Source: Thiomargarita sp. (GTDB lineage: Bacteria > Pseudomonadota > Gammaproteobacteria > Beggiatoales > Beggiatoaceae). From it: DNA of 36,406 nt. Location: contig DZAL01000023.1 in NCBI GenBank assembly GCA_022729575.1, positions 10,916 to 47,321 on the forward strand, in the 5' to 3' direction. Positions 1 through 36,406 of the stretch are shown piece after piece. The stretch's first letter is position 1, and the number at the start of each line of letters is the position of its first letter. A program made the translations under genes and the position numbers. Below the pieces are notes generated by a model that saw nothing but the letters and a program-made list of their open reading frames with translations, was not told where the DNA came from and did not search any database.

Positions 1-172
1 CAAAAAGTTGTCAAATCTGCGGTTCGAGATTTGACAACTTTCAAAAAGTTGTCAAATCTGCGGTTCGAGATTTGACAACTTTCCAAAAAGTTGTCAAATC
101 TGCGGTTCGAGATTTAGATTTGACAACTTTCGAAAAGTTGTCAAATCGGCTGGACGAAAAGTTGTCAAATTT
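1..172. repeat. Cluster of 33-bp palindromic repeats
   Basis: Three full copies of the palindrome (27-59, 68-101 with one extra base, 116-148) lie between two partial copies (1-18 and about 155-170). Each has arms of the type AGATTTGACAACTT and its complement around a short centre. The linkers are nearly identical (GCGGTTCG), so this looks like local tandem amplification. The last partial copy runs into rsfS and contains its stop codon. Confidence 0.9.
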
Positions 173-515
173 GTTGATACAATCCGTCATTCCCCAGGTC
201 AGTCCATAATTTCTCGATTTGATAAAAATCTCGCACCTGGGGCTGCATTAAATGCACTACTACATCTCCTAAATCGACCAAAGCCCAATCGCCAGGGTCA
301 CGGCCGGTTTCACTTAAGGGTTTTTTACCATGTGCTTTGACTTGTTCGATGAGATGCAAGGCTAAGGCACTGACTTGACGACCGGTGTGGCCACTGGCCA
401 CCACCATGACATCGGTGAAGTTGCTCCATTTACGAACATCCAACACCGTAATATTTTCTGCTTTCTTCTCTTCCAAGGCGGTTTTGACGATGGTAATGAG
501 TTGATTTAGTTCCAT
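165..515 (-). CDS. rsfS: Ribosomal silencing factor RsfS (iojap/YbeB family)
   Basis: This 116-residue protein has the length and pattern of the RsfS/YbeB/Iojap family. That family binds ribosomal protein L14 on the 50S subunit and blocks subunit joining when nutrients are scarce. The conserved core is visible: a central block with VVASGHTGRQV, then DWALVDLGDVVVHLM and a C-terminal DFYQIEKLW. It lies 52 bases downstream of nadD on the same strand, the usual nadD-rsfS pairing, so co-transcription is likely. The ATG at 515 has only a weak ribosome binding site. The stop codon (165-167) lies inside a partial copy of the 33-bp palindrome, so the final residues and termination point were probably set by a repeat insertion. 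Family assignment is secure. Confidence 0.95.
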   Translation of the reverse strand: MELNQLITIVKTALEEKKAENITVLDVRKWSNFTDVMVVASGHTGRQVSALALHLIEQVKAHGKKPLSETGRDPGDWALVDLGDVVVHLMQPQVRDFYQIEKLWTDLGNDGLYQQI

Positions 516-536
516 ATTATTTCATATTATTCCAAA

Positions 537-620
537 TTGGAGTCCAAACCTTCAGCTTTGGACGAGATTAGTCAAGGTGAGACGGCGTTGCCAAATCTGA
601 AGATTTGGACTCCAACGCCG
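537..620. repeat. 84-bp palindromic element (family B), copy 1
   Basis: This is a long imperfect inverted repeat. TTGGAGTCCAAA at the left end pairs with TTTGGACTCCAA at the right, with inner arms around a GGTGAGACGGCG-containing centre. Related copies are at 5634-5722 and 17969-18054. This copy overlaps the end of nadD and encodes its last 17 residues. Confidence 0.85.
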
Positions 621-1272
621 TTTTTTGACGATACAATTGATAGGTGTTAATAATTTCTAACACCGTAGCGGGTAATAAATAACGAGGATTTCGCCCAGTG
701 CTGATCAAGTCACGAATTTGGGTCGCGGAAATGGTTAACGGCGGAATGTCCTCGACCCAAATTCGGCCAGCCAGTTGAGTGGTTAAGTCGGCGCTGTCAT
801 AACATTGATGAGCGGCTAAAAAATCTCGCACTTGGTGAATTTCAGGTAATAACGTGCCGATTCGGCGCACGATTAATAGATGCGCTAACGTAATTAAACG
901 TTCCCATTGATGCCATGAAGGTAGGCTAGTAAAAGCGTCCAAACCTAAAATCAAGCATAAAGGACGTTGCGGATAATCTTGACGAAAACTGGTTAACGTA
1001 TCCACCATATAAGAAGGTCCTGGTCGGTGTAATTCCCTCGCATCTGCGGTTAGCCCAGTAACTCCTTGAATTGCTGCCTGTACCATCTGTAAACGTAAGG
1101 AGGCACTCACCATGGGGGATTCACGATGCGGTGGAGAAGCCGCGGGAATTAAACGAACTTCGGCTAATTCTAGTCTTTCATATAATTCTAAAGCTAATCG
1201 TAGGTGTCCATGATGAATGGGATCAAAGGTACCACCTAAGAGGCCAATTGGTTTCTGAGTGTAAATGGTCAT
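568..1272 (-). CDS. nadD: Nicotinate-nucleotide adenylyltransferase NadD
   Basis: NadD transfers AMP from ATP to nicotinate mononucleotide, making deamido-NAD in NAD biosynthesis in the cytoplasm. The N-terminal nucleotidyltransferase signature GGTFDPIHHGH is at residues 13-23 and the C-terminal ISATQIRD motif (ISSTxxR type) is present. I start at the ATG at 1272 (234 residues). A frame extension to a TTG at 1296 would add residues encoded by half of a 33-bp palindrome and is unlikely. The family core ends near residue 217 (E. coli NadD is about 213 residues). The last 17 residues, from TALESKSS to the end, are encoded by palindromic element B at 537-620, which also gives the TAA stop. The gene lies between proA and rsfS on the same strand. 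Confidence 0.95.
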   Translation of the reverse strand: MTIYTQKPIGLLGGTFDPIHHGHLRLALELYERLELAEVRLIPAASPPHRESPMVSASLRLQMVQAAIQGVTGLTADARELHRPGPSYMVDTLTSFRQDYPQRPLCLILGLDAFTSLPSWHQWERLITLAHLLIVRRIGTLLPEIHQVRDFLAAHQCYDSADLTTQLAGRIWVEDIPPLTISATQIRDLISTGRNPRYLLPATVLEIINTYQLYRQKTALESKSSDLATPSHLD

Positions 1273-1299
1273 GGTTAAAGGTCTTAGATTTGACAACTC

Positions 1300-1557
1300 A
1301 CTTTATACCCAACCACCCCCTACCCCTCCTTGGTAAGGAGGGGAGTCCCCCTCTGCTCCTGCTTGGTAAGACGGGAAGTAAAGAAGGGGTGGTCACTCCC
1401 CTCCTTGATAAGGAGGGGCAGGGGGTGGTCACTCCCCTCCTTGATAAGGAGGGGCAGGGGGTGGTCACTCCCCTCCTTGATAAGGAGGGGCAGGGGGGGG
1501 TCACTCCCCTCCTTGATAAGGAGGGGCAGGGGGTGGTTGAGCTAACCGTGCGTAAGT
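1300..1557. repeat. C-rich hairpin repeat with 36-bp tandem array
   Basis: The gap between proA and nadD contains the C-rich family: CCCCTCCTTGATAAGGAGGGG hairpins are preceded by a diverged copy and followed by a tail GTTGAGCTAACCGTGCGTAAG. From about 1393 to 1536 there are four tandem units of exactly 36 bases, almost identical. Thirty-six is a multiple of three and the array is open in several frames, which creates spurious long reading frames. No gene is supported here. Confidence 0.85.
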
Positions 1558-1590
1558 TGATTTGACAACTTTAAAAAAGTTGTCAAATCT
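1558..1590. repeat. 33-bp palindrome just past the proA stop
   Basis: A full copy of the 33-bp palindrome begins two bases downstream of the proA stop codon (1593-1595, minus strand). Its hairpin may act in the transcript 3' end, but there is no convincing T-tract. Confidence 0.85.
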
Positions 1591-1592
1591 TT

Positions 1593-2849
1593 CTATTGCC
1601 GAAGATGTCCATTTCCTAACACAATAAATTTCTGTGAAGTCAATCCTTCCAATCCAACTGGACCCCTGGCATGAAACTTATCCGTACTAATTCCAATTTC
1701 AGCCCCTAAACCATACACGAAACCATCGGCTAATCGAGTCGAAGCATTGACCATCACTGAGCTTGAATCCACGGCGGTTAAAAATAACCAAGCGCGGTTC
1801 CAATCTTCAGTAATAATGGAATCAGTATGTTGGGAGCCGTAAGTATTAATATGTTGAATGGCCTCCTCCACACCAGTGACGATACGAATAGAAAGAATGG
1901 GAGCTAAATATTCGGTCCGCCAGTCCTCTTCCGTCGCCTCTTTAAGGTGCGGTAACAATGCTCGCGTGGCTGGACAACCACGTAATTCTACGCCGGCGGC
2001 TTGATATTTCGCGGCCAGCGGCGGTAAAATTTGAGTAGCGATAGATTGGGCGACTAATAATGTTTCCATGGTGTTACAAGTACCATAGCGTTGAGTTTTC
2101 GCATTGTAAGCCACGGCCAACGCTTTTTCCAGGTCCGCTTGGTCGTCAATGTAAACATGACAAATCCCATCTAAGTGCTTAATCACAGGAATTTTAGCTT
2201 CTTGACTAATTCGTTCAATCAAACCTTTGCCACCGCGTGGAATAATGACATCAACATATTTAGACATTCGGATCAATTCTCCTACCGCGGCGCGGTCGGT
2301 GGTTTCTACCACTTGCACCGCCGTAGCAGGTATTCCCGTGGCAGTCAAGCCCGCCTCAATACATTGGGCAATGGCTTGATTAGAGTGAATGGATTCCGAA
2401 CCTCCTCGTAAAATCGAGGCATTGCCTGATTTTAAACACAGAGCAGCCGCATCAATGGTAACATTAGGACGAGATTCATAAATGATTCCGACGACTCCTA
2501 ACGGGACTCGCATTTTTCCCACTTGAAACCCGGCGGGTCGGTAGTGTAAATCGGAAATAGTGCCAATGGGGTCAGGTAACGCAATAATCTCGGTTAAACC
2601 TTTAATCATACTGTCGATGGTCGAATCTTTTAAAGTCAGACGATCTAAAAAAGCGGGGTCTAAATTTTGTGCTTGACCCGCGGCGACATCTTTGGCATTG
2701 GCCGATAATAAGGTGTTGCGGTGTTGTTCCAATTGTTGTGCAATAGTGGCCAAGGCTTGATTTTTAATAGCCGTCGTGGTTCGTGCCAATATTTGGGAAG
2801 CGGCTCGTGCTTGTGTGCCGAGGTGTTGCATGTATTCTGCTACGGTCAT
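1593..2849 (-). CDS. proA: Gamma-glutamyl phosphate reductase ProA
   Basis: ProA reduces L-glutamyl 5-phosphate to glutamate 5-semialdehyde with NADPH, the second step of proline synthesis. From the ATG at 2849 the protein is 418 residues, matching the roughly 417 of E. coli ProA. A TTG at 2864 would add only five residues. The catalytic cysteine is in [11 protein letters not shown] (about Cys258). Other conserved blocks are [16 protein letters not shown], the [10 protein letters not shown] stretch and IPRGGKGLI. The C-terminus [16 protein letters not shown] is complete. It heads a minus-strand group with nadD and rsfS, although a repeat block of about 320 bases separates it from nadD. The upstream region to dapA is a divergent promoter region with two palindromes. 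Confidence 0.97.
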
Positions 2850-3103
2850 AGTTTCATGGTCCAATTCAGTGGGTTAACTCCGATGGGGTGTATACTTAAT
2901 TATAAGTTTAGTATATTTTAGGCAGGATTAAAAGTCAAGATAGAATTAGATTTGACAACTTTAAAAAAGTTGTCAAATCGGCGGCGTTGAATTAGATTTG
3001 ACAACTTTAAAAAAGTTGTCAAATCTACTACTTGCTAATTTTAAGCGATAACGGTAAAATAATAGTTTAATCAATATCTATAGTTACTGGGAGTTAAAGA
3101 TAA
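2850..3103. repeat. proA-dapA divergent intergenic region with two 33-bp palindromes
   Basis: Two full palindromes (2948-2980 and 2994-3026) are separated by 13 bases. They lie upstream of the predicted dapA promoter. No lysine riboswitch-like fold is apparent by eye. Confidence 0.8.
3032..3060 (+). promoter_or_regulatory. Predicted sigma70-type promoter of dapA
   Basis: TTGCTA (3032-3037) and TAAAAT (3055-3060) are separated by 17 bases, 43 bases upstream of the dapA ATG. The element starts five bases after a palindrome. Prediction is by eye only. Confidence 0.5.
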
Positions 3104-3979
3104 ATGTTTCAAGGTAGTATAGTCGCATTAGTAACACCCATGCACGAGGGTGGTGATTTGGACCGAGAATCTCTACGTCGTTTAGTAGAATTTCATATTG
3201 AGCAAAAAACGGATGCTATTGTGGCCGTCGGCACCACAGGAGAATCAGCCACTTTAAATCATGATGAACATTGTGAGGTGATCGAACTTATCGTCCAACA
3301 AGCCGCCGGACGTATTCCGGTAATTGGAGGTACCGGCTCTAATTCTACGGCGGAAGCGATTGAATACACTCGTTGTGCGCAACAAGCTAAAGCTGATGCG
3401 TGTTTGTTGGTTACCCCTTATTATAATAAACCCACCCAAGAAGGTTTGTATCGGCATTATCGCGCTATTGCTGAAGCGGTGCCGATTCCACAATTATTGT
3501 ACAATGTGCCAGGCCGTACCGCTTGCGACTTGTTACCTGCAACCGTAAAGCGTTTAGCCGAAATTGAGAATATTGTGGGCATTAAAGAAGCGGTGGGTGA
3601 CGTGACTAGAATGCAAGAATTAGTGAAACTAGCCAATGATAATTTCGCGATTTATAGTGGTGATGATGCCACGGCGATGGAACTTATTTTAATGGGTGGA
3701 AAAGGAAATATTTCAGTCACCGCTAACGTAGCACCCAAAGCTATGCACGAAATGTGTATGTTGGCGTTAAAAGGAGACCGGAGCGGAGCGGAAGCGATCA
3801 CTCAACGTTTAATGGGATTGCATAAAAATCTGTTTGTGGAATCCAATCCGATTCCAGTCAAATGGGCGGTCCACCAATTGGGATTGATTCCTGCTGGGAT
3901 TCGTCTGCCATTGTTACCATTGTCAACCAGTTGCCATAGTGCCGTGTTACAAGCCATGCAACAAGCTCAGGTGTTATGA
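3104..3979 (+). CDS. dapA: 4-hydroxy-tetrahydrodipicolinate synthase DapA
   Basis: DapA condenses pyruvate with aspartate semialdehyde, the first committed step of lysine and diaminopimelate synthesis. The 291-residue protein is full length for this TIM-barrel family. Key residues sit at the E. coli positions: Thr44-Thr45 in GTTGES, Tyr133 in LLYNVPGRT, Arg138, and the Schiff-base lysine Lys161 in VGIKEAVGD. The ATG has a good ribosome binding site (GGGAG) upstream. The stop overlaps the start of the next small lipoprotein gene (ATGA), so they are translationally coupled, and bamC follows as in other gammaproteobacteria. Confidence 0.98.
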   Translation: MFQGSIVALVTPMHEGGDLDRESLRRLVEFHIEQKTDAIVAVGTTGESATLNHDEHCEVIELIVQQAAGRIPVIGGTGSNSTAEAIEYTRCAQQAKADACLLVTPYYNKPTQEGLYRHYRAIAEAVPIPQLLYNVPGRTACDLLPATVKRLAEIENIVGIKEAVGDVTRMQELVKLANDNFAIYSGDDATAMELILMGGKGNISVTANVAPKAMHEMCMLALKGDRSGAEAITQRLMGLHKNLFVESNPIPVKWAVHQLGLIPAGIRLPLLPLSTSCHSAVLQAMQQAQVL

Positions 3980-4149
3980 GAAAAGTAATCAGCTTAATGT
4001 TAATTATCAGTCTATTAGCCGGGTGTGGCCTGGTGATTAGAGAATTGGATTCTTCTGGTTGGAATGAGCACCAGCAAGTTTATGAAAAAAGCCAGACGCT
4101 TCCCCCTCTGGAAATTCCACCGGAATTGGCTACGGCGAAACCGAGTTGA
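3976..4149 (+). CDS. Small lipoprotein resembling the N-terminal segment of BamC
   Basis: This 57-residue product starts in an ATGA overlap with dapA. It has a lipoprotein signal: MRKVISLMLIISLLAGC, with lipobox LLAGC and lipidated Cys17. The mature part is about 40 residues and carries YEKSQTLPPLEIPPEL, which closely matches YKKTTELPPLEVPPGL in BamC encoded just downstream. In E. coli the unstructured BamC N-terminus binds BamD, so this could be a BamC-like mini-lipoprotein. Alternatively it is the remnant of a duplicated bamC, cut off where a degenerate 33-bp palindrome (4142-4174) supplies the TGA stop. What is seen is the signal peptide, the matching segment and the stop in a repeat; function is inferred. 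Confidence 0.7.
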   Translation: MRKVISLMLIISLLAGCGLVIRELDSSGWNEHQQVYEKSQTLPPLEIPPELATAKPS

Positions 4150-4356
4150 CAACTGTTTGAAAGTTGTTAAATCTAACAACCGATTCTAACTCACCTTACG
4201 CACCACCCCCCCCCAACCCCTCCTTAGTAAGGAGGGGCGAAAGAAAGATAGTTAGTTCCCCTCCTTACCAAGGAGGGGTTAGGGGTGGTTGAATTAACAG
4301 TGCGTGAGCTGAGATTTAACAACAGATTTGACAACTTTTAAAAAGTTGTCAAATCT
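4142..4356. repeat. Repeat block between the small lipoprotein gene and bamC
   Basis: A degenerate 33-bp palindrome (4142-4174) is followed by a C-rich element (about 4190-4315) with two CCCCTCCTT/AAGGAGGGG hairpins and inverted ends related to CTTACGCAC. A clean 33-bp palindrome follows (4324-4356). The run of C at 4206-4215 is a possible slippage site. Confidence 0.8.
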
Positions 4357-4404
4357 AATACCACCAATCTAACTCTAACCAAATAACCATTATAACCATT
4401 GCTT

Positions 4405-5559
4405 ATGTCTTGTTGTTACCAAATTATTGGATGTGGTCTGCTTTTGGTCTCCCTCAGCAGTTGCGGAACTTCCTCAAAAGTGGATAACTCTCTGCCTGAT
4501 TATCAAATCGATTATAAGAAAACTACCGAATTACCTCCTTTAGAAGTGCCACCGGGGTTAACCGACGTTACTCCCGCTGAACAATTGGAGGTGCCCACCA
4601 CGGATTCTGGCAATAACGCGGCAGCCTCTGCGGAATCTCAACCAGTGGAGTTGTCAACGCCAGCGCATCGACCAACTTCAGTGCTACCGTTATCAGACCA
4701 AGTACGACTGCAACGACAAGGCAACAGTCGGTGGTTGCTAATATCCGTTGCTCCGGAAACCATCTGGCCCAAAGTGAAAATTTTTTGGGCGGAAAATGGA
4801 TTTACGCTAAAATTGCAGGCGCCAAAAATCGGCATTATGGAAACGGAATGGGCGGAAAATCGTGCTGACATTCCGCAAAATGGTTTGCGCAAAATTATCG
4901 GTAAAGTGCTGGATAGTGTCTATTCGGCCTCTACTCGCGATAAATTTCGAGTACGGTTAGAACCTGGGGAAACTGCTGGGACCACTGAGTTGTATTTAAC
5001 GCATAAAGGAGCCGAAGAAGTCACTCAGGGTGAGGGCTTCGTTTGGCAAAGTCGTCCTGTGGATCCAGAATTGGAAGCCGAAATGCTAAATCGTTTAATG
5101 GTTTATCTAGGTGCCAGTCAACCACCGCCCGATTCACAGGTAACCGCTAAGAAGACTAAGGATCAACCGGTGCCGTCTGAAGCTGAGAGTAAACCGGCCA
5201 ATTTAACGTTAACGGCTGAGGGTCAAATGGAGTTATTGGTGCCAGAAGATTTTGCCAGTGCGTGGCAACGTACCGGCTTGGCTTTAGATAGAGTAGGTTT
5301 TACCGTGGAAGACCGTGACCGCGAGCGGGGGATTTATTTTATTCGTTATCTGGACCCCTCTTCATCGGAAGAAAATGCGGGTTTGTTCGCTAAAATTTTT
5401 GGTACCGGTGATCAAACGAATAATCATGAGGAATATCTCATTAAAGTTAAGGCCGAAAATACACAGAGCACACGAATTAGTGTGTTAGATAAACAAGGTC
5501 AAGCTGATACTAGCAAGACTGCACATAACATTTTGACGTTATTGCAAGAACAATTTTGA
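4405..5559 (+). CDS. bamC: Outer membrane assembly lipoprotein BamC
   Basis: BamC (NlpB) is a lipoprotein subunit of the BAM complex that inserts beta-barrel proteins into the outer membrane. I start at ATG 4405 (384 residues); a TTG six bases upstream is also in frame. A lipoprotein signal ends in LSSC, followed by the Pro-rich N-terminal segment YKKTTELPPLEVPPGL, which in E. coli contacts BamD. Two helix-grip domains follow. The first starts near SRWLLISVAPETIWPKVKIFWAENGF and includes GIMETEWAENR. The second starts near VPEDFASAWQRTGLALDRVGF and includes ERGIYFIRYLDP. An acidic/Lys-rich linker separates them. Position after dapA agrees with the family. The assignment rests on these motifs and synteny. 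Confidence 0.93.
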   Translation: MSCCYQIIGCGLLLVSLSSCGTSSKVDNSLPDYQIDYKKTTELPPLEVPPGLTDVTPAEQLEVPTTDSGNNAAASAESQPVELSTPAHRPTSVLPLSDQVRLQRQGNSRWLLISVAPETIWPKVKIFWAENGFTLKLQAPKIGIMETEWAENRADIPQNGLRKIIGKVLDSVYSASTRDKFRVRLEPGETAGTTELYLTHKGAEEVTQGEGFVWQSRPVDPELEAEMLNRLMVYLGASQPPPDSQVTAKKTKDQPVPSEAESKPANLTLTAEGQMELLVPEDFASAWQRTGLALDRVGFTVEDRDRERGIYFIRYLDPSSSEENAGLFAKIFGTGDQTNNHEEYLIKVKAENTQSTRISVLDKQGQADTSKTAHNILTLLQEQF

Positions 5560-5615
5560 TTGGAAACCGATTCTATAGTAACATTCTACTATTTTTGTAC
5601 CCCCCCCCGTACCCT

Positions 5616-5749
5616 CAATGCCATTAAGTTAAGCCGCGTTGGAGTCCAAACCTTCAGATTTGGACGAGATTAGTTAAGGTGAGACGGCGTTTCCAAATCT
5701 GAAGGTTTGGACTCCAGCGCCGTAACTTTAGCTTAACTTAATGGCATTG
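5616..5749. mobile_element. 134-bp palindromic element (family B) flanked by 11-bp direct repeats
   Basis: Outer arms 5616-5633 and 5732-5749 are perfect 18-bp inverted repeats (CAATGCCATTAAGTTAAG). Inside is the same TTGGAGTCC/GGACTCC palindrome seen at 537-620. CCCCGTACCCT occurs immediately on both sides (5605-5615 and 5750-5760), as a target-site duplication would. No reading frame of its own is present, so any mobility must depend on other proteins. Confidence 0.75.
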
Positions 5750-5892
5750 CCCCGTACCCTCCTTAGTAAAGAGGGGAGCATGCGCCAATTGAGTTGGCAT
5801 AGTCGACTCCCCTCCTTATAGTGATATGTCGATTCAGTTGTACTGCCATGAGGCGGTGAGAGAGTTATCTCAAAGGAGTGAGCCAAGTTTAA

Positions 5893-5923
5893 GGTTTCCT
5901 AAGCCTCGAAGGCTTAGGAAACC
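5893..5923. repeat. 31-bp hairpin
   Basis: GGTTTCCTAAGCCT (5893-5906) pairs perfectly with 5910-5923 around a 3-nt loop CGA. It stands 330 bases after bamC and has no T-tract, so I call it a palindromic repeat rather than a terminator. Confidence 0.7.
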
Positions 5924-6016
5924 TAGTACCTGTCAGGTTTAAAATTAGACCATCGAGATACTGGAAACTTCTCCGGCAACCGGCTCCATAGGTACAACAC
6001 TATATGAATATGACTA

Positions 6017-6107
6017 TAAGTACTGAAGCAGAAATTCTACGGTATTTCCCCTCACCCCCGCCCAGAGGGCGGAAGAAAATACGAGAAAATTTCTGTTTCA
6101 GTACTTA
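6017..6107. mobile_element. 91-bp inverted-repeat element (family D), copy 1
   Basis: The ends TAAGTACTGAAGCAGAAATT (6017-6036) and its complement (6088-6107, one mismatch) form 20-bp terminal inverted repeats. The interior is C/G-rich with CCCTCACCCCCG. A related 99-bp copy is at 21615-21713 and a solo end is near 19388-19407. It has no coding capacity, so MITE-like is the best description. Confidence 0.65.
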
Positions 6108-6162
6108 GCACTCATTGACAGTAAAAAAGCCGTCAAATCTATTTAATACTTTATGAAACAAT

Positions 6163-9100
6163 ATGTTTGCTGTATTCCAATATTTATCAACGTTATTTCG
6201 TCTGGTGTGGCTAGTATGGCTATGGTTGTGGATGCTGGTTTGCGTCACGGTCTTCATGGTGGTCTTGTTGTTCTCGCGACTGCCGGATTATCGTGTGAAT
6301 ATCGAACAATGGTTAACTGGCTTAATCGGTCAACCGGTGACCATTGGTGAAATAGTTACCTATTGGGAAGGTTGGCAACCGACTTTAGTGGTTCAACAAA
6401 TCCGGGTGCATTCGCCGCCGACCAAACCAAGCGTGCTTTGTTGCCCTCCTCAGACGAAGACACGAGGTGAAATCTCTCCGTCCTCTCCAGCGAAATCTAC
6501 GGGGTTGGAAATTACTCGATTTGAAATCAGTCTAAATTTATTGGCTTCGTTGCAACAACAACAGTTATTGACCGCCAGAGTGGAGTTGCGGGCGAAGGAA
6601 TTGACTTTGATTCAATCGGTGGCTGGAGATATTCGTTTAAGTGGATTATCTGCGGCCACGGCGAAATCAGAGCCGAGTAATCCGCTTGAGATATTGCCTT
6701 GGTTGCTACAACAATCAGCAGTGTCTTGGCAGGTGGCTAAATTAACTTGGGTCACGGCTAATCAACCGGCTTTAAGTTTTACCGAAATTGAGTTGAGTGT
6801 GCAGAAACAAGGTGATTCGAATTATCTGCAAGGACAAGTTGCTTTACCGCCACAGTCCTTCCATGGTCTGTCCGCGCAACAGTTTACTTTTTCTAGTACC
6901 TTAGTTTGGGATTATGGTCGATTAAGTCGTTTTGATGGACAATTTTATTTACGAGATTTGCATTATGTGGTTCCCGAAGGTCATTCTCCAGTGGCGTACT
7001 TAGAAGGACAATTGACTGGTCAGCGGCGACTTGGCAATAAATGGCAAGTGTCGGTTAATAAATTAGCATTGGTGCCGGCACCGCGCGTCTCAACCCACGT
7101 CTCAACCGCTTCCTTGACTTCTGCCAGGACCATAGATTTGGCCCCGCTGATGCTGGAAAGTAGTTCCTTCCTTGAGCGTGGTGAGTGGCAAGTATCCGGT
7201 CAACTCAAACAGTTTTCTTTGGCGAGGTTATCACAGTGGTTTACGCCCACCCAGTCGGATTGGCAATCCACGCTAAACACGGTGCAAGGTGAGTTACAAA
7301 ATATTGAATGGAGTTATCGTTCACCCGCACACTGGCAAGTCCGTTTACAACTGGAAGCCGTGACTGCGCATCCTCCCCAGGCCAATTGGCCACAATTTAC
7401 TTTAGGTAGCGGACAGTTACAAATAGCCTCTCAACAAGGTCATCTGGCCTTTGAGCAGTTAGCGCTGTCTCTCCAACCAGCAGGCTATCAACAACCATTG
7501 TCTCTGTTTTCGGTAACCGGACAGTTACAATGGCAACGTACTGCCAAATATTGGTTATTGACGATTCCAGAGGTTCAATTCTCTGATCAATTTGAGCCAT
7601 CAATGCAAGTACAAGTGGTGGGTAGTTTAAAATTTCCTCATCAGGCGGGTCGGCCCCCGGAAAGTCGGTTGACGGTGACGGCTAAAAATTTTCCCTTGAC
7701 ACCACAACTGCAACGTTATTTGCCCACTAACCAGTGGCCCGAGACTATCAAATATGTCACCGGTACGATACAAAATTTACGCTGGATGATGTCACCCACC
7801 CAGCCATTTGAATTGCAAGGAGAAATAAAAAATTTGGGGGTGCAGTATGAACAAGCTAATCAGGTCGATTTGACGGTCCGTGAGTTAACGGGGCAATTTC
7901 AAGTGACTCCGCAACAGGGATCGCTACAATTACAACAGGCCCAGGTGACGATTAATTTACCGCAAGCCTATAGTCATCCGTTATCTCTCTCGGCGCTTCA
8001 TGGTGAGGTGAGTTGGAAATACCAGCAACAGCAATGGCATCTCAAAACATCCAAATTACACGCGCTTACCACGCATCAGATACCGTTGCAAGTCGCCGGC
8101 AGTATCAGTATTCCAGAGTCACCGGGGGTGCCCTATTTGAATCTTCGGATCAATTTACAGCAAGGACAATTAGAAAATGTGGCGTTTTATTTGCCCGATG
8201 TGCAGTGGAAAACAGTGCTGGCGTGGTTCCATCAAGCTAAATTAATCGGTAAAATTACTTCGGCCCAAGCTTTGTTGAAAGGCCCGGTAAATGCGTTGTT
8301 TGATCCTCGATGGGGTCAGTTTGAATTTACCGGTCAAGTCCAGCAGGCTTATGTTCAATATGACCCCAAGTGGCCGGCGGTTACTGAGGCGGAAGTGCAA
8401 GTGGCAATCACCGGGCCGCGGTTGGTGATTACCGCGTCTAAGGGAAAATTATTAACTAACCAAATCCGTAAATTAGTAGTCAGCATCGATAATTTAAAGG
8501 CAGCTCAACCCGTACTTGACCTGGTTGGAAAAACGCAGGGGCCGGCTATCGACGGTTTACGTTTTCTGGACCAAAGTCCATTACAAAAAACGGTGGGCGT
8601 GGGTGAAGCCATGTTAGGGTTAGAGGGGCCGATGGAGTTGCAGTTGACCTTGGCGATTCCTCTATTTGCTGGTGGGAAGACTCAAGTCGATGGTAAAATT
8701 AGTTTTCAGCGTAATACGTTACATAAAAAATCTTTGGATTTAAAAATTACACAATTAAAAGGAGTTTTACGGTTTACTCAGGAGTCGGTCTCGGCTGATC
8801 GTTTGCAAGGTAAATTATTTAATCAACCGCTCAGTTGGTCTTTGCTCACGTTGCGAGATTCCGTGCCGAAACGTACTCGTTTACAGTTGACCGGTAAAGC
8901 TGATCCGGCTTTTTTGACACAGTTAGCACAAATACCAGCAGTCGGTCTGCAATTACCTCTTTCGCGCTATTTAACGGGCCAGATGAATTGGCAAATAACC
9001 ATCCACTTTCCTAATGATTCGACGGCATCGACAACCAGTGAGACTCAGATGGTCATAGCAAGTGATTTGGTGGGCTTGGGGATTGCGTTGCCATCTCCTT

Positions 9101-10728
9101 TGGCGAAACTACCGGAACAAGCGGTGCCGTTGTTGATCGAAGTGAAGACGAAACCAGATTTGACCAAACCAGATTTGACCAAACCAGATTTGACAACTTT
9201 CAAAAAGTTGTCAAATCTTTCCCCAAACCTTCAAGAAATACGTTTTCATTATGGTGATTTAGTGAATGGTGTGGTTAAACTGGATGCCCAAGGTTTATTC
9301 TGTGGTCAATGGGTGTGGGGGACGACTCCGGCCCAATTGCCCCAATGTCCTTTGGTCAGCATCGTCGGAGTGATTCCGCCTCTAGTGTTAACCGCCTGGC
9401 AAAAGGTGTTTGAAGAGGTGCAATCATCGCTTAAAAATGCTCAATCTTCTCGTGATCTTCAATCAACTACAAATAATCTTCGCTTCCCGATTGAAGTGGA
9501 TGTCCGTTTTGCGCAATTGGTAGGTTATGGTCAGCAATTGGACCGTTTGGCGGTACAATCTCGTTACACGAATAAGCAGTGGGAAGCGGCTGTCACCAAT
9601 GAGACTATCGAAGGTCAAATGCGTTATCGTTTCGACCAATCACCGCCAACCCTAGAGTTGAATTTCCAGCAACTTAGTATTAACTTCTTTGATTTCGATG
9701 AGTTAAAGGCTAATAGTACAGATAATACTACCGATTTGACAACTTCAAAAAAGTTGTCAAATCTCCAAGATAATACTACAACAGATTTGACAACTTCAAA
9801 AAAGTTGTCAAATCTTAAAGATAATACTACCGATTTGACAACTTTAAAAAAGTTGTCAAATCTTAAAGAGATTAGCAAGTCCAATTCCATGGCGACCAAT
9901 TCTACTGCGCCCTTTAATCCACGTACCTTGCCAATAATTTCATTTTACTGCAATACCTTAAAGGTAGGTCCCGTCAAGTTGGGGCCAGTGAATTTGTCGG
10001 CGCAACCGACTTCTGCGGGGCTAGACATTTTAGCGGAAGCCACGGCAAATCATTTAAATGTGTTGAGTAAAATCCAATGGCAATCTTTAATCTATCAACA
10101 TCAAACGGTAGTGCAAGGCAGTATAACCAGTGATAATACGGGTCAGTCATTACAGGAGTTGGGGCTGGCGAAACCACCCGTGCAAGACGGAATCAGTCAA
10201 ATTATTGCCAATGCCCAATGGCCTGGGCCCCCGTGGGCATTTAATTTGGCGACGTTAAAAGGACGTTTGAGCATATTATTGCTAGAAGGACAAATTTTAC
10301 CCGTGGAGCCGGGAATAGGTCGCTTATTTGGCTTATTTGATTGGTCAGCGCTACCAAAACGGTTAGCGTTAGATTTTCATGACGTGTTTGCGAAGGGCTT
10401 AGGGTTTAACAGTATCGTTGGGTTTTGGGTGATTAATAACGGTGTTGCCGACATTGATCAATTCTTGCTTCAAGGCCCTATTGCCCAGATTGAGATTCAA
10501 GGTCGCACACACCTGGTGGAGCACACTTATAATCAAGTGATTACGGTGACTCCTCATCTGTCCAATGCGCTACCGGTCGTGGGTACAATCGTGGGTGGTC
10601 CAGGCGTGGGGGCGACCACCCTGGTTATGCAGCAGATGTTGCAGGCGGAGATAGAAAAATCGACTAATTTTCAATATCAGGTGACTGGTAGTTGGGAGGT
10701 GCCGGTGATTGAAAAGGTGAGAAGGTGA
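6163..10728 (+). CDS. yhdP: YhdP family AsmA-like giant envelope protein (DUF3971)
   Basis: This 1521-residue protein matches YhdP, a gammaproteobacterial AsmA-like protein. In E. coli it spans the periplasm and helps move phospholipids to the outer membrane together with TamB and YdbH. An N-terminal membrane segment (about 8-40) is followed by a long beta-rich repeat region. Typical YhdP landmarks are FNQPLSWSLLTLRD, the ALPSPLAKLPE segment, and a C-terminal GRLFGLFDWSALPKRLALDF block with FAKGLGFNSIVGFW. E. coli YhdP is about 1266 residues, so this one is long. Part of the excess is repeat-encoded: DLTTFKKLSNL at residues 1009-1019, and three near-identical copies in about 1187-1238. The stop TGA shares its A with the first base of a palindrome arm. 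The start is an ATG with a weak ribosome binding site. Confidence 0.9.
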   Translation: MFAVFQYLSTLFRLVWLVWLWLWMLVCVTVFMVVLLFSRLPDYRVNIEQWLTGLIGQPVTIGEIVTYWEGWQPTLVVQQIRVHSPPTKPSVLCCPPQTKTRGEISPSSPAKSTGLEITRFEISLNLLASLQQQQLLTARVELRAKELTLIQSVAGDIRLSGLSAATAKSEPSNPLEILPWLLQQSAVSWQVAKLTWVTANQPALSFTEIELSVQKQGDSNYLQGQVALPPQSFHGLSAQQFTFSSTLVWDYGRLSRFDGQFYLRDLHYVVPEGHSPVAYLEGQLTGQRRLGNKWQVSVNKLALVPAPRVSTHVSTASLTSARTIDLAPLMLESSSFLERGEWQVSGQLKQFSLARLSQWFTPTQSDWQSTLNTVQGELQNIEWSYRSPAHWQVRLQLEAVTAHPPQANWPQFTLGSGQLQIASQQGHLAFEQLALSLQPAGYQQPLSLFSVTGQLQWQRTAKYWLLTIPEVQFSDQFEPSMQVQVVGSLKFPHQAGRPPESRLTVTAKNFPLTPQLQRYLPTNQWPETIKYVTGTIQNLRWMMSPTQPFELQGEIKNLGVQYEQANQVDLTVRELTGQFQVTPQQGSLQLQQAQVTINLPQAYSHPLSLSALHGEVSWKYQQQQWHLKTSKLHALTTHQIPLQVAGSISIPESPGVPYLNLRINLQQGQLENVAFYLPDVQWKTVLAWFHQAKLIGKITSAQALLKGPVNALFDPRWGQFEFTGQVQQAYVQYDPKWPAVTEAEVQVAITGPRLVITASKGKLLTNQIRKLVVSIDNLKAAQPVLDLVGKTQGPAIDGLRFLDQSPLQKTVGVGEAMLGLEGPMELQLTLAIPLFAGGKTQVDGKISFQRNTLHKKSLDLKITQLKGVLRFTQESVSADRLQGKLFNQPLSWSLLTLRDSVPKRTRLQLTGKADPAFLTQLAQIPAVGLQLPLSRYLTGQMNWQITIHFPNDSTASTTSETQMVIASDLVGLGIALPSPLAKLPEQAVPLLIEVKTKPDLTKPDLTKPDLTTFKKLSNLSPNLQEIRFHYGDLVNGVVKLDAQGLFCGQWVWGTTPAQLPQCPLVSIVGVIPPLVLTAWQKVFEEVQSSLKNAQSSRDLQSTTNNLRFPIEVDVRFAQLVGYGQQLDRLAVQSRYTNKQWEAAVTNETIEGQMRYRFDQSPPTLELNFQQLSINFFDFDELKANSTDNTTDLTTSKKLSNLQDNTTTDLTTSKKLSNLKDNTTDLTTLKKLSNLKEISKSNSMATNSTAPFNPRTLPIISFYCNTLKVGPVKLGPVNLSAQPTSAGLDILAEATANHLNVLSKIQWQSLIYQHQTVVQGSITSDNTGQSLQELGLAKPPVQDGISQIIANAQWPGPPWAFNLATLKGRLSILLLEGQILPVEPGIGRLFGLFDWSALPKRLALDFHDVFAKGLGFNSIVGFWVINNGVADIDQFLLQGPIAQIEIQGRTHLVEHTYNQVITVTPHLSNALPVVGTIVGGPGVGATTLVMQQMLQAEIEKSTNFQYQVTGSWEVPVIEKVRR
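9186..9218 (+). repeat. 33-bp palindrome in frame inside yhdP, site 1
   Basis: A perfect copy of the palindrome is read as DLTTFKKLSNL (residues 1009-1019). It is preceded by short tandem copies of AAACCAGATTTGACC that encode KPDLT units, which look like slipped duplicates of the repeat edge. Confidence 0.9.
9732..9863 (+). repeat. Three tandem 33-bp palindromes in frame inside yhdP, site 2
   Basis: Copies at 9732-9764, 9783-9815 and 9831-9863 are spaced 51 and 48 bases apart, both multiples of three. Each is joined by a GATAATACTAC linker. They encode DLTTSKKLSNL, DLTTSKKLSNL and [11 protein letters not shown] separated by DNTT-type linkers, with no frame disruption. This is tandem expansion of a repeat plus its flank within a coding sequence. 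Confidence 0.9.
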
Positions 10729-11000
10729 GATTTGACAACTTAGATTTGACAACTTTTCGAAAGTTGTCAAATCTTGAGCCCCCAGTCAGATTTGACAACT
10801 TGTCGAAAGTTGTCAAATCTTGAGCCCAGTCAGATTTGACAACTTTTTGAAAGTTGTCAAATCTTAAGCCCCCAGTCAGATTTGACAACTTTTCGAAAGT
10901 GCTCAAATCTTGAGCCCAGTCAGATTTGACAACTTTTTGAAAGTGGTCAAATCTTGAGCCCCCAGTCAGATTTGACAACTTTTCGAAAGTGGTCAAATCT
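10728..11000. repeat. Array of six 33-bp palindromes after yhdP
   Basis: A half arm (10728-10741) is followed by full copies at 10742-10774, 10788-10820, 10832-10864, 10878-10910, 10922-10954 and 10968-11000. Linkers alternate between TGAGCCCAGTC and TGAGCCCCCAGTC-like forms. Centres vary (TTCGA, GTCGA, TTTGA). In the last three copies the right arm carries uncompensated changes. The remaining 219 bases to the tRNA are AT-rich and contain its promoter. Confidence 0.9.
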
Positions 11001-11132
11001 ATTTTAAATTTATTAACTATTAAAACATGGTTTTACCAAGAAAATTTGATAATTTTTTATTAAAAAGGTCAAATCTCTATTGACTTCTTAAACATTTTAT
11101 TTCAAAATAGAACAATTAATGTTTGACCATTC

Positions 11133-11160
11133 TTGAAAAATGGTTAGACTATCCTATAAT
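11133..11160 (+). promoter_or_regulatory. Predicted sigma70 promoter of the tRNA-Arg gene
   Basis: TTGAAA (11133-11138) and a perfect TATAAT (11155-11160) are separated by 16 bases, in an AT-rich stretch 60 bases upstream of the tRNA. This is the strongest promoter match I saw in the window. Confidence 0.6.
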
Positions 11161-11219
11161 TGACAGTAAGGTGAGATAGAAATATCACACGGTTTTAGTA
11201 CATTTAATTTAAAACTTAC

Positions 11220-11297
11220 GCGCCCGTAGCTCAGACTGGATAGAGTGTTGGCCTCCGAAGCCAAAGGTCACAGGTTCAAATCCTGTCGGGCGCGCCA
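11220..11297 (+). tRNA. tRNA-Arg (anticodon CCG)
   Basis: A complete cloverleaf can be drawn. The acceptor stem GCGCCCG (11220-11226) pairs with CGGGCGC (11287-11293), followed by discriminator G and an encoded CCA (11295-11297). The D-arm GCTC...GAGT is present. The anticodon stem TTGGC/GCCAA encloses loop CTCCGAA with anticodon CCG at 11255-11257. The T-arm is ACAGG TTCAAAT CCTGT. It reads CGG arginine codons. Confidence 0.97.
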
Positions 11298-11544
11298 CTT
11301 CTTTAGTTTCACGCCTCTTTGCTTTTTGCTTTTTGCTTTTTCCCCATTTCCCCTCAATCATTCTTAATTCTTATGTTTTTTACTGTATTTATTCTTGCCA
11401 ATTAATATTCTCATCATGTACCATAACTGAATTGCTAAAATCCAGACTTGACAACTTTAAAGATTTTTAGATTTGACAACTTTTTTAAAGTTGTCAAATC
11501 TTAGTTCAATAAAATATTACCCTTACCATGTAGGAGAATTAACC
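11298..11544. other. Region between tRNA-Arg and trpD
   Basis: It holds a CTTTTTG-type short tandem repeat after the tRNA (about 11319-11341), AT-rich sequence, a partial palindrome (about 11444-11466) and a full 33-bp palindrome at 11469-11501. No trp leader peptide or attenuator is recognisable. The palindrome keeps the frame open upstream of trpD, which gives a spurious N-terminal extension. Confidence 0.7.
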
Positions 11545-12573
11545 ATGGAAATGGATATAAAATCAGCATTAAGTGCGGTGTGTGAAAGACGTGATTTGTC
11601 TATGCCCCAGATGAGCTCCGTCATGCGTTTGATAATGTCTGGTGCAACTACACCAGCACAAATTGGGGGATTTTTAATTGGATTAAGAATGAAAGGGGAA
11701 ACAGTAGAAGAAATTGCGGCCGCCGTACAGGTAATGCGAGAGTTAGTAACTCCAGTCTATGTTAGCAGTCTTCATCTAGTAGACATTGTTGGCACCGGTG
11801 GGGACGGCATGAGTACATTTAATATTTCCACCGCCAGTGCGTTTGTCGTTGCCGCCGCCGGTGGTCGAGTGGCCAAGCACGGCAACCGCTCAGTGTCTAG
11901 TCAATCTGGCAGTGCGGATGTGTTGGAAGCATTGGGCCTCAATATCAATCTAACGCCTGACCAAGTCGCCCAATGTATCAATGAAGTAGGATTTGGCTTT
12001 ATGTTTGCTCCCCGGCACCACAGTGCTATGAAATATGCCATTGGTCCTCGTCGAGAAATGGGGGTACGAACTTTATTTAATTTATTAGGCCCCTTAACCA
12101 ATCCAGCTCAGACCCCTAATCAAGTCATTGGCGTATTTAGTCCCACTTGGGTGCTACCACTCGCCCAAGTCCTACAACGTTTAGGCAGTCAACATGTGTT
12201 AGTGCTACATTCCGAAGATGGCTTAGATGAAATCAGTATAGCCGCACCTACACTAATAGCCGAATTGCATCAAGGCCAAATCCATGAATATAAAATTGCA
12301 CCTGAAGAATTTGGTTTAACTCGTTCCAATTTATCTGAAATACAGGTACAATCGGTGCCAGCAAGTGTTCAATTAATTCATCACGTACTAAATAATCACC
12401 CAGGGACGGCTAGAGATATTGTCTCACTCAATGCGGGTGCCGCCATTTATGCGGCCGGAGTAGCCCCAACCATGACACAAGGCGTGGCTCAAGCCCAACA
12501 GGCATTAAGTAGTGGAGCAGCTCTGGATAAACTGTCGGCATTGGTTAAGTTAACGCAAAGATTTTCAGTGTGA
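11545..12573 (+). CDS. trpD: Anthranilate phosphoribosyltransferase TrpD
   Basis: TrpD joins anthranilate to phosphoribosyl pyrophosphate in tryptophan synthesis. The ATG at 11545 follows TAGGAGAAT at a good distance and gives 342 residues, the usual family length. An upstream frame extension is encoded by a palindrome and is rejected. The conserved PRPP-binding loop VGTGGDG and the [18 protein letters not shown] stretch are present, as are the [19 protein letters not shown] and [12 protein letters not shown] blocks. trpC follows after 78 bases, so the two likely form an operon. Confidence 0.97.
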
Positions 12574-12651
12574 ATAGGTATGAATTCGCAAATTTTAAAA
12601 TTTTTTATCCGCCAGAAGGCAGAAAAAACCGACCAGATTGGGAATAAAGAC

Positions 12652-13440
12652 ATGTCTGATATTTTAAAACGGATTCTGAAACGCAAATTGGAAGAAGTGG
12701 CGGAAAATTCAGCTAAACTGTCGTTGCGAGAGCTTAGTCATCTGGCCACCAACAGTCCTCCTCCCCGTGGTTTTGTGGAAGCCATTAATGCCCGCTTACA
12801 AGTTGAACAAGTGGCCATTATTGCTGAGATCAAAAAAGCTTCTCCCAGCAAAGGGGTGTTACGGTCTGATTTCAATCCTACCGACATCGCCAAAAGCTAC
12901 GAGCGCAATGGTGCGGCGTGTTTATCGGTCTTAACGGACCGTGACTTTTTCCAAGGTGACAATCAGTATTTACAACAAGCTCGTGAAGCCTGTTTGTTAC
13001 CTCTCTTGCGCAAAGATTTCATCATCGACCCTTACCAAGTATACGAGGCTCGTGCGGTTGGCGCCGACTGTATTTTGCTAATTGTCGCCGCTTTAGGTGA
13101 TGCCCAATTACAGGATTTGGCCGGACTCGCTACTCACTTGGGAATGGACATTCTAGTCGAAGTCCATAATCGTGAAGAGCTAGACCGGGCGCTACGCTTA
13201 AATCTGCGCTTAATCGGGATTAATAATCGCAATCTCCATACGTTTATCACCCGGTTAGAAACCACCTTGGAATTATTAGAACATATTCCAAAAAAACATG
13301 TGGTAGTCAGTGAAAGCGGAATTAATACGGCTCAGGATATTGCCTTGCTTAGTAACGCTGGAGTACGTACTTTTTTAATTGGCGAAGCCCTAATGAGAGC
13401 GCCTGACCCAGGAGTGGCTATGGCTAAATTATTTAGTTAA
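12652..13440 (+). CDS. trpC: Indole-3-glycerol phosphate synthase TrpC
   Basis: TrpC closes the indole ring to give indole-3-glycerol phosphate. It is a monofunctional protein of 262 residues from the ATG at 12652, whose [16 protein letters not shown] start is typical. An earlier in-frame ATG at 12580 would add 24 atypical residues. TIM-barrel motifs are visible: [11 protein letters not shown] with the catalytic lysine, the [14 protein letters not shown] block, [10 protein letters not shown] and VSESGI. No TrpF domain is fused. It sits between trpD and a cyclase gene that follows after 23 bases. Confidence 0.96.
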
Positions 13441-13463
13441 TGTTTTATTTAAGGTGACTCAAA

Positions 13464-15764
13464 ATGTCTTCTAAACTACTACCACTACTCAAACGTCATG
13501 CTCTACGTATCATCGTGAGCATGACCATCCTCTTCTATTTTGTCCTCTACGCCACCCATTGGCTACCCTCCGATTTGGCACTTTCTACCTTCATTACCGC
13601 ATTAGAAAATAAAATTTATGATGTCCACTTAAGAAGCACCCTGCCTAAAATCAAAGATGATCCTAGAATTGTCATTATCGATATTGATGAAAAGAGTCTG
13701 AAAGAAATTGGTCGCTGGCCCTGGAATCGAGCCACCATGGCCAAATTACTGGACCAACTATTTGACAGCTATAAAATTGACGTATTGGGCATGGATGTCG
13801 TGTTTGCGGAAGCCGATGACAGCTCAGGCTTGAAACGGCTAAACGAATTGGCCGCAGGACCTTTACAACAACAGCCCAGTTTTATCGACACCCTCAACCA
13901 ATTACGACCGCAGTTAGATTACGACCATTTATTTGCGCACAGTATGCAAAACCACAAAGTGGTACTGGGCCATATCTTTCTAAATCAGCGTAGCGAAGCC
14001 GCCCAAACCTGTCAAGTCACTAACCTCAACCCATCGGTAACTACTCAAGCGGGTCAATTACCCCCCCCCCTCTTTTCGCCAGAGGAAGCTACTAAATACG
14101 ATTTGAACCAAGTTTTTGTGGGAGAAGGATTTACCGCCAACTTACCGCTGTTTCAAGTCAGTGCCACCACCAGCGGCCATTTTAATTCTGAGCCAGATCT
14201 CGATGGAGTTACCAGAAAAGTCCCCATGCTCTACTGTTACCAAGGCGCACTTTATGAATCTCTCGCTCTCGCCGTAACTCGGTTGGCATTGGGTGTGGAA
14301 AAAATCGGGATTGATTCCAAAACAACTACCACCGGCAACGCTATCGTTAAACTATTACTGGCCGATAAAATTATCCCCGTCGACTCTAAGTTAAGTGCCT
14401 GGATACCTTATCGTGGGCCCAGTCACACCTTTTCCTATATTTCGGCTACGGATGTCTTACACCAACGTATTAGCGACCCCACTCTCCTGACCAACAAAAT
14501 TGTCTTGCTAGGCACCTCTGCTCAAGGATTAGTAGATTTAAGGACCACTCCGCTAGAAAGAAGCTTTCCAGGCGTAGAAATTCACGCCAATATCGTCTCT
14601 GGTATTTTAAGTGGCACCTTCAAATCGCACTTATTCAATGAAGTTCAAGTAGAAACCTGGCTACTGCTCAGTATCGGTATCATTATGATCACGCTGCTAC
14701 CTCTCTTCAGTCCCCTCATCGCCACTTTCGGTACTCTCCTCCTTTCAATCCTGGTGATTATACTTAACATGCTATTTTGGAATGCGCAAATCGTATTCCC
14801 GTTAGCCGCCACTCTCCTCTTAATTTTATTCCTATTTATGTTTAACATGTCTTATGGCTACTTTGTCGAAACGCGCAATAAACGTCACCTAAGTCATCTC
14901 TTTGGGCAATATATCCCCCCGGAATTAGTGGACGAAATGAACAAACGTATAGGTGAAACCGTGTTTACCACTGAAGCCGAAAATCGTGAAATGACCGTGT
15001 TATTCTCCGATGTGCGTGGATTTACCACTATTTCGGAAGGTTTGGAACCGAAAGAATTATCCGACTTGATGAACCAATATCTCACACCCATGACTCGTAT
15101 TATCCACGACTACCGGGGGACCATTGATAAATATATGGGAGACGCGATTATGGCCTTTTGGGGAGCCCCGCTACCGGATCCCCAACATGCCAACAAAGCA
15201 GTGACCGCCGCCACCCAAATGTTAAAAAGTTTGAAAGAAATGCAACCGCAATTCAAAGCCAATGGTTGGCCCGAAATCAAAATCGGCATTGGTTTAAACA
15301 CCGGAACCATGAGTGTCGGTAACATGGGCTCTGAATTTCGCATGGCCTACACCGTGCTAGGCGATGCCGTCAACTTAGGCTCCAGATTAGAAGGTATCAC
15401 TAAACAATATGGGGTATCATTCATTGTCAGCGAGACCACCAAAGCCGCCGCTCCCGAATACATTTATCGAGAACTAGACCGAGTCCGCGTCAAAGGTAAA
15501 AACCTCCCCGTCGGCATTTTTGAACCTATTGGTTTACGTGAACAAGTAAGCCGCAGTGAATTTGAAGAATTAGTAGAATATGAAAGCGCCCTTGATCACT
15601 ACCGGTGTCAACATTGGAAAGAAGCGTCCTCACTATTTTCCGCCTTGCACCAACAACACCCCGCCCGACCCTTATACAAAATTTACCTGGAGCGAATTCA
15701 ATACTTTATGGAACATTCACCAGGAGACAATTGGGACGGAGTATATACCTTTACCACTAAGTGA
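13464..15764 (+). CDS. CHASE2-domain membrane adenylate/guanylate cyclase
   Basis: This 766-residue membrane receptor has a first transmembrane helix at about 14-34. A periplasmic CHASE2 sensor domain follows, starting near YDVHLRSTLPKIKDDPRIVI with the GRWPWNRATMAKLLDQL block. About three transmembrane helices (roughly 395-470) come next, then a class III cyclase domain (roughly 500-690). Metal-binding Asp516 (FSDVRGFT) and Asp560 (GDAIM), Lys556 before GDA and Thr630 in YTVLGDAVN are visible. A Lys/Thr pair is common in bacterial adenylate cyclases, so cAMP is the likely product. The tail resembles a TPR-like helical segment. A good ribosome binding site (AAGGTGA) precedes the ATG. The CHASE2 ligand is unknown. 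Confidence 0.92.
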   Translation: MSSKLLPLLKRHALRIIVSMTILFYFVLYATHWLPSDLALSTFITALENKIYDVHLRSTLPKIKDDPRIVIIDIDEKSLKEIGRWPWNRATMAKLLDQLFDSYKIDVLGMDVVFAEADDSSGLKRLNELAAGPLQQQPSFIDTLNQLRPQLDYDHLFAHSMQNHKVVLGHIFLNQRSEAAQTCQVTNLNPSVTTQAGQLPPPLFSPEEATKYDLNQVFVGEGFTANLPLFQVSATTSGHFNSEPDLDGVTRKVPMLYCYQGALYESLALAVTRLALGVEKIGIDSKTTTTGNAIVKLLLADKIIPVDSKLSAWIPYRGPSHTFSYISATDVLHQRISDPTLLTNKIVLLGTSAQGLVDLRTTPLERSFPGVEIHANIVSGILSGTFKSHLFNEVQVETWLLLSIGIIMITLLPLFSPLIATFGTLLLSILVIILNMLFWNAQIVFPLAATLLLILFLFMFNMSYGYFVETRNKRHLSHLFGQYIPPELVDEMNKRIGETVFTTEAENREMTVLFSDVRGFTTISEGLEPKELSDLMNQYLTPMTRIIHDYRGTIDKYMGDAIMAFWGAPLPDPQHANKAVTAATQMLKSLKEMQPQFKANGWPEIKIGIGLNTGTMSVGNMGSEFRMAYTVLGDAVNLGSRLEGITKQYGVSFIVSETTKAAAPEYIYRELDRVRVKGKNLPVGIFEPIGLREQVSRSEFEELVEYESALDHYRCQHWKEASSLFSALHQQHPARPLYKIYLERIQYFMEHSPGDNWDGVYTFTTK

Positions 15765-15942
15765 CAGAAGGAAACCGGAAAATAGATTTGACAATAGATT
15801 TGACAACTGTTAGATTTGACAACTTTTTTAAAGTTGTCAAATCTTTCCCCAAACCAACCTGACACCACGCCGAATTGCCAAACCACAGATTTGACAACTT
15901 GTCGAAAGTTGTCAAATCTAATTCAAATCTAAATTTTCGATA
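15765..15942. repeat. Palindromes upstream of the exporter operon
   Basis: Two broken arms (about 15783-15810) precede full copies at 15812-15844 and 15887-15919. The last ends 23 bases before the adaptor ATG and leaves little room for a separate promoter and ribosome binding site. Confidence 0.8.
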
Positions 15943-17232
15943 ATGAACACTGTAACCATCAATCAGCAAGACCTTAGCCAAACTTTGGGCTTAGGGGCAC
16001 CGAAGCACGCTTACCAAAAAATCTGGACCTGGCTAATACTAATCCTCGTCGCCTTACTGGTGGCCGCTGGTATAGCCAGATTTCAAACTAACAGTAATCC
16101 CCCGCTTCAATTCAAAACAGTAACCGTGGAACTCGGCAACTTAACCGTCACCGTCACCGCTACAGGCCAACTACAACCAGTGAATGAAGTAGAAGTCGGC
16201 ACCGAAGTTTCCGGCACCGTTAAATCAGTAGAAGTTGACTATAATTCTGTAATCAAAACTGGCCAGGTATTGGCGAGACTGGACACCGCTAAACTAGAAG
16301 GTGAAGTGGCACAATCACAAGCCGCTCTCGAATTAGCACAAGCCAAACTAATGGATGCGGAAGCGACGGTAGAAGAATCACAAAAAGCACTGAAGCGACT
16401 CCAGCAAATGCAAACTTCAAGTAGCGGCAAATTATCTTCACAACAGGATTTGGATAAAGCCGAAGCCACTCTCAAACGTGCCCAAGCCAGTAAAGTTTCC
16501 GCCAAAGCACAAATTGCCGAAGCCCAGGCCAAACTTAAAGTGGACGATTCCAACCTCACCAAAGCCGTGATTCGCTCGCCCATTGAGGGGATAGTATTGG
16601 AACGTCGAGTCGAACCAGGACAAACCGTGGCGGCTTCTTTACAAGCACCGATATTGTTCCAACTAGCAGAAGACCTCACCCAGATGGTATTGCATGTAAA
16701 CGTGGATGAAGCCGATGTCGGACAAGTGAAAGCAGGACAAACCGCCACTTTTAGCGTAGATGCCTATCCCGCCCGCAAATACCAAGCGAAAATTACCCAA
16801 GTACGTTATGCGGCCAAAGTGGAAAATAACGTCGTGACTTATGAAACCTTATTGGCCGTAGCGAACACCGACTTATCGTTACGACCAGGCATGACCGCCA
16901 CCGCCGAGATTGTGGTGAAACGGGTAGAAAATGCGTTGTTGGTAGCCAATGCAGCTTTACGTTTTATTCCACCTCGCCGTGACCAAACCTCCTCCAAAGA
17001 TAGCGGTGGTTTAGTTGGTATGTTATGGCCGCGCGTAAGTAACCGCCCGGCTAAACCACCGGCTGCGGACGATACCAGCAAACAGCCACAAGTTTGGAGT
17101 TTGCAGGCGGGCCTTCCCACCCCCATTTTAGTAACCGTTGGCGTTTCCGATGGTCGCCTGACTGAAATCTTAAGTGGCAACCTAAAATCAGGACAAACGT
17201 TGCTAGTGGATGTAGTGAAAGCCGCCAAATGA
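15943..17232 (+). CDS. MacA/HlyD-type periplasmic adaptor subunit
   Basis: A 429-residue membrane-fusion protein links an inner-membrane ABC exporter to an outer-membrane channel. One membrane anchor lies at about 27-47. The biotinyl-lipoyl-like half motif is around ATGQLQPVNEVEVGTEVSGTV. A long Ala/Lys/Glu-rich coiled coil (about 105-205) precedes the second half motif VIRSPIEGIVLERRVEPGQTV, and beta-barrel and membrane-proximal domains follow. An insertion near residues 345-385 is Lys/Pro-rich. The stop overlaps the next ATG (ATGA), so it is coupled to the ATPase gene. MacA is the closest type; the substrate is not predictable. Confidence 0.92.
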   Translation: MNTVTINQQDLSQTLGLGAPKHAYQKIWTWLILILVALLVAAGIARFQTNSNPPLQFKTVTVELGNLTVTVTATGQLQPVNEVEVGTEVSGTVKSVEVDYNSVIKTGQVLARLDTAKLEGEVAQSQAALELAQAKLMDAEATVEESQKALKRLQQMQTSSSGKLSSQQDLDKAEATLKRAQASKVSAKAQIAEAQAKLKVDDSNLTKAVIRSPIEGIVLERRVEPGQTVAASLQAPILFQLAEDLTQMVLHVNVDEADVGQVKAGQTATFSVDAYPARKYQAKITQVRYAAKVENNVVTYETLLAVANTDLSLRPGMTATAEIVVKRVENALLVANAALRFIPPRRDQTSSKDSGGLVGMLWPRVSNRPAKPPAADDTSKQPQVWSLQAGLPTPILVTVGVSDGRLTEILSGNLKSGQTLLVDVVKAAK

Positions 17233-17915
17233 GCAATCTCATAGAATTTCAACAAATCACCAAAGTTTATGGTCAAGGCCAGGCCGCCATGCCAGCATTG
17301 CGCGGGATTAATTTATGCTTCAATGAAGGTGAATTTGTCGCCGTCATGGGCCCAAGCGGGTGTGGCAAATCTACTTGTATGAATCTCCTGGGTTGTTTGG
17401 ACACCCCTACCACGGGTACTCATCTATTTAAAGGCCTTGCAGTGAACCAATTATCACGCGACCAACAAGCACGTTTACGCCGACATTACTTAGGATTTAT
17501 CTTTCAAGGATTTAATTTACTCAGCCGCACTTCCGCGCTGGAAAATGTCGAATTGCCCTTGATTTATCGTGGCACCCCCAGAGCCGAGCGGCATCAACGA
17601 GCCAAGGCGGCACTCCAAATCGTCGGGTTACAAGGTTGGGAGCATCACACCCCCAGTGAATTATCCGGCGGCCAGCAACAACGAGTAGCCATAGCTCGTG
17701 CCATCGTCACTGAACCGGCAATCTTGCTGGCCGACGAGCCGACCGGCAATCTGGATTCGGTGCGCAGTCAAGAAGTCATGGAATTGCTGAGAGGCTTTAA
17801 CCGCGAACGTGGTTTGACCATTATCATGGTAACACACGAACCGGACATGGCAGCTTATGCCAAACGAATCATTCGTTTTAAGGACGGGTTAGTAGAAATG
17901 GATACTTTAAATTAA
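17229..17915 (+). CDS. MacB/LolD-type ABC transporter ATPase
   Basis: This 228-residue ATP-binding subunit has all ABC motifs: Walker [10 protein letters not shown] (41-49), Q-loop FQGFNLLS (92-99), signature LSGGQ (145-149), Walker B ILLADE (165-170), and the His switch in MVTHEPD. The sequence family is the MacB/LolD/FtsE-like 'type VII' group. It works with the adaptor upstream (4-base overlap) and the permease downstream. In E. coli MacB the ATPase and permease are fused; here they are separate genes with a repeat-filled gap of 256 bases. Confidence 0.95.
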
Positions 17916-18171
17916 GAACTTTTATCTCGTTCCCACGCGCCAGAGTGGGAATGCCGTGAAGTTAAGTGGCGTTGGAGTCCAAAGCTTCAGCTTTGGAAAC
18001 GCCGTCTCACCTTAACCAGTCTCGTCCAAAGCTGAAGCTTTGGACTCCAACGCCGTAACTATTATCTCGTTCCCACGCGCCAGCGTTGCTGGAACGAGAC
18101 GCTGGCGCGTGGGAACGAGATAAATTTTCAAATTTGGACTCCCACGCGGGAGCCAATATGGAGGACAACTG
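17916..18171. repeat. Repeats inside the exporter operon
   Basis: The gap holds a partial CTCGTTCCCACG repeat (17926-17955), a copy of palindromic element B in the opposite orientation (about 17951-18060), and a very strong hairpin (18062-18123). That hairpin has perfect 24-bp arms of the TTATCTCGTTCCCACG type around a 14-nt loop. In the transcript it could stop exonucleases or attenuate permease expression; that is inference. Confidence 0.85.
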
Positions 18172-19377
18172 ATGTGGTGGAATGCGTTCTTATTAGCACT
18201 GCGAGAAATTCGTCGTAACGTCTTGCGCTCCGGGCTAACCATTTTAGGCGTAGTGATTGGAGTAGCCGCGGTGATTACGATGGTCACCATTGGCAACGGG
18301 GCCACGGCCAAAGTCACCGCCGATATTGCCAAATTGGGTAATAATTTACTGATACTCCGAGCCGGCCCACGGCGCAGTTTTGGCGGTGGTAGCAGTGCTA
18401 AATTGTTCACCCTGGAAGATGTGAAAGCCATCCGGCGGGACCTGAATACCTTGACCGCCGTGGCGCCCTCTTCCTCCCGTAGCACTACCGCCATTTTTGG
18501 TAATGCGAATTGGGTCACTAGCGTTACGGGTACCACTAACGAATTGTTGACGGTGCGAGAGTGGCAAATTGAAGCTGGACGAGAATTTACCGATAACGAG
18601 TTACGGGCCGGTCAAGCGGTGTGCATTTTAGGGACAACCGTGCGTAAAGAGTTATTTGGCTCACAAGACCCGCTAGGCAGTAAAATCCGTCTGCAAAAAG
18701 CCGCTTGTGAAGTCATCGGTCTGTTAGCCGAGAAAGGTCAAACCACCACCGGTACGGACCAAGATGATATTATACTGATTCCACTACGAACTTTGCAACG
18801 TCGTCTGAGCGGTAATTTAGACATCTATTTAATTCAAGTCTCCGTGAAACCAGAATATTCCACGGACCAAGCACGGCGGGATTTAGAATCATTGATGCGT
18901 GAACGTCGCCATCTTAGCCCCACCGTGCAATCTGATTTTACCGTGACCGATATGAAAGAAATTAGTGACACTTTGACCGGTTCCACTCAAGTGTTAACCA
19001 CTTTGTTGGGTACGGTGGCAGCGATTAGTTTGCTGGTGGGAGGGATCGGCATTATGAACATTATGCTGGTATCGGTCACTGAACGTACTCGTGAAATTGG
19101 CACTCGATTGGCTATTGGCGCACTGGTGCGGGAAGTCTTGTTACAATTTCTAGTAGAAGCCGTCGTACTCTCCTCTTTCGGTGGTCTCCTTGGCATGGCC
19201 TTAGCACTTCTGGCCTCCTGGGGATTTACCAAGATGTTACAAGTACCACTTTTACTGGATCCTGGGATTATCCTCCTGGCCTTTCTCTTTTCGGTCGCGA
19301 TTGGAATCATCTTCGGCTATTTCCCAGCTCGCAACGCGGCCCATCTCAATCCAATTGAGGCATTGCGGCATGAATAG
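18172..19377 (+). CDS. MacB/FtsX-type ABC transporter permease
   Basis: This 401-residue permease has the MacB topology. Transmembrane helix 1 is at about 18-40 (SGLTILGVVIGVAAVITMV), followed by a large periplasmic MacB_PCD domain (about 45-265). Three more helices occur in the C-terminal FtsX domain, around SLLVGGIGIMNIMLVSV, LVEAVVLSSFGGLLGMALAL and LAFLFSVAIGIIFGYF. The end, PARNAAHLNPIEALRHE, is the family's typical terminus. A strong ribosome binding site (GGAGG) precedes the ATG. It should form a dimer with the upstream ATPase to give a mechanotransmission-type exporter. Confidence 0.94.
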   Translation: MWWNAFLLALREIRRNVLRSGLTILGVVIGVAAVITMVTIGNGATAKVTADIAKLGNNLLILRAGPRRSFGGGSSAKLFTLEDVKAIRRDLNTLTAVAPSSSRSTTAIFGNANWVTSVTGTTNELLTVREWQIEAGREFTDNELRAGQAVCILGTTVRKELFGSQDPLGSKIRLQKAACEVIGLLAEKGQTTTGTDQDDIILIPLRTLQRRLSGNLDIYLIQVSVKPEYSTDQARRDLESLMRERRHLSPTVQSDFTVTDMKEISDTLTGSTQVLTTLLGTVAAISLLVGGIGIMNIMLVSVTERTREIGTRLAIGALVREVLLQFLVEAVVLSSFGGLLGMALALLASWGFTKMLQVPLLLDPGIILLAFLFSVAIGIIFGYFPARNAAHLNPIEALRHE

Positions 19378-19780
19378 CACACCAGTAATATTTCGGCTTC
19401 AGTACTTACTCTCCAGCGGGAAGCACTTTCTAGCGGTCAACTCGGGTTGCCGTATAATGTTAGTGCCGGCTATGTGCTTGTTGCCTCCTACTGCTATACC
19501 GCCGGTGGCAAAACCCGCGTTAATAACGTGAGCCGGGAGGATGAGACACGGTTACCTCGCTACCAATGGTCGGGAGTTGTCAACTTTTCCTGCGGGCTTC
19601 TCGCACTGCAAAATGGGAGAGCTCCAGACCGAAAATGGTTATATCGAAGAGAGCCGGTGGATTTTGCGCGACACTAAGTTGGTTGGAGATTCCGGTTCTC
19701 GTTCCTTCGCTCGGCCCGCGAGGGATAACACCCCTCGAATGGGTGTTATCCCTGCTTCGACCTGGACCCCAGCGTCGGTT
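19378..19780. other. 403-bp region without a recognisable gene
   Basis: It lies between convergent genes. Near its start there is a solo end of the family D element (about 19388-19407). Near its end is a perfect 13-bp stem hairpin with a 7-nt loop (19721-19753, core GGGATAACACCC) and no T-tract. The GC-rich middle has overlapping open frames but no recognisable protein; it may be a decayed gene or a structured RNA. Confidence 0.5.
19721..19753. terminator. Strong hairpin between convergent genes, possible bidirectional terminator
   Basis: AGGGATAACACCC (19721-19733) pairs perfectly with 19741-19753 around CTCGAAT. The location between the converging permease and AAA-ATPase genes fits a terminator, but neither side has a U-tract, so it could equally be a palindromic repeat. 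Confidence 0.35.
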
Positions 19781-21577
19781 TTAAATGCCTTCCCAACTTT
19801 CCCACACAAACCGTTCAAACCCAATCCCCACCACGGCATGGGAATGTAAGCGTAATTGACCATATCTCTCCTGTAATTCTTGTCCATAGCTATGCAATTG
19901 TTCACGGGCGTGAGCCAATTTTTGTTGCACTAAAGGTAACGCTCGTAACTCCTCCACCGTCATGGATTTAACCAACTCCCCCGTCAATTGATTTTTATTA
20001 TCTTCCTTGAAGGCCAGATATTTAAATTCTAAGATGTGGTCGAATAATGGATATTGCCGGGCATCGGGGCGCAAAATTAAACTCAAGTCCGCATAACGCC
20101 GATGCAATTCCGTTTCCGAGTCCATTAGATACCAGCGGTCATTGAACAACAAGAGGAGAAACGCGGTTTTGACCATCAATTCATTACTCCATTTATAATC
20201 CCGATTATCAAAGACCCGAAACCGGGTTTCGATAAATTCGCAGACCGGTTGCAGATTGCCAGTGGCATAGAAGCGTTCCGCCACTTGTTCCACCTCGGGA
20301 TAATCTTCAAACGTGGGTAACAGCAACGCTTGCAAACGTTCCACATAGAGATGACGAATCACCAGATTGGGAATTTTCAAAATCAACTTGCCCAAGTTAT
20401 CTGTACCAGTGGCCGTCAAGATGCCAAAATAATACAGAATCGACCCCAAAAATCGTTTATCCGCTTTGGGATGCCAGAGTTTGTCGACACTAAACCGTGC
20501 TTCCAATTGCGTCACGGTCACCGGCGTGGTCTCGGTCAGCGCCTCCAATAACAATTGTCCGCCCTTGGTCAGCCGCGAGATGTAGGCCAGTTTATCGGCA
20601 TCCATCGCCAGATTATCGTCCAAGGGTTGGGACGGGTAACCGCAGGTCTTCTGGAATTGTTCGAAGAAGTATAATGACAGCGTAGGATTATAAATCAAGT
20701 GGGACGGTTGCCGCGTGAAACCATAGCCGTTATACAAGGTACGCATGAAGTCCAACGCTTCCGTCACTTTCGGCGGCGGCAGTTGGCAAGCCGTCACTAT
20801 CTGTTTTAACACCGTCAACACTTCCGCTTCCGTGAAGCCACAGAGGTCCTGAAATTCAGGTTCCAAATAAATACTTTTGGCGACGTTGTAACCCGACGTA
20901 ACGTCACTCATCAGCAGGGGCGAGACACCGGTGAGAAAGACTTTATCCAATCCCCGCCCGGCACTGGCAGCTTTGACCGCACTAAATACCGTTTTCAATA
21001 AACCTTCACCAGTCACCAAGTCTTGGTAGCGTAATTGATTCTGAACATTGGGTTTCATTAAGACGCGATTGGCAAAATTGTCGTATTCGTCTATCAATAG
21101 ATAGAGTTTGTAAGGCGTTTGTTGCACCGCGGTACATAAGTGATGAAAAGACGACAGCGCATTATGAGGATTAAGCGCCACCGGGATGGGGAGAAAGTGG
21201 CGATATTTCGTGGCCACCCCGCTGATACAATCATTGAGATGTTCGTGTAAGGCCATTTCCAGAGATTGAATATCGCCCTGCACCTGGACGGCGGAAAAAT
21301 CCCATTTCATCACAAAATACTGATTCTGTTTCGGCGTGGGGTTGGTGCCAATTTTCAAGTGCCCAAATAATTGCTGAAATTGGTCGGCCTTGGCGAGGTC
21401 GTAGTAATTCTCGAGCATGGATAATAATAAACTTTTGCCAAAGCGACGCGGGCGGAGGAATAATAATTGTTCGCCACCGTCTTCAATTAAGCGCAGGTGG
21501 TCGGTGCGGTCCACGTACCAATAACCACCTTGGATAATTTTGGCAAAATCGCTAATGCCATACGGAAATTTTAACAT
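19781..21577 (-). CDS. AAA-ATPase-like protein with C-terminal PD-(D/E)XK nuclease domain (DUF1703 type)
   Basis: This 598-residue protein belongs to the 'AAA-ATPase-like / PDDEXK_9' family, common in repeat-rich and mobile-element-rich genomes; its role is not established. The N-terminal block FPYGISDFAKIIQGGYWYVD is characteristic. The P-loop-like LRPRRFGKSLLLSML is at 41-55 and the Walker B-like LYLLIDEYDNFAN at 158-170. The C-terminal nuclease-like fold carries Asp497, Glu517 and Lys519 in ILEFKY, with Glu488/Glu490 before it. The ribosome binding site AGAGAGG precedes the ATG. It stands alone on the minus strand, and no partner gene is evident. Confidence 0.88.
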   Translation of the reverse strand: MLKFPYGISDFAKIIQGGYWYVDRTDHLRLIEDGGEQLLFLRPRRFGKSLLLSMLENYYDLAKADQFQQLFGHLKIGTNPTPKQNQYFVMKWDFSAVQVQGDIQSLEMALHEHLNDCISGVATKYRHFLPIPVALNPHNALSSFHHLCTAVQQTPYKLYLLIDEYDNFANRVLMKPNVQNQLRYQDLVTGEGLLKTVFSAVKAASAGRGLDKVFLTGVSPLLMSDVTSGYNVAKSIYLEPEFQDLCGFTEAEVLTVLKQIVTACQLPPPKVTEALDFMRTLYNGYGFTRQPSHLIYNPTLSLYFFEQFQKTCGYPSQPLDDNLAMDADKLAYISRLTKGGQLLLEALTETTPVTVTQLEARFSVDKLWHPKADKRFLGSILYYFGILTATGTDNLGKLILKIPNLVIRHLYVERLQALLLPTFEDYPEVEQVAERFYATGNLQPVCEFIETRFRVFDNRDYKWSNELMVKTAFLLLLFNDRWYLMDSETELHRRYADLSLILRPDARQYPLFDHILEFKYLAFKEDNKNQLTGELVKSMTVEELRALPLVQQKLAHAREQLHSYGQELQERYGQLRLHSHAVVGIGFERFVWESWEGI

Positions 21578-21944
21578 GAGGATACCTCTCTGGGGGTTCA
21601 GTAAAATTGGAGTATAAGTACTGAAGCAGAAATTCTACGGTATTTTCCCTCACCCCCCGGCCCCTCTCCCAGAGGTGAAAGAACATACGAGAAAATTTCC
21701 GCTTCAGTATTTATTAGCTTTATTTATTAACTTTGGACCACCCCTCCTCTTTTTCCTCTCCTTACTTAAGGAAAGGGAGGAAGGGGAGGAAGGGGAGGAA
21801 GGGGAGGAAGGGGAGGAAGGGGTTACATCATGGGTATTTCAATCTAGCTTCTGTTGAATTTGATGGTGGCAAAATCGGTAATAGCTAAAAAGGTATTGGT
21901 GGTTCTGAATATTCTTAACGGTTATGACGATAGTGAGTCTTTGA
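21578..21944. other. 367-bp intergenic region: family D element and 9-bp minisatellite
   Basis: A 99-bp family D inverted-repeat element occupies 21615-21713. From about 21772 to 21824 a 9-base unit (AAGGGGAGG) is repeated about five times, encoding Glu-Glu-Gly in one frame. The remainder to 21944 has no visible feature. Confidence 0.75.
21615..21713. mobile_element. 99-bp inverted-repeat element (family D), copy 2
   Basis: The ends TAAGTACTGAAGCAGAAATT (21615-21634) and 21694-21713 are 20-bp inverted repeats with two mismatches. The first 30 bases are nearly identical to copy 1 at 6017, while the centre differs in length and sequence. Confidence 0.65.
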
Positions 21945-22268
21945 CTAAATGGAGTCTTCAGAAACTTCAGAAACCTGGCTCAGGTAGTTTTTACTTAGTT
22001 CATTAGGACTTGGCCATTGCTTGAAGGGAAAGGGTTTGTCGTCACTGTTGTAAGTTAGGTAAAGCATCAGTTGGTAAAGGTAGATGCTTAAGGTTTGTCC
22101 AAGGTTGAGGAGGTGTTCATTGAGTTTTCCAGTAAAGAGTAGGAAACCAAATTGAGCTAAAATGAAGACGGCAATGACATAGATACCGATGTGATAGAAA
22201 AATAAAATAAATATTAACATCAAAATGCCACGGATCCAGGTACTGCCGGCTAAAAGGTATTCTTTCAT
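21945..22268 (-). CDS. DUF4389 family membrane protein
   Basis: This 107-residue protein resembles DUF4389. Two hydrophobic helices (about 10-33 and 33-48) form a membrane hairpin. They are followed by the family pattern LNEHLLNLGQTLSIYLYQLMLYLTYNSDDKPFPFKQWP, abbreviated here by its ends LNEHLLNLG and DDKPFPFKQWP. The function is unknown; members are small inner-membrane proteins of proteobacteria. The C-terminal tail is acidic and Ser-rich. It lies alone between repeats. Confidence 0.75.
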   Translation of the reverse strand: MKEYLLAGSTWIRGILMLIFILFFYHIGIYVIAVFILAQFGFLLFTGKLNEHLLNLGQTLSIYLYQLMLYLTYNSDDKPFPFKQWPSPNELSKNYLSQVSEVSEDSI

Positions 22269-22625
22269 AAGAGAAAATTTCGATTGAGTTTAGATTTTCC
22301 AAATTTTGTTGATTTGGAACTTAGAGTTGAATTTAGAGTTGACAACTTTCAAAAAGTTGTCAACTCTGGAACTTAGAGTTGAATTTAGAGTTGACAACTT
22401 TCAAAAAGTTGTCAACTCTGGAACTTAGATTTGAACTTAAGATTTGACAACTTTCAAAAAGTTGTCAAATCTGGAACTTAGATTTGAACTTAAGATTTGA
22501 CAACTTTCAAAAAGTTGTCAATCTGGAACTTAAGATTTGACAACTTTCAACAAGTTGTCAAATCTGGAACTCAACCACCCCCTCCTTCCTTGCTAAGGAG
22601 GGGGTGGGGTGCGTAAGATGAGTGG
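22269..22625. repeat. Array of five 33-bp palindromes plus C-rich hairpin
   Basis: Copies lie at 22335-22367, 22387-22419, 22440-22472, 22493-22524 (one base short) and 22533-22565, with a GGAACTTA-containing linker. The first two carry the variant AGAGTTGAC and a matching change GTCAACTCT in the other arm, so the palindrome is kept. A C-rich CTCCTT...AAGGAGG hairpin follows at about 22575-22605, next to the end of the secreted-protein gene. Confidence 0.9.
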
Positions 22626-23351
22626 CTACTTAGTTTCAGGCTGTTTAGGTAGTGCTTTGACGATTTCGGTTAACAATTTTTCAATATTTTCTAAGCGTTG
22701 TTCCATGGCTTCTTGATGAGCTTGTTGTTGACTAGAGAAACCACCGCGTGGTGACATTCCCCCTCTTCTGCCAGTATAGGGACGGTCGTCGCCACCATAA
22801 TAACCACGAGGTGGGCCATAACCGTAGGGTGGCATATCGTTCCCCCAGGCTGGTGGTGGGGCATAATCACCACGGCCACGCATGTCGTCATAGTCGCCGC
22901 GGCGGTAAGGTGGTGGTGAATTCGAATCTCCTCCCCACATTTCTTGACGGTGCTTTTGCATAACTTCTTCAAATTCTTCCATCAATTGTTGCCGCTCTTC
23001 TGGGGTTTTGGCATTATGGACTTTCTCCATTTGCTTTTGCATTTGTTGGCGAAAGGCTTGACGTTTAGCCATCATATCGGCAGCCGTAGGTGGGGTAGCG
23101 GAGGCTTGGTCCGTGGTAGCAGGGGACTGCTCCGTGGTGACGGGGGACTGCTCCGTGGTGGCGGTGCTAGAGGTCACGGTCGTGGTAGAAGTAACCACTG
23201 GCGGGGTTTCCACCGCAGGTGAGGGGGTAGCAGTGGTTTCGGTAGTGGGAGGAGTGGTCTCCGCTTGGTCTGGTGCCACCGATTGGGCGAAGGCCCAGGG
23301 GGAGGTACTGAGAGCCAGAGAAATTAAAGTAGGTAAGAGGTAGTTTTTCAC
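22626..23351 (-). CDS. Secreted Pro/Thr-rich hypothetical protein
   Basis: I do not recognise a named family. From a GTG start with an excellent ribosome binding site (AAAGGAG), the 241-residue product has a signal peptide cleaved near AFA/QS (residue 22). A low-complexity Thr/Pro/Val/Ala region (about 23-90) follows. Next is a charged helical segment (about 91-140; FRQQMQKQMEKVHNAKTPEE) that recalls Spy/CpxP-like periplasmic helices. A Gly/Tyr/Pro/Arg-rich stretch (about 145-205) and a C-terminal short coiled coil MEQRLENIEKLLTEIVKAL complete it. A periplasmic or surface location is likely. The similarity to Spy-like proteins is by impression only. Confidence 0.75.
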   Translation of the reverse strand: MKNYLLPTLISLALSTSPWAFAQSVAPDQAETTPPTTETTATPSPAVETPPVVTSTTTVTSSTATTEQSPVTTEQSPATTDQASATPPTAADMMAKRQAFRQQMQKQMEKVHNAKTPEERQQLMEEFEEVMQKHRQEMWGGDSNSPPPYRRGDYDDMRGRGDYAPPPAWGNDMPPYGYGPPRGYYGGDDRPYTGRRGGMSPRGGFSSQQQAHQEAMEQRLENIEKLLTEIVKALPKQPETK

Positions 23352-23429
23352 TTATTAAGTCTCCTTTGGTTAATGATTAAATATCACGTAATGTATTGTT
23401 TCTCAACAATAAAAGTTTAATTCTTAAAA

Positions 23430-24041
23430 TTAAGAAACAGATTCTCGATGATGATCTATGTTGATGGCTTCCAGACATACTTCATCAAGTCGAGTGTCAG
23501 TCAAATTAGTATCGGTTAAATCGGCTTTAAATAAATTAGCTTGTCTTAAATAACATTTACTTAAGTTGGCTTCGGTTAGATTAGCACGAAATAAATTGGT
23601 GCCGGTAAAATTGGCTCTGGATAAATTTGATTTAAATAAATTACTTCTAAATAAATTGGCTTCTGATAAATTGGCTGCGATTAGTGAAGAATTAATAATA
23701 TACGCTTTGGTCAAATTGGCTTCTGATAAATTAGCTTGATTCAGGTCGGCGTGATAAATGTAAGATTCACTTAAATTAGCTTCGCTTAGGTCAGCCTTAA
23801 TAAATTTAGAACGAGTAAGATTAGCTTCACTGAGATTGGCACCGGATAAGTTAGCGCCGGACAGATCAGTATCCGTCAAATCTGCTTTACTTAAGTTGGC
23901 TCGAAATAAATCAGCTTCTCTAAGATCCATTCCGCCCAAGTTTTCTCCAGATAAATCCGCCCAGAGGTTATTTTTTGCTCGCCATTGATTCCATGCTGTT
24001 ACGCCCTGCCGCAAAATAGCCAGATGTTCCCCATTTGCCAT
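23430..24041 (-). CDS. Pentapeptide-repeat protein
   Basis: The 203-residue protein consists mostly of pentapeptide repeats of the A(D/N)LxX type, such as ADLSG, ANLSE, ANLFR and ADLTD. They run from about residue 28 to 190 and fold as a right-handed quadrilateral beta-helix. A short N-terminal segment with NQWRAKNNLWADLSGENL precedes the repeats; such a start is common in pentapeptide proteins of large sulfur bacteria and cyanobacteria. The biochemical role is not predictable; the DNA-mimic gyrase-protection role of Qnr/MfpA proteins should not be assumed. There is no fused kinase or TIR domain. The flanking gene on the 5' side is a membrane protein on the same strand, 94 bases away. Confidence 0.9.
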   Translation of the reverse strand: MANGEHLAILRQGVTAWNQWRAKNNLWADLSGENLGGMDLREADLFRANLSKADLTDTDLSGANLSGANLSEANLTRSKFIKADLSEANLSESYIYHADLNQANLSEANLTKAYIINSSLIAANLSEANLFRSNLFKSNLSRANFTGTNLFRANLTEANLSKCYLRQANLFKADLTDTNLTDTRLDEVCLEAINIDHHRESVS

Positions 24042-24135
24042 GTATGTATTCTCTACTGAATAATTTTATAGAGTAGAAGGTGGAAGTTTAGAGGTGCAGA
24101 CCAAGAAGCATGATTTTATTTAATTCCATTAACTT

Positions 24136-25470
24136 TTAACTTTTTGGCTGGCTCAACTGTGGTTTTATCACAATATACAACTTGAGTGCATGATAAAAAT
24201 TATAGCTTAACAGTAAAAATGAACAAATAAAAATCAGTCCAGCTACTTGAATGAAGGGATATGGCTGTAATATTCCGCCGATCAAGAAACCTAGTCCTGT
24301 CAAGTATAGCCAAAATTGACGATATGCCCATGATTCTGAAATAATTTGCTTCATATTAGGAATTTTCACGGCCTGGCTGGCAGGTAAATTTGCCAATTGT
24401 TGATTTTGTAAGTGCAACCATAACAGAAATGGAACAATTTTGTACAACATCCCTTGCATTACAGGTAATATGAAGCCTGCTATAAATAAGACAATGAGTA
24501 GTATATCATAGAATGGCGAATTAGCCAAAGATGGGTAGAAAGGAATTAAAAACCATCCAATTATAGTTATTAATAAGCCTACCATGCCCACTCGCCAATA
24601 GTTTAAAGTGACATCTGCTAGTTTTCGCAGACGTTTAGCTTGTAAGTAAAGGGTAGTTATGGCAAAAACTCCTAATGGTATTCCTATTAAAATTGTTGAT
24701 AATAAAGTAACAGGAGAGTTTTCGTCATTGATATATAATAGAGTCCAAATTAATAAAGTTGTCAAGATCACCGGAGCTAACCAGCGGGTCAATAGTGTGG
24801 GATAAGGGGGGGTAATTTGAAACATCGGGACCATTTGATAGGCTACTCCGATAATGAGAAGGGCTATCCAACCGATTAATCCCCAAGCTAAATGTAAATT
24901 TGTCAATTTTAGAGGTGATAATTTCAGGGGCAATAAGGTAAATGGCCAACTGATTATAGCACCACCTACGTCAACCCCCAAAATGATGGTGACGGTTAAC
25001 GCTATTAAAGCTAATCGCATGGCAATAATTATAGGTGTGATGGTCTTGACTTGGAATAAACAATAACCAACAATAGCAATAAACAAAAGAAAACTAAGAC
25101 TTAAGAATAGCAGGGCCCAATGAATTAACAAAGGGTAAGCGATTAATAATCCGCCGATTAGCATAATTATCCCTAAACTAAGTAATAGATGCAGTATTGT
25201 GCTCACCAAACGTGGGCGGGGAATCTGTATGCCGGCTAAAACGGGTAGTATTTGTAAAAAAGCCCCTATCATCACCATAGTAATAATTCCTAAAGTGACG
25301 GTATGGGTTAACGCTAAAATTGCAAAATGCCAGCGACTAGCAAAGAGTGATGGGCCTTGGTATAACAGCAGTCCACTGGCCAATAAACCAAATAAGGGGG
25401 CGGTGAGAAAAAAGCGCAGAGGGACCGATAGTGGCGGCGTTTGTTGTAATGAGAGTTGAGTAACATTCAT
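24136..25470 (-). CDS. Polytopic membrane protein, possible heme-copper oxidase subunit I-like/NnrS-like
   Basis: The ATG at 25470 overlaps the stop of the DUF2249 gene (ATGA) and gives 444 residues with about 12 hydrophobic helices. Helices contain conserved-looking histidines, as in HFAILALTHTVTLGIITMVMI and LHLAWGLIGWIALLIIG, and a QMVPMFQITPPYP loop. Such histidine-bearing helices recall the oxidase subunit I and NnrS superfamilies, which bind heme and act in nitric-oxide or oxygen chemistry; I cannot decide between them. The neighbourhood (DUF2249, hemerythrin, DNR-like regulator) supports an NO or low-oxygen role. A longer in-frame extension to 25632 runs through the DUF2249 gene and is rejected. 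Confidence 0.7.
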   Translation of the reverse strand: MNVTQLSLQQTPPLSVPLRFFLTAPLFGLLASGLLLYQGPSLFASRWHFAILALTHTVTLGIITMVMIGAFLQILPVLAGIQIPRPRLVSTILHLLLSLGIIMLIGGLLIAYPLLIHWALLFLSLSFLLFIAIVGYCLFQVKTITPIIIAMRLALIALTVTIILGVDVGGAIISWPFTLLPLKLSPLKLTNLHLAWGLIGWIALLIIGVAYQMVPMFQITPPYPTLLTRWLAPVILTTLLIWTLLYINDENSPVTLLSTILIGIPLGVFAITTLYLQAKRLRKLADVTLNYWRVGMVGLLITIIGWFLIPFYPSLANSPFYDILLIVLFIAGFILPVMQGMLYKIVPFLLWLHLQNQQLANLPASQAVKIPNMKQIISESWAYRQFWLYLTGLGFLIGGILQPYPFIQVAGLIFICSFLLLSYNFYHALKLYIVIKPQLSQPKS

Positions 25471-25736
25471 AGTGATGGAGTCATCCGATGGTTTACTAGA
25501 GATTCTGCGGCTGCATCGTCGGTGCGCCAGATGAAAATTTCTATCGGCACCTGAAGACCTTGCCGAATGCGCCAGAGAAAACCTTGGTCTTTGAGAATAT
25601 GATATAACGGTTGCGGCTCTAAACGGTGCCAAACGAGTAGATATTCGCCTTTAGCTAAGGTGGTTAAAGCGGTTAAAATACGGTGTAATGGTTCACAAGG
25701 TTCTAAGGTACTGACATCTAAAAAGATTTCTTTCAT
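25467..25736 (-). CDS. DUF2249 domain protein
   Basis: An 89-residue protein with the DUF2249 (TusA-like fold) pattern: an N-terminal LDVSTLEPCEPLHRILTAL block, then GEYLLVWHRLEPQPLYHIL and a C-terminal IFIWR strand. DUF2249 proteins are often found next to hemerythrins and denitrification genes. The CEP motif with Cys13 resembles the CPxP helix of TusA sulfur carriers but lacks the second proline context, so sulfur transfer is uncertain. Its stop overlaps the downstream membrane-protein start by four bases, which indicates translational coupling. Confidence 0.82.
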   Translation of the reverse strand: MKEIFLDVSTLEPCEPLHRILTALTTLAKGEYLLVWHRLEPQPLYHILKDQGFLWRIRQGLQVPIEIFIWRTDDAAAESLVNHRMTPSL

Positions 25737-25769
25737 CGTGTGGCCTAACAGTAAGTGGTTTGGTGCTAC

Positions 25770-25890
25770 AAATTTGACAACTTGTCGAAAGTTGTCAAAT
25801 CGAAACGGGCTACAGATTTGACAACTTGTCGAAAGTTGTCAAATCTAAATTGGCTACAGATTTGACAACTTGTCGAAAGTTGTCAAATCT
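25770..25890. repeat. Three 33-bp palindromes between the hemerythrin and DUF2249 genes
   Basis: Copies lie at 25770-25802, 25814-25846 and 25858-25890, all with the GTCGA-type centre and linkers GGGCTAC or TTGGCTAC. The third is translated as the end of the hemerythrin protein. Confidence 0.9.
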
Positions 25891-26321
25891 AAACTTTCTA
25901 AAATGGTCGTCACTTCGTCAGCTAACATCTGGTCACTCATAGGATAAAGAATCTGCTCTTCTTTAGCGTTATGTTGTCGCATTAGCATTAACAGCGTTTC
26001 GGACAGACCCAAATATTGATCTCGGTCTTGTTGGACCACACTCGCTTGCATTTCTTGGAACAATTGCCGCATTTGTTGATGCTCAAATCGCATCACCTGA
26101 GTGGGGCCAGCCGTCGCACTGCCGGTGCATTGCTCAAACCGCGGAAATAATATTTGCTCTTCATTAGTAAAATGGCATTCCATTGAATTAATGAAAGTCG
26201 TCAACCCTGTGGTCGCTGTTTCCCAATGATTTTTGTCAACCTCGAATTCGGCTTGAGCAAATAGAGAATCGCAGTGCGAATGTTGTTGGCTAAAAGTAGC
26301 CGTAATCGTTTTCTGATTCAT
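25854..26321 (-). CDS. Hemerythrin-domain protein
   Basis: The 155-residue protein is a four-helix hemerythrin with a di-iron ligand set visible as His14/His16, His50 and Glu54 (HFTNE), His81, and His117 with Glu121 (HNAKE). Hemerythrins bind O2 or NO. The ATG at 26321 is preferred over a TTG at 26342. The domain ends near ADEVTTILESL; the last 11 residues DLTTFDKLSNL are exactly the translation of one 33-bp palindrome, followed by TAG. It heads an operon with the DUF2249 and membrane-protein genes and is divergent from a DNR-like regulator; a candidate FNR/DNR box lies at the right distance from its promoter. Confidence 0.9.
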   Translation of the reverse strand: MNQKTITATFSQQHSHCDSLFAQAEFEVDKNHWETATTGLTTFINSMECHFTNEEQILFPRFEQCTGSATAGPTQVMRFEHQQMRQLFQEMQASVVQQDRDQYLGLSETLLMLMRQHNAKEEQILYPMSDQMLADEVTTILESLDLTTFDKLSNL

Positions 26322-26428
26322 AAGAAGTCTCTTAGTTTTCAATTAATCGGTGGGGTCAAAACCATAAATTTGGTCAGCCTAACCCCTTTTCCGCGCTGGC
26401 GGGAAAAAATGGCTATCGATCATGGCTG

Positions 26429-26458
26429 TTGCCACACTACCAAATAATAGAATATTAA
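26429..26458 (+). promoter_or_regulatory. Predicted sigma70-type promoter of the DNR-like regulator
   Basis: TTGCCA (26429-26434) and TATTAA (26453-26458) are separated by 18 bases, 39 bases before the regulator ATG. The FNR-like box would then lie just downstream of the start site, which suggests autorepression. Confidence 0.4.
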
Positions 26459-26485
26459 CTTAACACTGTCCTTAACCTAGCTCAA
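26444..26485 (-). promoter_or_regulatory. Candidate class II FNR/DNR-type promoter of the hemerythrin operon
   Basis: On the minus strand, TTGAGCTAGGTTAA (26485-26472) resembles the TTGA-N6-TCAA box with one half-site mismatch, inside a longer palindrome CTTGA...TTAAG. A TATTAT -10 element (26449-26444) begins 22 bases after it. That is the spacing of class II FNR-activated promoters, whose box is centred at -41.5. Read on the plus strand, the box lies 12 bases before the regulator ATG, so it could also repress the regulator. Confidence 0.5.
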
Positions 26486-26497
26486 GTTTATTTAACC

Positions 26498-27205
26498 ATG
26501 AAAGTAGTGACTATTCCCCCCTCTATTACGGACCAAGAATTAAGAAATCTTTACCTATTAGCCGGTTTAACTGATGAACAATTGGCACAGATGCGGGAAT
26601 ATATGCGCTATCTGCAACTTAAAGAAGGCGACATCTTGTTTGAACAAGAGCAAACCGCGGAACGATTTTTTGTAGTGGTCAAAGGGCATATTAAACTCAT
26701 ACGCTTTTCTTTAGAAGGCGACGAAAAAGTGATCGAAATTATCTCCCCAGGACAAGCTTTTGCCGAAGCGATCATGTTTAGGCCCCGACAAATTTATCCG
26801 GTTACCGCCCAAGCCGTGGGAATGACCGAGGTTTTATCATTCAATAATAGAATATTTTTAGAAATTTTGGAGCATTCTTTTGAGACCTGCAAAAGAATTT
26901 TATGTGATATGAGTATGCGACTGCATATCTGGTTAAATGAGATTGACCATTTAACCTTGCAAAATGCTACCTACCGTTTAGTCAATTATTTATTAAATCA
27001 AGTACCTCATCAGCATAGTGGACTAGAATGTGAAGTACATTTTGATATTCCTAAACAAGTAGTTGCTTCTCGTATTTCAGTTAAACCAGAAACTTTTTCC
27101 CGAATTTTACACCAGATGACTGAGCAAGGCCTGGTGACGGTAAGCGGACGGATTATTAAGATTCATAATATTGACAAATTACGACTATATGGGCAAAATT
27201 TTTAG
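26498..27205 (+). CDS. DNR-like Crp/Fnr-family transcription regulator
   Basis: This 235-residue regulator has the sensor beta-roll (about 20-115), a dimerization helix (about 118-155) and a winged helix-turn-helix (about 155-230). The recognition helix ETFSR (198-202) has the Glu/Ser/Arg pattern that reads TTGA half-sites in FNR-type proteins. The beta-roll motif AFAEAIMF matches Pseudomonas DNR, a heme-dependent nitric-oxide sensor, and the SVKPETFSRILHQM segment matches DNR's recognition region. The N-terminal cysteine cluster of oxygen-sensing FNR is absent. It likely activates the divergent hemerythrin operon in response to NO; this is inference from similarity, the box and gene order. 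Confidence 0.88.
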   Translation: MKVVTIPPSITDQELRNLYLLAGLTDEQLAQMREYMRYLQLKEGDILFEQEQTAERFFVVVKGHIKLIRFSLEGDEKVIEIISPGQAFAEAIMFRPRQIYPVTAQAVGMTEVLSFNNRIFLEILEHSFETCKRILCDMSMRLHIWLNEIDHLTLQNATYRLVNYLLNQVPHQHSGLECEVHFDIPKQVVASRISVKPETFSRILHQMTEQGLVTVSGRIIKIHNIDKLRLYGQNF

Positions 27206-27559
27206 TGGATGGGGAAAATTTGACAACTTCAAAACAGTTGTCAAATTTATTCACTCATCTTACGCACGGTTAACTCAACCACCCCTTACCCTCCTTAGCA
27301 AGGAGGGGAGTATGCGCTAACCACCCCCTGCCCCTCCTTAGCAAGGAGGGGAGTATGCGCTAACCACCCCCTGCCCCTCCTTAGCAAGGAGGGGAGTATG
27401 CGCTAACCACCCCCTGCCCCTCCTTTTCTCGTTCCCACGCTGGCGCGTGGGAACGAGAAAAAACCTACTGGTGTGCATAGAGTAGCCTTAGCAAGGAGGG
27501 GTAGGGGGTGGTTACTTGACACCGCTTTCTAACCATTTTAACTAGGAGAAACCTGATTT
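27206..27559. repeat. Palindrome and C-rich tandem array after the regulator gene
   Basis: A 33-bp palindrome of the AAATTTGAC variant with a matching right arm (27216-27248) is followed by a C-rich element starting with CTTACGCACGGTTAACTCAA. The array has three 43-base tandem units from about 27265, each with a CCTCCTTAGCAAGGAGG hairpin and GAGTATGCGCTAACC linker. The last hairpin is interrupted by a 60-bp insert at 27426-27485. Nothing else is visible before the ribosome binding site of the next gene. Confidence 0.85.
27426..27485. mobile_element. 60-bp element inserted in a C-rich hairpin
   Basis: The insert starts with a CTCGTTCCCACGC hairpin (27428-27457) and ends with CCTACTGGTGTGCATAGAGTAG. 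It splits a CCTCCTT...AAGGAGG hairpin. The same insert, at the same position of another C-rich element, begins at 36369 and runs off the window. Confidence 0.6.
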
Positions 27560-28819
27560 ATGAAAAATCGGCGGCGGCTACGCACTAAATTAATAACCAT
27601 AATGGCATTAATCACCATACTACCAGCACTCACCAGTGGAATATTAGCACTCTTAATTTATGGCGACACCCTTAAACAACAAGTCTTCATCAACAATACC
27701 ACCGAAGCTGAACATTTGCAAAATACCGTTGATTCACTATTAACGGCAATTAAAAATGATGTCTTATTTTTAACCCAAGCGGCTCCCCTACTTGATTATT
27801 TAAGCACTCGTGCGCTCAAATTATCGGCCGATAACCAGAAGAGCCAATCAGATGATCCAACGGTGCCCCCTGGCACTGAAAAAGCTGCGTCACAAGCCTT
27901 AACAAATGTACTCGAACGTAAATTGCAAACTTTGGAACAGGAGTTTCTAGCTTTCTCCCGCTATCATGGTTTATATTATCAACTTATTTATATTGACGAA
28001 ACCGGTCAAGAAATGGTGCGAGTCATGATTGACGGCTCACGGATTAAACTCAGTGAGCGCGAAAAATTAAAAAATCAGTCTCAACAAGACGATTTCAAAC
28101 AAACCATGCTGTTATCAGGTAAACAACTACTGATTTCTCCTATACATTTATCTCGTGAGCAAGGACAACTCGAATCTCCCTTGAAAGCAGTTATCAAATA
28201 CGCGGCCAATGTTTATCATGAAAATGAACGCAAGGCGGGAATAATCGTCTTGACGGTCGATGCCAATCAATTATTTCGCGGCTTAGAAAGTCACAGCTAT
28301 TTAGTTGACCAAAACGGCTTTTTTATAGTGCATTCGACACCTAAAATCTGTTGGGGAGGCGCCGCCGATTTAAATACTAAATATACTCTGGCTGATGAAT
28401 ATCCAGAATTTGCCAAGAGTTTGCTGGGACAAGACAACATAGTTAATACTGATACGGTCAGCCTATTTTCGCGAGTCATTAGACTGCCCAACTCTTCCCA
28501 ACAATGGACTTTGATTACTTCCCGCCCTACCCTTGAGGTCTTTAAAGACCTTTGGCGATTTCGCCTAATATTTGCCAGCATCTTACTCCTCAGTGTCACT
28601 TTCATGCTGTTACTAGCCTGGTGGTTTAGCCGACGAATCACGCGCCCATTAGAAGAATTGTTGCAAATAGCAAAGTTGGTCAGTACCGGCGAAAAACTGG
28701 ATAAACGGATAGAAATTTCCGCGCCTGGCGAAATTGGAGAATTGGTACAAGCATTTGAACGAATGCGAATCAGTTTACTGAAATCGTTTGAGCGGTTACG
28801 TAAACCCTCATCAAACTGA
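27560..28819 (+). CDS. Membrane sensor with extracytoplasmic domain and terminal HAMP domain
   Basis: The 419-residue protein has a first transmembrane helix at about 12-35, a large periplasmic region (about 36-330) that resembles a Cache-type sensor, a second helix (about 333-354) and a HAMP domain at the C-terminus (about 355-410: RRITRPLEELLQIAKLVSTG ... EIGELVQAFERMR). It ends a few residues after HAMP, without a kinase, cyclase, GGDEF or methyl-accepting domain. Output must therefore pass to another protein or the gene has lost its effector. The next gene, 29 bases away, is the likely partner. A good ribosome binding site (AGGAG) precedes the ATG. Confidence 0.85.
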   Translation: MKNRRRLRTKLITIMALITILPALTSGILALLIYGDTLKQQVFINNTTEAEHLQNTVDSLLTAIKNDVLFLTQAAPLLDYLSTRALKLSADNQKSQSDDPTVPPGTEKAASQALTNVLERKLQTLEQEFLAFSRYHGLYYQLIYIDETGQEMVRVMIDGSRIKLSEREKLKNQSQQDDFKQTMLLSGKQLLISPIHLSREQGQLESPLKAVIKYAANVYHENERKAGIIVLTVDANQLFRGLESHSYLVDQNGFFIVHSTPKICWGGAADLNTKYTLADEYPEFAKSLLGQDNIVNTDTVSLFSRVIRLPNSSQQWTLITSRPTLEVFKDLWRFRLIFASILLLSVTFMLLLAWWFSRRITRPLEELLQIAKLVSTGEKLDKRIEISAPGEIGELVQAFERMRISLLKSFERLRKPSSN

Positions 28820-28848
28820 AGTTAATTGCCATTATTGGATTGAAGTTT

Positions 28849-29499
28849 ATGAAAACACCTTCTGCTAATTCATTACTCACGACTTACCGTGAATTAATTG
28901 CCGAGGTACGCCGTCTTTGTGACCAGAAACGTACAGGCACTATCTTTATCGCCTCCGAAGACGGTCATTTAGTACGCTTTGTCTTGACCAAAGGCAAAGT
29001 GGTACATTTAGTCTTTGACACTAAGCACAGTTGCTATGACGCTATTCCGCTGATTCACAAAATAAAAACGGGGCGACTGCAATTTGCCGAAAACATTGTT
29101 GAAGCCACTTCAGACGGACAATTGCCTAGTACGGAGGAATTGTTACATACGTTGGAATTATTTTATCAATTGGACGAGGAAGAAGCGGCACAGAAGAAAA
29201 ACTCTTTACTTAAATCGCCAGTAGTAGCTAAAGCGGCGCCTAAACTACCAATGGCGCTACAACCCACTTTTAATTTTAATGAAGCTCTTCCCAAAGTTAA
29301 GAAGGCACTGGCCAGTTATGTGGGACCTTTTGCCAACTTATTATGTGATGAATATATAAAACAACACGGCGGATTTAAAAATGCTTATGAAGTGCTGAAG
29401 ATGATTGATGCCTTAGCGCTGGAAATTGGTGATACGGAAACCGAAAAGGCATTTAAGATACAAATTAAAGAAGAGATATTTCAGTCCGGGATTATTTGA
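28849..29499 (+). CDS. DUF4388-like protein with a C-terminal helical domain
   Basis: From the ATG at 28849 the protein has 216 residues. The N-terminal half (about 15-100) resembles the DUF4388/PatA N-terminal domain seen in bacterial signalling proteins: RRLCDQKRTGTIFIASEDGH, then FVLTKGKVVHLVFD and an IPLIHKIKTGRLQF stretch. A linker leads to a C-terminal helical domain (about 145-215) with LASYVGPFANLLCDEYI. No catalytic residues are recognised. It follows the HAMP membrane sensor and could be its cytoplasmic partner. A TTG at 28840 would add three residues. Confidence 0.7.
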   Translation: MKTPSANSLLTTYRELIAEVRRLCDQKRTGTIFIASEDGHLVRFVLTKGKVVHLVFDTKHSCYDAIPLIHKIKTGRLQFAENIVEATSDGQLPSTEELLHTLELFYQLDEEEAAQKKNSLLKSPVVAKAAPKLPMALQPTFNFNEALPKVKKALASYVGPFANLLCDEYIKQHGGFKNAYEVLKMIDALALEIGDTETEKAFKIQIKEEIFQSGII

Positions 29500-29977
29500 A
29501 TTTATTCTAACTTAGGGACCGCCAATAAATAAATTGTCCATCTTAGTAGGGGCAATCCCTGGTGGTTGCCCTTACGTGAGGGATTAAATGGACCATACCT
29601 TGTGTGCAACACCGGTTTTAATGTGTGAAATCGCTGAAACCGCCATCAAAAACGTTGGAGTAGAGGCTTTAGGGACCGCCAATAAATAAATTGTCCTAAC
29701 CAGGAGTACAAAGCGAGGCTTTGTTACAAAGCTTCGCTTTGTACTCCTAGTTGAAGTTTCGATTACCAACATGGACAATTTATTTATTGGTGGTCACTAA
29801 ATCCGATAATAGTGAATGTCCACAAAAAATACAGAAGGAAGGCTTTTGTCATTAACCTGGAGACCGTGCCTTGGACTCATGGTAAAACCCATAGTTCAGG
29901 AGTCTAAAGCCTTAGCTTTGCATAGTTCAGGAGTCCAAAGCGTTAGCTTGGCCATAGCAAAACGAGGAACCTAAAAA
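29500..29977. other. 478-bp region with MITE-like ends and other repeats
   Basis: Three copies of a 29-bp end (29511-29539, 29668-29696 and, inverted, 29773-29801) lie here. The GGGGCAATCCCTGGTGGTTGCCC repeat is represented near 29550-29573. A short frame MDHTLCATPVLMCE (29588 onward, about 33 codons) has no recognised identity. At 29890-29946 a 28-base CATAGTTCAGGAGTCYAAAGC unit is duplicated in tandem, upstream of the ribosome binding site of the next gene. Confidence 0.7.
29668..29801. mobile_element. 134-bp MITE-like element with 29-bp terminal inverted repeats
   Basis: The left end (29668-29696, starting TTTAGGGACCGCC) and right end (29773-29801) are inverted repeats with two mismatches in 29. 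The interior contains a second palindrome, GGAGTACAAAGC.../...GCTTTGTACTCC (about 29702-29748). A third copy of the left end at 29511 could define a 291-bp version. There is no transposase. Confidence 0.7.
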
Positions 29978-30586
29978 ATGTCTTTTAGCACTTACAAATC
30001 TCTTAGCGCTGTTGTTAAAGAATTTCAAATTTTGTATACTGAAGCAGACTTTATTGTGGAATCGGCATGTAGTGTGAATGAAAATTTCAGGGCCGAATTA
30101 GAATTAGTCCTGCGTAAAGGCATGGTCCGCAATTCGGAAGCGGCCATTTGTGAAAATCTTATCTATCCGATTTTAAAAGAGATTTGGAAAGGGTACGTGA
30201 ACGAATTTATTGTATGGAGTCATCAACTGTTGTATTATGATGAAAAATTGGCTGGCGTACCAGACTATATTATTGCCAAACGGTCCCCTTTGGGTAAAAT
30301 CGTCTTTGACCAACCCTATTTCATTATAGTTGAGGCCAAAAAAGATAACTTTGACGAAGGTTGGGGACAGTGTCTAGCTGAATTAGTGGCGGTCCAAAAA
30401 CTGAACCAACCGTTAGAACAGGTTGTGTACGGTGTGGTTTCCAATGGAGATAATTGGGAATTTGGCCAATTACAGGGGGCGGAATTTACTAAAAACATAA
30501 AAACTTACTCGATTCAACTTCTGGAACAATTATTTGCCGCACTGAATTTTATTTTCATACAATGTAAAAAACAGTTGCCAAATTAA
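29978..30586 (+). CDS. Stand-alone PD-(D/E)XK nuclease-like protein
   Basis: The 202-residue protein shows the core of the PD-(D/E)XK superfamily: Glu59, the PD pair at 95-96 in GVPDYIIA, EAK at 119-121 in FIIVEAKKD, and Gln131 in WGQCLAEL. This is the arrangement seen in many small restriction-like proteins of unknown target. There is no methyltransferase, antitoxin or helicase gene beside it. A ribosome binding site (GAGGA) lies seven bases before the ATG. MITE-like sequences lie immediately upstream. Function is uncertain beyond the fold. Confidence 0.8.
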   Translation: MSFSTYKSLSAVVKEFQILYTEADFIVESACSVNENFRAELELVLRKGMVRNSEAAICENLIYPILKEIWKGYVNEFIVWSHQLLYYDEKLAGVPDYIIAKRSPLGKIVFDQPYFIIVEAKKDNFDEGWGQCLAELVAVQKLNQPLEQVVYGVVSNGDNWEFGQLQGAEFTKNIKTYSIQLLEQLFAALNFIFIQCKKQLPN

Positions 30587-30626
30587 AGAGTTTTCACACG
30601 CCGATGTGGAAATACGGGCAGTGACT

Positions 30627-30848
30627 ATGAGATTATTAAATTCATGTATATACCCTATACTGATAGGTTTGGCAATACCTTCACAAGTGGCCCAGCCCGT
30701 AGTACAACCGCCACAACCGCCTGTCGCAACCACACCAAGACAACCAGCGGTGAGTCTCGACGCACTCACTAATCCGAGGGCGAATTTTGAGTTACACTTA
30801 ACTCTCTCATTATACTACTTTTTTATATCGAGCGGGAATTGCTGGTAA
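30627..30848 (+). CDS. Possible small secreted protein or gene remnant
   Basis: A 73-residue frame begins MRLLNSCIYPILIGLAIPSQ, which looks like a signal peptide, followed by a Pro/Gln-rich stretch QPVVQPPQPPVATTPRQPAV. The end overlaps the convergent cyclase gene by 26 bases. No family is recognised, and codons after about residue 48 read unlike a secreted protein. It may be the stub of a longer secreted-protein gene. Confidence is low. Confidence 0.3.
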   Translation: MRLLNSCIYPILIGLAIPSQVAQPVVQPPQPPVATTPRQPAVSLDALTNPRANFELHLTLSLYYFFISSGNCW

Positions 30849-32091
30849 CACCTTGACCTTTAGCCAAGAGAAAATACGTAGTCATTTCACCCTTACCTTT
30901 GATTAAAATACGACCACGTTCGACCAAATGGTATTCATCCTTAAGCCTTTCATACGTTTCATTCGACACCTGAATCTGGCCGGCGATACCCTGAGATTCC
31001 ATGCGACTGGCAGTATTCACCGTGTCTCCCCAAAGGTCATAAGCAAATTTTTTAATCCCAATGACTCCGGCAATCACCGGACCCGTATGAATACCAATAC
31101 GAATATTTAATTTCAAATTCGGAGTTTTAAACTGTTTAATAGCCTGTAGCATGTCTAACGCTAACTCAGCGATTTGGCTGGCGTGATTGTCGCAAGCAAT
31201 CGGCAATCCTGCCACCACCATATAAGCATCCCCAATCGTTTTAATTTTTTCGACCTCATAACGAGCCACTAAATTGTCAAAAATTGAAAACACTGCGTTC
31301 AGCAATTCCACTAATTTAGTCGGAGACAGTTGTATAGAAATTTTGGTAAATCCTTCAATATCAGCAAATAACACCGTCGCCTGAGCAAAATCTTCGGCCA
31401 ACGTTAACGGTTGCAATTTCAAACGGTCAGCAATACAGCGGGGTAGGATATTCAACAACAATCGTTCGGATTTTTCTTGCTCGGCTTGCAACTCCTTTTT
31501 TGCTTGAAATTCCGCATATTGCAAACGTTCATACAGATAGACTGCAATGTTACAAATGACGCAAAACCAAAAGATATAAAGTGAGAGAAAAACCGAGTCA
31601 AAATCAACAATTTGAGGCTCTAGTGGCGCTTTAAAGAGGAATAAAATAGTGAAAAAGCAAGCGAATAATCCCAATTGAGAAAGCCAATGTAATTGCCAAC
31701 GCACTGGAATAAAAGTCGCTTGAGTTAAAAAGACTAAGGTCCAGGTGACAAAATCAAAATTGGCAATCCCCACTTGTAAAGACCAATAGAGTGGAATAAT
31801 GGTAAGTGACCAGGATAGTAACAAAAAAATTAAACTAGGCCGTTGTTGCCCAAAGCGAGAATGTAGCAACCAGAAACTAAGTAATAAGACGACTTCTTGG
31901 CTTAAATTAGTAAACAGCCAAGTAGATTTAAATTCCGGATAACGAGATAAATTCAGCGCTATAAAACTTAAGCAGGAGAAAATACCGACCAGCAAGACCA
32001 AACGAAGGCGATGTAACATAAATTGGTTTCGCCATTCGGTGTAGTCCGCATTGGCCTCCATCGGCTGTGGTTGAAGCAGAGGACTTAACAT
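30823..32091 (-). CDS. Six-helix membrane class III adenylate cyclase
   Basis: The 422-residue protein has about six transmembrane helices (roughly 30-185), a short linking helix and a class III cyclase domain (roughly 235-415). Metal-binding Asp244 (FADIEGFT) and Asp288 (GDAYM), adenine-selecting Lys284 and Asp352 (YDLWGD), and Asn359/Arg363 are all present, so this is an adenylate rather than a guanylate cyclase and should be active. No extracytoplasmic sensor domain is visible. It starts six bases after the mtnA stop and lacks a clear ribosome binding site, which suggests translational coupling to mtnA. Confidence 0.93.
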   Translation of the reverse strand: MLSPLLQPQPMEANADYTEWRNQFMLHRLRLVLLVGIFSCLSFIALNLSRYPEFKSTWLFTNLSQEVVLLLSFWLLHSRFGQQRPSLIFLLLSWSLTIIPLYWSLQVGIANFDFVTWTLVFLTQATFIPVRWQLHWLSQLGLFACFFTILFLFKAPLEPQIVDFDSVFLSLYIFWFCVICNIAVYLYERLQYAEFQAKKELQAEQEKSERLLLNILPRCIADRLKLQPLTLAEDFAQATVLFADIEGFTKISIQLSPTKLVELLNAVFSIFDNLVARYEVEKIKTIGDAYMVVAGLPIACDNHASQIAELALDMLQAIKQFKTPNLKLNIRIGIHTGPVIAGVIGIKKFAYDLWGDTVNTASRMESQGIAGQIQVSNETYERLKDEYHLVERGRILIKGKGEMTTYFLLAKGQGVTSNSRSI

Positions 32092-32097
32092 AAAAAT

Positions 32098-33135
32098 TTA
32101 ATTGTTTATCAATGCCATTAAACTAGCGGTAGTTGGATGTTCCAATAAACCCTTTTCGGTGACTAACACATCCACCAACTCCGCCGGCGTGACATCAAAC
32201 GCTGGATTCCAGACCGAAGCCCCAGCAGGTACCATAATTTGCTCACCTAAAGTATGCACCTCTTCGGCGGGACGCTCCTCAATCACGATTTTACTCCCAT
32301 CACTGATCGACAGATCTAAGGTTGAAGTGGGTGCCACCACCATGAATTTGATTCCATGGGTCCGGGCCAAAATGGCCAGATTATAAGTGCCAATTTTATT
32401 GGCTACATCCCCGTTGGCAGCAATCCGGTCGGCTCCAACAATGACCCAGTTAATCGATTTTTGTTTCATTAACACGGCGGCGGCACTATCGACTATTACC
32501 GTCACTGGAATTTTATCTTGACGCAATTCCCAAGCCGTAAGACGAGCACCTTGTAACCAGGGGCGAGTTTCATCTGCATATACTTGCATAATTTTACCTG
32601 CCGCAAAGGCACTACGAATAACTCCCAAGGCCGTACCATAACCACCGGTGGCCAACGCCCCCGCGTTGCAATGGGTTAACACCCGACAAAGAGAGGGAAG
32701 TAAACTAGCCCCATAATCCCCCATTCGATGGTTGGCTTCAATATCTTCACGATGAATCTTTTGTGCTTCGGTTAATAATTTTGGCACGGGATCACCTGTA
32801 ATACTCGGAAAGCAAGCCCGCATTCGCCGCAAGGCCCAAACTAAATTCACGGCCGTAGGCCGCGACTGTGCCAATTGCTGCATTTCGGTTTCAATGAGGA
32901 GAATCCAATTATCGGGATTTCTGGCGTATGCTTTTTGCGCCGCTAAGACTACGCCATAAGCTGCGGTAATACCAATAGCAGGTGCCCCGCGTACTACCAT
33001 TTCTCTTATTGCCTTAGCCACCTCCGGCGCGTTATCATAAACGATAGTCGTTTGCTCTTGAGGTAATTTTCGTTGATCGAGTAAATATAATTGGTTTTCC
33101 TGCCAGTACATCGCACGTAAAGTATCGTATTGCAT
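32098..33135 (-). CDS. mtnA: S-methyl-5-thioribose-1-phosphate isomerase MtnA
   Basis: MtnA converts methylthioribose 1-phosphate to methylthioribulose 1-phosphate in methionine salvage. The ATG at 33135 has GGGA eight bases upstream and gives 345 residues; an ATG at 33144 lacks space for a ribosome binding site. Conserved blocks are VVRGAPAIGITAAYG, THCNAGALATGGYGTALGV with the catalytic cysteine, TRPWLQGARLTAWEL, and VGADRIAANGDVANKIGTY with the catalytic aspartate. The other salvage genes are not in the window. The following gene is a cyclase. Confidence 0.96.
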   Translation of the reverse strand: MQYDTLRAMYWQENQLYLLDQRKLPQEQTTIVYDNAPEVAKAIREMVVRGAPAIGITAAYGVVLAAQKAYARNPDNWILLIETEMQQLAQSRPTAVNLVWALRRMRACFPSITGDPVPKLLTEAQKIHREDIEANHRMGDYGASLLPSLCRVLTHCNAGALATGGYGTALGVIRSAFAAGKIMQVYADETRPWLQGARLTAWELRQDKIPVTVIVDSAAAVLMKQKSINWVIVGADRIAANGDVANKIGTYNLAILARTHGIKFMVVAPTSTLDLSISDGSKIVIEERPAEEVHTLGEQIMVPAGASVWNPAFDVTPAELVDVLVTEKGLLEHPTTASLMALINN

Positions 33136-33525
33136 AATTATCATCCCGTTAAAGAAATTTCTTTTTACTGTCTCATAGTTTTAAAATTAAGTCAAGGGGA
33201 AGTTTTTGAACTTAGATTTGAACTTAGATTTGACAACTTTTTGAAAGTTGTCAAATCTGAGATTTCTGAGATTTGACAACTTTTTGAAAGTTGTCAAATC
33301 TGAGATTTCTGAGATTTGACAGCTTTTTGAAAGTTGTCAAATCTGGAATTTAGATTTGAACTTAGATTTGACAACTTTTTGAAAGTTGTCAAATCTGAGA
33401 TTTGACAACTTTTTGAAAGTTGTCAAATCTGGAATTTAGATTTGAACTTAGATTTGACAACTTTTTGAAAGTTGTCAAATCTGAGATTTGACAACTTTTT
33501 GAAAGTTGTCAAATCTGAAATCTCG
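33136..33525. repeat. Array of seven 33-bp palindromes
   Basis: Copies lie at 33226-33258, 33269-33301, 33312-33344, 33364-33396, 33398-33430, 33450-33482 and 33484-33516. All have the TTTGA centre, which points to recent local amplification. Linkers are GAGATTTCTG or GGAATTTAGATTTGAACTT, or a single base. One copy has an uncompensated change (GACAGC). The array lies between the thiolase stop and the mtnA start. Confidence 0.93.
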
Positions 33526-34713
33526 CTACAACCGCTCAAAAATAGCGGCAATTCCTTGTCCACCACCAATACACATGGAAACTAAAGCATAACGTCCGCC
33601 AATTCGTTGCAATTCATACAATGCTTTGACCGTCACAATAGTCCCAGTAGCACCAATGGGATGACCCAAGGAGATACCACTGCCATTTGGATTAGTCTTA
33701 TCCATCGGTAACTCTAACTCACGAGCGACGGCTAAAGCCTGCGCCGCAAACGCCTCGTTGAGTTCAATCACATCCAGGTCTTTAACACTCAAGCCGGCTT
33801 TTTGTAAGACTAAACGAATCGCCGGTATTGGGCCGATACCCATATATTTTGGCTCCACTCCAGCATGAGCATAAGCGACTAATCGTGCCAACGGTTTCAA
33901 TCCTTTTTTGGCCGCTGCCGAACCTTCCATTAACACTACTGCCGCGGCCGCATCGTTAATACCAGAAGCATTGCCTGCCGTGACGCTACCCTCTTTGAGA
34001 AACACCGTTTTGAGTTTAGCCATGCCTGCCATCGAGGCATCAGCACGGATATGTTCATCTTTGTCAAAAATAGTGGTACCTTTGCGGCTAGGAATTTCAA
34101 TCGGTAAAATTTGGTCTTTGAAATAGCCCTTGTCCGTGGCCGCGGCGGCCCGTTGGTGACTTTGTACCGCTAACGCATCTTGGTCCTCCCGCGAAATATT
34201 CCATTTCGCCGCTACATTTTCCGCAGTAATTCCCATGTGAACATTATCAAAGGGATCCGTGAGTGCGCCGACCATCGCATCGATCACTTGACCATCATTC
34301 ATGCGTTGTCCCCAACGTAAGCCTGGAATCCAATATTGCCCGCGGCTCATGCACTCCACGCCACCGGCCAAACTGGCATCAGTATCACCGACTAAAATCG
34401 ATTGCGCCGCGCACACAATGGATTGCAATCCACTGCCACATAAACGATTGACCGTATAAGCCGGGGTTTCAATGGGAATGCCACCTTCGATCGCGGCCAC
34501 GCGAGAAATATACATATCACGCGGTTCCGTGTGAATCACCTGGCCAAGGACCACTTGGCCAATCTCTGTTGGCTCAATCTGCGCCCGTTTAATCACTTCT
34601 TTAAACACGGCGGCGGCTAATTTCGAAGGCGATTGGTCCTTGAGGGTACCGCCATATTCTCCAATTGCAGTTCGAACACCGCTAAGGACAACAATATCAC
34701 GATTTAAGCTCAT
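33526..34713 (-). CDS. Acetyl-CoA C-acetyltransferase (thiolase)
   Basis: This 395-residue thiolase has the acylated nucleophile Cys92 in NRLCGSGLQS, His351 in GHPIGATG and Cys381 in CIGGGQG, the full catalytic set. Length and motifs fit the biosynthetic acetoacetyl-CoA thiolase (PhaA/AtoB) group, which condenses two acetyl-CoA, for instance at the start of polyhydroxybutyrate synthesis; a degradative role cannot be excluded. A strong ribosome binding site (AGGAG) precedes the ATG. No phaB or phaC is next to it. It lies 256 bases downstream of gltA on the same strand. Confidence 0.95.
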   Translation of the reverse strand: MSLNRDIVVLSGVRTAIGEYGGTLKDQSPSKLAAAVFKEVIKRAQIEPTEIGQVVLGQVIHTEPRDMYISRVAAIEGGIPIETPAYTVNRLCGSGLQSIVCAAQSILVGDTDASLAGGVECMSRGQYWIPGLRWGQRMNDGQVIDAMVGALTDPFDNVHMGITAENVAAKWNISREDQDALAVQSHQRAAAATDKGYFKDQILPIEIPSRKGTTIFDKDEHIRADASMAGMAKLKTVFLKEGSVTAGNASGINDAAAAVVLMEGSAAAKKGLKPLARLVAYAHAGVEPKYMGIGPIPAIRLVLQKAGLSVKDLDVIELNEAFAAQALAVARELELPMDKTNPNGSGISLGHPIGATGTIVTVKALYELQRIGGRYALVSMCIGGGQGIAAIFERL

Positions 34714-34969
34714 TAATTTCTCCTGTTAATTGATTGTGGTTGAAAAAATTGGTAGTAATGCCATAGGTGGTGGTCGAGCTCTCAAACCTGACAGGTCTTC
34801 GAGACCTGTCAGGTTTAAACCACTACCTGGTGCTGAAAAAAAAATTCCCTCACCCCCGGCCCCTCACCCCCGGCCCCTCTCCCAGAGGGAGAGGGGAGAA
34901 AATCGGGGTTGCCGCCGGTCTCCCCTCTCCCCTTGGGAGAGGGGCCGGGGGTGAGGGTGGCCTTAGCCA
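34714..34969. other. gltA-thiolase intergenic region with two hairpins
   Basis: A perfect 15-bp stem with loop TCG (34784-34816, core AAACCTGACAGGTCT) is followed by a long C/G-rich inverted repeat (about 34847-34957) of the widespread CCCTCACCCCCGGCCCCTC type. On the minus strand both are downstream of gltA and could end its transcript. Confidence 0.7.
34784..34816. repeat. 33-bp hairpin of the CCTGTCAGG family
   Basis: The arms 34784-34798 and 34802-34816 are perfect complements around TCG. A half copy of the same family occurs at 5929-5943. It could serve as a terminator for gltA but has no U-tract directly after it on the minus strand. Confidence 0.6.
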
Positions 34970-36265
34970 TTACCGTTTCTCCATCGGCACAAATTTTCGT
35001 TGCGCGGCTCCAATATACAATTGCCGCGGCCGGGCAATTCTCAAATTAGGCTCTTCCATCATTTCAGACCATTGAGAGACCCAGCCCACAGTACGAGACA
35101 ACGCAAAGATGGCGGTAAACATGTTTAGTGGAATCCCCAACGCACTGAGAATAATGCCGGAGTAAAAATCCACATTCGGGTACAATTTGCGCTCAATGAA
35201 ATATTCATCTTCCAACGCAATACGTTCTAATTCTAGGGCGATTTCAAACAAGGGTAAATGTTCCGCATTTAATTCATGTAACAACTGATGACAACTCTCC
35301 CGAATAATCTTAGCCCGTGGGTCATAGTTTTTATACACCCGATGCCCAAAACCCATTAATCTCACGGAAGAATCTTTATCTTTAAACCGCTTGATATAGT
35401 TGTAAACATTTTTAGGGTCTTCAATGTCTTGCAACATTCGAATCACTGCCTCATTCGCCCCACCATGAGCCGGTCCCCACAACGTAGCAATACCCGCGGC
35501 GATACAAGAAAAAGGGTGAGCTTGAGAGCTACCAGCTAAACGGACCGTAGAAGTGCTGGCATTTTGCTCATGATCAGCGTGGAGAATAAGGATAAGTTCT
35601 AAAGCGCGGTTGGCGGTTTCATTCAATTGGTAAGGCTCGGAAGGGATTGAAAACATCATATTCATGAAGTTTTCGACATAACCTAAATCATTGCGCGGAT
35701 GAGCAAAGGGACGACCTATCAAATAGCGATGACAATTAGCGGCAACGGTTGACATTTTCGCCATCAAACGCAACGCTGACCGATTGCGATGCTCCGGATT
35801 TTTAATATCCAACGCATCTGGATAATATCCCGACATGGCCCCGATGACTCCGACCAACATTGCCATTGGATGAGCATCATGACGAAAGCCGCGGTAAAAA
35901 TGTAGCAAGCCTTCGTGGACCAGCGTATATTTTTTCACCGCCAGGGTAAAATCATCCATTTGTTGACAAGTTGGCAATTCACCGTATAACAACAAGTAAC
36001 ATACTTCCAAATAACTACTTTTCACCGCCAATTCTTCAATCGGATAACCACGATATAATAAAATACCTTCGTCGCCATCAATGTAGGTAATTGCACTTTC
36101 GCAACTGGCAGTGGTCATAAATGCGGGGTCAAAGGTAAACATCCCCAAGGTTTTTGGTAAATCTTGACAATCAATCACCGGATGGCCATGGGTGCCTCTT
36201 TTAATAGGACAGACTAGCTGTTTGCCGGTGTTATTGTCAATAATAGTTACGGTATCGTTGTTCAT
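34970..36265 (-). CDS. gltA: Citrate synthase (type II, hexameric)
   Basis: GltA condenses acetyl-CoA and oxaloacetate to enter the TCA cycle. The 431-residue protein is full length. The catalytic residues His267 ([11 protein letters not shown]), His308 ([14 protein letters not shown]) and Asp366 (YPNVDFYSG) lie within four positions of E. coli His264, His305 and Asp362. The N-terminal beta domain before residue 50 marks the hexameric, NADH-sensitive gammaproteobacterial type. A ribosome binding site (AGAGGG) precedes the ATG at 36265. The gene is followed by a thiolase on the same strand. Confidence 0.98.
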
Positions 36266-36319
36266 GTTTCCCTCTAAAAATAGATGACAGCCTAAAAGTT
36301 TTTAAAAAACCATATAGCT

Positions 36320-36406
36320 CACCTTACGCACGGTTAACTCAACCACCCCCTGCCCCTCCTTGTTAAGGCTACTCTATGCACACCAGTAGGTTTCTTCTCG
36401 TTCCCA
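36320..36406. repeat. C-rich element carrying the 60-bp insert, cut by the window end
   Basis: CTTACGCACGGTTAACTCAA begins a C-rich element. At 36369, right after CCTCCTTGTTAAGG, the sequence switches to CTACTCTATGCACACCAGTAGG and then CTCGTTCCCA, the reverse complement of the insert at 27426-27485. The element continues beyond the window. Confidence 0.75.

Follow-up and report, generated by a model that had tools for sequence, protein, structure and literature searches.

REPtrons, as described by Quentin et al. (2018; PMC6006769), pair a short palindrome (REP) of high copy number, mostly intergenic and often clustered, with a RAYT (TnpA_REP) protein, as in E. coli. The palindromes flank the gene for their cognate Y1 HUH enzyme, and one enzyme clade corresponds to one palindrome family. 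Two subclasses of TnpA_Y1 in that account bear on the present case. Subclass 2.4, from Bacteroidetes and scattered phyla, has REPs inside the tnpA_REP gene and dyad-symmetric 'double foot' REPs with GT[AG]G and C[TC]AC feet, and its Y motif is given as YIxNNP. Subclass 2.6 (Bertels group 5), characterized by 'atypical structures', occurs in Bacteroidetes, lacks the GT[AG]G foot and carries an SS motif and YIHxNP (PMC6006769). Palindromes that lie within proteins have been described separately. Rickettsia palindromic elements (RPEs) of 105-146 bp and intragenic GTAG/CGTC REPs are found in frame in conserved genes, where they are translated and sometimes grouped, and the accounts drawn on here name no cognate enzyme for RPEs (PMC2229807, PMC3733652). 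PARCEL repeats are palindromic coding repeats shared across phyla, arrayed as 25-residue domains in ORFs of their own (PMC2996958).

The window analyzed here, a 36,406-nucleotide stretch of a Thiomargarita sp. contig, contains 36 copies of the pattern GATTTGACAACTTN5AAGTTGTCAAATC (at most three mismatches), against 0.00 expected in shuffled sequence. The full element is AGATTTGACAACTTT-NNN-AAAGTTGTCAAATCT, in which arms of 15 bp enclose a 3-nt centre; a pattern with a 4-nt centre had the wrong spacing and gave almost no matches. Its 33 bp are exactly 11 codons, so that insertion does not shift the reading frame. The genome (6.57 Mb, 451 contigs) contains 1,562 copies with exact arms and the sister genome 33; no such copy was found in 41 further genomes of the family or in about 70 genomes of the class.

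The window also holds repeats of other kinds. Tandem 36- and 43-bp repeats based on CCCCTCCTTNNTAAGGAGGGG lie at 1386-1565 and 27262-27425, and an 85-bp family (TTGGAGTCCAAACCTTCAG...) occurs at 537-621, 5639-5723 and 17972-18056, in both orientations and 73-94% alike. An ORF at 23433-24041 (-) consists of repeats in multiples of 15 bp and probably encodes a pentapeptide-repeat protein.

An earlier note on this DNA had reported one and three palindromes at two sites of a yhdP gene, all read in one frame, with flanking protein that continues to match the YhdP family. Each of these statements was borne out. The ORF at 6163-10728 (+), of 1521 aa, is YhdP, with a Pfam profile match to PF13116 at E 5.2e-185 and alignment to relatives on both sides of the extra segments. 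The pattern above matches within it at 9187-9217, 9733-9763, 9784-9814 and 9832-9862, and all four copies translate as DLTT(F/S/L)KKLSNL. Site 1 is a single palindrome with perfect 15-bp arms (9186-9218, DLTTFKKLSNL). Three tandem 15-bp units, AAACCAGATTTGAC(C/A), at 9151-9195 (+) are partial repeats of its left arm that run into it; they encode KPDLTKPDLTKPDLT, and the protein read across repeat and palindrome is KPDLTKPDLTKPDLTT. Site 2 (9732-9863) lies in a tandem array at 9721-9867 (+) made of three units of GATAATACTAC(C/AACA) plus palindrome, with palindromes at 9732-9764 and 9783-9815, both DLTTSKKLSNL, and at 9831-9863, likewise 11 residues. Since a flank of 12-15 bp is copied along with each palindrome, it was tandem duplication of the two together that built the array. 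The claim that this growth kept the frame stands; the order of the steps, given earlier as 48 and then 51 bases, is in fact 51 and then 48. Directly 3' of yhdP an intergenic array of six copies (10742-11000) has steps of 44-46, which are not multiples of three. Elsewhere in the window, a copy at 25858-25890 forms the C-terminus (DLTTFDKLSNL) of the ORF at 25857-26342 (-).

Whether these segments are insertions was checked by a comparison set beforehand, an alignment of YhdP with ten relatives. The site 1 segment is missing in nine of them, and the tenth has an unrelated insert there that contains no palindrome, so that the site 1 loop is variable in length and tolerant. At site 2 all ten either lack the segment or have a short one. 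YhdP of the sister genome, from the same genus, is 42% identical over residues 1-1088 and has neither palindrome. Because the segments are missing in relatives while YhdP aligns on both sides of them, they are insertions in variable loops, as the earlier note had supposed. An AlphaFold model of YhdP 931-1521 from a single sequence reached a pLDDT of 31, too poor for placing the loops. The YhdP segments are thus palindrome insertions, predicted to be read as extra protein. In E. coli, yhdP alone is dispensable; the effect of the inserts on the present YhdP is presumably near-neutral.

Other host genes carry the same element. A penicillin-binding protein has four in-frame copies within its transpeptidase domain, ahead of a KTGT motif, and the array is missing in seven relatives. 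In-frame copies also occur between the response-regulator domains of a sensor kinase-cyclase, in the C-terminal tail of RuvB, and in a CheA-like kinase, a TPR protein, a PMT-like enzyme and a chemotaxis receptor. Absence in relatives was compared for YhdP and the penicillin-binding protein, and both have what defines RPEs, namely palindromes in frame in conserved genes and absent in relatives. At 33 bp the element is outside the RPE size class, and unlike PARCEL repeats it adds 11-residue insertions to conserved genes.

Most copies lie between genes. Among 390 copies in 1.06 Mb, 326 are intergenic, 27 cross gene ends and 37 are within called ORFs, counts that are approximate as the genes were called by a simple codon-score method. 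In 880 kb of DNA not chosen for palindrome matches, 248 of 279 copies are intergenic and 12 (4.3%) are in ORFs, against 75% of this DNA called coding. By frame, 29 of the ORF-internal copies read DLTTxxKLSNL, eight read RFDNFxKVVKS and none uses the third frame, which contains a stop. Counted as independent sites in ORFs of at least 100 aa, away from uncertain starts, the two open frames stand at about 11 and 4, or 15 and 4 with the cross-phylum cases added; this excess of DLTTxxKLSNL is suggestive only. The steps between neighbouring copies are divisible by three in 16 of 16 cases inside ORFs, compared with 70 of 199 (35%) between genes in the 1.06 Mb, in agreement with the frame-keeping growth proposed for yhdP.

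A first alternative is that the palindromes in genes are recent and that their hosts are decaying toward pseudogenes, rather than bearing neutral insertions. The nearly perfect arms and the low share of copies within genes would fit such decay. However, YhdP remains open through 1521 codons with a strong Pfam match on both sides, the penicillin-binding protein retains KTGT after its array, and the steps within genes all keep the frame. We consider general decay of the host genes unlikely.

A candidate enzyme was found by an unbiased search, in which all ORFs beside cross-phylum copies of the palindrome were clustered. It is an HUH protein of 209-211 aa, with the motifs NHFH and YIHxNP, whose gene is bracketed by palindromes in Taibaiella lutea, Mucilaginibacter phyllosphaerae and a Flavobacterium MAG. 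The distance from palindrome to gene is 14-94 bp, and these three genomes have just 5-14 palindrome copies each. The Thiomargarita genome (G000) encodes a relative at C294 (G000:C294:18875-19498), with 61% identity over 206 aa, and its gene has four exact-arm copies upstream, six downstream and one in frame internally. The earlier note had called the palindrome selfish, and this RAYT-like protein embedded in copies now provides a candidate mobilizer. In the RAYT-like genes L150 (aa 71-81), L181, L184 and C131, an in-frame palindrome lies between the HuH and Y motifs. The Flavobacterium gene (L121 6836-7706) contains five in-frame palindromes and is called as two ORFs, apparently split inside the element array.

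Ten RAYT-like sequences were aligned, in which NHFH and Y..NP are invariant and LFQ stands where WQ is expected. Searched against the PDB, the family profile had a sole significant match, TnpArep (4er8), at E 2e-5. The NCBIfam model REP_Tyr_transpos (NF047646) scored 54 bits (E 1.5e-14), below its curated cut-off of 80 bits. For Pfam Y1_Tnp (PF01797), with a gathering cut-off of 23, the C294 protein scored 13.3 bits, below the cut-off, and the C144 relative 25.9. An AlphaFold model of the RAYT built from two sequences had a pLDDT of 40, too poor for a fold search.

Enzyme and palindrome vary together. The nine RAYTs that share the palindrome form one clade (support 100/98), and the Thiomargarita protein falls among Bacteroidota sequences, with the RAYTs of the host's own family placed elsewhere in the tree. 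RAYT loci with identities down to about 49% have the AGATTTGACAACTTT-NNN-AAAGTTGTCAAATCT palindrome at their flanks, and those at about 33-47% mostly have different palindromes of like 33-bp design, for example AGACCTGACAGGTTT-NNN-AAACCTGTCAGGTCT. Two additional pairs of RAYT and palindrome were found in the host genome, C131 with AGGGATAACACCCCT and C144 with AGTTTCCTAAACCT; the genome's Pfam Y1_Tnp matches other than C144 had no 33-bp palindrome. The AGGGATAACACCCCT palindrome has about 70 copies in 1.06 Mb, and the C131 gene (L269 5473-6243) holds three of them in frame in the linker between the HuH and Y motifs. The window itself includes two 33-bp palindromes that lack GTAG and belong to other families, AGGTTTCCTAAGCCT.. 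at 5892-5924 and AAACCTGACAGGTCT.. at 34784-34816, the former similar to the one that adjoins the C144 RAYT.

Compared with the described REPtrons, the system shares the high-copy and mostly intergenic palindrome, the flanked HUH gene and the match of clade to palindrome family. It differs in that the element is fully dyad-symmetric over 33 bp, that base counts and sequences of the flanks reveal no GT[AG]G at the foot, and that the enzyme has FQ in place of W[QE] and scores below family cut-offs (PMC6006769). It resembles subclass 2.4 in dyad symmetry, in palindromes inside the enzyme gene and in its range of hosts, but neither the GT[AG]G/C[TC]AC feet nor the W motif (here FQ) of that subclass is present, and its YIHxNP does not always agree with YIxNNP (PMC6006769). 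Compared by published description, subclass 2.6 shares the missing foot, the SS motif, YIHxNP and the Bacteroidetes hosts, and is set apart by NH[LIV]H against NHFH, WQ against FQ, and stems described as weaker against the long, perfect stems seen here (PMC6006769). As this separation is by description only, the 'atypical structures' of subclass 2.6 may include part of the present system.

When named genomes were scanned, copies with exact arms turned up in Bacteroidota, Desulfobacterota, Nitrospira and Thiotrichaceae, although REPs are described as species-specific in the account of Quentin et al. (PMC6006769). For two Desulfamplus MAGs (L051 and L079; G119 and G138), each with about 70 copies with exact arms in the whole genome, no cognate RAYT was detected. 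More broadly, 24 of 41 palindrome-bearing genomes have no RAYT match at E<=1e-10, and no close RAYT was found in the sister genome; in such genomes the RAYT may have been lost, may lie on missing contigs, or another enzyme may be involved. Viral contigs contained no palindrome and phages no RAYT, and the best RAYT relative on plasmids has 36.5% identity, so no transfer vehicle was found. Element and enzyme were probably acquired by horizontal transfer, with Bacteroidota as the likely source.

These data also bear on the other alternatives. One is that the copies are regulatory hairpins of the host (terminators or DNA uptake sequences) that drift and recombination have spread with no transposase involved. 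The mostly intergenic placement would suit this, as would the ability of hairpins near gene ends to terminate transcription and the preserved symmetry of the arms. In 416 copies with at most eight mismatches, symmetric arm changes number 63 against 2.2 expected for independent arms, a figure that overstates the independent events as copies in tandem arrays share history; it is nonetheless consistent with processing of the element in hairpin form. The palindrome occurs in 17 of 71 divergent and 19 of 71 convergent intergenic regions, unlike terminators, and a terminator role was disfavoured on this ground. Regulatory hairpins also leave unexplained the exact palindrome beside a cognate HUH protein across phyla and the clade-specific switch of palindrome, and we regard this explanation as improbable. 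Alternatively, the palindromes could be terminal repeats, as remnants or internal parts of a DDE-type IS or a MITE; short inverted repeats in high copy number are MITE-like, and gene-disrupting MITEs are known from Thiomargarita, a giant sulfur bacterium (PMC4853749). In 98 cross-phylum copies, however, the flanks are unrelated outside the 33 bp, and the recurrent small gene family adjoining copies is an HUH protein, which makes a DDE-type origin very improbable. The remaining view, that the YhdP segments are an old functional loop or interaction motif under selection with a secondary likeness to the repeat, could draw on a peptide frame constant in YhdP and on codons that are perfect or nearly so, but there is very little chance that it holds, given segments missing in all ten relatives, the same-genus sister included, and the same DNA at more than 1,000 further sites, most of them between genes, as well as in unrelated proteins.

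The explanation we think highly likely is a GTAG-less REP/RAYT system whose copies in protein loops are tolerated when in frame and then multiplied by tandem duplication. The palindrome would be a REP-like non-autonomous element served by the RAYT-type Y1 (HUH) transposase encoded at C294, which presumably cuts and joins a single-stranded hairpin as TnpA_REP does. The pair would have come in horizontally and then expanded to about 1,560 copies, of which mostly intergenic ones survived. A copy that landed in a protein loop would survive only in one of two stop-free frames, adding about 11 residues with the frame unshifted. In yhdP, two insertion events would have occurred, the second growing later to three copies by in-frame tandem duplication. 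No exact pair of filled and empty sites was found at the DNA level. Beyond this palindrome, we lean towards a hitherto undescribed superfamily of dyad-symmetric, GTAG-less 33-bp palindromes, each with its own RAYT-like enzyme, that would have spread horizontally across phyla and, being 11 codons long and readable without a stop, would add new segments of the [DN]LxxFxxLxxL type to conserved proteins.

In-frame REPs and RPEs are already known; the cross-phylum spread, the dyad-symmetric 33-bp design and the matching of enzyme clade to palindrome together set the present system apart, and in comparison with RPEs there is a candidate enzyme and tandem growth that preserves the frame. A search of the texts of open-licence papers found neither the palindrome nor its peptide. 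The system joins three things that are usually separate, a palindrome inserted into proteins, a candidate mobilizing enzyme, and the transfer of both between phyla. Its roughly 1,560 copies form a natural insertion set for measuring tolerated protein sites, frame selection and tandem growth, and the recognition of REPs that lack the GTAG guide becomes directly testable. If the proposed superfamily is real, such palindromes would be a standing source of new protein loops.
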